This document shows positions 1-64,000 of a stretch of DNA of 64,000 bases, piece by piece. The stretch is taken from assembly GCF_036456085.1 (NCBI RefSeq), contig NZ_CP138632.1, forward strand, positions 372,001-436,000, given 5' to 3'. The position numbers were made by a program, and so were the translations under genes. The notes under the pieces were generated by a model, which was given only the letters and a program-made list of their open reading frames with translations, was not told the origin of the DNA and did no database searches. Numbering within the stretch: the stretch's first letter is position 1; every line of letters starts with the position of its first letter. The DNA comes from Veillonella parvula (lineage in GTDB: Bacteria; Bacillota; Negativicutes; Veillonellales; Veillonellaceae).

Positions 1-2
1 GT

Positions 3-551
3 TTCCAAATGGATGCTTGTCGCCGGGAATATCCACGACACAATTATCATATGTTTATGGTGGCTGTAGATCGGCATTCACTAGAGCTTTTGAAGCAAGG
101 TATACGAGATACTTATGCACCTGTTGATGTTATTGATTTTTGGCCTATTCCTATTTGTTATTGCTTGATGCGGCGCAGCGGTACTGTAACAGGTGTTGTG
201 GAAGAAGGCGCCATGCATTTATGGCTTTGGTGGAATGATATATGTATTCAAGAGTGTATTGTACCTATTACTAGTAGCGATGTAGCTGAAGCTATGGATA
301 AGTTAGGAGTGAGATTACAAGACTTTGGTATAGATGAGATACAGGGAATTCGGATGTATGGGTTAGAATCTATAACAAATGAAGAACGGACAGATATGGA
401 AGGTATAATTTCCATGTATGGAGAAACTGAATATATTCCATTATTATTCTTAGGTCGTGGCCGTAATCGTTGCAAGCAAGGGCAATTAGATTGGGACATG
501 GCTATTGGTATGGCGGCAAGGGGGCTTAAATGGATTGGATTGGGCTGGTAA
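3..551 (+). CDS. PilM-like pilus assembly protein, 3' part (5' end outside window)
   Basis: The reading frame is open to the window edge, with two more sense codons before the first ATG at 9, so this is probably the C-terminal part of a longer protein. About 180 residues are visible. The pattern of a beta-strand ending in VAV, an amphipathic helix, then VIDFWPIP resembles the part of PilM/actin-like ATPases where the second half of the fold begins, but similarity is weak. The identification rests mainly on context: the next two genes each have one N-terminal membrane helix followed by a coiled or beta-rich domain, the usual PilN and PilO layout. PilM would be the cytoplasmic partner that binds the PilN N-terminus in a type IV pilus or type II secretion-like machine. 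No promoter is visible. It could instead be an unrelated protein of a competence-type operon. Confidence 0.5.
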   Translation, partial: FQMDACRREYPRHNYHMFMVAVDRHSLELLKQGIRDTYAPVDVIDFWPIPICYCLMRRSGTVTGVVEEGAMHLWLWWNDICIQECIVPITSSDVAEAMDKLGVRLQDFGIDEIQGIRMYGLESITNEERTDMEGIISMYGETEYIPLLFLGRGRNRCKQGQLDWDMAIGMAARGLKWIGLGW

Positions 552-570
552 GGACAGATGTATTAATTTA

Positions 571-1131
571 ATGCCTCGCTCGTTACGATGGCATAGTTTA
601 TGGCATACCTATCGATACCTTCTTTATGGGATAAGTCTTATATACATTATAGTAGGGCTTGTTACTATATATAGTTGTTGGTCAAGCTATCGTAGCTATG
701 AAAATCGAAAGATAGACTTTGTGCGATTGCAAGCAAATGCTCAGTATCAAGAAATACATCAACAATATGGTGAATTAATGGAAATAAGAAATAAAATAAT
801 AAAGAATAAAATCCTTAAGAATCAAACAGATATATTACCCAATACAATGGTCGTATATATTCTTGATGCCGCTATGTCAGAACATATTAGTCTACAGCAT
901 CTTAGCATTAAGGATGGGCGTATCAGTATAGATGGTATAGGTACGAGTGACGAAATGTGTCGTAAATTTATTGCTATTCTCCAACAAAAATTACTAGGGA
1001 TGGAGTGTCATGGAACAGTTAAAGCAGATAAAGGTGTTTATACATTCCATATGGACGGATCTAAAAGAGAGCACAACGTATCAGGTCGAGAGAATATTAA
1101 CGGGCCTAGTGTTGTGGGGGATGCTCATTAG
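571..1131 (+). CDS. PilN-like membrane protein
   Basis: Predicted 186-residue bitopic protein. Start taken at ATG 571 (MPRSLRW), 19 bases after the upstream stop; an in-frame ATG at 505 would overlap the previous gene by 47 bases and has no advantage. One hydrophobic helix lies at about residues 17-38, followed by a charged, coiled-coil-like stretch (about 40-75) and a small alpha/beta domain. This is the PilN/GspL layout: a short cytoplasmic N-terminus, one inner-membrane helix and a periplasmic ferredoxin-like domain. In the family PilN links cytoplasmic PilM to periplasmic PilO. Its 3' end overlaps the next gene by 122 bases, which is unusually long. Sequence similarity to known PilN is low, so the call relies on topology and gene order. 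Confidence 0.5.
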   Translation: MPRSLRWHSLWHTYRYLLYGISLIYIIVGLVTIYSCWSSYRSYENRKIDFVRLQANAQYQEIHQQYGELMEIRNKIIKNKILKNQTDILPNTMVVYILDAAMSEHISLQHLSIKDGRISIDGIGTSDEMCRKFIAILQQKLLGMECHGTVKADKGVYTFHMDGSKREHNVSGRENINGPSVVGDAH

Positions 1132-1528
1132 CCTTTCTATGTATGGGCTTATCTATTTTGAAGACAAAAATAATAGCTTAAAAAATCAACAAGAAAATTA
1201 TAATATACAAATGAATGCTGAGTCAGATTATATAGTGTCTAATGAAGCAAAACTATTAGAATCTTTTACACGGAACAAGACATCTAATACGAGTTCTAAT
1301 ACAAATATTTTTGATTCCTTGCAAGGAGAACCATTAATGATTGTCAGTACTGATGAGCATGAAGGTATACTAGAATTAACAGTATTAGGTAGTACAGAGC
1401 GTATGATTAACTGGATAAATACTGTTGAAGAAAAGGATCCTTCACGCCGTATAGAAATAGAAGATATAGAACGTAAAGGTAATGTAGTTTATGTGCATTG
1501 TGCAATTAAATCGATTATAAAACCTTAA
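1010..1528 (+). CDS. PilO-like membrane protein
   Basis: 172 residues. ATG 1010 is preceded by a clear ribosome binding site (AGGGATGGAG at about 996-1005), which supports this start despite the 122-base overlap with the upstream gene in another frame. One membrane helix lies at about residues 29-50, then a polar, Asn/Ser/Thr-rich linker (about 55-100), then a C-terminal alpha/beta domain. This matches the PilO/GspM layout of an inner-membrane protein with a periplasmic ferredoxin-like domain that pairs with PilN. It is the last gene of the pilus-type operon: a strong terminator follows within 25 bases. No pilin, ATPase or secretin gene is in view, so whether the machine is complete cannot be judged here. 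Confidence 0.45.
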   Translation: MEQLKQIKVFIHSIWTDLKESTTYQVERILTGLVLWGMLISLSMYGLIYFEDKNNSLKNQQENYNIQMNAESDYIVSNEAKLLESFTRNKTSNTSSNTNIFDSLQGEPLMIVSTDEHEGILELTVLGSTERMINWINTVEEKDPSRRIEIEDIERKGNVVYVHCAIKSIIKP

Positions 1529-1551
1529 TGAAAATCGGGTGTACTGTATAG

Positions 1552-1594
1552 AGACAGATTATAGATTTTATGTCTATAGTCTGTCTTTGTTTTT
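1552..1594 (+). terminator. Rho-independent terminator after pilus-type operon
   Basis: Fourteen-pair stem (AGACAGA-T-TATAGA with its complement, one T-G wobble) around a 7-base loop, followed by TTGTTTTT. It lies 24 bases after the PilO-like stop and separates this operon from the shikimate kinase gene. Confidence 0.85.
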
Positions 1595-1614
1595 GGACCA
1601 TTTTATAGTACAAT
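1587..1614 (+). promoter_or_regulatory. Possible sigma-70 promoter for aroK-pfkA
   Basis: TTGTTT (1587-1592), 16-base spacer, TACAAT (1609-1614), 33 bases before the start codon. The -35 element coincides with the T-tract of the preceding terminator. It is the best candidate in a short gap, but weak. Confidence 0.35.
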
Positions 1615-1647
1615 GAAGGATATGTAATGATAAGGGGCACATAATAG

Positions 1648-2490
1648 ATGATAATAAAACGGAATATTATGCTCATCGGTTCTATGGGAAGTGGCAAAAG
1701 TCACTTTGGACGGAACCTTGCAGAACGCAAGGGTTGGCAATTTGTAGATACCGATCGCGTATTAGAAAGTCGTTTTGGGTTGCCCATTGCTGAGATTTTT
1801 AAAAAGATAGGAGAAAAAGCATTCCGCCGCGCCGAAATGGATGTACTAAAAAAGGTTTGCTTATACCATGAAGCAGTGATTTCTGTGGGGGGGAATTTTC
1901 CTATTGAACATCGCACCTTAAAGGTATTAAAAAAATATTCCTATATTATTGGTATCCGAGCTGCACAATTCCGTATTGTCAGTCGCGTGAATCGCCGTGT
2001 TGGGAAACGGCCTACCATGGACTATAGTAATGTGAATGCCTTTGTACATGCTATGATACAATCGTGGAAGCCCGTGTATAAGCAGTGCGATTTTGTACTA
2101 GATACAACAAATGGCCGGACCTATGATTTTATACAGCGTATTGAGGATGAATTAGATGCCTCAGATGTGCAATTTAAAGCAAGACGTCAACCCAATGATA
2201 CAAACGATGTAGATGCTAAAGAAGCATCTGAAGATATACAATTTAATAATCACCAAAGTAGGAAAAAAGAGATTTCTGAAGCAGTATCAAAAAGAGCAAT
2301 GTCTAATAAAATTCGTTATGATAAAAGGTATAAACAAAAGACTTCTAATCAAACGAATAAAAAAGGTAAGGCACATAGTATATCCAAACAACGTACACCA
2401 CAAGGGGGTAATGGATATGAGAAGAATCGCAATACTAACAAGCGGCGGAGACGCACCTGGAATGAACGCCGCCATAAGAGCGCTAACTAG
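1648..2490 (+). CDS. aroK: Shikimate kinase with long basic C-terminal tail
   Basis: ATP-dependent phosphorylation of shikimate to shikimate 3-phosphate in aromatic amino acid synthesis, cytoplasmic. Visible kinase features: P-loop GSMGSGKS (residues 11-18), DTD (34-36) for Mg/shikimate, FRRAE (59-63), a glycine turn VGGN (80-83), and lid/RP motif GKRP (119-122). The usual third glycine of the GGG shikimate-binding turn is Asn here. Usual family length is 165-180 residues; this frame gives 280. Residues from about 175 on are a low-complexity tail rich in Lys, Arg, Asn and Gln, ending in a cluster of arginines. The tail's last 74 bases run over the start of pfkA in another frame. The tail may be an appended RNA- or DNA-binding segment or a drifted 3' extension. 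Kinase identity is secure; the role of the tail is unknown. Confidence 0.85.
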   Translation: MIIKRNIMLIGSMGSGKSHFGRNLAERKGWQFVDTDRVLESRFGLPIAEIFKKIGEKAFRRAEMDVLKKVCLYHEAVISVGGNFPIEHRTLKVLKKYSYIIGIRAAQFRIVSRVNRRVGKRPTMDYSNVNAFVHAMIQSWKPVYKQCDFVLDTTNGRTYDFIQRIEDELDASDVQFKARRQPNDTNDVDAKEASEDIQFNNHQSRKKEISEAVSKRAMSNKIRYDKRYKQKTSNQTNKKGKAHSISKQRTPQGGNGYEKNRNTNKRRRRTWNERRHKSAN

Positions 2491-3376
2491 AAAAGCTATA
2501 CATGAAGGTTTTGAAGTATTTGGCATTGAACGTGGCTATTTAGGTATTATTGAGGAAAAGATATTTCCCTTATCGAATCGAGACGTTGGTGGCATCATAA
2601 CACAAGGTGGTACGATGCTGAAAACAGCACGTTTTCCAGAATTTCAAAATGAAGAAATTCAACGCAAAGCTTATAATATTTTGAAAGCTTATGACATTGA
2701 CCATCTAGTCGTTATCGGTGGTGATGGCTCCATGCGTGGTGCTACAAGTTTATCTAAACTTGGTATGTCTACTATGACCATTCCATGTACGATTGATAAT
2801 GACATGGGTGGCACACAATATACGATAGGCTATGATACGGCTCTCAATACGGTAGTTGATGCGGTTGGGCGTATTCGTGATACATCAAACTCCCATGAAC
2901 GTGTAGCTATTGTGGAGGTTATGGGGCGCAAAGCTGGACATATTGCATTAAAGGCAGGCCTAGCTTGTGGGGCAGAAATAGTTTTGGTTCCTGAAAATCC
3001 CATGCCTTTACATGCGGTTTGTCGTCATTTAAAGGAAACACAAATTCGGGGTAAAGAATATAGTGTTATCCTTGTTGCAGAAGGTGCCTATAACAGCGGT
3101 GAGGTGAAAGCTTTTATCAAGGAGCATACAGAATTTGATCCTAGCCTAACTGTGTTAGGCTACTTACAACGTGGCGGTGGTCCATCGGCATTTGATGCTA
3201 TTTTAGCGGCTCGCATGAGTGAAGTCTGTATTAATCTATTGATGAGTGGTGTCGCTAACCGATTAGTGGGCTATATAGATGGTCATATCCGTGCGCTATC
3301 TTATGAAGAGGCAGAACGTCTTGAATTTCCAATCGATGAGAAGGATTATAGATTATTGTCAATATTGAGTAGTTAA
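2417..3376 (+). CDS. pfkA: ATP-dependent 6-phosphofructokinase
   Basis: Converts fructose 6-phosphate and ATP to fructose 1,6-bisphosphate; cytoplasmic glycolytic enzyme. ATG 2417 (MRRIAIL) is chosen because AGGGGGT ends 8 bases upstream and the N-terminus then aligns with bacterial PfkA. It gives 319 residues, the normal length of about 320. Motifs: GGDAPGMNA near the N-terminus (ATP site), GGDGS near residue 101 with Gly rather than Asp, which marks the ATP-using rather than pyrophosphate-using type, the catalytic TIDND segment near 126-130, and MGRKAGH. Two positions differ from the usual consensus: PGTIDND reads PCTIDND, and the GTD that follows reads GTQ. The gene overlaps the end of aroK by 74 bases, so the two are probably co-transcribed. 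A terminator follows directly. Confidence 0.95.
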   Translation: MRRIAILTSGGDAPGMNAAIRALTRKAIHEGFEVFGIERGYLGIIEEKIFPLSNRDVGGIITQGGTMLKTARFPEFQNEEIQRKAYNILKAYDIDHLVVIGGDGSMRGATSLSKLGMSTMTIPCTIDNDMGGTQYTIGYDTALNTVVDAVGRIRDTSNSHERVAIVEVMGRKAGHIALKAGLACGAEIVLVPENPMPLHAVCRHLKETQIRGKEYSVILVAEGAYNSGEVKAFIKEHTEFDPSLTVLGYLQRGGGPSAFDAILAARMSEVCINLLMSGVANRLVGYIDGHIRALSYEEAERLEFPIDEKDYRLLSILSS

Positions 3377-3398
3377 TGGCCCGTAAGGGCCATTTTTT
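3377..3398 (+). terminator. Terminator after pfkA
   Basis: TGGCCC-GTAA-GGGCCA hairpin followed by six T, starting at the base after the pfkA stop codon. Confidence 0.9.
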
Positions 3399-3431
3399 AT
3401 ATATCATAATTTATTCATTAATGAAATTATA

Positions 3432-3460
3432 TTGCGTAAAAGCAATTGGTGCTGTATAAT
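3432..3460 (+). promoter_or_regulatory. Sigma-70 promoter for macAB-like operon
   Basis: TTGCGT (3432-3437), 17-base spacer, perfect TATAAT (3455-3460). It lies 75 bases before the adaptor gene, leaving a leader of about 70 bases with no clear hairpin. Confidence 0.7.
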
Positions 3461-3535
3461 TTAAAAATACTATATGTGTTGATATAGAATAAATGTCTTT
3501 TTAATATATCTTCATCTTAAAAAAAGGAGATCATA

Positions 3536-4618
3536 ATGAAAGAGTTCTTACAAAAGCATCGTAAACGCATAGTGACTGGTGCTGTTGTTCTTTGTGTTCT
3601 TGGTGGCGGCACATATTACTACATGGATAGTCTAAATGCAAATCAAGCACAAACGTTATACACTACTGGCAAGGTTGAAAAGGGTGATGTAAAAACTAGT
3701 ATCAGTGCCACAGGTACTATTAACCCTGTAAATTATGTAGATGTTTCTACAAATGTTGCTGGTAAACTTGAAAAAGTTTTAGTTAAAGAGAATGATCAAG
3801 TTACGGCCGGTCAAGTTATCGCTTATATTGATACACGTCAATTACAAGCATCTGTTGATGATGCTCGTGCGGCGTTAGCCAAAGCAGAACTTGATATGAA
3901 TCGTTATAAATCTTTGGCGGCTCAAGATGCTATTGCACAACAAACATATGATGATTCTGTAACATCTTATGAACGTGCTAAATCTACTTATGAACGTGCG
4001 GCTGCAGATTTAAGTGATGCTACTATTACAGCTCCAATGTCTGGTACTGTTGTTGGTACACCGCTAAAAGCCGGTCAAACTATTAGTACTGGAATTTCCA
4101 CACAAATGATCATTGCTACCATTGCAGATTTAAAAAATTTAGAGATTTATCTTACTGTAGACGAAACCGATATTGGCAATATTAAACAAGGTGCTAAGGT
4201 AGAGTTTACTGTAGATTCTAAGCCAGGTGAAACTTTCACAGGTTACGTTTCTGAAATTGCAAAAGGTACAAAGGGTAATATGGGCACTACAAGTAGTAGT
4301 GTTGTGTACTATACTGTTAAGGTTCAAATTCCTGAAAATATTGCAGGTAATTTCTTACCAACTATGACGGCTCGTGCCACAATCTTTGGTGAAGATATTA
4401 AAAATACATTGGTAGTTCCTCTTACTGCTGTACGTACGGACAAACAAGGTGAGTATGTATATGTTATAAAAGATGGTCAACCAGTACGAACCGCTGTCTC
4501 TACAGGTGTAACTGGGGATACTAATGTTCAAATCTTAAAAGGTTTATCTGAAGGTGATGAAATTATCGTAAGTGGTGATGTGAATGCACCAAAAAATAAT
4601 GTAGCTGGACCATTCTAA
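3536..4618 (+). CDS. MacA-like periplasmic adaptor subunit of an export pump
   Basis: Membrane-fusion (HlyD/RND adaptor) protein that would bridge the inner-membrane transporter encoded next to it and an outer-membrane channel. 360 residues; AAGGAG lies 8 bases before the ATG. One N-terminal membrane helix (about residues 10-30) anchors it. Next come a beta-barrel/lipoyl half-motif, a helical hairpin rich in Ala, Asp, Glu and Tyr (about 100-150), the second lipoyl half (DATITAPMSGTVV near 160), then barrel and membrane-proximal domains. The order adaptor, ATPase, permease is that of macA-macB loci split into separate subunits, as is common in Firmicutes. The exported substrate (macrolide, peptide or siderophore) cannot be told from sequence. 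No TolC-like gene is in the window. Confidence 0.85.
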   Translation: MKEFLQKHRKRIVTGAVVLCVLGGGTYYYMDSLNANQAQTLYTTGKVEKGDVKTSISATGTINPVNYVDVSTNVAGKLEKVLVKENDQVTAGQVIAYIDTRQLQASVDDARAALAKAELDMNRYKSLAAQDAIAQQTYDDSVTSYERAKSTYERAAADLSDATITAPMSGTVVGTPLKAGQTISTGISTQMIIATIADLKNLEIYLTVDETDIGNIKQGAKVEFTVDSKPGETFTGYVSEIAKGTKGNMGTTSSSVVYYTVKVQIPENIAGNFLPTMTARATIFGEDIKNTLVVPLTAVRTDKQGEYVYVIKDGQPVRTAVSTGVTGDTNVQILKGLSEGDEIIVSGDVNAPKNNVAGPF

Positions 4619-4630
4619 GGGTAGGTGCTT

Positions 4631-5353
4631 ATGAACCAAACAGTAATTGACATACAAGGAATTACAAAAACCTATGTGAATGGCAAATTATCAGTACCTG
4701 TTCTACATGGCATTGATTTAGTTGTCAATAAGGGTGAATTTGTATCCATTATGGGGCCATCTGGATCTGGTAAATCAACCTTTATGAATATTCTCGGATG
4801 TTTGGACCGACCTACAACTGGTTCTTATCGACTCAATGGAGACGAGGTTGCTACCTTATCTGATGATGAACTCGCGTATGTACGTAACAAACAGATAGGT
4901 TTTGTATTTCAAAGCTTTAATTTGTTGACAAAATTGACAGCCCTAGAAAATGTAGCGCTTCCTATGATTTATGCCGGTGTAAATAAAAAGATGCGTATTG
5001 AACGGGCCACTCAATTATTACAGTCTGTCGGCTTGGGCGAGCGTATGGACCATTTGCCATCCGAGTTGTCTGGTGGGCAACGTCAACGTGTGGCGATTGC
5101 TCGTGCATTGGCAAATAATCCTGCTATTATCATGGCTGATGAACCGACAGGGAATCTTGACTCCAAGTCAACCATTGACGTTATGAACATCTTTCGAGGC
5201 CTTCATGATGAAGGCCGTACGATTCTTCTAGTTACACATGAACCGGATATTGCTACATACGCGAGTCGTAATGTAGTCTTGAAAGATGGGATAATCGTAG
5301 AGGATTCGATCAATTCTAATATGACTCCTATAAAGGAGGTGCCTAATGTATAA
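4631..5353 (+). CDS. MacB-type ABC transporter ATP-binding protein
   Basis: ATPase subunit of the pump. ATG 4631 is preferred over GTG 4625 because the GGTAGG ribosome binding site ends 5 bases before 4631. 240 residues, normal for LolD/MacB-type ATPases. Walker A GPSGSGKS (42-49), Q-loop VFQSFNLL, signature LSGGQRQR, Walker B IIMADEPTGNLD and the switch histidine in LLVTHEP are all intact, so it should hydrolyse ATP. It powers the FtsX-like permease encoded immediately downstream, whose start codon overlaps this gene's end by 8 bases. The TGNLD variant after Walker B is typical of the MacB/LolD/FtsE branch, which couples to mechanotransmitting permeases rather than classical importers. Confidence 0.92.
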   Translation: MNQTVIDIQGITKTYVNGKLSVPVLHGIDLVVNKGEFVSIMGPSGSGKSTFMNILGCLDRPTTGSYRLNGDEVATLSDDELAYVRNKQIGFVFQSFNLLTKLTALENVALPMIYAGVNKKMRIERATQLLQSVGLGERMDHLPSELSGGQRQRVAIARALANNPAIIMADEPTGNLDSKSTIDVMNIFRGLHDEGRTILLVTHEPDIATYASRNVVLKDGIIVEDSINSNMTPIKEVPNV

Positions 5354-6557
5354 AGAAAGTTTTCTAATGGCATGGGCTTCCTTGATTGCTAATAAATTGC
5401 GCTCCCTTTTGACCATGTTAGGTATCATTATCGGTGTAGCAGCTGTTATTGCCTTGGTATCTATCGGTAATGGGGTGAAGCAAGATATTGAGGATTCTAT
5501 TTCTAGCTTAGGCTCTAACTTGTTGGTAGTTCTGCCAGGGGCGCCGCGGACGCCAGGTGCTAGACCTTCGCAGGGGTCCATGAAATCGTTGAAAATATCT
5601 GACTATGAAGCTATTGCTAAGTTAGAAGGTGTAAAAGCCGCCAGTCCTATGACAAATGGCTCTTATGTGGTGATTTATCAAAATAAAAACTGGACTACAT
5701 CTGTTGCGGGGGTTAATTCTAACTTTCAGGACGTAAATAATTGGACTATGACATCTGGTCGATTTTTCTCCGATAAAAATGTTCAGAACCGAGAACGTGT
5801 AGCGGTTGTGGGACAAACGGTAGTAAAAAATTTGTTTGCTGATGAAGATCCTGTAGGCAAGGAAATCCGTGTTAAAAATATTCCATTCCGTGTCATTGGT
5901 GTTCTCAAAAGTAAAGGGAACGGAACCATGGGTAATGACCAAGACGATACGGTGTTAATTCCATATACAACATCGATGGAGCGCGTAGAGGGCATTGACT
6001 ATCTTCGCAGGGTGTATGTTGTGGCTAAGGATGATGAGAGTATCGATCGTTTGCAGGCAGATATAGAGAACTTGTTGCGTGTTCGTCATAATATTAAAGA
6101 TACAAATTTGGATGATTTCAATATTCAAAATATGAAATCTATTATGGAAACAGTGGCTCAGACGACGGGAACATTTACGTTATTCCTGGGGGCTGTTGCT
6201 GCGATTTCTCTAGTTGTAGGTGGCATTGGTATTATGAACATCATGCTTGTATCTGTAACGGAACGGACTCGAGAAATTGGTGTGCGTAAAGCTTTGGGGG
6301 CTACGTATAGCGTAATTGTTACGCAATTCTTAATAGAAGCTGTTGTAATCAGTTTGATGGGGGGCTTTATTGGTATTGCTTTCGGTATAGGAGCCTCAAA
6401 AGTAATCGGAATGGTATCTGGAATGAGTACAATTGTATCTGTTCCAACAATCATAATGTCCTTTGCCTTTTCCATGGCTATTGGTTTGATTTTTGGTATA
6501 TACCCAGCCCGTAAAGCGGCTAAGCTCAATCCAATCGATGCATTGCATTATGAATAG
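5346..6557 (+). CDS. MacB/FtsX-family ABC transporter permease
   Basis: Membrane subunit of the pump, 403 residues. Ribosome binding site AAAGGAGG lies 5 bases upstream of the ATG. An N-terminal membrane helix (about residues 17-42) is followed by a large extracytoplasmic MacB_PCD-type domain (about 45-270). The C-terminal FtsX domain has three helices (about 277-305, 325-352, 362-390) and ends in the typical ARKAAKLNPIDALHYE segment. In the family, ATP binding closes the dimer and drives substrate from the periplasm through the adaptor and outer-membrane channel. It is the last gene of the operon; a strong hairpin lies 63 bases downstream. Specific substrate unknown. Confidence 0.92.
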   Translation: MYKESFLMAWASLIANKLRSLLTMLGIIIGVAAVIALVSIGNGVKQDIEDSISSLGSNLLVVLPGAPRTPGARPSQGSMKSLKISDYEAIAKLEGVKAASPMTNGSYVVIYQNKNWTTSVAGVNSNFQDVNNWTMTSGRFFSDKNVQNRERVAVVGQTVVKNLFADEDPVGKEIRVKNIPFRVIGVLKSKGNGTMGNDQDDTVLIPYTTSMERVEGIDYLRRVYVVAKDDESIDRLQADIENLLRVRHNIKDTNLDDFNIQNMKSIMETVAQTTGTFTLFLGAVAAISLVVGGIGIMNIMLVSVTERTREIGVRKALGATYSVIVTQFLIEAVVISLMGGFIGIAFGIGASKVIGMVSGMSTIVSVPTIIMSFAFSMAIGLIFGIYPARKAAKLNPIDALHYE

Positions 6558-6620
6558 TTTTGAATTTATAAATGTGTTTTCTTAAGAACATACCATATAA
6601 TTAGATAGAGTTATTCGCAT

Positions 6621-6668
6621 ATGGTGCGTTGCATGATACAATATGTATGATGTAACGCACCATTTTTA
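6621..6668 (+). terminator. Terminator after the pump operon
   Basis: Fourteen-pair stem starting ATGGTGCGTT, one wobble pair, about 15-base loop, followed by TTTTTAT. Confidence 0.8.
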
Positions 6669-6783
6669 TATGTTTGTATTGAATTTTGACATATAACTAT
6701 AAAGATTTTCATACAGGTAATGTAATAGATTTAGTATTTAGATTAGTTAATCTATGGGGTATGTATATAGAATGGAGAACCTT

Positions 6784-7248
6784 ATGGCTACAACATTGTT
6801 AGAATATTTCAACGAATTACGAGATCAGAATCCATTTTCTTGGGTAAAAGATTCTGAGATTACAGCTGTTGAATCAGGTCATGCGGAAATGACATTGCAA
6901 ACTAATGAAACAGATTACTGTAATTTTAGAGGAGATTTGCATGGTGCTGTATGTATTGGCTTAGCAGATAGTGTGATGGGGACTGCTTGTTTTACATTGG
7001 GAAAATCTGTTAGCACCATTGATCTTAATGGTAACTATGTGAAAGCTGTTAAGGGCGGTGCTGTATTGCGTGGGGTAGCTAATGTAGAGCATAATGGTAA
7101 AACTACCATGGTTGCGACAGCTCGTATTTATAATGAATTAGGTGAACTTGTTCATTTAGCACGGGGTACATTTTTTGTACTAGAAGAGAAGCCATTACCT
7201 GATTTACCATGGCGTTTTATTGAAGAAGATAACCCTGATTTGGTATAA
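6784..7248 (+). CDS. PaaI-family hotdog-fold thioesterase
   Basis: Probably hydrolyses acyl-CoA or aryl-CoA thioesters; cytoplasmic. ATG 6784 (MATTLLEYF) has GGAG 6 bases upstream; the earlier in-frame ATGs at 6754 and 6772 have no ribosome binding site. 154 residues, typical for PaaI/YbgC-size hotdog proteins. The 'NFRGDLHGAVCIGLADSVMG' segment (about residues 47-66) is the family's catalytic turn: in place of the usual H-G-G it has LHGAV, followed by a central helix with Asp. The C-terminal strands are alternately hydrophobic, as expected. It stands alone after the pump terminator. A promoter for pheST is embedded in its 3' end. Substrate not predictable. Confidence 0.75.
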   Translation: MATTLLEYFNELRDQNPFSWVKDSEITAVESGHAEMTLQTNETDYCNFRGDLHGAVCIGLADSVMGTACFTLGKSVSTIDLNGNYVKAVKGGAVLRGVANVEHNGKTTMVATARIYNELGELVHLARGTFFVLEEKPLPDLPWRFIEEDNPDLV

Positions 7249-7249
7249 T
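7220..7249 (+). promoter_or_regulatory. Extended -10 promoter for pheST
   Basis: TTGAAG (7220-7225), 18-base spacer, TATAAT (7244-7249) preceded by TGG, which makes an extended -10. It overlaps the last codons of the thioesterase gene. The leader to pheS is about 30 bases, so there is no room for a T-box. Confidence 0.6.
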
Positions 7250-7284
7250 ATAAGTTAGACTTTTACAAATAGGAGGATGCTTGA

Positions 7285-8307
<1,023 letters not shown>

Positions 8308-8316
8308 GAGGAACTC

Positions 8317-10761
8317 ATGAAAGCAAGTTTACAGTGGATGAATGAATACGTGCCTGTGGATATGAATCGTCCTGCACAAGAATTGGCCGATGAATTAACA
8401 CAAGCTGGTATTCCTGTAGAAGATGTCATTGCTATGGATAATGGCATTAAGAAAATTTATACGGGCAAAATCGTGGAGATTACAAAACATCCAGATGCAG
8501 ATAAATTACAAGTATGCCAAGTTGAATGCCTTACAGAAGAAGGTGAACCTGTTACAAAACAAATCGTAACGGCTGCTACAAATGTTGCAGTAGGCCAAAT
8601 CGTGCCTGTAGCATACCATAAATCTCGCTTAGCTGATGGTACAGAGATTAAAAAAGGTAAATTGCGTGGCGTTGTTTCTGAAGGCATGTTCTGTTCCGTT
8701 GCAGAATTTGGTATCTCTAGCGACTTAGTATTGCCAGAAGAAGCTCAAGGCATTTACATTTTCCCGGAAAATACACCAATTGGTCTTGATGTAAAAGAGG
8801 TTTTAGGCTTAAATGATACAGTATATGAATTTGAATTGACTGCTAACCGAGCAGATTGCTTTTCCATGGTTGGTTTGTCCCGTGAATTTGGAGTCATGAC
8901 AAATCAAAAAGCTTTATTCCCTGTTATCATGGTTAACGAGAATGGCGAATCCATTGAAGGCAAAGCATCTGTATCTATCGAAGCTGATGATCTTTGTACG
9001 CGTTTTACAGCTCGTGTAGTAACTGATGTTAAGGTTGAGCCATCTCCATTGTGGATGCAAAACCGTTTACGTAATAGCGGCATTCGTCCTATTAATAATG
9101 TAGTAGACGTAACAAACTACGTTATGTTAGAACTTGGTCAACCTATGCATGCCTATGATTATGATCATGTAAAAGGTCATAAATTAGTGGCGAGACGTGC
9201 TAAAAATGGTGAAGTGCTTGTTACACTTGATGGTTCTGAACGCGAATTGAATGACTCCATGCTTATCATTGCTGATGCTGAACGTCCAGTAGGTGTAGCA
9301 GGTATCATGGGTGGCTTTGATAGTGAAGTGACAAACGAAACGACCACAGTTATGTTTGAAGCTGCTGTATTTAATGGTCCATCTATTCGCCGTACAGCTA
9401 AAGCTCTCGGCATGCGTTCTGAAGCATCTGGACGTTTCGAACGTGGTGTAAATCATAAATACACTGCCTATGCTATCGACAGAGCAGCTCAATTATTACA
9501 ACAAATCTGTCCTACTTGTAAAGTTGATGTAGGCGTTATCGATGTATATAAAAACCCTGTAGAACAACATACAGTTACTTTTACAGCAGAACAAATCAAC
9601 GATTACTTGGGTACAAATATTGAAAAAGACGAAATGGTTCGTATTTTGACTGCCCTTGAGTTCGTTGTAACCGAAGAAGGAGACAAATTGTCTGCCCTCG
9701 TTCCAACATGGCGTGGCGATGTAACGGTGATGCCTGATATCGCTGAAGAAGTAGCTCGTATTTACAACTACGATAATATTGCGCCTACAATTCCGGTAGC
9801 CGTATTATCCTCTGGTGGTATGACACCTAAGAAAGCTCTTACTAAAGAGGTAACTCATGCATTGGCTAAATTGGGTATGACTCAAATCATTACGTTTAGC
9901 TTCATGCATAAAGATGGTCTTTCCAATATGATGCTTCCTGAAGGGGATAGCCGTTATACAGCCATTCCAATCTTGAACCCTATTTCCGAAGAATTCCCTT
10001 ATATGCGTACAACATTGGTACCGGCTGTTATTGAAGCAGCAAAACGCAATATTGCGCAACAAAATAAGGATCTTTGGTTATTTGAAACAGCTAATGTATA
10101 TGAACCAAAAACGTTACCTTTAACAGAAGTACCTCATGAACGCCCTATGGCTTGTGGTATTTTGATGGGGAAGGCAAACCAAGCTGGTTGGAATCAAGCA
10201 GAACGTACTACAGATTTCTATGATGTAAAGGGTATTGTAGATGCGTTGTTAGCTGAGCTAGGCGTTACAAGCTATGAAATAAATCGTGGCACTGAGCCAT
10301 ACTTTCACCCAGGTGTAAGCGCTCAATACGTAGTTGATGGTAAAATGATTGCTCAATATGGTGAATTACATCCACAAGTGAGCAAAAACTTTGACTTACC
10401 TGGCAAAGTATATATGTTTGAAATCGATTTGGAAGCCGTATTATCCTTAACGATTCCACCGTTCCGTTATACATCCTTCAGTAAATTCCCAGGCACTAGC
10501 CGTGACCTTGCCATCGTTGCACCTGTGTCCGTATTCAGTGGTGAAATTTTATCTATCATTAAAGAACATGGTGGAGAATATTTAGAAAGTGCATCTATCT
10601 TTGATGTTTATGAAGGTGAACATATCGAAGCAGGTTACCGCAGTCTCGCATACAACTTACAATTCCGCTCTATGGAAGGTACGTTGAATGATGAGGATAT
10701 TGACGGTAATATTCAAGCTATTATTGATGTATTAGCAGAAATTAACTGCAGATTACGTTAA
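8317..10761 (+). CDS. pheT: Phenylalanine--tRNA ligase beta subunit
   Basis: Partner of PheS; binds tRNA-Phe and edits mis-charged Tyr-tRNA. 814 residues, normal length; AGGAGG before the ATG. Domain order: N-terminal B1, tRNA-binding OB fold (about 40-150, with GKIVEITKHPDADKL), B3/B4 editing module (about 210-400, with RPINNVVDVTNYVMLE), B5 (about 410-475), a catalytic-like domain, and the C-terminal anticodon-binding FDX-ACB domain (from about 720, starting near YTSFSKFPGTSRDLAIV). Nothing is missing. Terminator follows 17 bases downstream. Confidence 0.98.
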   Translation: MKASLQWMNEYVPVDMNRPAQELADELTQAGIPVEDVIAMDNGIKKIYTGKIVEITKHPDADKLQVCQVECLTEEGEPVTKQIVTAATNVAVGQIVPVAYHKSRLADGTEIKKGKLRGVVSEGMFCSVAEFGISSDLVLPEEAQGIYIFPENTPIGLDVKEVLGLNDTVYEFELTANRADCFSMVGLSREFGVMTNQKALFPVIMVNENGESIEGKASVSIEADDLCTRFTARVVTDVKVEPSPLWMQNRLRNSGIRPINNVVDVTNYVMLELGQPMHAYDYDHVKGHKLVARRAKNGEVLVTLDGSERELNDSMLIIADAERPVGVAGIMGGFDSEVTNETTTVMFEAAVFNGPSIRRTAKALGMRSEASGRFERGVNHKYTAYAIDRAAQLLQQICPTCKVDVGVIDVYKNPVEQHTVTFTAEQINDYLGTNIEKDEMVRILTALEFVVTEEGDKLSALVPTWRGDVTVMPDIAEEVARIYNYDNIAPTIPVAVLSSGGMTPKKALTKEVTHALAKLGMTQIITFSFMHKDGLSNMMLPEGDSRYTAIPILNPISEEFPYMRTTLVPAVIEAAKRNIAQQNKDLWLFETANVYEPKTLPLTEVPHERPMACGILMGKANQAGWNQAERTTDFYDVKGIVDALLAELGVTSYEINRGTEPYFHPGVSAQYVVDGKMIAQYGELHPQVSKNFDLPGKVYMFEIDLEAVLSLTIPPFRYTSFSKFPGTSRDLAIVAPVSVFSGEILSIIKEHGGEYLESASIFDVYEGEHIEAGYRSLAYNLQFRSMEGTLNDEDIDGNIQAIIDVLAEINCRLR

Positions 10762-10778
10762 TTTTAAGCAGTATATTG

Positions 10779-10807
10779 AAAGGGTTTACCGTATGGTAAA
10801 CCCTTTT
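10779..10807 (+). terminator. Terminator after pheT
   Basis: AAAGGGTTTACC-GTAT-GGTAAACCCTTT stem with a short T-tail. Confidence 0.85.
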
Positions 10808-10849
10808 AGTACTATAGTTATGCCTTTAGTTAGGTAGAAAGGACTGTCC

Positions 10850-13273
10850 ATGGAATTATTGGCTCCTGCCGGTACGATGGAAAACTTTATAGCCGCTTTA
10901 GAATCTGGAGCAGATGCCATTTATCTTGGTGGCAAAGGTTTTAATGCCCGAGCTCATGCAGCAAACTTTGGAATTGAGGAATTAACCGAGGCTATTCGCT
11001 TGGCCCATATTCTAGATGTGTCTGTATATGTAACGGTAAATATTCTCATAGGTGACTCCGAATTATCTGCTCTTGAGGCATATTTAAAGGACTTAGAGCG
11101 CATCGGCGTGGATGCTATCATCGTTCAAGATTTAGCAGTGGCTAAATTGGCGCAGCGAGTGGCTCCTAAATTACACTTACATGGCAGTACACAAATGACT
11201 GCAGCTACGCTCGATGCGGTTCGTTTTTATGAAAGTCTCGGTTTTACACGTGTCGTTTTAGCTCGTGAATTAAGCCTCGCTGAAATTGAACATATTTGCA
11301 AGAACTGTACAGCTGAAATCGAAGTCTTTGTACACGGTGCGTTGTGCGTATGTTATTCTGGTCAATGCTTAATGAGTTCTTTCATCGGTGGTCGCAGTGG
11401 TAACCGTGGTGCTTGTGCACAGCCTTGTCGGTTGCCTTATGAGCTATTGGATTCTTCAGGTACTAGCTTGTTGCCAAAACACGAAGCCTATCTATTAAGT
11501 CCAAAGGATCTTAACTATAGTGAATATATGAATGAACTTGTGGCGGCCGGTGTTACGTCCTTTAAGGTAGAAGGGCGTATGAAAAAGGTTTCCTATGTGC
11601 GCCAAGTCATTGGGACTTATCGTCATATTTTAGATACAGCTCATATGGATGCTGCTGATGCCGATGCATTGGCATCTGGGTTTAATCGTGGCTTCTCTAC
11701 AGATTATTTAACAGACCATGTAGGGAAATCTATGATGACTGTTGTAGCTCCAAATAATCAAGGCAAATTAATTGGTAAAGCAGAGGTCAAAAAGGGACAA
11801 GTTCATTTATTCCTAACAGAACCGATTGAAAAAGGATCACTTTTAAAGGTAATGCAAGATTCTGGTAGTATTACGTATTATCAAATAGATCAGAATTGGT
11901 CCTTAATGGATGAAAAGCATTTTGTAGGCAAACCTGATGAAGGGTTTGCAGCGGGACAAGTATTTTTAGCATCTACGCCAAAATCTCAAAAGCAACGAGG
12001 CTTACAAGATTTTAGTGCTAAATTAGAGGTACATGGTTATCTATCTATTAATACAGACCGAGAACAACCTTGCACAGACCTTACCTTTGTATTAAATGAT
12101 GGTCGTACTGTGACAGTATCTAATGAGTTTGAACCTGTTTATGCTAATAACAAACCGACTACATTAGAGAAGGTGACAGACCAAGTAGGTAGATTAGGCA
12201 ATACATTGTTTACGCTTGGCTCTATGTCTATTCCTGATGGACCTTATATGTGGCCAGCTAGTGTGTTAAATGCATTGCGCCGAGATGCTGTAGAATCACT
12301 AGAAAATTTATTGATTACAGACCATGAAACGGCTTGGGCTGAGCTGGCTATAGAACCTCAAGATATGTCATCTATGGTTGCTAAGGATAAGGTTCAATAT
12401 TCTGAGCCTATGGTGAGTGCTCGCGTTGATGAACTAGAGGCTGTGAAAGCAGCTATTGAAGGGGGCGCTAAGAAGATTATCTTCGGTGGTGACCGTTTAC
12501 AACGTAAGCCTTATGAACTTAGCATCTACGAGCAGGTGGCTAAGCTTTGTAAAGACCATAATGTACTTTGTGTATTTGCTACGCCTCGGGTTGTGAAAGA
12601 TGATGAAGTTGAGGCGTATATGAATACCCTTAAGGCCATAGTTGAGGCGAAACCAGATAGTATTTCTATTCACGTCCCTCAAGCGTTATTATGGCTTCGT
12701 GACTTAGGGTATACAGGTGCTATTGAAGCCGATACAGGTCTTAACATATTTAATGGCTCCGCCTTACAAGTATGGGAAGATTTACATATGAGTAGCGTAG
12801 CACCATCCTTAGAGTTAACATTGACGCAACTCGTAAGCTTACAAAAATCTACTAATTTGCCATTAGAGGTTATGGTTCATGGGTATACGGAAATGATGAT
12901 TTCTGAATACTGTGCCATCGCTAGCTTTGTAGGGACTGGTAAAAAGGAAAACTGTCCTATGCCGTGTGTAAAGGAAGATTACGCATTGAGGGACCGTAAA
13001 GGGGAAGTGTTCCCACTTCGTACGGATCCGTATTGCCGTATGCACATCATGAATAGTCATGAAATGGATATGCGCGCGTATGTGCCAGAGTTACATCGAA
13101 AAGGGCTACATATTTTGCGCATCGATGGACGTCATATGGATCCAAAGAGATTACGTACTATCGTAGCAGATTATGTATCCATTCAAAATGGAACAAAAGA
13201 GGCTCCTCCTAAAAGTGTAGGCAAGGATGATACGCCTATTACAAGGGGCCACTATTTTAGAGGTATTTTATAA
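10850..13273 (+). CDS. U32 peptidase-family protein (with DUF3656-type region)
   Basis: 807 residues. The N-terminal two-fifths is a U32 barrel beginning MELLAPAGTMENFIAALESGADAIYLGG, with the family signature EVFVHGALCVCYSGQCLMSS near residues 160-179 and conserved cysteines (CVCYSGQC, RGACAQPCR). Characterised family members such as RlhA and TrhP take part in 5-hydroxycytidine or 5-hydroxyuridine formation in rRNA or tRNA rather than proteolysis, and their cysteines are thought to hold a cofactor. A middle region resembles the DUF3656 insert, and the C-terminal part has a further Cys set (ENCPMPCVKEDYALRD). The length fits the long U32 type of Firmicutes. An RNA-hydroxylation accessory role is an inference from family. 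mutS2 follows 13 bases downstream and is likely co-transcribed. Confidence 0.85.
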   Translation: MELLAPAGTMENFIAALESGADAIYLGGKGFNARAHAANFGIEELTEAIRLAHILDVSVYVTVNILIGDSELSALEAYLKDLERIGVDAIIVQDLAVAKLAQRVAPKLHLHGSTQMTAATLDAVRFYESLGFTRVVLARELSLAEIEHICKNCTAEIEVFVHGALCVCYSGQCLMSSFIGGRSGNRGACAQPCRLPYELLDSSGTSLLPKHEAYLLSPKDLNYSEYMNELVAAGVTSFKVEGRMKKVSYVRQVIGTYRHILDTAHMDAADADALASGFNRGFSTDYLTDHVGKSMMTVVAPNNQGKLIGKAEVKKGQVHLFLTEPIEKGSLLKVMQDSGSITYYQIDQNWSLMDEKHFVGKPDEGFAAGQVFLASTPKSQKQRGLQDFSAKLEVHGYLSINTDREQPCTDLTFVLNDGRTVTVSNEFEPVYANNKPTTLEKVTDQVGRLGNTLFTLGSMSIPDGPYMWPASVLNALRRDAVESLENLLITDHETAWAELAIEPQDMSSMVAKDKVQYSEPMVSARVDELEAVKAAIEGGAKKIIFGGDRLQRKPYELSIYEQVAKLCKDHNVLCVFATPRVVKDDEVEAYMNTLKAIVEAKPDSISIHVPQALLWLRDLGYTGAIEADTGLNIFNGSALQVWEDLHMSSVAPSLELTLTQLVSLQKSTNLPLEVMVHGYTEMMISEYCAIASFVGTGKKENCPMPCVKEDYALRDRKGEVFPLRTDPYCRMHIMNSHEMDMRAYVPELHRKGLHILRIDGRHMDPKRLRTIVADYVSIQNGTKEAPPKSVGKDDTPITRGHYFRGIL

Positions 13274-13286
13274 AAGAGGTAGTACA

Positions 13287-15665
13287 TTGTTTAACGAAGA
13301 TGTATTAGACTTTCACCATATAAAAGAACAATTACAACAACATTGTAGTTCTACCATTGCTAAAGAATTAGCCATGCACATCGAACCTATGACAGATGCT
13401 AAAGCTATTCAAGAGAACCTTGATGAAACAGCAGAAGCCATGCGTTCTTTACAAACTGAGGTAGAACAACCGTTAGGTGGTACGCGAGATATTCGCGAAT
13501 CCTGTAAAAAGAGTCGCAAAGACTTTGTCCTTACTCGTGAAGCATTGTGGGATATTTACTTGACCATTGGTGCTTATAAGCGGATGACAAAGTTCTTTAG
13601 AACAAAATATATGGAATATCCATTGCTATCCCTATGGGTACAGGATATGCCGAATACAGATCGCATTGAAAACCGTTTTAAACGCGTTTTTGATGAAAAA
13701 GGGGAATTGCTTGATACAGCATCTCCTAAATTAGCGAGCCTTAGAAATACGATTATTAAAACACGTGAAAAGATTAAAAATGACATTCAAGCTATCTTGC
13801 ACGACAAGGATAATCAAAAGTATTTCCAAGAAATGATTATTACGCAGCGTAATAATCGCTACGTAATACCTGTAAAACAGGAGTATCGCCAATACTTTGA
13901 TGGTCTTATTCACGACCGTTCTGCAACGGGTCAAACACTCTATATTGAACCGATGCGCTTGGTGAATCTAAATAATGAATTACAAGAGGCGTTGATTGGT
14001 GAAGAGCAAGAGGTATTGCGTATTTACCGTGAGTTATCAGCCCTTGTAAAACAACATAGTAATGATTTGATGGATGCCTGTGAAAAGGTATCACACATCG
14101 AATTTGTATATGGTAAGGCGAGCCTTGCTATTGCTTATAAGGGTGTACCGGCCATCTTGAGTACTGATAGAACTGTCAATCTCATGAGAGCTCGGCACCC
14201 ATTAATCCCACCGAATGTGGTAGTGCCTACAAATATTCAATTAGGTACATCTTACCGTATTTTATTGATTACTGGTTCTAATACAGGCGGTAAAACAGTC
14301 TCCCTTAAAACATTAGGGTTATTGAGTTTAATGAACCAATGTGGTTTATTTATTCCTGCTGATCACGGCTCTATGTTGCCAATATTCCATAATATCTTTG
14401 CCGATATTGGGGATGAACAAAGTATTGAAGCAAGCCTTAGTACGTTTTCTGCTCATATGACACAAGTTATTTCTATCATTAAACATTGTGGACCTAATGA
14501 TTTGGTGTTGCTTGATGAGCTAGGTTCTGGTACAGATCCAGAGGAAGGTAGTGCACTTGCTGTATCTATCCTTGAGTTCTTCCGTAAAAAAGGCGCCCTT
14601 ATGATGGTAAGTACCCATTATAATGAGCTTAAAAATTATGCGTACCATACAGAAGGGATTGAAAATGGCCACGTAGAGTTTGATGAGCGTACATTAAAGC
14701 CTACGTATCGACTTCATATCGGTGTAGCTGGTAGTAGCCATGCGTTGAGTATTGTGGCTCGTTTAGGCTTACCAAAAGACATCGTAACACGTGCTGCAGA
14801 GTATAAATCTCAATTTGGCAGTCATGAAATGGAAGAAGTTCTTTCCGACTTAAATGAACAACTTCGTAAAGCCTCTGAACGTGAAAGAGCATTAAAGAAA
14901 GAGCTGGACGAAACACGTCGCATGCGCGGCCAATTAGAGAAGGAAAAGAAACAGTTTAATGAAAAACGTAAACAAATCTTAGCCAAGGCTCAAGCAGATG
15001 CAGAAGCTATAAAACGTAGTTTACGCGTAGAAGGGGAAGCGATTATCAAGCAATTGAAATCGCAATTCTCCGAAACAAATAAGGATAAGCGTCAATCTGC
15101 TATTAATGCTGCACGTAAGGGCATTTCTAATGTACATGTACCGGAAGCTCCAGTAGATGATGATCGTAAGTCCTTGACAGCAGATGCTATTAAGGTGGGC
15201 CAAGCTGTGTATGTTACGTCATTGCGCTCATTAGGTACTGTATTGTCTATCAATGGTAATCGAGTGAATGTAGATATTAATGGATTAACAGCTACAGTTA
15301 AGGTTAGCGAATTACAATCTACTACACGTGAAGAAGGCAATAAGCTGGCTCGTGAACAAAAGGCATCCATGCCTAAGACACGAAAACGTATGGGTGGTTC
15401 TGCTGTACAACGCCAAAAAGAGGTTCGCACTGAAATCAATATTCTCGGTCAAACCGTAGATGAAGCGACAGTATCTGTTGGTAGATTTATTGACCAAGCC
15501 TTGCTGGGTGGTGTTAGCCAAGTACGTATTATCCATGGTAAGGGAACTGGTGCATTACGAGAAGGTGTTCATCAATATTTGCGTACCTTACCGCATGTAG
15601 CCCACTTTGAAACAGCAGGCTATGATGAAGGTGGTGCAGGAGCTACTAATGTAGTTCTGAAATAA
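13287..15665 (+). CDS. mutS2: Endonuclease MutS2
   Basis: MutS-like ATPase with a C-terminal Smr nuclease domain. It suppresses recombination and, in Bacillus, rescues collided ribosomes. Start assigned to TTG 13287 (MFNEDVLDF): AAAGAGG ends 7 bases upstream, and the product is 792 residues, matching the usual 785-790. Longer frames would run into the U32 gene. Features: MutS core/lever helices (about 20-300), Walker A ITGSNTGGKT near 335, Walker B LVLLDELGSGTDPEEG near 410, a long coiled coil (about 505-610, rich in Glu/Lys/Arg) and an Smr domain from about residue 715 with the INILGQTVDEA and HGKGTGALREGV motifs. All catalytic motifs look intact. Confidence 0.95.
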   Translation: MFNEDVLDFHHIKEQLQQHCSSTIAKELAMHIEPMTDAKAIQENLDETAEAMRSLQTEVEQPLGGTRDIRESCKKSRKDFVLTREALWDIYLTIGAYKRMTKFFRTKYMEYPLLSLWVQDMPNTDRIENRFKRVFDEKGELLDTASPKLASLRNTIIKTREKIKNDIQAILHDKDNQKYFQEMIITQRNNRYVIPVKQEYRQYFDGLIHDRSATGQTLYIEPMRLVNLNNELQEALIGEEQEVLRIYRELSALVKQHSNDLMDACEKVSHIEFVYGKASLAIAYKGVPAILSTDRTVNLMRARHPLIPPNVVVPTNIQLGTSYRILLITGSNTGGKTVSLKTLGLLSLMNQCGLFIPADHGSMLPIFHNIFADIGDEQSIEASLSTFSAHMTQVISIIKHCGPNDLVLLDELGSGTDPEEGSALAVSILEFFRKKGALMMVSTHYNELKNYAYHTEGIENGHVEFDERTLKPTYRLHIGVAGSSHALSIVARLGLPKDIVTRAAEYKSQFGSHEMEEVLSDLNEQLRKASERERALKKELDETRRMRGQLEKEKKQFNEKRKQILAKAQADAEAIKRSLRVEGEAIIKQLKSQFSETNKDKRQSAINAARKGISNVHVPEAPVDDDRKSLTADAIKVGQAVYVTSLRSLGTVLSINGNRVNVDINGLTATVKVSELQSTTREEGNKLAREQKASMPKTRKRMGGSAVQRQKEVRTEINILGQTVDEATVSVGRFIDQALLGGVSQVRIIHGKGTGALREGVHQYLRTLPHVAHFETAGYDEGGAGATNVVLK

Positions 15666-15762
15666 AGCTACTCAATAGTGATATAGTTATAGATAATACA
15701 GTAAATTATTATCGTCTATCAAATTGATTATGGGGTATAGCTATATACATATATAGAAATAG

Positions 15763-15800
15763 AAAAGGTAGTAAGTTCTTTGAACTTACTACCTTTTTTT
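15763..15800. terminator. Bidirectional terminator between mutS2 and PBP1A
   Basis: Sixteen-pair perfect stem (AAAAGGTAGTAAGTTC, loop TTT, complement) with A-tract on the left and T-tract on the right, so it can end transcription from both sides. Confidence 0.85.
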
Positions 15801-15807
15801 ACGTAAA

Positions 15808-15839
15808 AGAAAGGAGCGGAACACATGTTCCACTCCTTT
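15808..15839 (-). terminator. Terminator of the PBP1A gene
   Basis: Read on the - strand, AAAGGAGTGGAAC, loop ATGT, GTTCCGCTCCTTT then CTTTT. One mismatch in the stem. It starts 12 bases after the PBP stop codon. Confidence 0.75.
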
Positions 15840-15850
15840 AACGTATGAGA

Positions 15851-17941
15851 TTAACGATCTTTTTTACTAGACTTTTTACTTTTGGATGAATTAGATTTCT
15901 GTTCAGTTGCATCATCTTTTGAGCCACTGTCATCTTTTACAGCTTCATCTTTCGATTTGTCTTTATCGTCTTTTTTGTCTGCTTTTTCGTCCTTAGCAGC
16001 TTCTTTTTTCGGCTGTACTTTCACAGGATTGAAATAACCTTCAGCGATTGCTGATTGAGCACTAGAAGGAACAGGGAAGTCAGAAGCAGGGGTATTGGCA
16101 AGAGCATTTGCCATGAATTGGCCCCACATAATAGCAGGTGTGTCACCACCGGTCATGCCTCGTAATGTTTCCGAGCCATAGTCATCACCAATCCAAACGG
16201 CAGCTACTAAATCAGGCGTGTAACCAACGAACCAAGCATCCTTGGAATCATCTGTTGTACCAGTTTTACCTGCTGCAGGACGACCGATTGCGGCATTACC
16301 ACCAGTACCGCCATTTATAACGGATTCTAGCATATTTGTAATGATTGCTGCATCTTTTTCGTCTACAACGCGTTTTTCTTGGATGGAGTTTTCCTCCACC
16401 ACTTGGCCGTTGCGATCAACAATTTTAACGATTGCCGTAGGTTGAACCTTGATACCACCATTAGCGAGTACACCATAAGCTTGAACCATTTCAAGAGGTG
16501 TTACACCATGAGTTAAACCACCAAGTGCAGTAGACAAGTTATTATCTTGATCTGTAAGGGTAGTGATACCCATTTCTTTGGCAAGTTTAATAATCTTAGA
16601 CATGCCTACTTCATCAGCAACTTTTACGGCAGCTACGTTACGAGAATGTTGTAATGCATAGCGATATGTAATATTACCTACAAAGTCATTTTCATAGTTT
16701 TTAGGGCTCCAGTTACCAAATGTAACAGGGCTATCATCTACAATAGAACCAGGAGTTTTACCAGATTGAATAGCTGCTAAATATACAAATGGCTTCATAC
16801 TGGAACCTGGTTGACGTTCTGCTTGTGTAGCACGGTTAAATGCATCATCACCGCGGCCACCAACCATAGCCATAATGTAACCATTATGAGGGTTCATAGC
16901 TACGATAGCACCTTGTGGTTGATGTAAACCATTGCTATCAGTGTAGTAATTAGGCAAGTTTTGCATTGCTGCTACAGCTGCATTTTGTGCATCCATATCA
17001 AGAGTTGTATAAATTTTTAAACCATCTTTATAGATTGCATCATCGCCATATTTCTCAGAAACTTGTGCAATAACATAGTTGATGAAGTAAGATGCATTAG
17101 ATTTTTCATGCGTTTGTTCTTGTTTTGCCACTAAGCCTAAATCTGCTTGACGTGCTTCATCAGCTTGCTCTTGTGTAATGTAACCGTATTTAACCATTTG
17201 GCCTAATACAACAGCTTGACGTTTTTTACTAGCTTCCAAATCATTGAATGGAGAGTAGTAGTTAGGACTTTGTGGTAAGCCTGCAATGAGTGCTGCTTGA
17301 GCTAGCGTTAATTGGCTAGCATCCTTACCAAAGTATACATGAGCTGCAGATTGTACACCGTATGCACCTTGGCCAAAGTAAATTTGGTTCATGTACATTT
17401 CAAGGATTTCATCTTTAGTGTAATGTTGTTCAATTTTAAGTGCTAGCAATGCTTCAGAAATTTTACGTTTAAATGTTCTGTCTTGAGATAAGAATGCATT
17501 ACGCGCTAACTGTTGAGTGATTGTAGAACCACCTTCAGATACGCCACTATGAACAATGTTAACCCATACAGCACGCAAGATACCAACAGGGTCGATACCG
17601 TGATGGGAATAGAAGCGAGAGTCCTCAGTAGCAACAAAGGCATTTTGTAAATCCTTTGGTACATCTTTTAAAGGTACTGGTAATCGATTCTCTGTGGAAT
17701 GAACCGTTGTGATGAGATTACCATGGACATCGTAAATTTGAGACGATGCGGAAGGACGTACATTGGATACATCTGGTAGGTTAGACAGTGTGGCACTGAT
17801 AAAACCACAGCCACCTCCGGCTACGATGAGTATAAGGAGAAGGGCACAAATCCAAAATAGACGCTTCGGACTTGTTTTCTTCGGTGTAGAGCCGCTACCA
17901 TTAGAACGGCGGCTGCTTCTCGCATTTGAGTTATTACTCAT
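15851..17941 (-). CDS. Class A penicillin-binding protein (transglycosylase/transpeptidase)
   Basis: Polymerises and cross-links peptidoglycan. 696 residues. After a basic, Ser/Asn-rich cytoplasmic tail, one membrane helix lies at about 28-52. The GT51 transglycosylase domain (about 75-255) has the catalytic EDSRFYSHHGID and GGSTITQQLARN motifs. The transpeptidase domain (about 330-620) has the active-site SSMK (in PGSSMKPF), SRN and KTGT motifs, so both activities should be present. The last 50 residues are a repetitive Lys/Asp/Ser tail without hydrophobic residues, longer than in most PBP1A. A start at 17941 is supported by GAGGTGA upstream on the - strand. The gene is transcribed away from tyrS and stands alone between terminators. 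Confidence 0.95.
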   Translation of the reverse strand: MSNNSNARSSRRSNGSGSTPKKTSPKRLFWICALLLILIVAGGGCGFISATLSNLPDVSNVRPSASSQIYDVHGNLITTVHSTENRLPVPLKDVPKDLQNAFVATEDSRFYSHHGIDPVGILRAVWVNIVHSGVSEGGSTITQQLARNAFLSQDRTFKRKISEALLALKIEQHYTKDEILEMYMNQIYFGQGAYGVQSAAHVYFGKDASQLTLAQAALIAGLPQSPNYYSPFNDLEASKKRQAVVLGQMVKYGYITQEQADEARQADLGLVAKQEQTHEKSNASYFINYVIAQVSEKYGDDAIYKDGLKIYTTLDMDAQNAAVAAMQNLPNYYTDSNGLHQPQGAIVAMNPHNGYIMAMVGGRGDDAFNRATQAERQPGSSMKPFVYLAAIQSGKTPGSIVDDSPVTFGNWSPKNYENDFVGNITYRYALQHSRNVAAVKVADEVGMSKIIKLAKEMGITTLTDQDNNLSTALGGLTHGVTPLEMVQAYGVLANGGIKVQPTAIVKIVDRNGQVVEENSIQEKRVVDEKDAAIITNMLESVINGGTGGNAAIGRPAAGKTGTTDDSKDAWFVGYTPDLVAAVWIGDDYGSETLRGMTGGDTPAIMWGQFMANALANTPASDFPVPSSAQSAIAEGYFNPVKVQPKKEAAKDEKADKKDDKDKSKDEAVKDDSGSKDDATEQKSNSSKSKKSSKKDR

Positions 17942-18045
17942 AGAGTCACCTCTTTTTTCTTTTGTTAGTAAATATAACGTAAATTCTATTACGCAGTTAT
18001 AAATATTATATCATAAAAGGCTTAAAACCAATACTATATATATAA

Positions 18046-18074
18046 TTGTGAAAGTTTTTAGATAATGGTATACT
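18046..18074 (+). promoter_or_regulatory. Promoter for tyrS
   Basis: TTGTGA (18046-18051), 17-base spacer, TATACT (18069-18074) with an upstream TGG (extended -10). Only 29 bases lie between the -10 element and the ATG, too short for a T-box leader. Confidence 0.7.
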
Positions 18075-18103
18075 AAAACAATAGTATTTCGAGGAGGATT
18101 ATC

Positions 18104-19312
18104 ATGGTTAGTGCTCAAGAACAAGTGCGCCAAATTAAACACGGCGTAGCAGATTTAATTAACGAACAAGATCTTGTAAAGAAAATAGAAAAATCCATTA
18201 AGGAAAATAAACCTTTAGTTGTAAAATTGGGTTTGGACCCAACAGCGCCAGATATTCATTTAGGCCATACAGTACCACTTCGTAAACTACGTTTGTTCCA
18301 AGAATTTGGTCATCAAGTCGTAATCGTTATCGGTGGTTTCACTGCTCGTATTGGTGATCCTACTGGTAAAAGCGTTACTCGTCCACCACTTACAAAAGAA
18401 GAAGTATTGAAAAATGCTGAAACATATAAAACTCAAATCTTCAAAGTGTTGGATCCTGAAAAAACTATCGTTCGTGACAACAGTGAATGGCTTGAATCCA
18501 TGAACTTTGCTGATGTACTTCGCTTGGCAAGTTCTTACACTGTAGCGCGTATGATGGAACGTGATGATTTCAATAAACGTTTCAAAGAAGGTCGTGCAAT
18601 CGGTGTTCATGAATTTATGTATCCGTTGATGCAAGGTCATGATTCCGTTGCTTTACATGCTGACGTTGAATTTGGTGGTACAGACCAAACTTTCAACTTG
18701 TTAATGGGTCGTCATTTACAAGAATTAGAAGGTCAAGAACCACAAGTTGTTATCACAATGCCATTGCTTGAAGGCCTTGACGGTGTTCAAAAAATGAGTA
18801 AATCTTTAGGTAACTACATCGGTATTGACGAAGAGCCTAAAGAAATGTACGGTAAAGCAATGTCCATTCCTGATGAATTGATGATGCGCTATTTCATGCT
18901 CGTTACAGATATGCCAATCGAAGAGCAAGAAGATATGGAAAAACGTCTTGAAAGTGGTGAATTACATCCACGTGATGCTAAAATGCAATTAGCTCGTACC
19001 ATCGTTCGTTTGTACCATGGTGAAGAAGCTGCTCTCGAAGCAGAAGAAGAATTCAAACGCGTATTCCAACAACGCGCGTTGCCTACAGATATTCCTGAAT
19101 ACGCTATAGATGCGCCAACAGAACCAATCTTTGTACCACAATTCTGTACAGATGCTGGGTTAACTGCCTCTAATGGCGAAGCACGTCGCTCCATTAAAGC
19201 TGGTGCTTTTAAAGTAAATGGAGAAAAATATACAGAAGAAAACCTTACCCTTGAAGAGGGCATGATCGTTCAAGTAGGTAAACGTAAATTTATAAAAATT
19301 AAATTTAACTAA
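18104..19312 (+). CDS. tyrS: Tyrosine--tRNA ligase
   Basis: Charges tRNA-Tyr. 402 residues; GAGGAGG before the ATG. Class I features: HIGH-type HLGH in [15 protein letters not shown] (near residue 54), the [16 protein letters not shown] loop, tyrosine-recognition residues in the middle, and KMSKS within [11 protein letters not shown] near 230. The C-terminal 65 residues form an S4 RNA-binding domain ([18 protein letters not shown]). The HLGH/KMSKS pattern and length are those of the TyrZ-type bacterial enzyme rather than the shorter TyrS-1. It has its own promoter and terminator. Confidence 0.97.
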
Positions 19313-19317
19313 TATAA

Positions 19318-19354
19318 AACTGTGATGGGGTAGAAACCTCATCACAGTTTTTTT
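19318..19354 (+). terminator. Terminator after tyrS
   Basis: Thirteen-pair stem (AACTGTGATGGGG with one wobble), loop TAGAAA, then seven T. Confidence 0.9.
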
Positions 19355-19527
19355 GTCCATTTTCTTTATAAGATTTTCCTCTATTGTATCTATTAATAGT
19401 AACTCCAAAATTTAGGTACAAGTTAATGTATAATGAATATAACAGATAAATATAAAATACTAACTTGATACATAAAACATTTATACAGATATTATATTAA
19501 TTTTACTATAAAGTAAGAGGACCATAT

Positions 19528-20169
19528 ATGGACAAGAAACTATCTAATTTCCTAGAAAAACGAGAACATACTGTTCTTACAGATATCGATATTATAACTG
19601 CGGCAGTAGCGGTTCCATTATTAGATATCGATGGGGAAGATCATGTAGTCTTTACTGTGCGCAGTAACAAACTCCGCCGTCAGCCTGGTGAAATTAGCTT
19701 TCCTGGTGGCCACTGTGAACCTAATGATAAAAGTGGTGCTCATGCTGCCATGCGTGAGTGCTCTGAAGAACTAGGTATAGATTTAGACAAAATAGAATTA
19801 CTTGGTAATTTAGACTGCTTGGTATCTGCTATAGGGGTAAAACTATATGCCGTAGCCGTACGCCTACATACAAGTGATTTAAAACCAAATCCTGATGAAG
19901 TAGGAGAGGTATTCACCGTTCCATTACAATATCTATTAGAGATGGAGCCAACTGTAGGTCATCTAGATATAGCTACAAGACCATTGAAAGATTTTCCATT
20001 CCATTTATTAGAAGGCTACAACATAGACTGGAAAATTAGACAAAACTACTCCGTTTATTTCTATCCCTATAAACAATACACCATATGGGGACTAACGGGG
20101 CGAGTGCTAAAAAACTTTTTAGATATATATAAGGAGATTTATTTGCATAATAATCCTTATATAAATTGA
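19528..20169 (+). CDS. CoA-type Nudix hydrolase (NudL/YeaB family)
   Basis: 213 residues. The Nudix region shows RSNKLRRQPGEISFPGG (about residues 50-66), the NuCoA signature of coenzyme A pyrophosphatases, followed by a Nudix helix ending RECSEELGI. The box is atypical in the same way as in other CoA pyrophosphatases: the first Gly/Glu positions of the standard G-x5-E are not kept. Such enzymes split CoA or its derivatives into phosphopantetheine and 3',5'-ADP and may clear oxidised CoA. The gap before it (19355-19527) holds only AT-rich sequence with a TATAAT at 19429 lacking a good -35. It is a single-gene unit upstream of ppsA. Confidence 0.8.
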   Translation: MDKKLSNFLEKREHTVLTDIDIITAAVAVPLLDIDGEDHVVFTVRSNKLRRQPGEISFPGGHCEPNDKSGAHAAMRECSEELGIDLDKIELLGNLDCLVSAIGVKLYAVAVRLHTSDLKPNPDEVGEVFTVPLQYLLEMEPTVGHLDIATRPLKDFPFHLLEGYNIDWKIRQNYSVYFYPYKQYTIWGLTGRVLKNFLDIYKEIYLHNNPYIN

Positions 20170-20194
20170 CAGATTACAAATTAAGGTATACTAT
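20166..20194 (+). promoter_or_regulatory. Promoter for ppsA
   Basis: Perfect TTGACA (20166-20171), 17-base spacer, TACTAT (20189-20194); an overlapping TATACT at 20187 gives a 15-base spacer. The 50-base leader has no obvious hairpin. A CcpN-like regulator would be expected to bind here, but I could not recognise a certain operator. Confidence 0.55.
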
Positions 20195-20245
20195 TTATGT
20201 GTAAAAGGTTTAATGTGTTGCACTAATTGACTAGGAGGTTCTCAC

Positions 20246-22627
20246 ATGAATCGCGAAACAGCATACGTACTTTGGTTTGATGAATTACAACGTGAAGATG
20301 TTAATTTAGTTGGTGGTAAGTCTTCTTCCTTAGGGGAATTGACATCCTCCACTAATGTACCTGTACCTTACGGTTTTGCTACAACTGCTCATGGTTATCG
20401 TGAGTTTATGAAAGCAACAGGTTTGGAAGATAAAATCCGCGCTGAACTTGATGCGTTAGATGATGTAGAAAATTCTGCATTATTGCGTGAAGTATGTGCT
20501 AAAATTCGCCGCATGATTTGCGAAGAAGAAATGCCAAAAGAATTGGCAGATGCTATCCGTCATGCTTATGAAGAACTTGGTAAAAAAGTAAACGAAGAAA
20601 ATCCATTCGTAGCAGTTCGTTCTAGTGCAACAGCAGAAGACTTGCCAGACGCAAGCTTTGCAGGCCAACAAGATACATATTTAAATGTACGTGGCGCTGA
20701 CGTTATCATCGAGAAAGTAAAAGAATGCTACGCATCTACTTTCACAGACCGTGCAACATACTACCGTGTAAAACAAGGTTTCGATCATATGACAGTAGCA
20801 TTGAGTGCTGCCGTTCAAATGATGGTATTCTCTAAAGCCGCTGGCGTAATGTTCACTGTTGACCTTGTAACAGGCAACGATAACAACATCCTTATCGAAG
20901 GTTCTTGGGGGCTTGGTGAGTACGTTGTACAAGGTACAGTTACACCAGATAATTTCCATGTAGATAAAGAGAAAATGGAAATTACAGACCGCATGATTAA
21001 TGACAAACATATCCGCTTAGTTCGTAAAGCTGACGGCGATTGCGTTGAAGAAGTTGTTCCAGCAGATGAAGCTAAACAACAAGTTATTACAGATGCCCAA
21101 GTTTTGGAGCTTGCTAAATACGCAAAAGCAATCGAAAAACATTATGGTTGTTACATGGATATGGAGTGGGGCGTAGATGAACGAGACGGTAAAATTTGGA
21201 TTTTACAAGCTCGCCCAGAAACAGTTTGGTCCCGTAAAGAAAAACCAAAAATAACTGAAAAACCTAGCACATTAGATGCAGGTAATCGTGAAATTATTGT
21301 AAAAGGTTTGCCAGCTTCCCCTGGTAATGCAGCCGGTAAAGCTCATGTTATCATCAATCCTGAGGACATTGATGAATTCAAAGAAGGCGAAATCCTTGTC
21401 ACAGCTATGACAGCTCCTGACTGGGTACCAGCAATGAAAAAGGCAAAAGCAATCGTTACTGATGCTGGTGGTATGACTTGTCACGCGTCTATCGTTAGCC
21501 GTGAGCTTGGTATTCCTTGTATCGTAGGTACTAAGAGTCGTAGCCATGAAGCAACAACATCCATTAAAGATGGTCAAATGATTACTGTTGATGCTACAAA
21601 TGGTATCGTATATGATGGCGTATTAGAAGATATCGTTAAAAAGCCAGAAGCACAAGCTACTGCAAGTGTTGCCACTGAATATGTTCCTGTAACAGGCACT
21701 AAGATTTACATGAATTTAGGCAATCCTGATTTAGCTGAAAAACATGGTGTATTACCATGTGATGGTATTGGTCTAATGCGTGAAGAGTTCATTTGGACTA
21801 CTTTCATTCACGAACACCCATTACACCTTATTGAAACTGGTCGCAGTGACTTTGCGGTTAATACATTGGCAGAAGGTATGCGTAAAGTGTGTCAAGCATT
21901 AGCTCCTCGCCAAGTAGTAGTTCGTTTGAGCGACTTCAAATCTAGCGAATACCGTGATCTCAACGGTGGCGACAAATATGAACCACATGAATCCAGTGCA
22001 TTACTTGGCTGGCGTGGTGCAGCTCGCTACTATGATCCAAAATATACACCTGCTTTCAAATTAGAATTAGAAGCAATCAAAAAAGTACGTAACGAATTTG
22101 GTTTCAAAAACTTACAAGTTATGATTCCATTCTGCCGTACTGTAGAGGAAGCTGAACTTGTTACTAACTTAATGGCTCAAGAAGGCCTTGTACGCGGTAA
22201 AGATTTCAAAATCTGGCTTATGGCTGAAATTCCAGCAAATATTATCTTAGCTGATCAATTCAATAAATATGTAGATGGTTATTCCATCGGTTCTAACGAT
22301 TTGACTATGCTCGTTCTTGGCTGTGACCGTGATAATGAAACAGTTCAACATATCTATGATGAACGGAATCTAGCAGTTCGCAGAGCGATTCGCCATCTCA
22401 TCGAAGTGGCTCACAAAGATGGTAAAACTGTATCCATCTGTGGCCAAGCGCCAAGTGTGTATCCTGAACTTTGCGAATTCCTCGTGAAGAGTGGTATCGA
22501 CTCTATTTCTGTTAATCCAGATGCGGTTGTGAACACTAAGAAAATGGTGGCTCAAATCGAACAACGAATTATGCTCGATGCTATGACTGGTCGTGGTCGT
22601 CAAGAAACTGATGACTTAACTTGGTAA
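20246..22627 (+). CDS. ppsA: Phosphoenolpyruvate synthase
   Basis: Makes phosphoenolpyruvate from pyruvate, ATP and water; the entry step of gluconeogenesis from lactate or pyruvate. 793 residues, usual length; AGGAGG before the ATG. N-terminal ATP-grasp domain with VGGKSSSLGEL (near residue 22) and RSSATAEDLPDASFAGQQ; the phosphohistidine domain has the catalytic His in DAGGMTCHASIVSRELGIP (near residue 413); the C-terminal PEP/pyruvate barrel has GSNDLTMLVLG and the catalytic Cys in VSICGQAPS. Followed by a terminator, then two genes for its likely transcriptional and post-translational regulators. The conserved Thr just upstream of the catalytic His (GGMTCHAS) is the expected site of PpsR action. 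Confidence 0.97.
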   Translation: MNRETAYVLWFDELQREDVNLVGGKSSSLGELTSSTNVPVPYGFATTAHGYREFMKATGLEDKIRAELDALDDVENSALLREVCAKIRRMICEEEMPKELADAIRHAYEELGKKVNEENPFVAVRSSATAEDLPDASFAGQQDTYLNVRGADVIIEKVKECYASTFTDRATYYRVKQGFDHMTVALSAAVQMMVFSKAAGVMFTVDLVTGNDNNILIEGSWGLGEYVVQGTVTPDNFHVDKEKMEITDRMINDKHIRLVRKADGDCVEEVVPADEAKQQVITDAQVLELAKYAKAIEKHYGCYMDMEWGVDERDGKIWILQARPETVWSRKEKPKITEKPSTLDAGNREIIVKGLPASPGNAAGKAHVIINPEDIDEFKEGEILVTAMTAPDWVPAMKKAKAIVTDAGGMTCHASIVSRELGIPCIVGTKSRSHEATTSIKDGQMITVDATNGIVYDGVLEDIVKKPEAQATASVATEYVPVTGTKIYMNLGNPDLAEKHGVLPCDGIGLMREEFIWTTFIHEHPLHLIETGRSDFAVNTLAEGMRKVCQALAPRQVVVRLSDFKSSEYRDLNGGDKYEPHESSALLGWRGAARYYDPKYTPAFKLELEAIKKVRNEFGFKNLQVMIPFCRTVEEAELVTNLMAQEGLVRGKDFKIWLMAEIPANIILADQFNKYVDGYSIGSNDLTMLVLGCDRDNETVQHIYDERNLAVRRAIRHLIEVAHKDGKTVSICGQAPSVYPELCEFLVKSGIDSISVNPDAVVNTKKMVAQIEQRIMLDAMTGRGRQETDDLTW

Positions 22628-22643
22628 TCATATAGTGGTATTG

Positions 22644-22673
22644 AAAGAGGAGGCCCGTTGGTCTCCTCTTTTT
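22644..22673 (+). terminator. Terminator after ppsA
   Basis: AAAGAGGAGGCC-CGTT-GGTCTCCTCTTT stem, one G-T pair, followed by T-tract. Confidence 0.9.
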
Positions 22674-22725
22674 CTGAATGGTAACTTAGGATATAATACA
22701 AACAGAGATGAAAGGGGGTTACCGT

Positions 22726-23355
22726 GTGAAACTGTCGAAACGACAAGAACAAATTGCTCAAATCGTTCGTGAAGAAGGGCCTGTAACGGGCAGTGCTATT
22801 GCTGAACATTTAGAGGTTACTAGATCTGCATTGCGTTCAGATTTATCGGTGTTAACTATGCTAGGTGTTTTAGATGCGCGTCCGAATGTAGGTTACTACT
22901 ATGTGGGACTTTCAAAAGAAACACAAACGGCGGAGCGATTAAAATCATTTCTGGTAAGTGATGTATTATCTCAAGCCGTCGTGGTCAATGGGGATACAAG
23001 TTTGTATGATACGATTGTTACTATATTTACTGAAGATGTAGGGACTATTCTAGTGTGTGATGATTCCTATTTAGTAGGTGTAGTATCTCGTAAGGACTTG
23101 TTGCGTGCCTCTATGGGGCAAACAGATTCGCACACAATGCCTATATCTATGATTATGACCCCTGTGAGCAAGGTTATAACTGTGGAGCCTACTGATACAT
23201 TAGTAGAGGCTGCACAGAAGATGATAGATTATGAAGTGGATTGTTTACCTGTTGTCGTTCGCGAGGATGTGGAAAACAAGAAACGTCTAAAGGTTGTAGG
23301 CCGTGTATCTAAAACGACGGTAGCGAAAGTATTTTTAGAATGTAGCATACATTGA
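22726..23355 (+). CDS. CcpN-like transcriptional regulator (HTH + two CBS domains)
   Basis: GTG 22726 (MKLSKRQEQ) is preferred to ATG 22708 because AAAGGGGGT sits 6-7 bases upstream and the N-terminus then matches CcpN. 209 residues. A winged-helix domain (about 1-60, with GPVTGSAIAEHLEVTRSALRSDLSVL) is followed by two CBS domains (about 75-130 and 140-205, each with a V(V/I)SRKDLLRA- or VGRVSKT-type end) that in CcpN bind adenine nucleotides. In Bacillus, CcpN represses gluconeogenic genes and is encoded beside yqfL, the ppsR homologue; the same adjacency is seen here. It probably represses ppsA and related genes when glycolytic carbon is present, an inference from family and context. TATAAT at 22692 is its likely -10. 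Confidence 0.88.
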   Translation: MKLSKRQEQIAQIVREEGPVTGSAIAEHLEVTRSALRSDLSVLTMLGVLDARPNVGYYYVGLSKETQTAERLKSFLVSDVLSQAVVVNGDTSLYDTIVTIFTEDVGTILVCDDSYLVGVVSRKDLLRASMGQTDSHTMPISMIMTPVSKVITVEPTDTLVEAAQKMIDYEVDCLPVVVREDVENKKRLKVVGRVSKTTVAKVFLECSIH

Positions 23356-23365
23356 GGTTGATAGA

Positions 23366-24187
23366 ATGGCAGAAAAAATTATTTATGCAATATCGGACTC
23401 CCTTGGGGAGACCGCAGAGGCTGTAGCAAGAGCTACGGCGAGTCAATATGATAAGGAACAAATTGAAATTGTTCGTATTCCTTATATTGATAGTGAAAGC
23501 CAAATTGATGAAGTTATAGCAGATGCAAAACGTGGTAATCATGTTATTTGTCATACCATCGTATCTGAGACTTTACGTAAATATCTTCATGAAAAAGTGG
23601 CGGAATACAATATTCCTGCTGTCGATATTATGGGCCCAGTTCTCGATGCTGTAGGTACTGTTGCATCCACAAAGCCTCGTATGACAGCTGGTATGGTTCA
23701 TAAGCTTGACCAAGAATACTTCAAAAAGGTAGAAGCCATTGAATTTGCCGTAAAATATGACGATGGTAAAAATCCATCTGGCTTTGAAAAGGCCGATGTA
23801 GTTATTATTGGTGTATCTAGAACAAGTAAGACACCATTGTCTATGTTCTTGGCCTACAAAAAGATTAAAGCTGCCAATTTGCCATTAGTACCTGAGGTAC
23901 CATTACCAGAGGAATTATTTAAAATTCCAGCAAAGAAAATCGTGGGCCTTATTATTGACCCATTCAAATTAAATAATATTCGTAGTGAACGTTTGCGTGC
24001 TATCGGTCTTGAAGACGAAGCAAACTACGCATCTATTGAGCGTATTCAATCTGAATTAGAATATGCAAAAGCTATTATGCGTCGTTTACATTGCCAAGTG
24101 CTAGATGTTTCTAATAAATCTATCGAAGAAACAGCATCTCTAGTTATGCAATTGATCGATAAAAACCGTGCATCGGAGGGTAAATGA
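23366..24187 (+). CDS. ppsR: Pyruvate, water dikinase regulatory protein
   Basis: Bifunctional Ser/Thr kinase and pyrophosphorylase that inactivates PEP synthase (or PPDK) by ADP-dependent phosphorylation of the active-site Thr, and reactivates it with phosphate. 273 residues, normal length. The N-terminus (IIYAISDSLGETAEAV) and the ADP-binding P-loop GVSRTSKTP (near residue 150) are the family hallmarks. It sits 10 bases behind the CcpN-like gene and within 750 bases of ppsA, so its target is almost certainly that PEP synthase. Ends overlapping the start of the next gene by 4 bases. Confidence 0.93.
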   Translation: MAEKIIYAISDSLGETAEAVARATASQYDKEQIEIVRIPYIDSESQIDEVIADAKRGNHVICHTIVSETLRKYLHEKVAEYNIPAVDIMGPVLDAVGTVASTKPRMTAGMVHKLDQEYFKKVEAIEFAVKYDDGKNPSGFEKADVVIIGVSRTSKTPLSMFLAYKKIKAANLPLVPEVPLPEELFKIPAKKIVGLIIDPFKLNNIRSERLRAIGLEDEANYASIERIQSELEYAKAIMRRLHCQVLDVSNKSIEETASLVMQLIDKNRASEGK

Positions 24188-25173
24188 ATATACGGGAACA
24201 AATAGAGGAGAGGGAGGTTTTACTCCTCTCTCCCTATGCAGCTAAAAGCCGTGATGCCATCCGTGATTTAGAGGAAGCACCCGATCCACTTAGAACTGCC
24301 TTTCAACGTGATCGGGACCGCATTATTCACAGTAAATGTTTTAGGCGGTTAAAGCATAAGACACAAGTTTATATTGCGCCAGGTGACCATTATCGGACGC
24401 GTATGACCCATACCCTTGAGGTAGGACAAATAGGTCGTACAGTGGCTCGTGCGTTGCGACTCAATGAAGATTTAGTAGAAGCTATCGCTATGGGTCATGA
24501 TGTGGGACATACCCCATTTGGTCATGTAGGTGAATATGCGTTACGTGATATGGTTGGTCACTTTAATCATAATGAACAAAGTTTGCGTATGGTTGAGGTT
24601 TTAGAAAAGCATGGTGACCATCAAGGTCTTAATTTAACAACTGCTGTACGTGATGGCATCGTAGGTCATACAGGGGCTACAATTCCTGTGACCTTAGAAG
24701 GTCAAATTATTCGTATTGTAGACCGTATTGCGTATTTGTGCCATGATTTTGATGATGCACAGCGAGCAGGTATGTTGACGGCAGAGGCGTTGCCTTTTGA
24801 AGTGCGCGAACATTTTGGTATGACTCCATCCAGTATGATTACTGCAATGGTAGAGGATATGGTACGCGAATCCTTGGATAAGCCAGCTATATCTATGTCT
24901 GCTGATGTGGAAATGACGATGAATCTATTCCGTCAATTTATGTTTAAACATGTATATTTGGCACCAGCTTTAATTCCAGATCGCAAAAAGGCATCCCATG
25001 TGGTGAAAAATCTATTTACTCACTTCATGGAACACCCTAATGATATGGAAGGCTGTGAAACAGGTAAAGCGTTTTACTCTACACGTGATGTAGTTGATTA
25101 TGTAGCAGGCTTAACAGATCAATATGCTATTAAGTTATTTAAGCAATATTATATTCCCAATATTACATTATAA
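24184..25173 (+). CDS. dGTP triphosphohydrolase-like HD protein
   Basis: 329 residues, the length of the short Dgt-like group (about 330-380) rather than E. coli Dgt (505). The HD metal site is complete: His in YRTRMTHTLEV (near residue 80), the HD pair in IAMGHDVGHTPFGHVGE (near 110), and later Asp in DRIAYLCHDFDDA. The family hydrolyses dNTPs to the nucleoside and triphosphate and helps set dNTP pools; in Firmicutes it often precedes dnaG-rpoD, but here rpmB on the other strand follows. ATG overlaps the ppsR stop by 4 bases, with GGAGGG just upstream, so it is translationally coupled to ppsR. Confidence 0.88.
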   Translation: MNIREQIEEREVLLLSPYAAKSRDAIRDLEEAPDPLRTAFQRDRDRIIHSKCFRRLKHKTQVYIAPGDHYRTRMTHTLEVGQIGRTVARALRLNEDLVEAIAMGHDVGHTPFGHVGEYALRDMVGHFNHNEQSLRMVEVLEKHGDHQGLNLTTAVRDGIVGHTGATIPVTLEGQIIRIVDRIAYLCHDFDDAQRAGMLTAEALPFEVREHFGMTPSSMITAMVEDMVRESLDKPAISMSADVEMTMNLFRQFMFKHVYLAPALIPDRKKASHVVKNLFTHFMEHPNDMEGCETGKAFYSTRDVVDYVAGLTDQYAIKLFKQYYIPNITL

Positions 25174-25178
25174 ATAAC

Positions 25179-25219
25179 AAAAAAAGCAGTTAGTTCATTT
25201 TGAACTAACTGCTTTTTTT
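25179..25219. terminator. Bidirectional terminator between dgt-like gene and rpmB
   Basis: Nineteen-pair perfect stem (seven A, GCAGTTAGTTCA, loop TTT, complement, seven T). The A/T tracts on both sides make it work for both converging genes. Confidence 0.92.
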
Positions 25220-25258
25220 GGGGCTCTAGAACCCCAAAGAGTACATGTACTTTTTATT

Positions 25259-25447
25259 TTACGCGCGTGTAACTTTATTAGAACGAAGGCAGCGAGTGCA
25301 TACGTTTACTTTTTTTGTAGCACCGTCTACAACCGCCCGTACTCTTTGAATGTTCGGTTTCCAAGTTTTTCTTGTGCGAATGTGAGAATGACTCACGTTC
25401 ATACCGCTAGATGTGGATTTACCACATACTTCGCAAAGGTTTGCCAT
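25259..25447 (-). CDS. rpmB: 50S ribosomal protein L28
   Basis: Small basic protein of the large ribosomal subunit, 62 residues. Start at 25447 (MANLCEVCGKS) follows GGAGGTGG by 5 bases; an upstream in-frame ATG at 25483 would add unlikely residues. It is the zinc-binding form, with CxxC pairs LCEVC (near residue 5) and VCTRC (near 50). It stands alone on the - strand, with a probable promoter at 25488-25516 and a shared terminator. Confidence 0.97.
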   Translation of the reverse strand: MANLCEVCGKSTSSGMNVSHSHIRTRKTWKPNIQRVRAVVDGATKKVNVCTRCLRSNKVTRA

Positions 25448-25487
25448 AGTTTCCACCTCCAAGCTTAATCTATAACATAACAAAAGT

Positions 25488-25516
25488 ATATTATCATAAA
25501 GAATAGCTTAAAGCAA
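25488..25516 (-). promoter_or_regulatory. Probable promoter for rpmB
   Basis: On the - strand TTGCTT (25516-25511), 17-base spacer, TAATAT (25493-25488), about 40 bases before the start codon. Confidence 0.5.
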
Positions 25517-25670
25517 GTATTTTTGTCGTACATATTGCTCTTTTTATGAAATATACTACAATATAAGGTATACTATATATCATATTCTAAGATATAAATG
25601 GACTTTTACACAAGGATATACAAAAATTGGATATATCTCATGTGTTTATCGTATATTTAAAGGAGTTCTT

Positions 25671-27713
25671 ATGGATGAACGATTGACGACTATAAAGGGA
25701 ATTGGTCCTGGTCGTGAGAAACAATTGCATAAATTGGGAATTACCAATGTTACATCCTTATTGACTTACTTTCCCAGAACCTATGAAGACCGGCGTACGA
25801 TTTATAGAATTGGTGATTTAAAATCAGGTATGACAGGTGGTGTGGTAGGTACTGTTATTGCTGTACAAGAGAAACGACCTCGCCCTCGATTGTCTATTTT
25901 AGAGGTAGTCATTGCAGATGGCACAGGACCTTTGAAGATTGTTTTGTTCAATCAAGGGTATAAAAAGAACTTTTACAAAAAAGGACAGTGTATATATGCA
26001 TATGGTAAGGCTGAGTTTCAATATGGTTCCATGCAAATGAATACACCGCAAATGGAAAATTTAGGAGATGGTGGTGAACCAGATCGAGGTATTGTTCCTA
26101 TTTATGCGCTTGCTGATGGGGTATCTCAGTTTGTGGTTCGTTCAACTGTACGCAATTGGTTCGCAGCTAACCATGAATTACCAGAGATTTTACCTGTGGA
26201 GGTTCGTGAAGATCATCATTATATGAGTCGCTATGATGCTTTTAAGATGATGCATTTCCCAGACTCCTCAGAGCTCTATGAAAAGGCTCGTTATCAATTG
26301 GCCTATGAAGAGTTGTTCGTCATGCAAGCTGGCCTAGCTTTGTTGCGAAATAAAGAACAATGCCATAGAGGGCCTAAAATGGGACCAAATGGGGAACTAA
26401 TGGCTCAGTGTATAGAGAATTTACCGTTTTCCTTAACAGGTGATCAACAACGAGCGTTAGAGGATATTCGTATTGATATGGAAGATGAACGACCTATGCA
26501 ACGTTTGTTGCAAGGAGATGTAGGCTCTGGTAAAACTATTGTGGCTACCTTGAGTTTATTAAAAGCCATTGAAAATGGGTATCAGGGGGCATTGATGGCC
26601 CCTACGGAGATTCTAGCGGCTCAACATTACGAAGGGATACGAACTGTATGTGCTAATTTAGGTATTACTATAGAACTATTAACTGGCTCCTCTACGAAAA
26701 AAGAGAAAGAATGCATCTATGAGGGCTTAGCAGATGGCAGAATCCAAATGATCATTGGAACGCATGCTCTTATCCAAGAGGGGGTTAATTTCCATAATTT
26801 AGGCCTTGTTATCATTGATGAGCAACATCGCTTTGGTGTAGATCAACGGGCGAGATTGCAACAGAAGGGAACATATCCTCATGTACTTATCATGACGGCT
26901 ACACCAATCCCTCGTACCATGACATTATCCGTATATGGAGATTTAGCAGTATCTTTAATTAAAGAAATGCCACCAGGGCGAAAACCTGTTAAAACATATG
27001 CTGTAGATAGTTCTTATAAAGAGAGATTACGCACTTTCTTTGGTAAGGAAATGGCGGAAGGGCGTCAGGTCTATGTGGTGTGCCCTCTTGTAGAAGAATC
27101 CGAAAAATTAGACTTGCAAGCCGCTGAGGAATTGTATCTAGAATTAAAAGAGTACTTTTATAAGGCCTATGAAGTGGGCCTCGTTCACGGTCGTATGAAA
27201 CCGAGTGAAAAAGATGAAGTGATGAATGCCTTCCATAGGGGTGAAATTTTATTACTTGTTTCTACAACAGTTATCGAAGTGGGGGTTAATGTGCCAAATG
27301 CGACCATTATGTGCGTTGAAGGGGCAGAACGATTTGGTCTGTCTCAGCTACATCAGCTGCGGGGCCGTGTAGGTCGTGGCGCTCATCAGTCCTATTGTAT
27401 TCTTGTTAGTGATTCTAAAAATGATGTAAGTCAAGAGCGTTTAAAGTTGATGGAACAAATCCAGGATGGATTTGAGCTTGCAGAGCAAGATTTATTGCTT
27501 CGCGGTTCAGGTCAATTGTTTGGATTAGCTCAATCAGGACTACCTGATTTGCGTGTTGCTAATATTATCAAAGATATTGAAATTTTAGTAGAGGCTCGTA
27601 AAGATGTACTAGATTTTGCAAATCAATTCGGAATAGAAAAATTAGAATCTATCATGAAAGAAGAATTAGAAAAAAGATTTGGTGAAAAATTTCTAAGAAT
27701 ATTGTATAATTAA
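25671..27713 (+). CDS. recG: ATP-dependent DNA helicase RecG
   Basis: Remodels stalled replication forks and Holliday junctions. 680 residues, normal length; AAAGGAG before the ATG. N-terminal wedge/OB domain (about 1-160, with the helix-hairpin-helix-like IKGIGPGREKQLHKLGI at the start), then two helicase domains: Walker A LLQGDVGSGKT near 280, DEQH box near 385, TATPIPRT near 410, and motif VI with QLRGRVGRG near 565. C-terminal RecG-specific hook (GSGQLFGLAQSGLPDLRVAN). Intact. A 60-residue-scale gap separates it from the tautomerase gene, which has its own promoter. Confidence 0.97.
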   Translation: MDERLTTIKGIGPGREKQLHKLGITNVTSLLTYFPRTYEDRRTIYRIGDLKSGMTGGVVGTVIAVQEKRPRPRLSILEVVIADGTGPLKIVLFNQGYKKNFYKKGQCIYAYGKAEFQYGSMQMNTPQMENLGDGGEPDRGIVPIYALADGVSQFVVRSTVRNWFAANHELPEILPVEVREDHHYMSRYDAFKMMHFPDSSELYEKARYQLAYEELFVMQAGLALLRNKEQCHRGPKMGPNGELMAQCIENLPFSLTGDQQRALEDIRIDMEDERPMQRLLQGDVGSGKTIVATLSLLKAIENGYQGALMAPTEILAAQHYEGIRTVCANLGITIELLTGSSTKKEKECIYEGLADGRIQMIIGTHALIQEGVNFHNLGLVIIDEQHRFGVDQRARLQQKGTYPHVLIMTATPIPRTMTLSVYGDLAVSLIKEMPPGRKPVKTYAVDSSYKERLRTFFGKEMAEGRQVYVVCPLVEESEKLDLQAAEELYLELKEYFYKAYEVGLVHGRMKPSEKDEVMNAFHRGEILLLVSTTVIEVGVNVPNATIMCVEGAERFGLSQLHQLRGRVGRGAHQSYCILVSDSKNDVSQERLKLMEQIQDGFELAEQDLLLRGSGQLFGLAQSGLPDLRVANIIKDIEILVEARKDVLDFANQFGIEKLESIMKEELEKRFGEKFLRILYN

Positions 27714-27773
27714 GAGGTAGGATTAATAAGTATATAAGCATCGATAATATTAGATTTTATCTGGCTTTTTTCC

Positions 27774-27802
27774 TTGTTTATATGTCCTTCATACCGTATA
27801 AT
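27774..27802 (+). promoter_or_regulatory. Promoter for the tautomerase gene
   Basis: TTGTTT (27774-27779), 17-base spacer, TATAAT (27797-27802), 43 bases before the ATG. Confidence 0.65.
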
Positions 27803-27845
27803 AGAACAAACAATTTATTTCATTTTTTCATCTATGGAGGTTAAT

Positions 27846-28031
27846 ATGCCAATTATTCATGTAGAGCTCGTCGAAGGGCGTACAAAAGAACAAAAGAAAC
27901 AATTAGGTGAAGCAATTACAAAAGCTGCGGTTGATATCGTAAATGTTCCTGCTGATGCAGTAAAAGTTATCTTCGTAGATATGAAAAAAGACGATTATAT
28001 GGAAGGCGGCATTTTGCGGTCTGAACGCTAA
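27846..28031 (+). CDS. 4-oxalocrotonate tautomerase family protein
   Basis: 61 residues, exactly the size of 4-OT monomers. ATG 27846 has ATGGAGG 6 bases upstream and exposes Pro as residue 2, which after Met removal becomes the catalytic N-terminal proline. The start PIIHVELVEGRTKEQKKQL and the later VKVIFVDMKKDDYMEGG match the family; Arg11-like and Arg39-like positions are only partly evident, so the true substrate may differ from 2-oxo-acid enols. Many bacteria carry such an orphan with unknown role. It stands alone with its own promoter and terminator. Confidence 0.88.
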   Translation: MPIIHVELVEGRTKEQKKQLGEAITKAAVDIVNVPADAVKVIFVDMKKDDYMEGGILRSER

Positions 28032-28033
28032 GG

Positions 28034-29562
<1,529 letters not shown>

Positions 29563-29577
29563 TAATGGAGTATTACA

Positions 29578-30300
29578 TTGAATAAACGTATTTCTGTTTT
29601 ATCTGTGCCTATCGATTGTGTCACAATGGATGAGGCAGTCCAACGTATTTTACAATTAACTGAACAGCCGGGGCTACATTTAGTAGCAACGGCTAATGCA
29701 GAAATGGTTATGTTGGCTAATGAAAATCCTACATTGCACTCCATATTGAATAATGCTAGTCTCGTTGTTCCCGATGGGGCTGGCATTTTGTGGGCTGCAG
29801 AGCGTCAAGGAGAACATGTGCCTGAACGCGTAACAGGTGTAGACGTAACTATGGAATTGTTTAAAGTTGCGGCGACTCATCAAATTCCTGTATACTGCTT
29901 GGGGGCGGCACCTGGTGTTGCTCAACGAGCGATTGGTAATGTATCTGCTCAGGTAGGTGCATTAAATATAGCAGGAATTCATGACGGATTCTTTGATAGT
30001 GCAGAGGAACAAGAAATCATTAAATCTATAGCTGAATCTAAGGCAAAATTGGTATTTGTTGCCTTAGGTGTGCCAAAGCAAGAACAATGGATTGCAGAAA
30101 AGTTGAGTCACCTCGATGGCGTAGTTGCCATTGGAATTGGTGGTTCCTTTGATGTCTTGGCAGGTAATATTCCTCGGGCCCCAGAATGGATGCAACGAAA
30201 TCGACTTGAATGGTTGTATCGATTATATTTAGAACCTCAACGGATTGGCCGTATGTTGGCTATTCCAAAGTTTATGTGGACCGTTATTAGAAATAAATAG
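29578..30300 (+). CDS. WecG/TagA/CpsF-family glycosyltransferase
   Basis: 240 residues. Start is TTG 29578 (MNKRISVLSVPIDC) with ATGGAG 7 bases upstream. Hallmarks of the family: NAEMVMLANENP (near 40), the substrate motif VVPDGAGILWAA (near 65) and the C-terminal FVALGVPKQEQWIAEK (near 160-175). Members add N-acetylmannosamine or N-acetylmannosaminuronic acid to a lipid-linked acceptor in wall teichoic acid, ECA or capsule synthesis. It has no membrane helix and would act at the inner face of the inner membrane. It is the first gene of a tight operon with psd, pssA, a GT2 enzyme and surE. Which polymer it serves is unknown. Confidence 0.87.
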   Translation: MNKRISVLSVPIDCVTMDEAVQRILQLTEQPGLHLVATANAEMVMLANENPTLHSILNNASLVVPDGAGILWAAERQGEHVPERVTGVDVTMELFKVAATHQIPVYCLGAAPGVAQRAIGNVSAQVGALNIAGIHDGFFDSAEEQEIIKSIAESKAKLVFVALGVPKQEQWIAEKLSHLDGVVAIGIGGSFDVLAGNIPRAPEWMQRNRLEWLYRLYLEPQRIGRMLAIPKFMWTVIRNK

Positions 30301-30314
30301 AGGAGTGTTGAATC

Positions 30315-30956
30315 GTGCCTACAGGACCAATAATTAAGGAAGGGTTTCCTCTGATAGGAGCTATGCTCATTATCACTGTGGTGTTAGGATATTTAGGACA
30401 TTATGTAATTGCGATTATTTCATTTATTCTGGCATTATTTTTCGTCAATTTCTTTAGAAATCCTAAACGTGTAATCCCTCAAGATCCAGATTTGATTTTA
30501 TCCCCAGCGGACGGTAAAATCATGGATATTTCTGATGTATACGAAGATATTTACTTACATAAAGAGTGTAAAAAAGTAACTATTTTCTTATCTGTTTTTG
30601 ACGTGCATGCTAATCGTGCGCCTATTGATGGTAAAATTACGTACCGTCACTATACGATGGGTAGTTTCCTACCAGCATTCAAAGATGATGTAGGTTTTGA
30701 AAATGAACGTCATACTATTTGTATTGAAAATGATCGTACTTCCGTATTAGTAACGCAAATTGCGGGCCTTTTAGCAAGACGTATCGTATCTTGGACAGAC
30801 CTAGATAGTGTACTTGAACGCGGTCAGTTGTACGGGATGATTAAGTTCGGTTCCTGTACTGAGCTCTATATGGATAAGGATGTAGAGTTGTTCGTGGAAA
30901 AAGGTCAACATATTACAGGCGGTGATACTGTTATCGGGAGGTTACGACATGAATAA
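30315..30956 (+). CDS. psd: Phosphatidylserine decarboxylase proenzyme (short type)
   Basis: Turns phosphatidylserine into phosphatidylethanolamine at the membrane; a pyruvoyl enzyme made by self-cleavage. 213 residues, typical of the short Psd group. GTG start at 30315 with AGGAGTG 8 bases upstream. Two hydrophobic segments at about 10-48 anchor it. Conserved parts: NFFRNPKR, LSPADGKI (near 60), VHANRAPIDG (near 100), and the cleavage motif KFGSC near residue 179, where Ser would become the pyruvoyl group. pssA, which makes its substrate, overlaps its end by 8 bases. Confidence 0.95.
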   Translation: MPTGPIIKEGFPLIGAMLIITVVLGYLGHYVIAIISFILALFFVNFFRNPKRVIPQDPDLILSPADGKIMDISDVYEDIYLHKECKKVTIFLSVFDVHANRAPIDGKITYRHYTMGSFLPAFKDDVGFENERHTICIENDRTSVLVTQIAGLLARRIVSWTDLDSVLERGQLYGMIKFGSCTELYMDKDVELFVEKGQHITGGDTVIGRLRHE

Positions 30957-31620
30957 ATCTATTATTCCAAATTTATTTACTAGTGCAAATTTAGCATTTG
31001 GTGTTCTTGGTATTACGTTGTCTGCTACAAATAATACCTTCTGCGCAGCTATATGTATATTATTGTCTCTAGTAGCAGATGGGTTAGATGGTCGTGTAGC
31101 AAGAGCTTTAAACGTTGCAGGACCAATGGGCCGGGAACTTGATTCTCTGTCTGATGTAGTGGGATTTGGTGTAGCGCCTGCCTATATGCTTTATATGAAA
31201 GAATTAAATGGTTTAGGATGGATTGCATATGTGCCACTATTAGCTTTTGCAGTGCTTGGTGCATTTCGTTTAGCGCGATTTAATATTAAAACTGACGAAG
31301 TTCATGGCTATTTTGAAGGTTTACCAATTCCAGCCGCTGGATGTTTAGCGGCGACTTACGTATTGTGTGGCGTATCGGTACCTCAATTTGTGTTGGTAGT
31401 TTGTATGATTGGTATAGGTCTCCTTATGGTTAGTGAAGTTAAATATCCCGATTTTAAAGGTAAAAGTGAGATTTATATCAATAAACTTTCTATTGTACTC
31501 ACAGCCATATTTGTTATAGCTTGTCTCGTGTATGATTGGCATACATGGGCCGTTATGATTTTTGCTGGCTATGTAATGTTTGGGCTTATTAACGGGGCTT
31601 TAAATATAGTGCGTAAATAG
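30949..31620 (+). CDS. pssA: CDP-diacylglycerol--serine O-phosphatidyltransferase
   Basis: Makes phosphatidylserine from CDP-diacylglycerol and serine; integral membrane enzyme. ATG 30949 (MNKSIIPNLFTSANL) has CGGGAGG 7 bases upstream. 223 residues with about six hydrophobic helices. The CDP-alcohol phosphatidyltransferase motif DGLDGRVAR with downstream G-x3-D-x3-D (GRELDSLSD) is complete at about residues 42-68. Overlaps psd by 8 bases, so the two successive steps of PE synthesis are translationally coupled. Confidence 0.95.
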   Translation: MNKSIIPNLFTSANLAFGVLGITLSATNNTFCAAICILLSLVADGLDGRVARALNVAGPMGRELDSLSDVVGFGVAPAYMLYMKELNGLGWIAYVPLLAFAVLGAFRLARFNIKTDEVHGYFEGLPIPAAGCLAATYVLCGVSVPQFVLVVCMIGIGLLMVSEVKYPDFKGKSEIYINKLSIVLTAIFVIACLVYDWHTWAVMIFAGYVMFGLINGALNIVRK

Positions 31621-31639
31621 ATGTGTGGAGGAGAATAGT

Positions 31640-32902
31640 ATGAATTACCTACTGGATCTATTACTGATTCCTATGCAGGTAATAATCGTAATTTATACGG
31701 TTTATTATTTTATACTCGCTGTCGTAGGTATGTGGCGATCGCGAGTACATAAAAATTATACCCCTAAAAATTCCTTTGCCATCGTTGTATGCGCTCATAA
31801 TGAGGAAGCTGTTGTTGGTGAGTTAGTTAAAAACTTACGTGGCCTAGATTATCCTGATGATCTATACGATATTTTTGTAGTTGCCGATAACTGTACAGAT
31901 AAGACTGCGGAAGTAGCAAGTGCTGCTGGCGCTAATGTACATGTACGTGAAAATAAACAAGAAATAGGTAAAGGTTATGCCATGGGGTGGATGTTTGATC
32001 GGGTAGAACAAATGGATCGGAAATATGATGCATTCCTGATTTTTGATGCCGATAATTTAGTACACCCTCAATTTATGTTAGAAATGAATGATCATCTTGA
32101 AAAAGGTGAGTCTGTAATTCAAGGTTACTTGAACTCTAAAAATCCAACTGACTCTTGGGTAGCCGGTACGTTCTCCATAGCCTTTTGGATGGTTAACCAT
32201 ATGTGGCATTTAGCAAAATATCGTCTTGGATTATCTACGGCCTTAGGTGGTACAGGCATGTGTATTCGTACATCTATTATTCGCGAATACGGTTGGGATT
32301 GCAATAGCTTAACCGAAGATATGGAATTTTCCATGAAACTATTGACTCATGGTATCCGTACTTGTTGGGGGCATGATGCTATCGTATATGATGAAAAGGT
32401 TACGACTATGATGGCTTCTTGCAGACAGCGTTTACGATGGGCTCAGGGGCAATTTGACTGTGCGGGTCGATATATTCCTAAATTATTTGCTATTGGTATC
32501 AAAACAGGGAATATTATGATTTTGGATGGTATATTCCAAGTGAGTCAACCTTATTTCTTATTGTTGACAACCGTATACTTGGTGTTATCCTACATCAATG
32601 CGTATACTCCAATTTATACAAATATTTTGTATCAAATTATGCCTATGTCTGTATGGACAATTATAGGTGTTGGTCAATATCTATTCCCATTAATTGTATT
32701 GTTGAAAATCAAGGTACCACCAAAGATTTGGTTCTACTATTTACTATATCCATTATTTGTTTACTCTTGGATTCCAGTAAATATTTTAGGGTGGTTCCGC
32801 CGTCATAATAAGGTATGGTCTCATACAGTCCATACGAGAGCTGTGGGCTTAGATGATGTTAAATTAACACGTATGGGCAATATGAATAAGAATGAAAAAT
32901 AG
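31640..32902 (+). CDS. Family 2 membrane glycosyltransferase
   Basis: 420 residues; ATG 31640 has GGAGGAG 6-7 bases upstream. An N-terminal membrane helix (about 5-30) precedes a cytoplasmic GT-A domain with the nucleotide-binding VVADNCTD (near 82), the metal-binding DADN (near 137), the TEDMEFSM catalytic motif (near 232) and QRLRW (near 262). Two to three C-terminal membrane helices follow (about 295-385). This is the layout of processive beta-glycosyltransferases (cellulose/hyaluronan/poly-GlcNAc synthase type) or of lipid glycosyltransferases. Its place between pssA and surE hints at a membrane-lipid or envelope polymer role, but product and substrate are unknown. Confidence 0.85.
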   Translation: MNYLLDLLLIPMQVIIVIYTVYYFILAVVGMWRSRVHKNYTPKNSFAIVVCAHNEEAVVGELVKNLRGLDYPDDLYDIFVVADNCTDKTAEVASAAGANVHVRENKQEIGKGYAMGWMFDRVEQMDRKYDAFLIFDADNLVHPQFMLEMNDHLEKGESVIQGYLNSKNPTDSWVAGTFSIAFWMVNHMWHLAKYRLGLSTALGGTGMCIRTSIIREYGWDCNSLTEDMEFSMKLLTHGIRTCWGHDAIVYDEKVTTMMASCRQRLRWAQGQFDCAGRYIPKLFAIGIKTGNIMILDGIFQVSQPYFLLLTTVYLVLSYINAYTPIYTNILYQIMPMSVWTIIGVGQYLFPLIVLLKIKVPPKIWFYYLLYPLFVYSWIPVNILGWFRRHNKVWSHTVHTRAVGLDDVKLTRMGNMNKNEK

Positions 32903-32919
32903 AATCTGTAGGAGTGACT

Positions 32920-33681
32920 ATGCATATTTTAATGTGTAATGACGATGGCATTTTAGCAGATGGTTTACGTCATCTTGCATCGTATTTAAGTCAATATTAT
33001 AGAATTACCGTTGTAGCACCTGCTAATGAGCAAAGTGCTAAATCCCATGCATTGACAACCGAGGTTCCATTGAAATTAGATGCTTGCAAAGGCGAGGATG
33101 AAAATCCTCGCCTTTATGCTCTAACGGGAACGCCGTCCGATTGCATGAAGTTCGGTCTCAGTTATTTATTGACTGATGATATGCCAGATCTTGTAATTTC
33201 TGGAATTAATCATGGATTTAATTTAGGCTCTGATGTATTGTATTCCGGCACTGTTTCGGCAGCTATGGAAAGTGGGTTTTACGGTATTCCCGGTTTAGCA
33301 TTATCTGTTGAGAGATATTCTGTTGAACGGGGAGACGAGATGCATCCATTTATACATGAATTGATTGAGAAAATTTATGTGGCGGGCCAGTTTAGCGGTT
33401 TACTAAATGTGAACTTCCCATTACGTGGTACATGTGATTGGGACCATTTTAAAATGGTGAGCCAAGGCTTACAAACCTACAGTAATATTATTGAAGCTCG
33501 CATTAATTCAAGAGGACAGGATTATTATTGGTTAGCTGGCGAGCTAGACTATGGTGCTGAAAGTGTTCCTACAGATGTAGAATTTGCCCGTAAAGGCTAT
33601 ATTACAGGTGTCGCACTTACATGGAAACAACAATGTGATACGGATATGAAAAGGGTTCAAAATATTTTAGATGAAATATAA
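32920..33681 (+). CDS. surE: 5'/3'-nucleotidase SurE
   Basis: Metal-dependent phosphatase of nucleoside monophosphates and short polyphosphate. ATG 32920 (MHILMCNDDG) has TAGGAGT 5 bases upstream and gives the classical N-terminus with the metal-binding DD pair (residues 8-9). 253 residues, normal length. SGINHGFNLGSDVLYSGTVSAAMES (split motif near residues 90-114) forms the rest of the active site. Last gene of the operon; a tRNA promoter starts 9 bases after its stop codon. Confidence 0.95.
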   Translation: MHILMCNDDGILADGLRHLASYLSQYYRITVVAPANEQSAKSHALTTEVPLKLDACKGEDENPRLYALTGTPSDCMKFGLSYLLTDDMPDLVISGINHGFNLGSDVLYSGTVSAAMESGFYGIPGLALSVERYSVERGDEMHPFIHELIEKIYVAGQFSGLLNVNFPLRGTCDWDHFKMVSQGLQTYSNIIEARINSRGQDYYWLAGELDYGAESVPTDVEFARKGYITGVALTWKQQCDTDMKRVQNILDEI

Positions 33682-33689
33682 AAAATATG

Positions 33690-33718
33690 TTGACATTGCT
33701 TAGGGATGTCTGTATAAT
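33690..33718 (+). promoter_or_regulatory. Consensus sigma-70 promoter for tRNA-Leu
   Basis: TTGACA (33690-33695), exactly 17 bases, TATAAT (33713-33718): both hexamers perfect. The tRNA begins 18 bases after the -10 element. Confidence 0.92.
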
Positions 33719-33735
33719 AACAAATGTTCCGATAC

Positions 33736-33819
33736 GCCGGAGTGGCGGAATGGCAGACGCACTTGACTCAAAATCAAGCGGGTAACACCGTGTGGGTTCA
33801 AGTCCCACCTCCGGCACCA
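33736..33819 (+). tRNA. tRNA-Leu (anticodon CAA)
   Basis: 84 bases with encoded CCA end. Acceptor arms GCCGGAG/CTCCGGC, anticodon arm CTTGA/TCAAG around loop CTCAAAA giving anticodon CAA (reads UUG), a long class II variable arm, and a T-arm GTGGG-TTCAAGT-CCCAC. It lies alone between its own promoter and terminator. Confidence 0.97.
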
Positions 33820-33823
33820 ACAT

Positions 33824-33858
33824 TAGGCGGTAAGACTTTTGTCTTACCGCCTATTTTT
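33824..33858 (+). terminator. Terminator after tRNA-Leu
   Basis: TAGGCGGTAAGAC-TTTT-GTCTTACCGCCTA perfect 13-pair stem, then five T, 4 bases after the tRNA end. Confidence 0.93.
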
Positions 33859-33913
33859 ATATTTATGAATTTATATACTATAATATACATTATTAATTTC
33901 ATGAGGTGACAGT

Positions 33914-34705
33914 ATGGATCAAGGTGTAATTGATTATATTACAAATATCTTTGATATTCCTAAACTTACTCAACAGGTTAGCGCTGTACAGATGCCATTG
34001 CCATTATCTCGCTTGGCAGAAATACCATTAGATGGATCTGTAAATCAGTGCCAAGGATTTTGTTATAATTCCAAAAAAGACGTTTTTGCTTTAGCTTGTA
34101 TTAATTCAGATAATACGAAGCAAATTATTTATGAAATTAATCCAAAAACTTTTACTGTTGTTGCAAAATATGAGTATAGTTATAAAAGTTTATTAGGTCA
34201 TATGAATACCTTAACTTATAATTCTGTCAATAATCGTTACTATACAACAAATGCTGTTGTAAATGGATATAACCTTACTCCTATTGAAGCGGATAGCATG
34301 ATTGTTGAAGCACCGATTAAACTAAAAGAGAAAGTTTTTAATTTTGCATATGATAAAGTACGCAATGAATATGTATCAATTGTGCCTTTAACAAACTCTG
34401 AACGGACAATTAATTATTACGACTCCAATTTTAATCGTATTCGTTCTTATAAAATTGATGCTAATCATACAAACTTAAATAATAACGGTGCTTACGCAAC
34501 TAATGGAAATACTTTATTTACGACGTTGACAACCTTTGTATACGTCGATGAAGAGGGAGTTGTTAAAAATATTAGCCCTTATGCTTCTGGAATGGAAGTA
34601 GAAGACATGGATTGTCGAAATGGTCAAATGTATATGGCGGTCAATCGCAAAGGTAAAGTTGAAATATATAGTTTGTCTAGCCTACCATTTTCGGTAAATG
34701 TCTAG
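33914..34705 (+). CDS. Orphan protein, beta-propeller-like
   Basis: 263 residues, function not recognised. GAGGTGA lies 5 bases upstream of the ATG, and a TATAAT at 33879 may be the -10. No signal peptide or membrane helix. The sequence is a run of about 35-40-residue units of alternating strands with Tyr/Asn-rich turns (for example FCYNSKKDVFALACINS, LTYNSVNNRYYTTNAV, FAYDKVRNEYVSIVPL, MDCRNGQMYMAVNRKG), as in YVTN/WD-like beta-propellers. It is rich in Asn, Tyr and Thr compared with neighbours. It lies between tRNA-Leu and acpS as a single-gene unit. It could bind a ligand or phage receptor, but nothing in view tells which. Confidence 0.7.
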   Translation: MDQGVIDYITNIFDIPKLTQQVSAVQMPLPLSRLAEIPLDGSVNQCQGFCYNSKKDVFALACINSDNTKQIIYEINPKTFTVVAKYEYSYKSLLGHMNTLTYNSVNNRYYTTNAVVNGYNLTPIEADSMIVEAPIKLKEKVFNFAYDKVRNEYVSIVPLTNSERTINYYDSNFNRIRSYKIDANHTNLNNNGAYATNGNTLFTTLTTFVYVDEEGVVKNISPYASGMEVEDMDCRNGQMYMAVNRKGKVEIYSLSSLPFSVNV

Positions 34706-34715
34706 ATACTACCTA

Positions 34716-34744
34716 TGTTTTAATCCCCTTTATGAGTGTATAAT
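34716..34744 (+). promoter_or_regulatory. Possible promoter for acpS operon
   Basis: TATAAT at 34739-34744 with a poor -35 (TGTTTT, 34716-34721) at 17 bases. It lies 29 bases before the acpS start codon. Confidence 0.4.
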
Positions 34745-34773
34745 AATAGTATTAGAGTATTTTAGGAGCTATT

Positions 34774-35145
34774 ATGAAATTAGGGAATGATATTATAGAG
34801 ATTGACCGTATACGTCAAGCTATAGAGAAATCAAGTTCATTTAAAGCGCGCGTTTATACGATTCATGAGATTGAATATTGTAAAAGTCGGAATAAAGGAT
34901 GCTACGAATCCTTTGCCGGTATATATGCTGCAAAAGAGGCTTTTATTAAAGCTTTAGGTACAGGGATGAGGCATGGATCATGGCAAGATATAGAGATTTA
35001 TCATGATGAATGGGGCGCACCCTTAATTCGTTTACAAGATACTTTCAAAGATATTTACGAAACATCAGGTTATACTGATATTCATGTATCGATTAGTCAT
35101 TGCAAGGATTATGCAATGAGTACAGTTATACTTGAAGGAGTATAA
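34774..35145 (+). CDS. acpS: Holo-[acyl-carrier-protein] synthase
   Basis: Transfers phosphopantetheine from CoA to acyl carrier protein. 123 residues, normal for AcpS trimers. N-terminal GNDIIEIDRI with the metal-binding Asp (near residue 8), the KEAFIKALGTG segment with the second acidic ligand (near 52-62), and the C-terminal IHVSISHCKDYAMSTVIL. AGGAG before the ATG. Its stop codon is 1 base before the start of nnr, a common Firmicute pairing. Confidence 0.95.
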   Translation: MKLGNDIIEIDRIRQAIEKSSSFKARVYTIHEIEYCKSRNKGCYESFAGIYAAKEAFIKALGTGMRHGSWQDIEIYHDEWGAPLIRLQDTFKDIYETSGYTDIHVSISHCKDYAMSTVILEGV

Positions 35146-35146
35146 G

Positions 35147-36724
35147 ATGAATATTTTAACTACAGAAGATGCTCGATTTATAGATCGAGAGGTTCCTAAG
35201 CAATTAGGAATTTCTTTAGAAATCCTCATGGAAAATGCTGGACGTGGTATCGTAGATGCCTTATGGGGAGAGTACGATTTATTTTCCTTGAATAATGGCC
35301 GTTCCATAAATAGTTTTGTTTTATTTATATGTGGTACGGGTAATAATGGGGCAGATGGCCTTGTAGCGGCTCGCCATTTTATGGAGCAAGGCGTACCAGC
35401 ACAAATTGTACTAGTAGGAGATATAAACAAGTATAGTGATCTTTTTGCAGTGCAAATTGAGCGCTGCAAAGCTATGGGCTGTAGCATCGATATGTATGAT
35501 GAATTCAATGATTGGTCCAACGTAGCCATCGCTGTGGAAGGCATCATGGGAACGGGCTTTACTGGAAGGTTAAGAGAGGTGACCATCGATATATTGAATG
35601 ATATTGATACTATGCGTAGTCAGTATAATTTTGATTTGTGGGCTATTGATGTACCTGCAGGTTTGGATGCTACTACTGGTCATGTAGCAGAAGGCACACT
35701 GACCTATGATTATACTGTTACTTTTGGAGCTATCAAACAAGGTTTGTTATTATATCCCGGAAAGGCTGTTGGAGGAACCGCTGTGGTTGCTCCATTGGGT
35801 GCTCCTTGGCAGCAGGTACTGGGTGAACGTGTTAGAACTATAACCATTGATTCTGATTTAGCCGAAAAAATTATCAACTATCGTACCCCAATGGCGCATA
35901 AAGGTGTCAATGGAAACACTTTAATTATTGGTGGTTCAAATGATATGATAGGAGCCCCTATTTTGGCTGCTGAAGCGGCAGTTCATAGTGGTGCTGGTAA
36001 AGTAACATTAGCTGTACCCAAAATAATTAAACAGATTGTACAAAGCCGTGTCATACCTGAGGTGATGGTTACTTCCACAGAGACTAATAAAGAACTTTTT
36101 GATTGTCGTCAAGTTGTTGCTATGGGACCTGGTTTAGGTCGCACTCGTGAAATCTGTGATTTAGTGGATCATATCTTAGAAGCTTACGAAGGAGCATTAG
36201 TACTAGATGCTGATGCTTTGTATGCATTGGGACATGTTGGTTGTGTTAATAAAGATGCTTTGCGAGATGGTGATATTGAGTCTGCATATACAGTGGAAAG
36301 AGAACTTCCATATTGTGTCATGACACCGCATTTAGGTGAATTTAGTAGACTTATTGATTTACCTATTAAATGGATTGAGCGTCATTATATCACGTTGGCT
36401 AGAGCATTTGCTAAGGCTCATCAAGTTATTCTTGTACTAAAAGGGATTCCTTCAATTGTGGCATTACCTGATGGAACAGTGTATGTAAATACTATCGGTA
36501 ATGCGGGCATGGGTACTGGTGGTATGGGAGATGTGCTGACCGGTGTAATTGCTGGTTTTATAAGTCAGGGTTATTCACTACAAGATAGTGCTATTCTCGG
36601 TGTATATGTACATAGTCGTAGTGCAGATATTCTGAATGAAACAAAGAGTTGGGGTTATACTCCGAGTGATGTCAGTGCTTCTTTAGGCTTCGTGGTTAGT
36701 GAATTATTGGGAGATTATGAATGA
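35147..36724 (+). CDS. nnr: Bifunctional NAD(P)H-hydrate epimerase / ADP-dependent dehydratase
   Basis: Repairs hydrated NAD(P)H. ATG 35147 (MNILTTEDARFID) has AAGGAG 6 bases upstream. 525 residues made of two fused enzymes: an N-terminal YjeF_N epimerase (about 1-230, with CGTGNNGADGLVAARH near 62-77) and a C-terminal ribokinase-like dehydratase (about 245-520) with GGSNDMIGAPILAAEAA and the ATP-site NAGMGTGGMGDVLTG near 450-464. The family motif usually reads GSGD; here it is GMGD, with the catalytic Asp kept. Ends overlapping the next gene by 4 bases. Confidence 0.95.
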   Translation: MNILTTEDARFIDREVPKQLGISLEILMENAGRGIVDALWGEYDLFSLNNGRSINSFVLFICGTGNNGADGLVAARHFMEQGVPAQIVLVGDINKYSDLFAVQIERCKAMGCSIDMYDEFNDWSNVAIAVEGIMGTGFTGRLREVTIDILNDIDTMRSQYNFDLWAIDVPAGLDATTGHVAEGTLTYDYTVTFGAIKQGLLLYPGKAVGGTAVVAPLGAPWQQVLGERVRTITIDSDLAEKIINYRTPMAHKGVNGNTLIIGGSNDMIGAPILAAEAAVHSGAGKVTLAVPKIIKQIVQSRVIPEVMVTSTETNKELFDCRQVVAMGPGLGRTREICDLVDHILEAYEGALVLDADALYALGHVGCVNKDALRDGDIESAYTVERELPYCVMTPHLGEFSRLIDLPIKWIERHYITLARAFAKAHQVILVLKGIPSIVALPDGTVYVNTIGNAGMGTGGMGDVLTGVIAGFISQGYSLQDSAILGVYVHSRSADILNETKSWGYTPSDVSASLGFVVSELLGDYE

Positions 36725-37665
36725 CAAATAGAATACAACGCTTTATAGCTTTCTTGTTAGTACTATGTATTCCTATCTTCGCCATTGCAGGATGCACAAA
36801 TAATGATGTAGCAAACGCAGCAAATCAATTAACTACTAACGCTAATGGAACTTACTCGATCGATACTAAAACGACTACCCCTGAAGGTAAGCTAGATGTA
36901 TATATGCTAGATATTGGTCAGGGGGATGCTATATTACTTAAGGTAGGTGATGAGTATAGCATGATCGATACTGGTGACATAGAGCATCGTGAAAATATTG
37001 TAGCTCAACTTAAAACTATGGGTGTAACAAAGTTAAAAAATATTATTATCACGCATCCTCATGCTGATCATATGGGTGGTTTCTATGCTATTGCAAAGGC
37101 TATGCCTATTGAACATGTATATGATGATGGTATTGCCGTTGATAATAATATGTACAAAACTTATGAAAAGTGGATTGAGAAAAATAAAATTCAACGAATT
37201 ACTTTGAGAAGTGGAGATGTAGTTGATTTTGGACATGGTGCTGTCTTTGTAGTATATGCTCCTTGGGTTGAACCTTTAACTGATAAAAAAGGAGAGACAG
37301 ATCTTAATAATAATTCTATTGTAGGTAAATTAATCTTCGGTAAATTCTCTATGCTCTTCACGGGTGATGCTGAATGGCAAGAAGAGAAAAAACTTATAAA
37401 AGAGCAGAATTCCAGATTGTTTGCTCGTATTCTTAAGGTAGGTCATCACGGTTCTCGTACAAGTAGCTCTGAAGATTTTTTGAAATCTATTAAGCCTGAA
37501 AGTGCATTAATTTCAAATGGCATGTATAATAAGTATGGTCATCCTCACGATGTGACATTACGTCGCTTACAGGAAAATAATATTGCTATTTACCGTACAG
37601 ATACGATGGGACGTATTCATATTAGTACGGATGGGAATGAATGGCAAATTACAACTGAACGTTAG
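36721..37665 (+). CDS. ComEC-like metallo-beta-lactamase-fold lipoprotein
   Basis: 314 residues. Signal peptide (about 1-24) ends in lipobox AIAGC, so it should be a lipoprotein outside the cytoplasmic membrane. The mature part is a stand-alone version of the C-terminal ComEC hydrolase domain: LDVYMLDIGQGDAILLK (near 60), metal site HPHADHMGG (near 112-120), the FTGDAE motif and the GHHGSRTSSS loop (near 240). Related free proteins are probable nucleases or phosphodiesterases acting on extracellular DNA. It lacks the ComEC membrane channel, so DNA uptake itself is not implied. Translationally coupled to nnr by a 4-base overlap, though no functional link is known. Confidence 0.85.
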   Translation: MTNRIQRFIAFLLVLCIPIFAIAGCTNNDVANAANQLTTNANGTYSIDTKTTTPEGKLDVYMLDIGQGDAILLKVGDEYSMIDTGDIEHRENIVAQLKTMGVTKLKNIIITHPHADHMGGFYAIAKAMPIEHVYDDGIAVDNNMYKTYEKWIEKNKIQRITLRSGDVVDFGHGAVFVVYAPWVEPLTDKKGETDLNNNSIVGKLIFGKFSMLFTGDAEWQEEKKLIKEQNSRLFARILKVGHHGSRTSSSEDFLKSIKPESALISNGMYNKYGHPHDVTLRRLQENNIAIYRTDTMGRIHISTDGNEWQITTER

Positions 37666-37825
37666 TTTTGATTACTTATACAAAAAATTATTTTTATGAA
37701 ACTGTTTCTTGTGTATTCTGTATAAGGTCTTTATATAGTAATATGTGTAATCGGCATACTAATCTTCATGTTTGTATGAAATAATCTATTTATAATCTAA
37801 CATTAGTTTATGGATAGATTGGAAC

Positions 37826-37863
37826 GATGAGATTTTGATAGATAAAAATATCATCGACTCATC
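37826..37863 (+). other. Imperfect hairpin in the amidase leader
   Basis: GATGAG and GATA arms pair with TATC and CTCATC around an internal loop, 48 bases before the amidase start; no T-tract follows. The preceding gap (37666-37825) holds AT-rich sequence with a TATAAT at 37791 but no convincing -35. Confidence 0.4.
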
Positions 37864-37910
37864 TCTATGGTTTGGACACTATGTATGTCAGTTAGATTGG
37901 AGTGAATGTA

Positions 37911-39008
37911 TTGCGTAAACTATTTTTAATGTGCCTTGCAGTCTTGATGGCGATACCTTTATTATTGACTCAAGCAAAGGCAGCTAATTTGGAAGATGCT
38001 CGATGGGTGACTAGAACAGATGCACCTGTACCATATGTTCGTATTGTTATGGACTTATCGGCACCTATAAAGGCATCTGCATCAATTAGCAAAGATGGGA
38101 AAACTACGACTGTTACTTTAAAGAATACAAAGCTAAAGACGGCTAAAGAGAACATTTCTATGGACTCAGCTATTGCTAACTCTGCTAAACTTTCACAAGA
38201 TGGCAGAGACGTTAAAGTAACAATCAAGACACCTTCATCTATTGATACTAGTGATGTAAAGGTTTTTTCCTTGAAAAAAGATACGGTTAATAAGAAACCG
38301 TATCGTATCGTTGTTGATGTTCAGAAAAAAGGTGCTATAGCTAAGCCTGCTTACTATGGTAAAAAGCCATCTCAATCTGCACATCCAGCAAAAAATGTAC
38401 CTACAGGATCTGGTAAATACTCTACTAGTGGCGGTTTATCTGGCAAAACAATTACTATTGACCCAGGACATGGTGGTAGTGATTCTGGTGCTATTGGACC
38501 TCACGGTGTACAAGAGAAAAACATTACACTACCGATTTCTATGTATTTGAAAAAATCTCTAGAAAATCGTGGTGCTAAAGTGCTTATGACTCGTACTACT
38601 GATGTAGATGTATATGGCCCTAATGCAAGCGGTGTTGATGAATTGGGGGCTCGTGTTAACGTGGCTAACCGTAGTAATTCTGATGCTCTTGTAAGCGTTC
38701 ATATCAACGCATTTAATAATCCTAGCGTTGGTGGTATTGCAACATATTACTATAGCAAAACCGGTAACGATGCTCGATTAGCACAAAAGGTACAATCTCA
38801 AATTGCTGACACACCTGGTTTCAATGGTGATCGTGGCATTCAAGAAGGTAACTTATACGTGTTGAGACATTCTAATATGCCTGCAATTCTTGTAGAGCTT
38901 GGTTTTATTTCTAACCCTAATGAGGAACGTGTTCTACAATCTCCTCAAACTCAAGAAGACTTTGCTAACCGCATTGCAAATGGTATTGCTAATTACTTTG
39001 GAGGTTAA
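37911..39008 (+). CDS. N-acetylmuramoyl-L-alanine amidase (AMIN + amidase_3)
   Basis: Zinc enzyme that cuts the bond between MurNAc and the stem peptide during cell separation. Start set at TTG 37911 (MRKLFLMCL), since GGAG ends 8 bases upstream; GTG 37902 lies inside that ribosome binding site. 365 residues: signal peptide (about 1-24, ending QAKA), an AMIN domain (about 28-140) that targets the septum or peptidoglycan, a Ser/Lys/Pro linker, and an amidase_3 domain (about 178-362). Zinc and catalytic residues are visible in DPGHGGSD, GVQEKN, SVHINA and LVELGF. Exported to the periplasm. The following GerMN lipoprotein gene is 3 bases away, so the pair likely act together on the wall. Confidence 0.93.
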   Translation: MRKLFLMCLAVLMAIPLLLTQAKAANLEDARWVTRTDAPVPYVRIVMDLSAPIKASASISKDGKTTTVTLKNTKLKTAKENISMDSAIANSAKLSQDGRDVKVTIKTPSSIDTSDVKVFSLKKDTVNKKPYRIVVDVQKKGAIAKPAYYGKKPSQSAHPAKNVPTGSGKYSTSGGLSGKTITIDPGHGGSDSGAIGPHGVQEKNITLPISMYLKKSLENRGAKVLMTRTTDVDVYGPNASGVDELGARVNVANRSNSDALVSVHINAFNNPSVGGIATYYYSKTGNDARLAQKVQSQIADTPGFNGDRGIQEGNLYVLRHSNMPAILVELGFISNPNEERVLQSPQTQEDFANRIANGIANYFGG

Positions 39009-39011
39009 TCG

Positions 39012-39572
39012 ATGAAATTACGTAAACAAGTTCTATCGATTCTCTGTGTAGGTATGCTGGCATTTGTAGTGGGTTGTACACATGAACAAGCTCCTACAAC
39101 AGGTAAAAGTGAACCTACGCAAGAGACGAAAGTCAATAAGGATGCAGAAACAAGTAAAGTATCTCAAGAAAAGGTTAAGATGGCCTTCTTTGTTCCTACA
39201 GAGGATGGTTCTGGGGTAAAACAAACTACCGTTGAGATAGAGGCGAATAAAGTTACGCCTAAAGCAGCTCTTTTAGCAATGTTAAATGCCGATAGAGCAC
39301 AAAAATATCCAGTCTTCTCTAAGGATATTGAAATTACATCTGTTACTGTAAAAGATGGTATTGCTTCTGTTGAAGTAAATGATGCATTCGTAAAGGGTAA
39401 TGGCGGAGACTTAACTGTTAAATTACAAATGGCTGCTATTGTAAATACATTGACATCCTTTGATAATATTAATGGTGTTCTATTTGTCAATAATGGTAAA
39501 AAGGTGCCAACTGTAGGTTCCTTTGATACTAAAGAACCTGTTAAGAGAATGACGAATCTAATTAAAAAATAA
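39012..39572 (+). CDS. GerMN-domain lipoprotein
   Basis: 186 residues. Signal peptide with lipobox FVVGC (Cys near residue 22), a Glu/Lys/Thr-rich linker (about 25-55) and one GerMN domain (about 60-180, with VKMAFFVPTEDG and the typical ALLAMLNADR and VTVKDGIASVEVNDAF segments). In spore-formers GerM localises to the septum and is needed for peptidoglycan remodelling; non-spore-formers use GerMN proteins with cell-wall amidases, which matches the neighbour here. Ends in a terminator. Confidence 0.88.
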   Translation: MKLRKQVLSILCVGMLAFVVGCTHEQAPTTGKSEPTQETKVNKDAETSKVSQEKVKMAFFVPTEDGSGVKQTTVEIEANKVTPKAALLAMLNADRAQKYPVFSKDIEITSVTVKDGIASVEVNDAFVKGNGGDLTVKLQMAAIVNTLTSFDNINGVLFVNNGKKVPTVGSFDTKEPVKRMTNLIKK

Positions 39573-39589
39573 TTCTTTTAAAGACATTT

Positions 39590-39628
39590 ATAGCAGATAG
39601 TTGTTATATCAACTATCTGCTATTTTTG
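39590..39628 (+). terminator. Terminator after the GerMN gene
   Basis: ATAGCAGATAGTTG, loop TTATAT, perfect complement, then TTTTTG. Fourteen pairs. Confidence 0.92.
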
Positions 39629-39684
39629 TTGTCTTTTATATATGTTACAATACAATAAGTAATAAACGGAAACTAGGTGATCAG

Positions 39685-40665
39685 ATGCAATTAAAAGATG
39701 TAGGGGAATTTAATTTCATTCGCCAAATTCAAGATAACACAATATATAATCCTAATACTGTAGTGTATGGTATTGGTGATGATTGTGCTATTTATAAAGC
39801 AGAACAAAATACAGAGCAATTGATAAGCACTGACACAATGGTGGAAGGTGTTCATTTTAGCTTTCACTATATGATGCCCTATGATGTAGGGTATCGCCTT
39901 ATGACGGCTAATTTAAGTGATATTGCGGCTATGGGTGGCATTCCTAGACAAATTGTATTATCCGTAGCCGCACCAGACCATGTTGATACAGTCATTCTTG
40001 ATGAAATTTATAGGGGAATTAAAGATCAATGTATGCGATATCAACTCAATATATTGGGTGGAGATACGGTACGTACAGAAGGGCCCATGGTTTGGACTGT
40101 AACAATTATCGGAGAGGTTCCTAAAGGCACTGCGGTTATGCGAAGTGGTGCGAAAGTAGGAGATGTTGTAGGTGTTACAAACTATGTAGGTTATGCAGCT
40201 ACAGGTTTAGGAGCATTGTCATATAATTTAGTAGGATATGATATGACCAAAGTGGGGCATCAACGTCCCGAACCACAGATTGAATTGGGGCAAAAATTGC
40301 GACGACTTGGTATCCATAGTATGAATGATATTAGCGATGGACTAGGAAGTGAATTGAATGAAATCGCTGTAGCTAGTAATGTTTCCATTGTATTTGAAGA
40401 ACAAGTAATCCCTCTACACGAGGAGACTTACGAATTAGCTAAGCATTTACAAACTAATCCAATAGATTATGCTTTGTATGGTGGAGAAGACTTTCAGTTA
40501 GTCTTTACGGCGCCAAAATCACTACTTTCGGAATTGGAAAAGCTATCAGGCATTACGTTGATTGGAGAAGTTTTATCTGGCCCACCACGGGTTCAAATGG
40601 TAACACCTGATAAAACGATTAAGACTGTAGAAGCGAAAGGATATAATCATTTTCATGAAGGATAA
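39685..40665 (+). CDS. thiL: Thiamine-monophosphate kinase
   Basis: Phosphorylates thiamine monophosphate to thiamine pyrophosphate. ATG 39685 (MQLKDVGEFNFI) has CTAGGTGA 4 bases upstream; the longer frame runs into the terminator. 326 residues, normal length. PurM-like fold with GIGDDCAIY (metal-binding Asp pair near residue 31), STDTMVEGVHF (near 52), NLSDIAAMGG (near 77) and GGDTVR (near 125), and the C-terminal DISDGLGSELN and GGEDFQLVF motifs. First gene of a run with the t6A genes, an arrangement common in Firmicutes, with an 11-base overlap to tsaE. Confidence 0.96.
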   Translation: MQLKDVGEFNFIRQIQDNTIYNPNTVVYGIGDDCAIYKAEQNTEQLISTDTMVEGVHFSFHYMMPYDVGYRLMTANLSDIAAMGGIPRQIVLSVAAPDHVDTVILDEIYRGIKDQCMRYQLNILGGDTVRTEGPMVWTVTIIGEVPKGTAVMRSGAKVGDVVGVTNYVGYAATGLGALSYNLVGYDMTKVGHQRPEPQIELGQKLRRLGIHSMNDISDGLGSELNEIAVASNVSIVFEEQVIPLHEETYELAKHLQTNPIDYALYGGEDFQLVFTAPKSLLSELEKLSGITLIGEVLSGPPRVQMVTPDKTIKTVEAKGYNHFHEG

Positions 40666-41149
40666 GGTACAGGTTCATTTAAAGACTTATACAGTAGAAG
40701 ATACACAACAATTTGGTAAATTATTAGGTGCATGGGTTAAACAGAATGGAAATCCTCTTTGTATAGCACTAGTTGGTGACTTGGGGACAGGAAAAACACA
40801 TTTGTCGCAAGGAATTGCAAAAGGCTTTGGGGTTACTGAAGAAATTACAAGTCCTACCTTTGCCATCATGAATACCTATGATGTGAATCGAACTCATTTA
40901 TATCATTTTGACGTATATCGCTTGGAAGATATTAGTGAACTGGAAAATATTGGCTTTTATGAGTATACAGAAGATTGCGTATCCATTGTAGAATGGGCTG
41001 ATAAATTCCCTCATGAATTTCCTGATGAAACACTATGGATTTATTTAACGCGCATTGATGATACAAGCCGATCCATTACATTAGTTAGTGATTACCTTAC
41101 AGCGGATGATTTAGTAGAAATAGGAGGCCCATATGTGGTTGGGAATTGA
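40655..41149 (+). CDS. tsaE: t6A synthesis ATPase TsaE
   Basis: ATPase that recycles the TsaBD complex when it makes N6-threonylcarbamoyladenosine at position 37 of tRNAs reading ANN codons. 164 residues, normal. Walker A GDLGTGKT (41-48), the TSPTFAIMN switch (near 66-74), the HFDVYRLED segment (near 89-97) and the catalytic VEWADKFP. Overlaps thiL by 11 bases and tsaB by 17 bases. Confidence 0.95.
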   Translation: MKDKVQVHLKTYTVEDTQQFGKLLGAWVKQNGNPLCIALVGDLGTGKTHLSQGIAKGFGVTEEITSPTFAIMNTYDVNRTHLYHFDVYRLEDISELENIGFYEYTEDCVSIVEWADKFPHEFPDETLWIYLTRIDDTSRSITLVSDYLTADDLVEIGGPYVVGN

Positions 41150-41891
41150 GACGAGCTCACTTGTGTCGAGTGTGGCTTTAATGGATGAAAGTTGCCTAAT
41201 TGGGGAATTGACCATTCAAGCTGGATTGACTCATTCTGAGCAGTTGGTACCTCATATTGATATGTTATTACGGACCTGTCAAGTTGAAAAAAGTGAATTA
41301 AAAGGGATTATGGTTAGCATTGGACCCGGTTCTTTTACAGGGCTACGGATTGGTATGGGGACAGCAAAAGCTATGGCTTATGCCTTACAAATTCCTTTAT
41401 ATGGTGTAATGACCATGGATAGTTTAGCTCGTAATGTGGCTTATACGGACCGCACGATTTGTACTATTATCGATGCTCAGAAAAAACATGTTTATGCAGG
41501 TATCTACAAATATGATGATAATGAATTGGTTTGTAAAGAGGAACCTTTTGTCATTGCTGCTAATGATTTATTAGATCAACTCAGAGTATCTGAAGAACAT
41601 GTAGTGTTCCTTGGGGATGGCGTTAAGCGAATAGAAAAGCTATTAGATGAAAGTGATACAAATTTAACGATTTTAGATATATCGCAACGTATTCCAAAAG
41701 CTAGTTCTCTATTACTGGCTGGCCGTAGATTCGTAGTCTCTGAAGAGAGTTCTGACCCTATGGATATGGTTCCTTATTATATTCGACGCTCAGAAGCAGA
41801 AGTGTTATGGGAAGAACGCCATAAGGATAATCCTGAAATGTTGAACCAAAATCCTACAGTTATAGTTACTGAGGCAGCGGGAGTCGAATAA
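41133..41891 (+). CDS. tsaB: t6A synthesis protein TsaB
   Basis: ASKHA-fold partner of TsaD in tRNA t6A formation; a non-catalytic platform. 252 residues. N-terminal GIETSSLVSSVALMDE, GLTHSEQLVPHID (near 32-44) and GPGSFTGLRIGMGTAK (near 67-82) are standard. AGGAGG before the ATG, start within the end of tsaE. The C-terminal 25 residues beyond the fold are acidic/Asn-rich and not conserved in the family. Stop and rimI start codons share a base. Confidence 0.95.
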   Translation: MWLGIETSSLVSSVALMDESCLIGELTIQAGLTHSEQLVPHIDMLLRTCQVEKSELKGIMVSIGPGSFTGLRIGMGTAKAMAYALQIPLYGVMTMDSLARNVAYTDRTICTIIDAQKKHVYAGIYKYDDNELVCKEEPFVIAANDLLDQLRVSEEHVVFLGDGVKRIEKLLDESDTNLTILDISQRIPKASSLLLAGRRFVVSEESSDPMDMVPYYIRRSEAEVLWEERHKDNPEMLNQNPTVIVTEAAGVE

Positions 41892-42340
41892 TGGAGATTC
41901 GTTTGGCTACAATAGATGATGCTCAAGCTATCTATGCTATTGAACAACAGTCTTTTTCTGTTCCTTGGAGTTTAGAATCTGTTCTCGTTGAGTTAGAAGG
42001 GGCATCAAATAAATTATATATGGTAATTTGTGAGGAGAACAAAATTGTTGGATATGCAGGTGCTTGGCTTGTATACGATGAAGGTCAAATCACGAATATC
42101 GCTATTATTCCTTCCGCACGAGGTAAGGGATATGGATCAAAACTTACCAAGCAATTAATAGATGAATGTCTTACGAGAGGTATGAAAGAAATTTTCTTAG
42201 AGGTGCGCATATCTAATTTAGCAGCATTGGCTATGTATAGAAATTTAGGATTTTCTGTAAAAGGAATTCGTAAAGATTATTATTCAGAGCCTACGGAAGA
42301 TGCTTATATTATGTCTCTCGTTTCAGAGGAAATAGAATGA
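41891..42340 (+). CDS. rimI: Ribosomal-protein-S18-alanine N-acetyltransferase
   Basis: GNAT acetyltransferase that acetylates the N-terminus of ribosomal protein S18 and possibly other proteins. 149 residues, normal. N-terminal AIEQQSFSVPWS motif, acetyl-CoA loop (IIPSARGKGYGSKL, near 76-90), and C-terminal ALAMYRNLGFSVKGIRKDYY are all family-typical. Lies between tsaB and tsaD, as in most bacteria. Confidence 0.93.
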   Translation: MEIRLATIDDAQAIYAIEQQSFSVPWSLESVLVELEGASNKLYMVICEENKIVGYAGAWLVYDEGQITNIAIIPSARGKGYGSKLTKQLIDECLTRGMKEIFLEVRISNLAALAMYRNLGFSVKGIRKDYYSEPTEDAYIMSLVSEEIE

Positions 42341-43368
42341 GTATATACACATTAGCCTTGGAAAGTAGCTGTGATGAAACCTCTGCTTCTGTCCTTAAGG
42401 ACGGGCGCACCGTTTTGTCTAATGTTATTTCAAGCCAAGTACCAATACATAGAAAATTTGGTGGCGTTGTACCTGAAATTGCATCACGTCATCATATAGA
42501 ACAAGTTATACCTGTTATAGACCAAGCATTACGTGATGCGAATGTGACTCTACAAGATATCAATCATATTGGTGTTACGTATGGGCCAGGTCTTGTAGGG
42601 GCTTTATTAGTTGGTGTAGCTGCTGCAAAAGGGTTATCCTTTGCTACAGGGATTCCCTTGGTGCCAGTGCACCATATGGAAGGTCATATTTTTGCTAACT
42701 TTTTAGCTAATCCAGAACTGGAGCCTCCGTTTTTAAGTCTCGTTGTATCTGGTGGTCATACCATGTTAGTACATGTAAAAGGATATGAAGAATTTGATGT
42801 TCTTGGTCAAACACGAGATGACGCAGCTGGCGAAGCTTTTGATAAGATTGCACGGGTTATGGGATTCCCTTATCCAGGGGGCCCTCATATCGATGCCCTT
42901 GCCGTTGAAGGGAATCCAGAGGCTATTGAATTTCCAAAGGCTTTAAGTGAACCAGGTAATTTTGAATTTAGCTTTAGTGGTTTGAAATCCGCAGTTTTAA
43001 ACTATTTAAATAGTAAGCAACAAAAGAATGAGCCTATCAATCAAGCTGATGTGGCTGCATCGTTTCAAAAGGCCATCGTAGATGTGTTAGTAGAAAAGAC
43101 GAAAGATGCCGCACATACTTTAGGTGAAAGTCGTATTACTATTGCTGGCGGTGTATCAGCTAATAAAGGATTACAAAAGGCTTTAGAAGCTATGTGTGTA
43201 GAAGAAGGCTTTACTTATTACAAACCACATAAAATATTGTCTACTGACAATGCTGCCATGATTGGATGTCGAGCTTATTATATGGCGCAGGCTGGAAAAT
43301 TTGGCGATTTAACATTGAATGCAAAGCCTAGTGTTGAAATTGGATACGTATCTTGGAAAGAGGATTAA
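42337..43368 (+). CDS. tsaD: tRNA N6-adenosine threonylcarbamoyltransferase TsaD
   Basis: Transfers threonylcarbamoyl from its adenylate to A37 of tRNA. 343 residues, normal. ESSCDETSASV near the N-terminus; the iron/zinc site in VPVHHMEGHIFAN (near 108-120) with conserved His residues; GQTRDDAAGEAFDK (near 158-171) and GGVSANKGL near the C-terminus. The ATG overlaps rimI by 4 bases. With tsaB and tsaE it covers all but TsaC of the pathway. Confidence 0.97.
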   Translation: MSIYTLALESSCDETSASVLKDGRTVLSNVISSQVPIHRKFGGVVPEIASRHHIEQVIPVIDQALRDANVTLQDINHIGVTYGPGLVGALLVGVAAAKGLSFATGIPLVPVHHMEGHIFANFLANPELEPPFLSLVVSGGHTMLVHVKGYEEFDVLGQTRDDAAGEAFDKIARVMGFPYPGGPHIDALAVEGNPEAIEFPKALSEPGNFEFSFSGLKSAVLNYLNSKQQKNEPINQADVAASFQKAIVDVLVEKTKDAAHTLGESRITIAGGVSANKGLQKALEAMCVEEGFTYYKPHKILSTDNAAMIGCRAYYMAQAGKFGDLTLNAKPSVEIGYVSWKED

Positions 43369-43370
43369 TC

Positions 43371-44762
43371 GTGGATATTGGTCAAGATATTTTAAATAGA
43401 ACACCATTAGGACCATTACAAACCTCATTACTTGAGCATATTAGTAAACTCATATCCTTTGGCGAGTCTTTAACTCGTCAAAGGATACAGATTTTTACAC
43501 CCCTACTAGAGACAGGACAAGGTGAGAGATCACAACAATGTGCAGATATGCTATGTATAGAACGCAGTGATCAAGGGATTACTACACGTCAATTAAAAGG
43601 CAGTCATACGTGGCATGCTATGATGAAAGATGGTCAACCACTTATCGGGTTAGATGACAAACAGCGTCAACATGTCTTTCCTATCGTAGACAACGGAGGT
43701 CGTATTATTGGGGGTATATCTTTTACATTATCACCATCTATTAAGGCAGAACAATATGAGCAAGAATACCTTTTGTCTGATACGATGCAACGTCTTATGC
43801 TGACGGCTATTGATGAACAAATAGTGTCTTACGAACCTATGTCCTATTTTGATGGTTTAATTATTTTCGACGACACTTATAAAATACTGTATGCTAACGA
43901 TGCAGCTATGAAGTTAGTAGATGTATTAGGCTTTGATCGTCGCTTGGTAGGTTCATCAATTTTTAGCAGTACCTTAAAGATGTCCGCTATACAGCAGGTA
44001 TTATTAGATAGAAGTATACGTACAAATGAAGAAATCTATCAAGATATGGTAATTCGTCAGCACATGATTCCTATTGCTATGGGGCGCAATGAAACGAGGT
44101 GCTTTTTAGTTCTTCATGATTGTACTCGTGAAAGTAAACAGCAACAAGAATTATTGGTTAAAAATTCCATTATCAAAGAGGTTCATCATCGTGTAAAAAA
44201 TAACTTACAAACTGTAGCAGGGTTATTGCGTATGGAGGCGAGACGCTCTAGCTTGCCAGATGTAAAGCAAGCACTCCAAGAGGGGATTAATCGTATCGAG
44301 AGCATGGCTCTAGTTCACGATATAGTGTCTCATTACGATGAGGATTATATTGGTATCCGATCAATTTACGATGAATTATGTCGTTTGTTGCGTATGAGTA
44401 TGGTGCGACAAGATCAAGAGGTTACTTTTACTTACAGTGGCGAAGATATGCTAATTTCTTCTCATATGGCGAGTTATGTATCTCTTATAATTAATGAATT
44501 GATTACGAATAGCTTAGAACATGGGTTAGACGGGAATCGTGGAAATGTTCATCTAGCAGTTACTGATGCAGGTAGTACAATTAAATTGGCTTTTACAGAT
44601 AACGGAAAAGGATTGCCTAGTGATTTCTCTGTTTCTTCTAATAAACGGTTAGGTTTAACAATTATTAATAATTTAGTTACTCATGAATTAAAAGGAAGTT
44701 TATCCATAGAAAATACTGGAACAGGTGTATTGGTGACGATATATATGAAAAAGGAGGCATAA
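43371..44762 (+). CDS. PdtaS/HisKA_2-type sensor histidine kinase
   Basis: 463 residues. GTG 43371 is preferred to TTG 43353 because AGAGGA ends 6 bases upstream and the longer form would overlap tsaD. No membrane helices: a cytoplasmic sensor. N-terminal GAF-like region (about 1-150) and PAS-like region (about 155-260, with FDDTYKILYANDAAMKL), then the HisKA_2 phosphoacceptor EVHHRVKNNLQTVAGLLRM (His near 274) and a HATPase_c domain (about 340-463) with NELITNSLEHG and DNGKGLP boxes. This family pairs with ANTAR response regulators that act on RNA, as does the gene immediately downstream (no gap). Signal unknown. Confidence 0.9.
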   Translation: MDIGQDILNRTPLGPLQTSLLEHISKLISFGESLTRQRIQIFTPLLETGQGERSQQCADMLCIERSDQGITTRQLKGSHTWHAMMKDGQPLIGLDDKQRQHVFPIVDNGGRIIGGISFTLSPSIKAEQYEQEYLLSDTMQRLMLTAIDEQIVSYEPMSYFDGLIIFDDTYKILYANDAAMKLVDVLGFDRRLVGSSIFSSTLKMSAIQQVLLDRSIRTNEEIYQDMVIRQHMIPIAMGRNETRCFLVLHDCTRESKQQQELLVKNSIIKEVHHRVKNNLQTVAGLLRMEARRSSLPDVKQALQEGINRIESMALVHDIVSHYDEDYIGIRSIYDELCRLLRMSMVRQDQEVTFTYSGEDMLISSHMASYVSLIINELITNSLEHGLDGNRGNVHLAVTDAGSTIKLAFTDNGKGLPSDFSVSSNKRLGLTIINNLVTHELKGSLSIENTGTGVLVTIYMKKEA

Positions 44763-45341
44763 ATGCGCGTTTTAATCGTGGATGATGAATCCCTAATACG
44801 TATGGATTTACGAGATATTATTGAGTCTTGTGGTCATGAAGTCGTTGCAGAAGGTACAAATGGTGTTGAAGCTTTAGCACTTTGTAAAAAACATAAGCCA
44901 GATATTATATTGATGGATGTTAAGATGCCAGAATTAGATGGTATTGAGGCTGCACGTCAAATTGGCTTTCACCATGAAGCACCTGTAGTATTATTAACAA
45001 GTTATAGCCAGCAAGATTTAATCGATAAGGCTCGAGATTCTGGTGTATATGGCTATTTAATTAAACCAGTACGGGAGGAACAGTTAGTTCCTACCTTAGA
45101 GATGGCTTTAGGTCGCTATAAAAGTGATGCTCAGTTGCGAGAAAAGATGGCTGAGCTAGAACAGTCATTAGAAGATCGTAAAATCATTCAAAAGGGAACT
45201 GGTATATTAATGGAACTATATTCTATATCTGAAGTGGAAGCGTATAATCGGATCCGCACTTTAAGTATGAATAAACAAATATCTATTATAGAAACATGTA
45301 ATCTCATCATTAAACAGTCTAATAAGTCAAATAATATCTAA
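44763..45341 (+). CDS. ANTAR-domain response regulator
   Basis: 192 residues. Receiver domain (1-120) with Asp pair DDE near residue 7, phospho-acceptor Asp in ILMDVKMP (near 54), Thr/Ser in LLTSYS and Lys in YLIKPVRE. A coiled linker (about 125-145) leads to an ANTAR domain (about 135-188, with RKIIQKGTGILMELYSISEVEAYNRIR), which in this family binds paired short hairpins in nascent RNA and blocks terminators. It would thus be an antiterminator switched on by the kinase encoded just upstream. Its own RNA targets are not evident nearby. Ends 25 bases before the groES CtsR-type box. Confidence 0.92.
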   Translation: MRVLIVDDESLIRMDLRDIIESCGHEVVAEGTNGVEALALCKKHKPDIILMDVKMPELDGIEAARQIGFHHEAPVVLLTSYSQQDLIDKARDSGVYGYLIKPVREEQLVPTLEMALGRYKSDAQLREKMAELEQSLEDRKIIQKGTGILMELYSISEVEAYNRIRTLSMNKQISIIETCNLIIKQSNKSNNI

Positions 45342-45358
45342 AAAGTCAAAAAATCAAA
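45325..45358 (+). promoter_or_regulatory. CtsR-type GTCAAA boxes upstream of groES
   Basis: AGTCAAA at 45325-45331 (inside the end of the response regulator gene), AGTCAAA at 45344-45350 and AATCAAA at 45352-45358, the last two as a direct repeat with an 8-base period, just upstream of the -35. The same layout occurs in the ctsR promoter. Confidence 0.65.
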
Positions 45359-45366
45359 ATTAGTAC

Positions 45367-45394
45367 TTGCAATTATTTTAACTTCGGTTATAAT
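45367..45394 (+). promoter_or_regulatory. groESL promoter
   Basis: TTGCAA (45367-45372), 16-base spacer, TATAAT (45389-45394). CIRCE begins 12 bases downstream, so HrcA would cover the start site. Confidence 0.8.
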
Positions 45395-45405
45395 AATACT
45401 TGTGA

Positions 45406-45432
45406 TTAGCACTCAATGAGTTAGAGTGCTAA
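45406..45432 (+). promoter_or_regulatory. CIRCE element (HrcA operator)
   Basis: TTAGCACTC, nine bases, GAGTGCTAA: a perfect match to the CIRCE inverted repeat. It would also form a hairpin in the 5' leader of groES mRNA. Implies an HrcA repressor elsewhere in the genome. Confidence 0.97.
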
Positions 45433-45472
45433 TAAATTATGGAGATTAACTAGTAAAAAGGAGTGACATTAT

Positions 45473-45754
45473 ATGTTAAAACCATTAGCTGACCGCGTTC
45501 TTATCCGTCTAGAAGCAAAAGAAGAAAAAACTAAAAGTGGTATCTTCCTTCCTGATACAGCTAAAGAAAAGCCTCAAGAAGGTGTAGTTGTAGCTGTAGG
45601 TGCTGGTAAAGTATATGACAATGGTCAACGTGTAGCTCCAGAAGTTAAAGTTGGCGACACTGTTATGTTTGCAAAATATGCTGGTAGCGAATTAGAAATC
45701 GATGGCGCTACTCATTTGATTATTAGCGAACGCGATATTTTAGCAGTATTATAA
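45473..45754 (+). CDS. groES: Co-chaperonin GroES
   Basis: 93-residue heptameric lid of the GroEL chamber. N-terminal [13 protein letters not shown], the mobile loop [15 protein letters not shown] (near 20-34) and C-terminal SERDILAVL are standard. AAAAGGAG precedes the ATG. Regulated by CIRCE and probably CtsR-type boxes upstream. GroEL follows after 112 bases in the same operon. Confidence 0.98.
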
Positions 45755-45761
45755 TCGCTGA

Positions 45762-45784
45762 TTTATAGTCTATATGACTATAAA
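45762..45784 (+). other. Intercistronic hairpin between groES and groEL
   Basis: TTTATAGTC, loop TATAT, GACTATAAA: nine A/T-rich pairs eight bases after the groES stop, without a T-tract. It may stabilise or separate the two messages rather than terminate. Confidence 0.5.
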
Positions 45785-45854
45785 AACTGATGATACATTC
45801 TATATTGCCTAAGGGCACATATATTTCGTTACATTGGATAGTGTTACTATTTAG

Positions 45855-47492
<1,638 letters not shown>

Positions 47493-47526
47493 TCAGCTGC
47501 TTAGAATTAATTTTATAAGAAATATA

Positions 47527-47581
47527 ATAATCCTAATGAATTGTGAATTACATTTTTCATATTCATTAGGATTATTTTTTA
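47527..47581 (+). terminator. Terminator after groEL
   Basis: Fifteen-pair stem ATAATCCTAATGAAT with its complement, a 19-base loop and a T-tract. Confidence 0.85.
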
Positions 47582-47688
47582 CTAATAAATTAATCTATTG
47601 TAAGGGTGTAATATTTTAAATAAGATATTATTATATTCAAGCTGACCAGATTTAAAGTGACTAGATTATGTTGATTACATCGATAAAA

Positions 47689-47717
47689 TTGATTTTGTAT
47701 ACAATGTATGATATAAT
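47689..47717 (+). promoter_or_regulatory. Upstream promoter P1 of the DoxX gene
   Basis: TTGATT (47689-47694), 17-base spacer, TATAAT (47712-47717). The 333-base gap 47493-47825 holds the groEL terminator, this promoter, P2 and a palindrome; 47582-47688 shows nothing else. Confidence 0.55.
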
Positions 47718-47743
47718 TCTATAGAATTTAATAGTGAGTCTTA

Positions 47744-47772
47744 TTGACATAGTTATTCTCTAATAGTATAAT
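47744..47772 (+). promoter_or_regulatory. Downstream promoter P2 of the DoxX gene
   Basis: Perfect TTGACA (47744-47749), 17-base spacer, perfect TATAAT (47767-47772), 54 bases before the ATG. Confidence 0.85.
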
Positions 47773-47778
47773 TAGTGT

Positions 47779-47794
47779 ATCGAATTTATTCGAT
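47779..47794 (+). promoter_or_regulatory. Palindrome at the P2 start site
   Basis: ATCGAA-TTTA-TTCGAT, a perfect 16-base inverted repeat beginning at the expected transcription start of P2. It is placed where a repressor would block initiation. Regulator unknown. Confidence 0.45.
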
Positions 47795-47825
47795 TTGTTA
47801 TATTTGAATTGAAAGAAGGATCACT

Positions 47826-48242
47826 ATGTTGAACTTTATTTTTAAAAGTAAACCTAATTATGTTAATTTTGGCCTCTTAATCTACCGTTTGGCACTTGGT
47901 ATTTCCATGTTTTATCATGGATATTTAAAGTATTTGAGCGGTGCTGAAGGCCTTTATAAAGTTGGAGCTATGTTGGCACCATTAGGTGTACCTAGTGGTT
48001 ATGAAATATTAGGCACTATGGCAGCATATGCAGAAATGATAGGTGGCGTACTTATAGTACTTGGTCTATTTACAAGAATTGGATCTTTGCTACTTATAGG
48101 TACACTAGCAATAGCAACGATATTAAATCTTAGTGGTAGTTTCTTTAGTTGGGACTATCCATCTCAAATGGGATTTGGTGCTCTTATGTTATTCTTCGCT
48201 GGCGCAGGCCGCTATAGTCTTGATAAAGCTTTATTTAAATAA
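47826..48242 (+). CDS. DoxX-family membrane protein
   Basis: 138 residues with four hydrophobic helices (about 17-38, 58-80, 84-105, 112-130). The start FGLLIYRLALGISMFYHGYLK and the EMIGGVLIVLGLFTRIGS segment are characteristic of DoxX/YphA-type proteins. In some bacteria these protect from oxidative stress or associate with thiol/quinone redox enzymes; the exact role is poorly defined. GAAAGAAGGA precedes the ATG. It is driven by two promoters, one of consensus strength, with a palindrome over the start site, so it is probably strongly expressed and regulated. A weak terminator separates it from lysA. Confidence 0.85.
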   Translation: MLNFIFKSKPNYVNFGLLIYRLALGISMFYHGYLKYLSGAEGLYKVGAMLAPLGVPSGYEILGTMAAYAEMIGGVLIVLGLFTRIGSLLLIGTLAIATILNLSGSFFSWDYPSQMGFGALMLFFAGAGRYSLDKALFK

Positions 48243-48255
48243 TAATTAGGATAAT

Positions 48256-48280
48256 AGACTCATCGTTTGATGGGTCTTTT
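48256..48280 (+). terminator. Terminator after the DoxX gene
   Basis: AGACTCATC-GTTT-GATGGGTCT stem with one wobble pair, then TTTT. Moderate strength, 13 bases after the stop. Confidence 0.7.
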
Positions 48281-48300
48281 ATTTGTATAGCGAGGTTATT

Positions 48301-49557
48301 ATGAATACAAAAACAGTTCCGTTTACAGCCGAACAATTGGAAAATATTATTGCCCAATACCCAACACCATTTCATATTTATGATGAAGAAGGTATCATTG
48401 AAAATATGAAAGCATTCATCAATGCATTTTCTTGGAATAAAGGGTTCAAACAATATTTTGCTGTAAAAGCGACACCAAATCCATATATTATGCGTGTATT
48501 GCAAAAACTTGGCGTTGGTGCAGATTGTTCTTCCTTAGCAGAGTTAATGCTATGTGAAAAAGTGGGTATTACAGGTCATGATATTATGTTCACATCTAAT
48601 GACACACCATATGTGGAATATAAAAAAGCACTTGAATTAGGTGCTATCATCAATCTTGATGATATTACTCATATTGAATATTTGGAAAAAAATCATGGTT
48701 CTTTGCCTGATACATTCTGCGTACGTTATAACCCAGGCTCCTTAAAAGAAGGCGGCAATACAATTATCGGCCTTCCTGAAGAAGCTAAATATGGTATGAC
48801 ACGTGAACAGATTCTTGAAGCTTATAAACAGTTGCAAGCTAAAGGTGTAAAACACTTTGGTATCCATACAATGGTTGTATCTAACGAGCTTGATATTGAT
48901 GGCTTAGTTGGCACTGCTGAACTTTGCTTCAATCTAGCAGTAGATATTAAAAATGAACTAGGCATCAATGTTGAGTTTATCGATCTTGGCGGTGGTGTAG
49001 GTGTTGCTTATAAACCAGAACAAACACCAGTAGATTTCAATGCACTTAGTAAAGGTGTAGAAGAGGCCTATAATAGAATTCTAGTAGCTAATGGCCTTGG
49101 TGATGTAGCATTGGCTTATGAATGTGGCCGTATGGTTACAGGTCCATTTGGTTACTTAGTTTCTACAGCAATTCACAAAAAGGATATTTATCGTCACTAC
49201 ATCGGTTTAGATTCCTGTATGGCAAACCTTATGCGTCCAGCTTTATATGGTTCTTACCACCATATTACTGTAATGGGTAAAGAAAATGCACCTAAGGATC
49301 ACGTGTACGATGTAACTGGTTCTTTATGTGAAAACAATGATAAATTTGCTATTCAACGTGAGTTGCCAAAAATCGGTATTGGCGATCGTATCATCATTCA
49401 TGATGCTGGTGCGCATGGTCACTCCATGGGCTTCAACTATAATGGCAAATTGCGCTCTGCTGAGTTGTTATTACATAAAGATGGTTCTGTTACACAAATT
49501 CGTCGTGCTGAAACATATGATGATTTGTTTGGCACCCTCGATTTCTCTAACCTATAA
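48301..49557 (+). CDS. lysA: Diaminopimelate decarboxylase (PLP, fold type III)
   Basis: Last step of lysine synthesis, meso-diaminopimelate to lysine. ATG 48301 has GAGGTT 6 bases upstream; the in-frame ATG at 48283 has none. 418 residues. PLP-Lys in FAVKATPNP (near 59), phosphate-binding GGGVG (near 230), YECGR (near 270, usually EPGR) and the substrate-site CENND (near 343). It belongs to the group where the common HIGSQ motif is replaced by HTMVVS. Preference for DAP rather than lysine or ornithine is inferred from the family and cannot be proved from these motifs alone. Relevant because Veillonella peptidoglycan carries cadaverine/putrescine made by related enzymes. Confidence 0.85.
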   Translation: MNTKTVPFTAEQLENIIAQYPTPFHIYDEEGIIENMKAFINAFSWNKGFKQYFAVKATPNPYIMRVLQKLGVGADCSSLAELMLCEKVGITGHDIMFTSNDTPYVEYKKALELGAIINLDDITHIEYLEKNHGSLPDTFCVRYNPGSLKEGGNTIIGLPEEAKYGMTREQILEAYKQLQAKGVKHFGIHTMVVSNELDIDGLVGTAELCFNLAVDIKNELGINVEFIDLGGGVGVAYKPEQTPVDFNALSKGVEEAYNRILVANGLGDVALAYECGRMVTGPFGYLVSTAIHKKDIYRHYIGLDSCMANLMRPALYGSYHHITVMGKENAPKDHVYDVTGSLCENNDKFAIQRELPKIGIGDRIIIHDAGAHGHSMGFNYNGKLRSAELLLHKDGSVTQIRRAETYDDLFGTLDFSNL

Positions 49558-49663
49558 TTTAATATTGAGAATCGAATAGGATGAGAATGAATATTAATAA
49601 AAACCTATCAATATATGTAATATATGATATTCTTTTAATTCCTGTATATTTTAGTAGGAATAT

Positions 49664-49692
49664 CTTGCTATCATTTAGATAAGAATGTATAA
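49664..49692 (+). promoter_or_regulatory. Promoter upstream of the suf leader
   Basis: TTGCTA (49664-49669), 17-base spacer, TATAAT (49687-49692). Confidence 0.75.
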
Positions 49693-49698
49693 TGATTA

Positions 49699-49772
49699 TA
49701 GATTGTTATGCACATACTTGCTAAGTTGGCGAGAATTACGGCGGTATTCACGTTAGTGCGTACCGCCTTTTT
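49699..49772 (+). ncRNA. Candidate small RNA or terminator-type leader of sufCBDSU
   Basis: A transcript from the promoter at 49664-49692 would start near 49699 and meet a strong terminator at 49740-49772, giving an RNA of about 70 bases with no usable reading frame. It could be a free small RNA or the terminated form of a regulated suf leader. No riboswitch class was recognised. Ends are estimates. Confidence 0.45.
49740..49772 (+). terminator. Terminator or attenuator before sufC
   Basis: GGCGGTA and inner CAC pair with GTG and TACCGCC; the stem is followed by five T. It lies 81 bases before the sufC start. Confidence 0.85.
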
Positions 49773-49799
49773 ATATGTGTCAATATATACGTTTTACAT

Positions 49800-49836
49800 A
49801 TAATGCTTGTATGTTTCTTATTAATACATACATTAT
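49800..49836 (+). repeat. Inverted repeat in the sufC leader
   Basis: ATAATG plus TATGT (separated by four bases) pairs with ACATA-CATTAT, ending just before the ribosome binding site AAGGAG. May be an operator or a translation-control hairpin. A TATAAT at 49799-49804 overlaps its left arm, without a good -35. Confidence 0.4.
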
Positions 49837-49853
49837 GAGAAGGAGTGAACATT

Positions 49854-50597
49854 TTGGCTGAATTACTTCAGATAAAAGATTTAAAGGTATCCGTTGAAGG
49901 TAAACAAATCTTAAAAGGTATCAACTTAACAATTAATAAAGGTGAAATCCATGTTGTAATGGGTACAAATGGTGCAGGTAAATCTACACTTGCTAATGCT
50001 ATTATGGGTAACACTACATATACTGTAGATAGCGGCTCTATTATTTTTGATGGTAAAGATATTACGGAAGATGCAGTAAATGATCGTGCGAAAGCAGGTA
50101 TCTTTATGTCCTTCCAAAATCCAATTTCTATTCCTGGCATTACAGTAGAAAACTTCATCCGTACTGCGAAATCTACAATTACTGGTGAAAATGTACGTGC
50201 TTTATCTTTCAAAAAAGAATTGAAAGAAAAAATGGATGAATTATCCTTCGATGTATCTTATGCACAACGTTATGTAAATGAAGGCTTCTCCGGTGGTGAA
50301 CGCAAGAAAAATGAAATTCTTCAAATGTCCATTTTAAATCCTAAATTGGCTATTCTTGATGAAACAGACTCCGGCCTTGACGTAGATGCAGTTCGTATCG
50401 TATCTGAAGGTGTACAACGTTTCCACAACGAAGAAAATGCTGTATTGATCATCACTCACCATAACCAAATCTTGCAAAAATTAAAACCTGATTTCGTTCA
50501 TGTATTGATCAATGGTAAGATCGTTAAAACTGGTGATGCTTCTCTTGTACGTGAAATCGAAGAAAAAGGTTACGACGCATACAAAGCATTAGCATAG
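49854..50597 (+). CDS. sufC: Fe-S cluster assembly ATPase SufC
   Basis: ABC-type ATPase of the SufBC2D scaffold that builds Fe-S clusters. TTG 49854 (MAELLQIKDL) lies 8 bases after AAGGAG; GTG 49845 overlaps that ribosome binding site. 247 residues, normal. Walker A GTNGAGKS (37-44), Q-loop FQNPISIPG, signature GFSGGERKK (the Suf variant), and Walker B AILDETDSGLD. It heads the operon sufC-B-D-S-U found in Firmicutes, with the next genes spaced 8-14 bases apart. Confidence 0.97.
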   Translation: MAELLQIKDLKVSVEGKQILKGINLTINKGEIHVVMGTNGAGKSTLANAIMGNTTYTVDSGSIIFDGKDITEDAVNDRAKAGIFMSFQNPISIPGITVENFIRTAKSTITGENVRALSFKKELKEKMDELSFDVSYAQRYVNEGFSGGERKKNEILQMSILNPKLAILDETDSGLDVDAVRIVSEGVQRFHNEENAVLIITHHNQILQKLKPDFVHVLINGKIVKTGDASLVREIEEKGYDAYKALA

Positions 50598-50605
50598 GAG
50601 GCACA

Positions 50606-52015
50606 ATGGAAGAAAGAAAGAAAACCCAAGTCGCGGATATGGACCGTGGTGTCTACGATATTAAGAATGACTTTGAATATTCTTATATTTCTGATGCTGG
50701 TTTAACAGAAGATATTATCCGTGAAATTTGGTCTAATAAAAATGAACCTGAATGGATGCTTGACTTCCGTTTGAAATCTTTAGAAATCTACAATCGCATG
50801 GGGATTCCAAATTGGATTCCTGATATTTCTGGCTTAGATATGGCAAATATCCATACTTATGTTAAGCCAAAAGTAGATATGAAAGAAAACTGGGACGAAG
50901 TTCCAGAAGAAATTAAAAGTACTTTTGACCGCTTAGGTATTCCAGAAGCGGAAAAAACATCTCTTGCAGGTGTTGGTGCTCAATATGACTCTGAAGTTGT
51001 ATACCACAGTATCCAAGAAGATCTTGTTAAACAAGGCGTTATCTATACTGATATCGAAACTGCGCTTCATGAGCATGAAGAAATCGTAAAAAAATACTGG
51101 ATGACATTGATTCCACCTACAGATCATAAATGGGCTGCTCTTCATGGTGCCGTTTGGTCTGGTGGTTCCTTCGTATATGTTCCAGCAGGTGTACAAGTAG
51201 AGATTCCATTGCAATCCTATTTCCGCTTGAATGCACCAGGTGCTGGTCAGTTTGAACATACTATGATCATCGTAGAAGAAGGGGCTAAATTGCACTTCAT
51301 CGAAGGTTGTTCTGCTCCTAAATACGACGTATCTAACCTTCATGCCGGTGCCGTTGAATTGTTTGTAAAGGATAATGCTACATTGCGTTATTCTACAATT
51401 GAAAACTGGTCCAAAAACATGTACAACCTTAACACAAAACGTTGTGTAGTTGGTAAAGGTGGTACTATTGAGTGGGTATCTGGTTCCTTCGGTTCCAAAG
51501 TATCTTGCTTGTATCCAATGAGTATCCTTAATGGTGAAGGTGCACATGCTGAATTCACAGGTGTAACATTTGCTGGCGAAGGACAATTCCTTGATACTGG
51601 TTGTAAGGTAGTTCATAATGCTCCTTACACAACTAGTAATGTAAACTCTAAATCTATTTCCAAATCCGGTGGTGCTGCTATTTACCGTGGCCTTTTGAAA
51701 ATTGGCCCTAAAGCAGAACATTCCAAAGCGACTGTATCTTGTGAATCCTTGATGCTTGATGCAGAGTCTCAATCTGATACAATTCCAGCTATTATCGTAG
51801 AAAACGATAATGTAGATTTAGGTCATGAAGCTAAAATCGGTCGTATTTCCGACGAAGCGATTTTCTATCTCATGACACGTGGTATTAGTGAAGAAGAAGC
51901 TCGTGCAATGCTCGTTCGTGGTTTCGTTGAGCCAATCTCCAAAGAATTACCACTTGAGTATGCTGTAGAAATGAACAATCTAATCAATCTTGAATTAGAA
52001 GGTTCTATCGGTTAA
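50606..52015 (+). CDS. sufB: Fe-S cluster scaffold protein SufB
   Basis: Scaffold subunit on which clusters are built with sulfur from SufS-SufU. 469 residues, normal. A helical N-terminal domain (to about 130) leads to a right-handed beta-helix rich in repeated strands (about 170-400), then a C-terminal helical domain ending in GISEEEARAMLVRGFVEPI. Conserved Cys residues in EGCSAPKYD (near 234) and TVSCESLMLD (near 375). AGGAGG before the ATG. Confidence 0.97.
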   Translation: MEERKKTQVADMDRGVYDIKNDFEYSYISDAGLTEDIIREIWSNKNEPEWMLDFRLKSLEIYNRMGIPNWIPDISGLDMANIHTYVKPKVDMKENWDEVPEEIKSTFDRLGIPEAEKTSLAGVGAQYDSEVVYHSIQEDLVKQGVIYTDIETALHEHEEIVKKYWMTLIPPTDHKWAALHGAVWSGGSFVYVPAGVQVEIPLQSYFRLNAPGAGQFEHTMIIVEEGAKLHFIEGCSAPKYDVSNLHAGAVELFVKDNATLRYSTIENWSKNMYNLNTKRCVVGKGGTIEWVSGSFGSKVSCLYPMSILNGEGAHAEFTGVTFAGEGQFLDTGCKVVHNAPYTTSNVNSKSISKSGGAAIYRGLLKIGPKAEHSKATVSCESLMLDAESQSDTIPAIIVENDNVDLGHEAKIGRISDEAIFYLMTRGISEEEARAMLVRGFVEPISKELPLEYAVEMNNLINLELEGSIG

Positions 52016-52024
52016 GGAGGAATT

Positions 52025-53071
52025 ATGAGCGAATTATTATTTAATGAACTCCCTAGACCGACATTCAGATGGTTGCGTGTTAACCATACTGTAAGTTCTC
52101 TAGCTGGAGAAGATACATCTGTACAATCCATCGCTGTAGAAGCGAATCAAAATATACTTTCACCATTGCCTACAGGAACAGCACTGTTAAATGCTAAATA
52201 TGAAGGTGCTAATAAGGATGCTGTTCAAGCATTGGTGGACAATGCAGAAGGTTATGCTATCAATGTTCCTGCTAAGGAAAAAGAAGTTGTAGGCATCCGC
52301 ATTGATGCTAATGCACGTGTAGCTAACCGTTTCCAATTCATCGTTGGTGAAGGGGCAGAACTAGAGGTACAATTCTATGTAACTGGCGCTGGTGAAGCTT
52401 TAACAAATGTTAGTTATCTAAATGAATACGATGTAAAAGAAGGCGGTAAAGTTGTAGTGAAAAAGGTAAATCTTTTACCTGAACATGTACAACATATCGA
52501 ACATCGTTATACAAAATTGGAAGATAAAGCAGATGTAGAATACATTAACATTGAACTTGGTGGTAGCGAAAATATTTTGAACTACTATCATGATTTAGTA
52601 GGTCAAGAATCTCGTATGGTTCATGATATTGCTTATCTTGGTAACGAAGAACAAAAATTTGATATCTCCATGATTATGAGTCATGGTGGTAAAAAATCCT
52701 TCAGTGATATTCATACATTAGGTGCTCTTAGTGGCAATTCTAAAAAATCTTTCCGTGGTACTCTTGATTTCCTTCATGGTGCAACAGCTTCTGAAGGTGC
52801 GGAAGAAGATACTTGCTTATTGTTAGATCCAACTGTAAAATCTGTTTCTTTACCTCTATTATTATGTAAAGAAGATAATGTAGTGGGCAATCATGCAGCG
52901 AGTGCAGGCCAAATTGATCATAATAAATTGTTCTATATCATGAGCCGTGGCTTTAGTGAAGTAGAAGCAAAACATATCATTGTAGAATCTATGATTCGAC
53001 CTATTATTGATCGCATTGGTGATGAAACGATTGAAGAAGCAGCGTTAGCAGCTGTACGTAATAAAATTTAA
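52025..53071 (+). CDS. sufD: Fe-S cluster assembly protein SufD
   Basis: SufB paralogue that completes the SufBC2D complex and brings in iron. 348 residues, somewhat short for SufD, with a shortened N-terminal domain. The beta-helix core and C-terminal IMSRGFSEVEAKHIIVESMIRPI are recognisable, as is the family's His in GNHAASAGQID. Overall sequence divergence is normal for SufD. GGAGGA precedes the ATG by 3 bases. Confidence 0.93.
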   Translation: MSELLFNELPRPTFRWLRVNHTVSSLAGEDTSVQSIAVEANQNILSPLPTGTALLNAKYEGANKDAVQALVDNAEGYAINVPAKEKEVVGIRIDANARVANRFQFIVGEGAELEVQFYVTGAGEALTNVSYLNEYDVKEGGKVVVKKVNLLPEHVQHIEHRYTKLEDKADVEYINIELGGSENILNYYHDLVGQESRMVHDIAYLGNEEQKFDISMIMSHGGKKSFSDIHTLGALSGNSKKSFRGTLDFLHGATASEGAEEDTCLLLDPTVKSVSLPLLLCKEDNVVGNHAASAGQIDHNKLFYIMSRGFSEVEAKHIIVESMIRPIIDRIGDETIEEAALAAVRNKI

Positions 53072-53083
53072 AGAGGCGTTTTT

Positions 53084-54313
53084 ATGAGACCAATTGCAGA
53101 AGCATACAAAGACTTTCCTATACTACATAAAGAGCATAATGGGCACCGCGTTATCTATTTAGATAGCGGTGCTACTGCACAAATTCCACAATCCGTAATT
53201 GATCGTGTTGTGGAACATATGACACAACGTAATGGTAATCCACATCGTGGTTCTCATATTTTAGCTATTGAAGCATCTGAAGACTATGAAAATGCACGTG
53301 ATCGCGTAGTTGAATTTATCAATGCTCGTGAACGTGAAGAAGTTGTATTTACACGTAATAGTACAGAATCTATGAACTTGATTGCTCATAGCTATGGTCT
53401 TCATAATGTGAAGAAAGGTGACAAGATTGTCATTACTGTTGCGGAACATCATGCCAATCTTGTAACATGGCAATATGTAGCAGAACAAACAGGGGCAACC
53501 TTAGAATATATGTACCTTGATGAACATGGGCACTTAAAAGATGGTGAAATCAATAAAATTGATGAGAACACTAAAATTGTTGCCTTTGCTCATGTTAGTA
53601 ACGTGCTTGGTATGGAATTCCCTGTAAAAGAATTAACTGAAAAAGCGCATTCCGTAGGTGCTGTAGTAGTTCTCGATGGTGCTCAATCTACACCTCATAA
53701 AAAAATTGATGTTCAAGAATTAGATTGTGATTTCTTCGTATTCTCTGGTCATAAAATGTGTGCATCTCAAGGTATTGGTGTACTTTATGGTAAACGTGAG
53801 TTATTAGAAGCTATGCCACCTTTCCTATTGGGTGGGGATATGATTGAATATGTAAAAGAACAAACTGCTACATTCAATGAGCTTCCATATAAGTTCGAAG
53901 CAGGTACACCAAATGCTGACGGTGCCGTTTCTTTGCACGCCGCAATTGATTATTTAGAATCCTTTGGCATGGATGCTATTGAAGCTTATGAAGAAGAATT
54001 AGTAGCGTATATTCTTCCTAAAATTGTTGCATTGCCACATGTTCACGTGATTGGCTCCCAAAATCCTAAGGAAAAACATGGCGTAATCGCGTTCACTGTA
54101 GATGATGTACATCCTCATGATGTAGCTACAATTTTAGATTCTAAAGGCATTTGTGTTCGTTCTGGACATCATTGTGCACAACCATTAGGTGCATTCTATA
54201 ATGTATCTGCATCTACTCGTCTAAGCATGTACTTATATACTCGTAAGGAAGATCTAGATGCATTCCTTGAAGTATTAAAGACAGTTCGTTCAGTAATGGG
54301 TTTTAAAGATTAG
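53084..54313 (+). CDS. sufS: Cysteine desulfurase SufS
   Basis: PLP enzyme that takes sulfur from cysteine and hands it to SufU. 409 residues, normal. YLDSGATAQIP at the N-terminus, PLP-lysine in SGHKMCASQGIGVLYG (near 224) and the persulfide Cys in RSGHHCAQPLG (near 365), the group II type. Placed directly before its partner sufU. Confidence 0.97.
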   Translation: MRPIAEAYKDFPILHKEHNGHRVIYLDSGATAQIPQSVIDRVVEHMTQRNGNPHRGSHILAIEASEDYENARDRVVEFINAREREEVVFTRNSTESMNLIAHSYGLHNVKKGDKIVITVAEHHANLVTWQYVAEQTGATLEYMYLDEHGHLKDGEINKIDENTKIVAFAHVSNVLGMEFPVKELTEKAHSVGAVVVLDGAQSTPHKKIDVQELDCDFFVFSGHKMCASQGIGVLYGKRELLEAMPPFLLGGDMIEYVKEQTATFNELPYKFEAGTPNADGAVSLHAAIDYLESFGMDAIEAYEEELVAYILPKIVALPHVHVIGSQNPKEKHGVIAFTVDDVHPHDVATILDSKGICVRSGHHCAQPLGAFYNVSASTRLSMYLYTRKEDLDAFLEVLKTVRSVMGFKD

Positions 54314-54327
54314 GAGATTTACCATCA

Positions 54328-54753
54328 ATGGAAATGGATCAATTATATACAGAACTTATTTTGGAACATAACCAAGATAAGCGTAATAAACATGAGTTAG
54401 CTCATTTTACAAATTCTGAACATGGCCATAACCCTAGTTGTGGTGATGATCTAACATTACAACTCAACGTAGAAGATGGCATTATCAAAGATGCTGCTTA
54501 CACCGGCTCTGGTTGTGCTATTAGTCAAGCGTCTGCATCTATGATGATTGATATTATTAAGGGTAAATCTGTTGAAGAAGCTCTTCGCTTGGTAGAAATT
54601 TTCTTAGGTATGATCAAAAAAGAAATTACTGATGAAAATGAGTTAGAAGAATTAGAAGATGCTATGGCATTGCAAAATATTTCTAACATGCCAGCGCGTG
54701 TTAAGTGTGCGGTTCTTGCATGGCATACATTAAAAGAGGCTTTAAAGAAATAA
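54328..54753 (+). CDS. sufU: Zinc-dependent sulfurtransferase SufU
   Basis: Takes sulfur from SufS by zinc-ligand exchange. 141 residues, normal. The three zinc Cys are seen in NPSCGDDLTL (near residue 37), SGCAISQASASM (near 62) and ARVKCAVLAW (near 128), with the Asp ligand in GDD. Lacks the IscU-specific His, so SufU rather than IscU. The HAD phosphatase gene follows after one base. Confidence 0.96.
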   Translation: MEMDQLYTELILEHNQDKRNKHELAHFTNSEHGHNPSCGDDLTLQLNVEDGIIKDAAYTGSGCAISQASASMMIDIIKGKSVEEALRLVEIFLGMIKKEITDENELEELEDAMALQNISNMPARVKCAVLAWHTLKEALKK

Positions 54754-54754
54754 T

Positions 54755-55438
54755 ATGAAGAAAACAATATTATTTGATTTAGATGGAACTTTAACAGATT
54801 CTCAAGAAGGTATTCTTAAAAGTATTAAATTTGCATTGGAACATTTTGGCTATGATGTTCCTGATGAAGAAACATTGCAATTATTTTTAGGACCACCATT
54901 GGTAGATGCTTTTCAAGAGCATTGTGGCATGACCTTTGACCAAGCGGAAGAAACGTACTTTAAATTCCGCGAACGATATGGTACAATCGGTAAATTTGAA
55001 AATCAAGTGTATCCGAATATTGTAGACTTGTTGGCTAAATGCAAAACAGAACAATATACTATTGCCGTTGCTACAGCAAAGCCTGAGCATTATGCTAAGG
55101 ATATTTTAGATCACTTTGAATTAACACCTTACTTTGATGTAATTGTAGGTGCTAATTATGAAAGTGGTTTATTGCATAAGAAAGAGATTCTTGAAAAAGC
55201 TCTTAAACTTTGTGGCAATCCTTTAACTGATGAAAATGGTCGTCGTTTGGCCTTTATGGTAGGCGATCGTAAGTATGATGTAGAGGCGGCTAACGAACTT
55301 GGTTGTATTTCTATCGGTGTTACTTATGGTTATGGTACAGAAGCTGAACTAAAAGAAGCCGATGCAGAGTACATCTGTGATGATGTTGATGAAATTGCTG
55401 ATGTTCTCGATCTTGAAGAAATGATGGTTCGTAGATAA
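54755..55438 (+). CDS. HAD-family phosphatase (phosphoglycolate/5'-nucleotidase type)
   Basis: 227 residues. DxD nucleophile motif in LFDLDGTLTDS (near residue 8-18), VATAKPE (motif II, near 107), Lys in the KKEIL segment (motif III) and MVGDRKYDVEAAN (motif IV, near 169). The cap domain is the helical C1 type of the Gph/PpaX/YqaB class. Typical substrates are phosphoglycolate, pyrophosphate or nucleotides; which one cannot be read off. One base after sufU, so co-transcribed with the suf operon, which may be chance. Ends in a strong terminator. Confidence 0.85.
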   Translation: MKKTILFDLDGTLTDSQEGILKSIKFALEHFGYDVPDEETLQLFLGPPLVDAFQEHCGMTFDQAEETYFKFRERYGTIGKFENQVYPNIVDLLAKCKTEQYTIAVATAKPEHYAKDILDHFELTPYFDVIVGANYESGLLHKKEILEKALKLCGNPLTDENGRRLAFMVGDRKYDVEAANELGCISIGVTYGYGTEAELKEADAEYICDDVDEIADVLDLEEMMVRR

Positions 55439-55464
55439 GCTCTTATAAATAAAATATTAACCTT

Positions 55465-55497
55465 AAAAAGGCTAGAGGAATTTCCTCTAGCCTTTTT
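55465..55497. terminator. Terminator after the suf/HAD operon
   Basis: AAAAAGGCTAGAGGAA and its complement around a single T, followed by T-tract; A-tract on the left means it may also work on the - strand. Confidence 0.9.
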
Positions 55498-55511
55498 GTA
55501 TCTATCTAATA

Positions 55512-55540
55512 AAAGGACTAACCAATAAGGTTAGTCCTTT
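55512..55540 (-). terminator. Terminator of the SpeD-like gene
   Basis: AAAGGACTAACC, loop, GGTTAGTCCTTT, followed on the - strand by T-rich TTATTAG. Lies 4 bases from the end of the SpeD-like gene. Confidence 0.8.
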
Positions 55541-55543
55541 GTA

Positions 55544-56050
55544 TTATTTTTTTAGGCCGCTTTTTTTAGCTAATGTTTTGATAACCTTAGCACTTTGTTT
55601 TTTCAATTTGCCGCCTGTTTGTTTGAGTTGAATACGTGTACGAGAAACACGACCAAGTGTAGTAATCTTTGTTTTGCGACGTGGCTTCATATCGCGCTCG
55701 TTACCAAAGTCGCCACGTTGTACACTTGTTGCTTTTACCTTTTCTGCTCTGAAAGATTTACGCAACGCTTTCATAATTAATGTGAGCGGTAAGGATTGCT
55801 CAAAAGAATACAAATCAACAGCCACATAGCCTAGAGCAGGATACGTGTGCAATGTAAAGTGAAAGCCTGGTGCAACAGATAGGAGGGCGATCTCCTCGTC
55901 CATAACTTGACAACTGATTTCATCAACATCAAGGTCAGCTAAATCAAATGCGGTTGCTACACTTTCTTGTACAGCTGTAGCGGATGAGATTGCATCTTCA
56001 TCGCAGGAATATAAATCAATTAACAGTTCTTGTCCTAATGCTTCTGCCAT
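55544..56050 (-). CDS. SpeD (AdoMet decarboxylase)-family protein lacking catalytic residues
   Basis: 168 residues, start at 56050 (MAEALGQELLID) with GAAGGTG 7 bases upstream. Residues 5-115 follow the class 1B AdoMet decarboxylase fold (LGQELLIDLYSCD; HFTLHTYP; GYVAVDLYS; the end RADKVKATSVQRGDF-like segment). In active enzymes numbered as Thermotoga, Ser63 is cut to form the pyruvoyl cofactor and Cys83 is the proton donor. Here both positions are Phe (F63 and F83) although His68 is kept, so it cannot form pyruvate by the known route. Residues 122-168 are a tail with about 18 Lys/Arg and no acidic residues, as in nucleic-acid- or polyphosphate-binding tails. Probably a pseudoenzyme with a binding or regulatory role. 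Single-gene unit, divergent from ctsR. Confidence 0.7.
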   Translation of the reverse strand: MAEALGQELLIDLYSCDEDAISSATAVQESVATAFDLADLDVDEISCQVMDEEIALLSVAPGFHFTLHTYPALGYVAVDLYSFEQSLPLTLIMKALRKSFRAEKVKATSVQRGDFGNERDMKPRRKTKITTLGRVSRTRIQLKQTGGKLKKQSAKVIKTLAKKSGLKK

Positions 56051-56135
56051 AACAACACCTTCCTTCAGAAAATAATATCTCATTTATTATACATAGATTT
56101 AAGGATTAAGTCCAATTATATGAGAATACATTAAA

Positions 56136-56229
56136 AGTCAAACGTTATTTTTATGAAATTTGACTTTTATATTGACTAAAGTCAAAAAGTCAAATATAAT
56201 AGAATTATGCTAAAGAACAAATAGTCAAA
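56136..56229 (+). promoter_or_regulatory. Cluster of CtsR-type GTCAAA boxes
   Basis: AGTCAAA at 56136-56142, 56180-56186, 56188-56194 and 56223-56229; its reverse TTTGACT at 56159-56165; and TTGACT at 56172-56177. The 56180/56188 pair fills the spacer of the ctsR promoter with an 8-base period. CtsR consensus is two such heptads separated by three bases (10-base period), so the spacing is unusual. Confidence 0.7.
56172..56200 (+). promoter_or_regulatory. ctsR promoter
   Basis: TTGACT (56172-56177), 17-base spacer, TATAAT (56195-56200), 63 bases before the ctsR start. The spacer is made of two GTCAAA heptads, so bound CtsR would exclude RNA polymerase. Confidence 0.85.
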
Positions 56230-56263
56230 ACTATAGTAAATAAACTTTAAAGGGGTGTTTTTT

Positions 56264-56743
56264 ATGAGTATGATAGCTGATAAAATAGAAAAATTTATAT
56301 TAGACCGTATGCGTGAAGAACAAGAAAAGCTAATTTTAAAGCGTAATGAATTGGCTGATGAATTAGATTGTGCGCCATCCCAAATTAGTTACGTATTAAG
56401 TACGCGTTTTTCTAATGAGCGCGGTTTCGATGTTGAGTCAAGACGTGGCTTGGGTGGATATATTCGAATCAAAAAAATTAACCCAGAAAGTTCAGATTCT
56501 TTACCTGCTGTTACAACTTATCGGATTTATGAAGGTCCAAATACGGTAGAACGATTAATTGATATGCGAGATGTAGATCAATCATTATTTCAATTATTAC
56601 AATCTGAAAAGATTACCCGTCGTGAAGCTCAATTGATGCATAATTCTTTTGCTACATTAATTGAAAATGTAGACGTAGAAGAACGTAATGATGCTGTTCG
56701 TCAATTATATGCATCAATGGTGGACACTTTGCGGAAGGAGTGA
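56264..56743 (+). CDS. ctsR: Transcriptional repressor CtsR
   Basis: Heat-shock repressor of clp and often groESL; heat or McsB-linked stress releases it. ATG 56264 (MSMIADKIEKFI) has AAGGGG 8 bases upstream; GTG 56255 overlaps that site. 159 residues, normal. N-terminal winged helix (about 5-75) with the DNA-reading SNERGFDVESRRGLGGYIRI segment (glycine-rich wing, near 47-66) and a C-terminal dimer/McsB-binding domain. First of ctsR-mcsA-mcsB-clpC, and autoregulated by the boxes upstream. Confidence 0.96.
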   Translation: MSMIADKIEKFILDRMREEQEKLILKRNELADELDCAPSQISYVLSTRFSNERGFDVESRRGLGGYIRIKKINPESSDSLPAVTTYRIYEGPNTVERLIDMRDVDQSLFQLLQSEKITRREAQLMHNSFATLIENVDVEERNDAVRQLYASMVDTLRKE

Positions 56744-56749
56744 TGATTT

Positions 56750-57289
56750 GTGTTATGTGATCATTGCCATAAAAATGAAGCTACTATCCATATGACTAAT
56801 ATCATAAATAATCAAAAGACTGAGCAACATCTTTGCAGTACTTGTGCCACCGAGTTACAACAAGCTGGGAAATTATCTCCTTATAGTTCTTTTATGAATG
56901 ATATGTGGGATAATAACTTTTTTACTAATGATTTTTTTAAGAATATGGTGTATCCAGATAACTTATTAAAAGCTCATCAATCTAAGAGATGCCCTCAGTG
57001 TGGTATTACTTATGATGAATTCAATCGGGTAGGTAAGTTTGGCTGTGGTCAATGTTATGAGACTTTTAATAGTGAAATAAATCCATTATTAGAACGAATA
57101 CAAGGTAGTTCTGAGTATGAAGGGACTATACCTAGTCGTGGTACTAATGTTTTTAAAGCAAAGTATGAAGTAAAGCAATTGCGCCGTCAATTAGATACAG
57201 CTATTCAAGCTGAAAACTTTGAAGAAGCTGCAATTTTGAGAGATAAAATTAAAAATCTAGAAGTTATCATTGATGGTGATAACGAATAG
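56750..57289 (+). CDS. mcsA: McsA, activator of McsB
   Basis: Zinc protein that activates the arginine kinase McsB. Start GTG 56750 (MLCDHCHKNEATIH) with GGAAGGAG 9 bases upstream. 179 residues. Two zinc knuckle pairs: CDHC and CSTC (near residues 3-6 and 29-32), then CPQC and CGQC (near 82-85 and 99-102); a C-terminal UVR/coiled segment (about 140-175, RRQLDTAIQAENFEEAAILRD). Six bases after ctsR. Confidence 0.92.
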   Translation: MLCDHCHKNEATIHMTNIINNQKTEQHLCSTCATELQQAGKLSPYSSFMNDMWDNNFFTNDFFKNMVYPDNLLKAHQSKRCPQCGITYDEFNRVGKFGCGQCYETFNSEINPLLERIQGSSEYEGTIPSRGTNVFKAKYEVKQLRRQLDTAIQAENFEEAAILRDKIKNLEVIIDGDNE

Positions 57290-57298
57290 GAGGTTCTT

Positions 57299-58360
57299 AT
57301 GTTAGATACTATATTGGACTCTCCGCTAAGTCAGTGGCTGTGTCAGGATACAGAGGCGACAGACCACATTGTAATTTCAAGCCGTATACGATTGGCGAGA
57401 AATTTTGATGATATATTGTTTACGAATCGTGAAGATACAGTTTCCTTAGAAAAAGTGAATACAATCTCTCGAGGCCTATTGCCAATATTAAAAAAGGCTG
57501 ATGAGCACCAATATACAAATATTAGCCTTGAGCAATTAAGTCAATGTGAACGTGCTGTCTTAGTTGAAAAGCATTTAATGAGTCCTGCTTTAGAGGAACA
57601 ATTACCGTATCGTAATTTGATCGTATCTGATGATGCTTCTATCGCAATTATGGTAAATGAAGAAGATCATTTACGTATTCAATCTATGGCTCCAGGACTT
57701 AAATTGCAACAAGCTTATAATCATGCGGTTCAAATTGATAAAGCTATCGAAGCAAAATACCCTTATGCCTTTGATGAGCGATTTGGTTATTTAACTGCTT
57801 GCCCCACTAATGTGGGTACAGGTTTACGGGCCTCTGTTATGTTACATTTACCCGCATTGACGTTATCTGGTCGTATTACGAGACTCATTCGTAACATAAT
57901 ACAACTAGGTTACTCTGTACGAGGGTTGTATGGGGAAGGTTCCGAAGCTTTAGGTTGTATTTACCAGATTTCTAATCAACGAACGATGGGTATTAGTGAA
58001 GAAGCAACTATTGAGCAATTGATTAAAATCGTAGAAGGAATTATTGCAGAAGAACGAAAGTCTCGGCAATCTTTATTACACAACGATAAAGAAGGTTTGG
58101 AAGATATACTTTGGCGATCCTATGGAATTTTACAATATGCACGACGTGTAAGCGGTAAAGAGGCACTTAGTAAGCTTAGCGACATTCAATTAGGTGTAGA
58201 TTTAGAAATATTACCATTCTGGGGTAAAGATACTTTTAATGAGCTTGTTGCTATAACTAGACCAAACTTCCTCTCTAAATACTTAGGTAGTGAAAATTTG
58301 ACAGATACCGATCGCGACAGCTATCGTGCAAAGGTGATACGTCAAAAACTTTCAAATTAA
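57299..58360 (+). CDS. mcsB: Protein arginine kinase McsB
   Basis: Phosphorylates arginines on proteins, marking them for ClpCP. 353 residues, normal. Phosphagen-kinase fold: ISSRIRLARNF (near 27), LTACPTNVGTGLRASVMLHLPAL (split across about 165-187, with the catalytic Cys in TACP) and GEGSEALG (near 215). AGGAGG before the ATG; nine bases after mcsA. Possible ClpC adaptor and CtsR inactivator, as in Bacillus. Confidence 0.95.
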   Translation: MLDTILDSPLSQWLCQDTEATDHIVISSRIRLARNFDDILFTNREDTVSLEKVNTISRGLLPILKKADEHQYTNISLEQLSQCERAVLVEKHLMSPALEEQLPYRNLIVSDDASIAIMVNEEDHLRIQSMAPGLKLQQAYNHAVQIDKAIEAKYPYAFDERFGYLTACPTNVGTGLRASVMLHLPALTLSGRITRLIRNIIQLGYSVRGLYGEGSEALGCIYQISNQRTMGISEEATIEQLIKIVEGIIAEERKSRQSLLHNDKEGLEDILWRSYGILQYARRVSGKEALSKLSDIQLGVDLEILPFWGKDTFNELVAITRPNFLSKYLGSENLTDTDRDSYRAKVIRQKLSN

Positions 58361-58594
58361 TATAAATACATAAATAATTAATGCATGATTATTTATTTTG
58401 TATAGATTGATTTATATAATTTTCTTAGTTTACCGTTAAGAGATTTGTAAAAAATAGTAAATATTAATACTAGATAGCATAATAGATTAATAGAGTTTAA
58501 TAATATTTTTGATATTCCAATGGTTATTTCACCATTGTTTATATATATTTGAAAAGAAATAATTACAATTTACATAGATAGATGAGGTGATATT

Positions 58595-61042
58595 ATGATG
58601 CAACGGTTTACAGACGATGCACAGCGTGTTCTTTCGTTAGCTCAAGAGGCTGCTTTGGAGTTAGGACATGACTATGTTGGTACTGAACACGTACTCATTG
58701 GCCTTACAAAGGTTAAAAATGGTGTAGCAGCTAAAGCTTTAGAAGAGCTTGGCCTTGTTACAGAAGATATTTTTGAAGCTGTAGAAGAACATGTAGGACG
58801 TGGTAATAAAAAGGCAACGTCAATATATATGACACCTCGCGTTAAACATGTACTTGAGCTTGCCATTCAAGTAGCAAATCAAATGAATCACAATTACGTT
58901 GGTACTGAGCATATTCTATTGGGCCTACTTAGCGATGGTAGCGGTGTTGCAGTTGCTATTTTACGAGCTATGAATATACGTAGTAATGATGTAGTAGAAG
59001 CAATTCGTAGTATTCTTGGCTCGAATAAAGGTAGCAATAATGGTGGTCAAGAGGGAATAAATAGCAATAATGATTTAGGTGAGCTGTCAGATTTTGCAAC
59101 TGATCTTAATGAGTCTGCTAAACAAGGTAAGATTGATCCTGTTATTGGCCGCGATACGGAGATTCAACGAGTCATTCAAATTCTCAGCCGTAGAACTAAA
59201 AATAATCCTGTTCTTATTGGTGAACCAGGTGTAGGTAAAACAGCTATTGCCGAAGGCTTGGCACAGCGTATTGTGACTGATAATGTACCGGAGATTTTAC
59301 GTAATAAACGCATTATTTCTCTTAGTATTGGTTCTATGTTAGCGGGTGCCAAGTACCGTGGTGAATTTGAAGAACGGTTGAAAAAAGCCATTGATGAAGT
59401 ACAACAACATGATGATATGATTATCTTTATAGATGAAATTCATACATTGGTTGGGGCAGGTGCTACTGAAGGCGCTATGGATGCAGCTAATATCTTAAAG
59501 CCTGCTTTGGCACGAGGTGAATTCCAAGTTATCGGTGCCACAACACTTGATGAATATAAGAAATATATAGAAAAAGATGCTGCTTTAGAGCGTCGTTTTC
59601 AACCCGTTCAAGTAGGAGAGCCTAACGAAGAGGATGCTCTTGAAATTTTAAAGGGATTAAGAGATCGGTATGAAGCTTTCCATAAGGCTAAGATTACAGA
59701 TGAGGCATTAACAGCAGCTGTGTCTTTATCTAGCCGATATATTACAGATCGATTCTTACCTGATAAGGCTATCGATGTAGTCGATGAAGCTGCATCTAAG
59801 GTTCGTATGAAAGTATTTTCTTCAGCACCTGATGTTAAAGCATTAGAGGATCGCCTCAATACAGTTAAGAAAGAAAAAGAAGCTGCGGTTACGTCTCAAG
59901 ATTTCGAAAAGGCTGCAAAGCTTCGCGATGAAGAACAATTACTATTAAAAGAAATTGGTGATAAAAAATCTATTGCTAAAGAAAAAAGCGATCAAAAGTT
60001 AATAGTAACAGAGGAAGACATAGCTGCTGTAGTAGCGCAATGGACAGGCATTCCAGTGGCTAAAATTGCAGAAGAAGAGTCTGCAACCTTACTACATTTG
60101 GAAGAAGAACTTCATAAACGCGTAGTAGGTCAAGATGAGGCTGTTACTGCTGTAGCTAAAGCTGTACGCCGTGCAAGGGCTGGATTAAAAGACCCAAAAC
60201 GGCCTATTGGTTCATTCTTGTTCCTTGGGCCAACTGGTGTAGGGAAAACTGAGCTAGCAAGAGCGCTTGCATCCTCCTTGTTCGGCGATGAATCTGCTAT
60301 GATTCGACTTGATATGTCTGAATATATGGAAAAACATACTGTGTCTCGCTTAGTCGGTGCCCCTCCAGGTTACGTAGGCTATGAAGAAGGTGGACAATTA
60401 ACAGATGCGGTACGTCGCAAACCATATAGCGTTATCCTCCTCGATGAAGTGGAAAAGGCACATGCAGATTTCTTTAATATTTTGTTACAAGTTCTTGATG
60501 ATGGTCGTCTTACTGATAGTCAAGGAAGAACTGTAGATTTCAGAAATACAGTTATTATTATGACAAGTAACTTAGGTGCTAAAGCTTTACATAAAAACTC
60601 TCCAGAACTTGGTTTCTTAGCGGCTAAAAAATCTGATTTCAATGTAGATGAAAATAAAGAAATTGAGTTTAAAGAGGCTAAGAAGTCAGTAATGGATGCG
60701 GTGAAACGTCATTTTAGACCTGAGTTTTTAAACCGTATTGATGAAATGATTGTATTCCATCCATTAACAGAAGAGGACTTAAAAGAAATTGTAACTATCT
60801 TGATGAGTGATGTTACAAAACGCCTTGAAGCGCGTGATTTACAATTAGAAATCTCTCCTGAGGCTATGCATTTACTTGTTAAGGAGGGCTCTGATTTCAC
60901 AATGGGGGCTCGACCATTAAAACGTGCTATTCAACGTTTAATTGAGGACCCAGTGTCCGATCTTATTTTGAAAGGAGATGCAAAAGAAGGTAAAATTATT
61001 AAAGCAGATGCAAAGGATAACGATCTTGTTGTATCAATATGA
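58595..61042 (+). CDS. clpC: ATP-dependent Clp protease ATPase subunit ClpC
   Basis: Hsp100 unfoldase that feeds ClpP. 815 residues, normal. Start at one of two adjacent ATGs (58595 or 58598) after GAGGTGA. Two Clp_N repeats (about 1-145), first AAA+ with GEPGVGKT (near 210), a coiled middle domain with the UVR-like segment (about 415-480) that binds McsB, and second AAA+ with GPTGVGKT (near 545) plus the ClpP-contact loop. The 234-base gap after mcsB (58361-58594) holds AT-rich DNA, a weak AATGGT/ACCATT hairpin at 58519-58536, and no CtsR box that I can see, so transcription from the ctsR promoter is likely. Confidence 0.97.
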
Positions 61043-61100
61043 TAAAAATACAAATTATACAGTTGATGACTACCTTTCATATAAAAAATATAAGTTAAAT

Positions 61101-61108
61101 GGTATACT
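61101..61108 (+). promoter_or_regulatory. Possible extended -10 promoter before radA
   Basis: TGGTATACT-type element (TATACT at 61103-61108 with TG upstream), the same as at tyrS. No good -35. It lies 42 bases before a terminator-like hairpin. Confidence 0.4.
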
Positions 61109-61149
61109 ATAAAATGATGATAGTTAACCATGTAGTAAAATTATGCATA

Positions 61150-61188
61150 AAAGGTCATGAATGGTTATCATTCATGACCTTTCTTTTT
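61150..61188 (+). terminator. Terminator or attenuator between clpC and radA
   Basis: AAAGGTCATGAATG, loop GTTAT, perfect complement, then CTTTTTAAA. Fourteen pairs. It ends 17 bases before the radA ATG, leaving no room for a promoter after it. Confidence 0.85.
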
Positions 61189-61205
61189 AAATGTATTGAG
61201 GTGTT

Positions 61206-62579
61206 ATGGCAAAAGCAAAATCTGTATTCTTTTGTCAAAATTGTGGGGCTGAATCCTCTAAGTGGATGGGCCGTTGTCCACAATGTGGAGAATGGAATAC
61301 ATTAGTTGAAGAAATAATTAAAGAAACTAAACATAGTCGAACACCTTCTCGAGGTGTTGGAAATCAAACGGCGAAGCCTACCGCCTTGCCAGATATCGAA
61401 ATTTCTTCTATTGCACGCGTATCTACAACCTTTGGTGAAATTGACCGTGTATTAGGTGGGGGCATAGTGCCTGGTGCTCTAATGCTTTTAGGTGGTGATC
61501 CTGGTATTGGTAAATCTACTCTGTTACTACAAGTATCCCAGAAGGTAGCCGATACAGTAGGAGCAGTTCTTTATGCATCTGGTGAAGAGTCTCAGTTACA
61601 ACTTAAACTTCGAGCAGAACGACTGCATATTAATAGTGAACGGTTACAAGTTATTGCAGATACTGATCTAGATCATATATTGGAGCAAGCTGAAGCAATG
61701 ACTCCTTCCTTACTAGTCATTGACTCTATACAAACTATGTATACTGGAGATATAGATGCTGCGCCAGGCAGTGTTAGTCAAGTTCGTGAATGCACATCTC
61801 GCCTACTTCGCTTCTGTAAAGAACGAAATATACCTACTGTAATCATTGGCCATGTAACAAAGGAAGGCAATATTGCAGGGCCTCGTATGTTAGAGCATAT
61901 GGTAGATGTAGTGCTTTACTTTGAAGGGGAGCGTTCTTATCAATTCCGTATATTACGGTCCATTAAAAACCGTTTTGGATCTACATCAGAAACAGGCATT
62001 TTTGCTATGGTAGAGGAAGGGTTACAGGAATTGTCCAATCCGTCTGCTTCTCTTTTAGCCGAGCGTTCCGATGAAGAAAGCGGCAGTGCTGTTATGATTT
62101 ACCTTGAAGGGGTTCGCCCCATCTTGGTAGAGGTACAAAGCTTGGTCGTTACTACGGCTTTTGGTATGCCTAGACGTACGGCGATTGGTTATGATCTTAA
62201 CCGGTTAATCGTATTATTAGCAGTCTTAGAAAAACGCTGTGGCTTTACATTAGGTAATAAAGACGTGTATGTAAATGTTATCGGTGGTCTCAAGGTAAAT
62301 GAACCTGCTTGTGATTTATCTATGGCGGTTGCCATTGTGTCAAATCTGAAAAATCGAATCGTTCCAACAGATATGGTAATTTTAGGTGAAGTAGGCTTAA
62401 CTGGTAATGTTCGCAGTATTCCTCGCATTGAACAGCGTATAAATGAAGCCAAGAAATTAGGTTTTAAAAAGTTTATTATTCCTGAAGGCAACTATAAACA
62501 AATTAAGGATAATGATAGTTCTATCAAAATTAAAGGTGTCAAATCTATACAAGAGGCGATGCAACTCGTATTTTTATAA
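61206..62579 (+). CDS. radA: DNA repair protein RadA
   Basis: RecA-like helicase that migrates recombination branches. 457 residues, normal. N-terminal zinc finger with FFCQNCGA and CPQCGEWN (near residues 9-12 and 24-31), KaiC/RecA-like ATPase with GGDPGIGKST (near 100) and KNRFGST motif (near 255), and a Lon-type C-terminal domain (about 280-457). GAGGTGTT precedes the ATG. clpC-radA-yacL-ispD order is common in Firmicutes; disA is absent between radA and the PIN/TRAM gene. Confidence 0.97.
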   Translation: MAKAKSVFFCQNCGAESSKWMGRCPQCGEWNTLVEEIIKETKHSRTPSRGVGNQTAKPTALPDIEISSIARVSTTFGEIDRVLGGGIVPGALMLLGGDPGIGKSTLLLQVSQKVADTVGAVLYASGEESQLQLKLRAERLHINSERLQVIADTDLDHILEQAEAMTPSLLVIDSIQTMYTGDIDAAPGSVSQVRECTSRLLRFCKERNIPTVIIGHVTKEGNIAGPRMLEHMVDVVLYFEGERSYQFRILRSIKNRFGSTSETGIFAMVEEGLQELSNPSASLLAERSDEESGSAVMIYLEGVRPILVEVQSLVVTTAFGMPRRTAIGYDLNRLIVLLAVLEKRCGFTLGNKDVYVNVIGGLKVNEPACDLSMAVAIVSNLKNRIVPTDMVILGEVGLTGNVRSIPRIEQRINEAKKLGFKKFIIPEGNYKQIKDNDSSIKIKGVKSIQEAMQLVFL

Positions 62580-62594
62580 TTAGGAGGTGATTTC

Positions 62595-63733
62595 ATGATT
62601 TATCGGATTTTACGCTATGTAATAGCCATTTTAGTAGGTACAGCAGCCTACGTGGGAATGGATAGCTTAGCACCTATTATTGACCCATATTTGGTTTCTC
62701 AATTTGAATCTTTTGGGGACATGTCGTTAACAATTGCACGTATTGCAGTATTAATCGTAGGTACTCTATTAGGCCTTGTTATTGGTTATCTGATTTCATC
62801 ATTTATTCTGAAACAAGGTTTAGTAATTGCTAAAAGATTAGAGCGTATTCTTACTCATATTCCAAATCAAGAATTGATTGCAGGCACCATCGGTTTATTA
62901 TTGCAAATCTAATTGGTGTTGCATTCAATCAAGTACCTATTATAGGACCTTATATTCCTATAATTTTGAGTGCTATTTTTGGATATAGTGGACTTAAAAT
63001 CATGGCTCGTAAAGGCCCCGAAATGTACAATAATTACGTACAACAATGGGGAGGAGATAGCACTAAAAAAACAAGTCGTTTTAAAATGTTTTCAACTCAT
63101 AAATTAGATAAATCCTCTAGTACGCCAAAATTACTAGATACTTCAGTTATCATTGACGGTCGTATCAAAGAACTATGTGCTACGGGCTTCATTGAAGGCC
63201 CTCTTATGGTGCCACTATTTGTATTAAATGAGTTACAGGTAATTTCTGACTCTGCGGATGCTACGAAACGCAACCGTGGTCGACGTGGCCTTGATATTTT
63301 GAAGGATATGCAAGATGCCAATAAGGTAGCTATAGAAGTTGTTGAAGATGATTATGATGATCTTGTAGAGGTTGATTCAAAACTTATGCGACTTGCTTTA
63401 GATAAGCAGTGGAAATTGATGACTAATGACTTTAACTTGAATAAGGTGGCTCGTGTACAAGGTATTGAAGTGCTTAACCTTAATGAATTGGCAAATGTAT
63501 TAAAACCTGCTCTAATCGCTGGAGAATGGATTCGCGTTCAAATCATGAAAGAAGGTAAGGAAGTACACCAAGGTGTGGCTTATCTCGACGATGGCACGAT
63601 GATTGTCGTAGAGGATGGTAAGCCTTATGTTGGTCAAAATGTAGAGGTTATGGTTACATCCATATTACAAACGAGTGCAGGACGGATGATTTTTGCTCGT
63701 GTAGATGGAGGACAAAATGGGCAAGGCAATTAG
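62595..63733 (+). pseudogene. PIN/TRAM-domain membrane protein (YacL-like), interrupted by a frameshift
   Basis: Two abutting frames make one protein. 62595-62912 gives the N-terminal 105 residues with membrane helices (about 8-25, 45-70, 93-105) and stops at TAA 62910. The -1 frame continues from about 62897 without stop through IANLIGVAFNQVP, a further helix, then a PIN nuclease domain (LLDTSVIIDGRI, Asp active-site residues, MTNDFNLNK) and a C-terminal TRAM domain, ending 63733. Missing one base (expected TTTAATT, found TTTATT) at about 62897 explains this: with an A added the frame is continuous at 379 residues, normal for the family. Either a true single-base deletion, or a sequencing/assembly error. 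The 3' part may be translated on its own from TTG 62966. Ends 17 bases inside ispD. Confidence 0.85.
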
Positions 63734-64000
63734 TTGTATCGTTCTCGCTGCAGGTGCTGGTCGCCGTATGGGATACAAAGAAAATAAGATATTTATTCCT
63801 TTAGGGGGACATTCTATTATTCAACGTACCATACAAAATGTAGAAAAGATTGAAGGTTTAAAAGAAATTATTCTTGTTGTAGCTGAAGGCGAACAAGAAT
63901 ATATGTCTAACCATATTCAAGGGTTGGATTTGCATATTCCTGTAAAGATAGTATTTGGTGGAAGAGAACGTCAAGATTCTGTGGCATATGGTCTCAAAGC
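63717..64000 (+). CDS. ispD: 2-C-methyl-D-erythritol 4-phosphate cytidylyltransferase, 5' part
   Basis: Second cytidylyl step of the MEP isoprenoid pathway, transfers CMP to MEP. Only the first 94 or so residues lie in the window; the frame is open at its end. Nucleotide-binding loop VLAAGAGRRMGYKENKIF (near residues 9-26; the usual GxGxRxG with Lys) and the GGRERQDSVAYGL motif near 82 are clear. ATG 63717 has GGAGG 5 bases upstream and overlaps the end of the PIN/TRAM gene by 17 bases. Confidence 0.95.
   Translation, partial: MGKAISCIVLAAGAGRRMGYKENKIFIPLGGHSIIQRTIQNVEKIEGLKEIILVVAEGEQEYMSNHIQGLDLHIPVKIVFGGRERQDSVAYGLK

Follow-up and report, generated by a model that had tools for sequence, protein, structure and literature searches.

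An 8-bp period in the predicted CtsR operators of Veillonella and its class

The window, a 64,000-nucleotide stretch of the Veillonella parvula genome, contains the gene order ctsR-mcsA-mcsB-clpC of the CtsR operon (Table 1), followed after clpC by radA, which was assigned by translation only. Between ctsR and a divergent AdoMet-decarboxylase gene lies an intergenic region of 180 bp (21% GC) with six GTCAA words. An initial annotation of this DNA had counted four direct and two reverse copies of a CtsR-type heptad within 94 bases, and we find the same six, although one of the reverse copies is imperfect (ATTGACT) and lies 12 bases from the other. The annotation also read the promoter spacer as AGTCAAA-A-AGTCAAA, and its letters and coordinates are correct: preceded by AA, these heptads and the single A between them make up the whole of the 17-bp spacer (56178-56194) that separates TTGACT from TATAAT. 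The predicted CtsR-binding sequence of this promoter is AGTCAAAAAGTCAAA. Dinucleotide-preserving shuffles of the intergenic region held a mean of 0.28 GTCAA words, and six were reached in 0 of 5000. The clustering of half-sites is local, since GTCAAA shows no enrichment across the full window (35 occurrences against 40.6 expected).

Table 1. Features of the ctsR promoter and operon, in window positions
Feature	Position	Strand	Basis
Direct half-site AGTCAAA, upstream copy, CtsR-type	56136-56142	+	Sequence
Reverse half-site TTTGACT (minus-strand reading AGTCAAA)	56159-56165	-	Sequence
Imperfect reverse half-site ATTGACT (minus-strand reading AGTCAAT); includes the -35	56171-56177	-	Sequence
ctsR promoter -35 element TTGACT	56172-56177	+	Sequence; class consensus TTGCCA-17-TATAAT
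Candidate period-8 CtsR operator AGTCAAA-A-AGTCAAA (heptads 56180-56186 and 56188-56194)	56180-56194	+	Sequence; class-wide conservation
-10 element TATAAT, abutting the second half-site of the pair	56195-56200	+	Sequence
Downstream half-site AGTCAAA, likely 5' untranslated region	56223-56229	+	Sequence
ctsR, presumed repressor of its own promoter	56264-56743	+	Pfam PF05848 (N-terminal winged-helix domain), E 3.2e-29, above cut-off
mcsA-like gene, UvrB/UvrC motif	56750-57289	+	Open reading frame and Pfam
mcsB, arginine kinase with guanido-phosphotransferase fold	57299-58360	+	Open reading frame and Pfam
clpC	58595-61042	+	Open reading frame and Pfam

The described CtsR operator, A/GGTCAAA NAN A/GGTCAAA, has a period of 10 (PMC12634643), in agreement with the initial annotation, which gave it as two heptads with three bases between. 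The Veillonella promoter shares the RGTCAAA half-site and its arrangement as a direct repeat, but in place of the three intervening bases it has one, giving a period of 8. We compared 300 bp upstream of ctsR at 118 loci of the window's class, drawn from 23 families, at 80 named Bacillales loci and at 80 other loci of the phylum, the last mostly one per family and including a few Bacilli (L234 groups with Bacillus in the tree). From gene content and from lpxC, which is present in 16 of 16 class genomes tested versus 2 of 14 others, we infer that the class is the Negativicutes. The two carriers from outside the class, G231 and G314, may on account of this gene possess an outer membrane.

Scored over the whole heptad with at most 2 mismatches in 14, and with neighbouring periods as background, a period-8 pair is found at 116 of the 118 class loci, which are not independent of one another yet spread over 23 families, compared with 2 of 80 in Bacillales and 16 of 80 in the rest of the phylum. 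The corresponding figures for a period-10 pair are 16/118, 80/80 and 71/80. Exact GTCAA pairs occur with period 8 at 73/118, 1/80 and 4/80 loci, and with period 10 at 8/118, 80/80 and 41/80. The class consensus of the ctsR promoter, CTTGCCAAAAGTCAAAAAGTCAAATATAAT, has the layout seen in the window, the operator lying mostly between the -35 and -10 elements; a period-8 pair downstream of the -10 occurs at 20 class loci. The period-10 pair lies downstream of the -10 at all 80 Bacillales loci and in 37 of the 38 other period-10 cases. Four loci of one family in the window's order (f4; L104, L113, L114 and L115) carry three reverse period-8 half-sites at the ctsR promoter.

The initial annotation had proposed tabulating the spacing of such pairs in relatives; that tabulation supports its reading, with period 8 throughout the class and the regulon, and period 10 as the rule elsewhere. 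A genome-wide search for GTCAAAN{0,7}RGTCAAA gave class matches listed from 29 of the 60 genomes searched, none of them of the window's order. Among the matches listed, the class has 150, with 63 at period 8 and 5 to 21 at each other period, and every one of the 29 genomes has a period-8 match. Thirty other genomes gave 113 matches, with 37 at period 10 and 7 at period 8 (8 versus 10, class versus other genomes, among the matches listed: Fisher p 2e-12). Among the matches listed, the only spacing to show clear enrichment is period 8 in the class and period 10 in other Firmicutes. Twenty period-8 sites away from ctsR were sampled from these matches, and their targets identified through representatives named by NCBIfam: nine lie upstream of clpB, four upstream of hsp20, one upstream of dnaK and two upstream of dnaJ-like genes, the remaining four being within genes. 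Reverse-orientation period-8 pairs are also present upstream of clpB and hsp20. One further GTCAA-N3-GTCAA site, and no other, exists in the window's own genome: a triplet of reverse copies (0/8/16) that precedes a gene for a ClpB/ClpL-like ATPase.

Some neighbouring observations deserve record. At L059, two direct half-sites 12 apart face three reverse ones at 0/8/16 (2639-2686; G000:C1:2181138-2181185); the gene that follows encodes a ClpB/ClpL-like ATPase. A third heptad, following the second at a distance of 6 bases, is present in 35 of the 80 Bacillales regions (the 300 bp preceding ctsR at L150-L229); the outer distance in this 0/10/16 arrangement equals that of the class triple sites (0/8/16). 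Elsewhere in the window, the groES upstream region (45344-45432) contains an exact CIRCE (45406-45432) and a near period-8 CtsR pair, AGTCAAA-A-AATCAAA (45344-45358); the presence of both suggests that groESL may be under double HrcA/CtsR control.

The initial annotation had raised the possibility that the repressor itself differs here, and the CtsR proteins of the class do carry class-specific DNA-binding residues (118 of 118). They form one clade in the tree (support 96/88, the bootstrap values being rough). In the predicted recognition helix, position 40 of the alignment is Asn in 100% of Bacillales and 88% of the others but in 0 of 118 class proteins, where Ser or Thr stands instead. Likewise, 0 of 118 have the second Gly of the RGGGGY wing loop (present in 100% of Bacillales and 93% of the others); its place is taken mostly by Ser or Leu, or by another residue. 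This glycine-rich loop is described as the CtsR thermosensor (PMC12634643, PMC6305308); it is typical of the family without being demanded by the Pfam model. In the numbering of L001, the window CtsR has Ser40 in the recognition helix and the wing loop R-G-L61-G-G-Y. RGLGGY marks a variant position and is no proof of altered function. The structural model (pLDDT 82, with uncertain relative placement of the domains) has the fold of both CtsR domains, its top PDB matches being 3h0d chains and, for the C-terminal domain, 6fh4.

Two candidate causes of the spacing were rejected. The change of Asn to Ser/Thr cannot set it alone, because some CtsRs of Firmicutes outside the class have Ser/Thr and keep period 10. 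A change of register in helix 1 was likewise discarded as the determinant: L060, which branches deepest within the class, has the older sequence of that helix and nonetheless shows period 8. The non-class L293 has Ser at both variant positions, and its upstream region has a single array with both periods, 10 and 8 (0/10/18), which may represent an intermediate state. Neither residue change alone explains the spacing.

The window repeats are very probably the CtsR operator of the repressor's own operon, in a class that uses RGTCAAA pairs every 8 bp rather than every 10. Judged by comparative genomics, this is a class-wide change of operator spacing within CtsR regulation, spread over the regulon. 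The class CtsR would read the usual half-site as direct repeats every 8 bp, and because this pair as a rule occupies the space from -35 to -10, the bound repressor would cover the core promoter and keep RNA polymerase out. Heat would release CtsR and permit transcription of the operon, as in Bacillus, a step that we extend from the family. In relatives, the same period-8 grammar also marks clpB, hsp20, dnaK and a dnaJ-like gene. B-DNA turns by about 34 degrees and rises by 3.4 A per base pair. A shift from 10 to 8 bp would place the half-sites some 7 A nearer to each other with a relative turn of roughly 70 degrees about the helix, and the two DNA-binding domains would therefore need a different, or more flexible, mutual arrangement from the one in Bacillus. 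We are inclined, with less assurance, to the view that the spacing underwent a single change, no later than the root of the class and for the whole regulon, with the half-site kept, by way of the recognition helix and wing loop or of the way in which the domains are held.

A spacing-tolerant rather than a switched repressor is the competing reading that we take most seriously, although we consider it the less probable one: flexibly joined domains would bind both 8 and 10, and packing into the core promoter would favour 8. The initial annotation had allowed for conserved period-10 pairs in relatives, and these are not the class rule (16 against 116 of 118), but eight class loci from eight families do have such a pair besides the period-8 pair. 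In seven of the eight it clearly follows the -10, which is its placement in other Firmicutes too, and in four it has the classical NAN middle. These pairs, along with the coexistence of both spacings at L293, speak for tolerance; the retained pairs also fit an ancestral operator that is not yet lost. The level at which period 10 occurs in the class argues the other way, for among the matches listed it (15) does not rise above periods 9 (21) and 11 (16) and mostly lacks the NAN middle. Furthermore, within the window's own family no exact period-10 pair occurs at the ctsR sites, and period 8 is found outside the promoter spacer too.

That the period-8 repeats belong to a different repressor, with CtsR acting through single half-sites or through other copies, is improbable. 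The pair is indeed surrounded by further half-sites, reversed or differently spaced, and the literature searched yielded no protein-DNA data for the class. Against this, the half-site is letter-identical to the CtsR heptad and located at ctsR itself, the pairs mark the kinds of gene that CtsR controls elsewhere, and ctsR is present in 195 of 200 class genomes. Least probable of all, and very nearly dismissed, is that period 8 is a by-product of an A-rich promoter or of squeezing two heptads into 17 bp. The region is indeed 79% A+T and the pair does lie within a 17-bp spacer, but there would be room in it for the classical period-10 operator too, whose length is also 17 bp. Dinucleotide-preserving shuffles of the intergenic region gave a period-8 pair in 0 of 5000, compared with 116 of 118 actual loci. 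Nor is the period set by the promoter spacer, because it recurs downstream of the -10 (20 loci), upstream of other genes, in reverse orientation and in triple sites at 0/8/16.

No account of a period-8 CtsR operator was found in the literature searched, a scope outside which subscription journals and regulon databases lay, and an earlier description is possible; the same literature contained no CtsR studies in Veillonella, Selenomonas or Megasphaera. The class would offer a natural case in which operator spacing has been altered for a whole regulon with the half-site unchanged, together with a short list of testable CtsR residues. CtsR regulons of the class will escape a search that uses the textbook period-10 motif. 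Heat sensing may differ as well, because the loop that serves as thermosensor in Bacillus is altered there.

The system shares with those of Bacillus and other Firmicutes the heptad, the direct repeat, the repressor family, the ctsR-mcsA-mcsB-clpC order and the class of target genes. It departs from them in its operator, which has period 8 and mostly occupies the gap between -35 and -10, whereas theirs has period 10 and almost always lies downstream of the -10. PDB 3h0d, CtsR on a 26-bp DNA duplex, is the best match of the window CtsR in sequence (about 34% identity) and of its model in structure (E 3e-10). Relative to 3h0d, the window protein has Ser for the recognition-helix Asn and RGLGGY for RGGGGY, and whole-chain superposition of the model is poor (TM 0.44-0.49), probably owing to domain orientation. 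The HrcA/CIRCE control of groESL is alike in pairing a heat-shock repressor with a repeat of its own, but there the repeat is inverted and the repressor is a different one.
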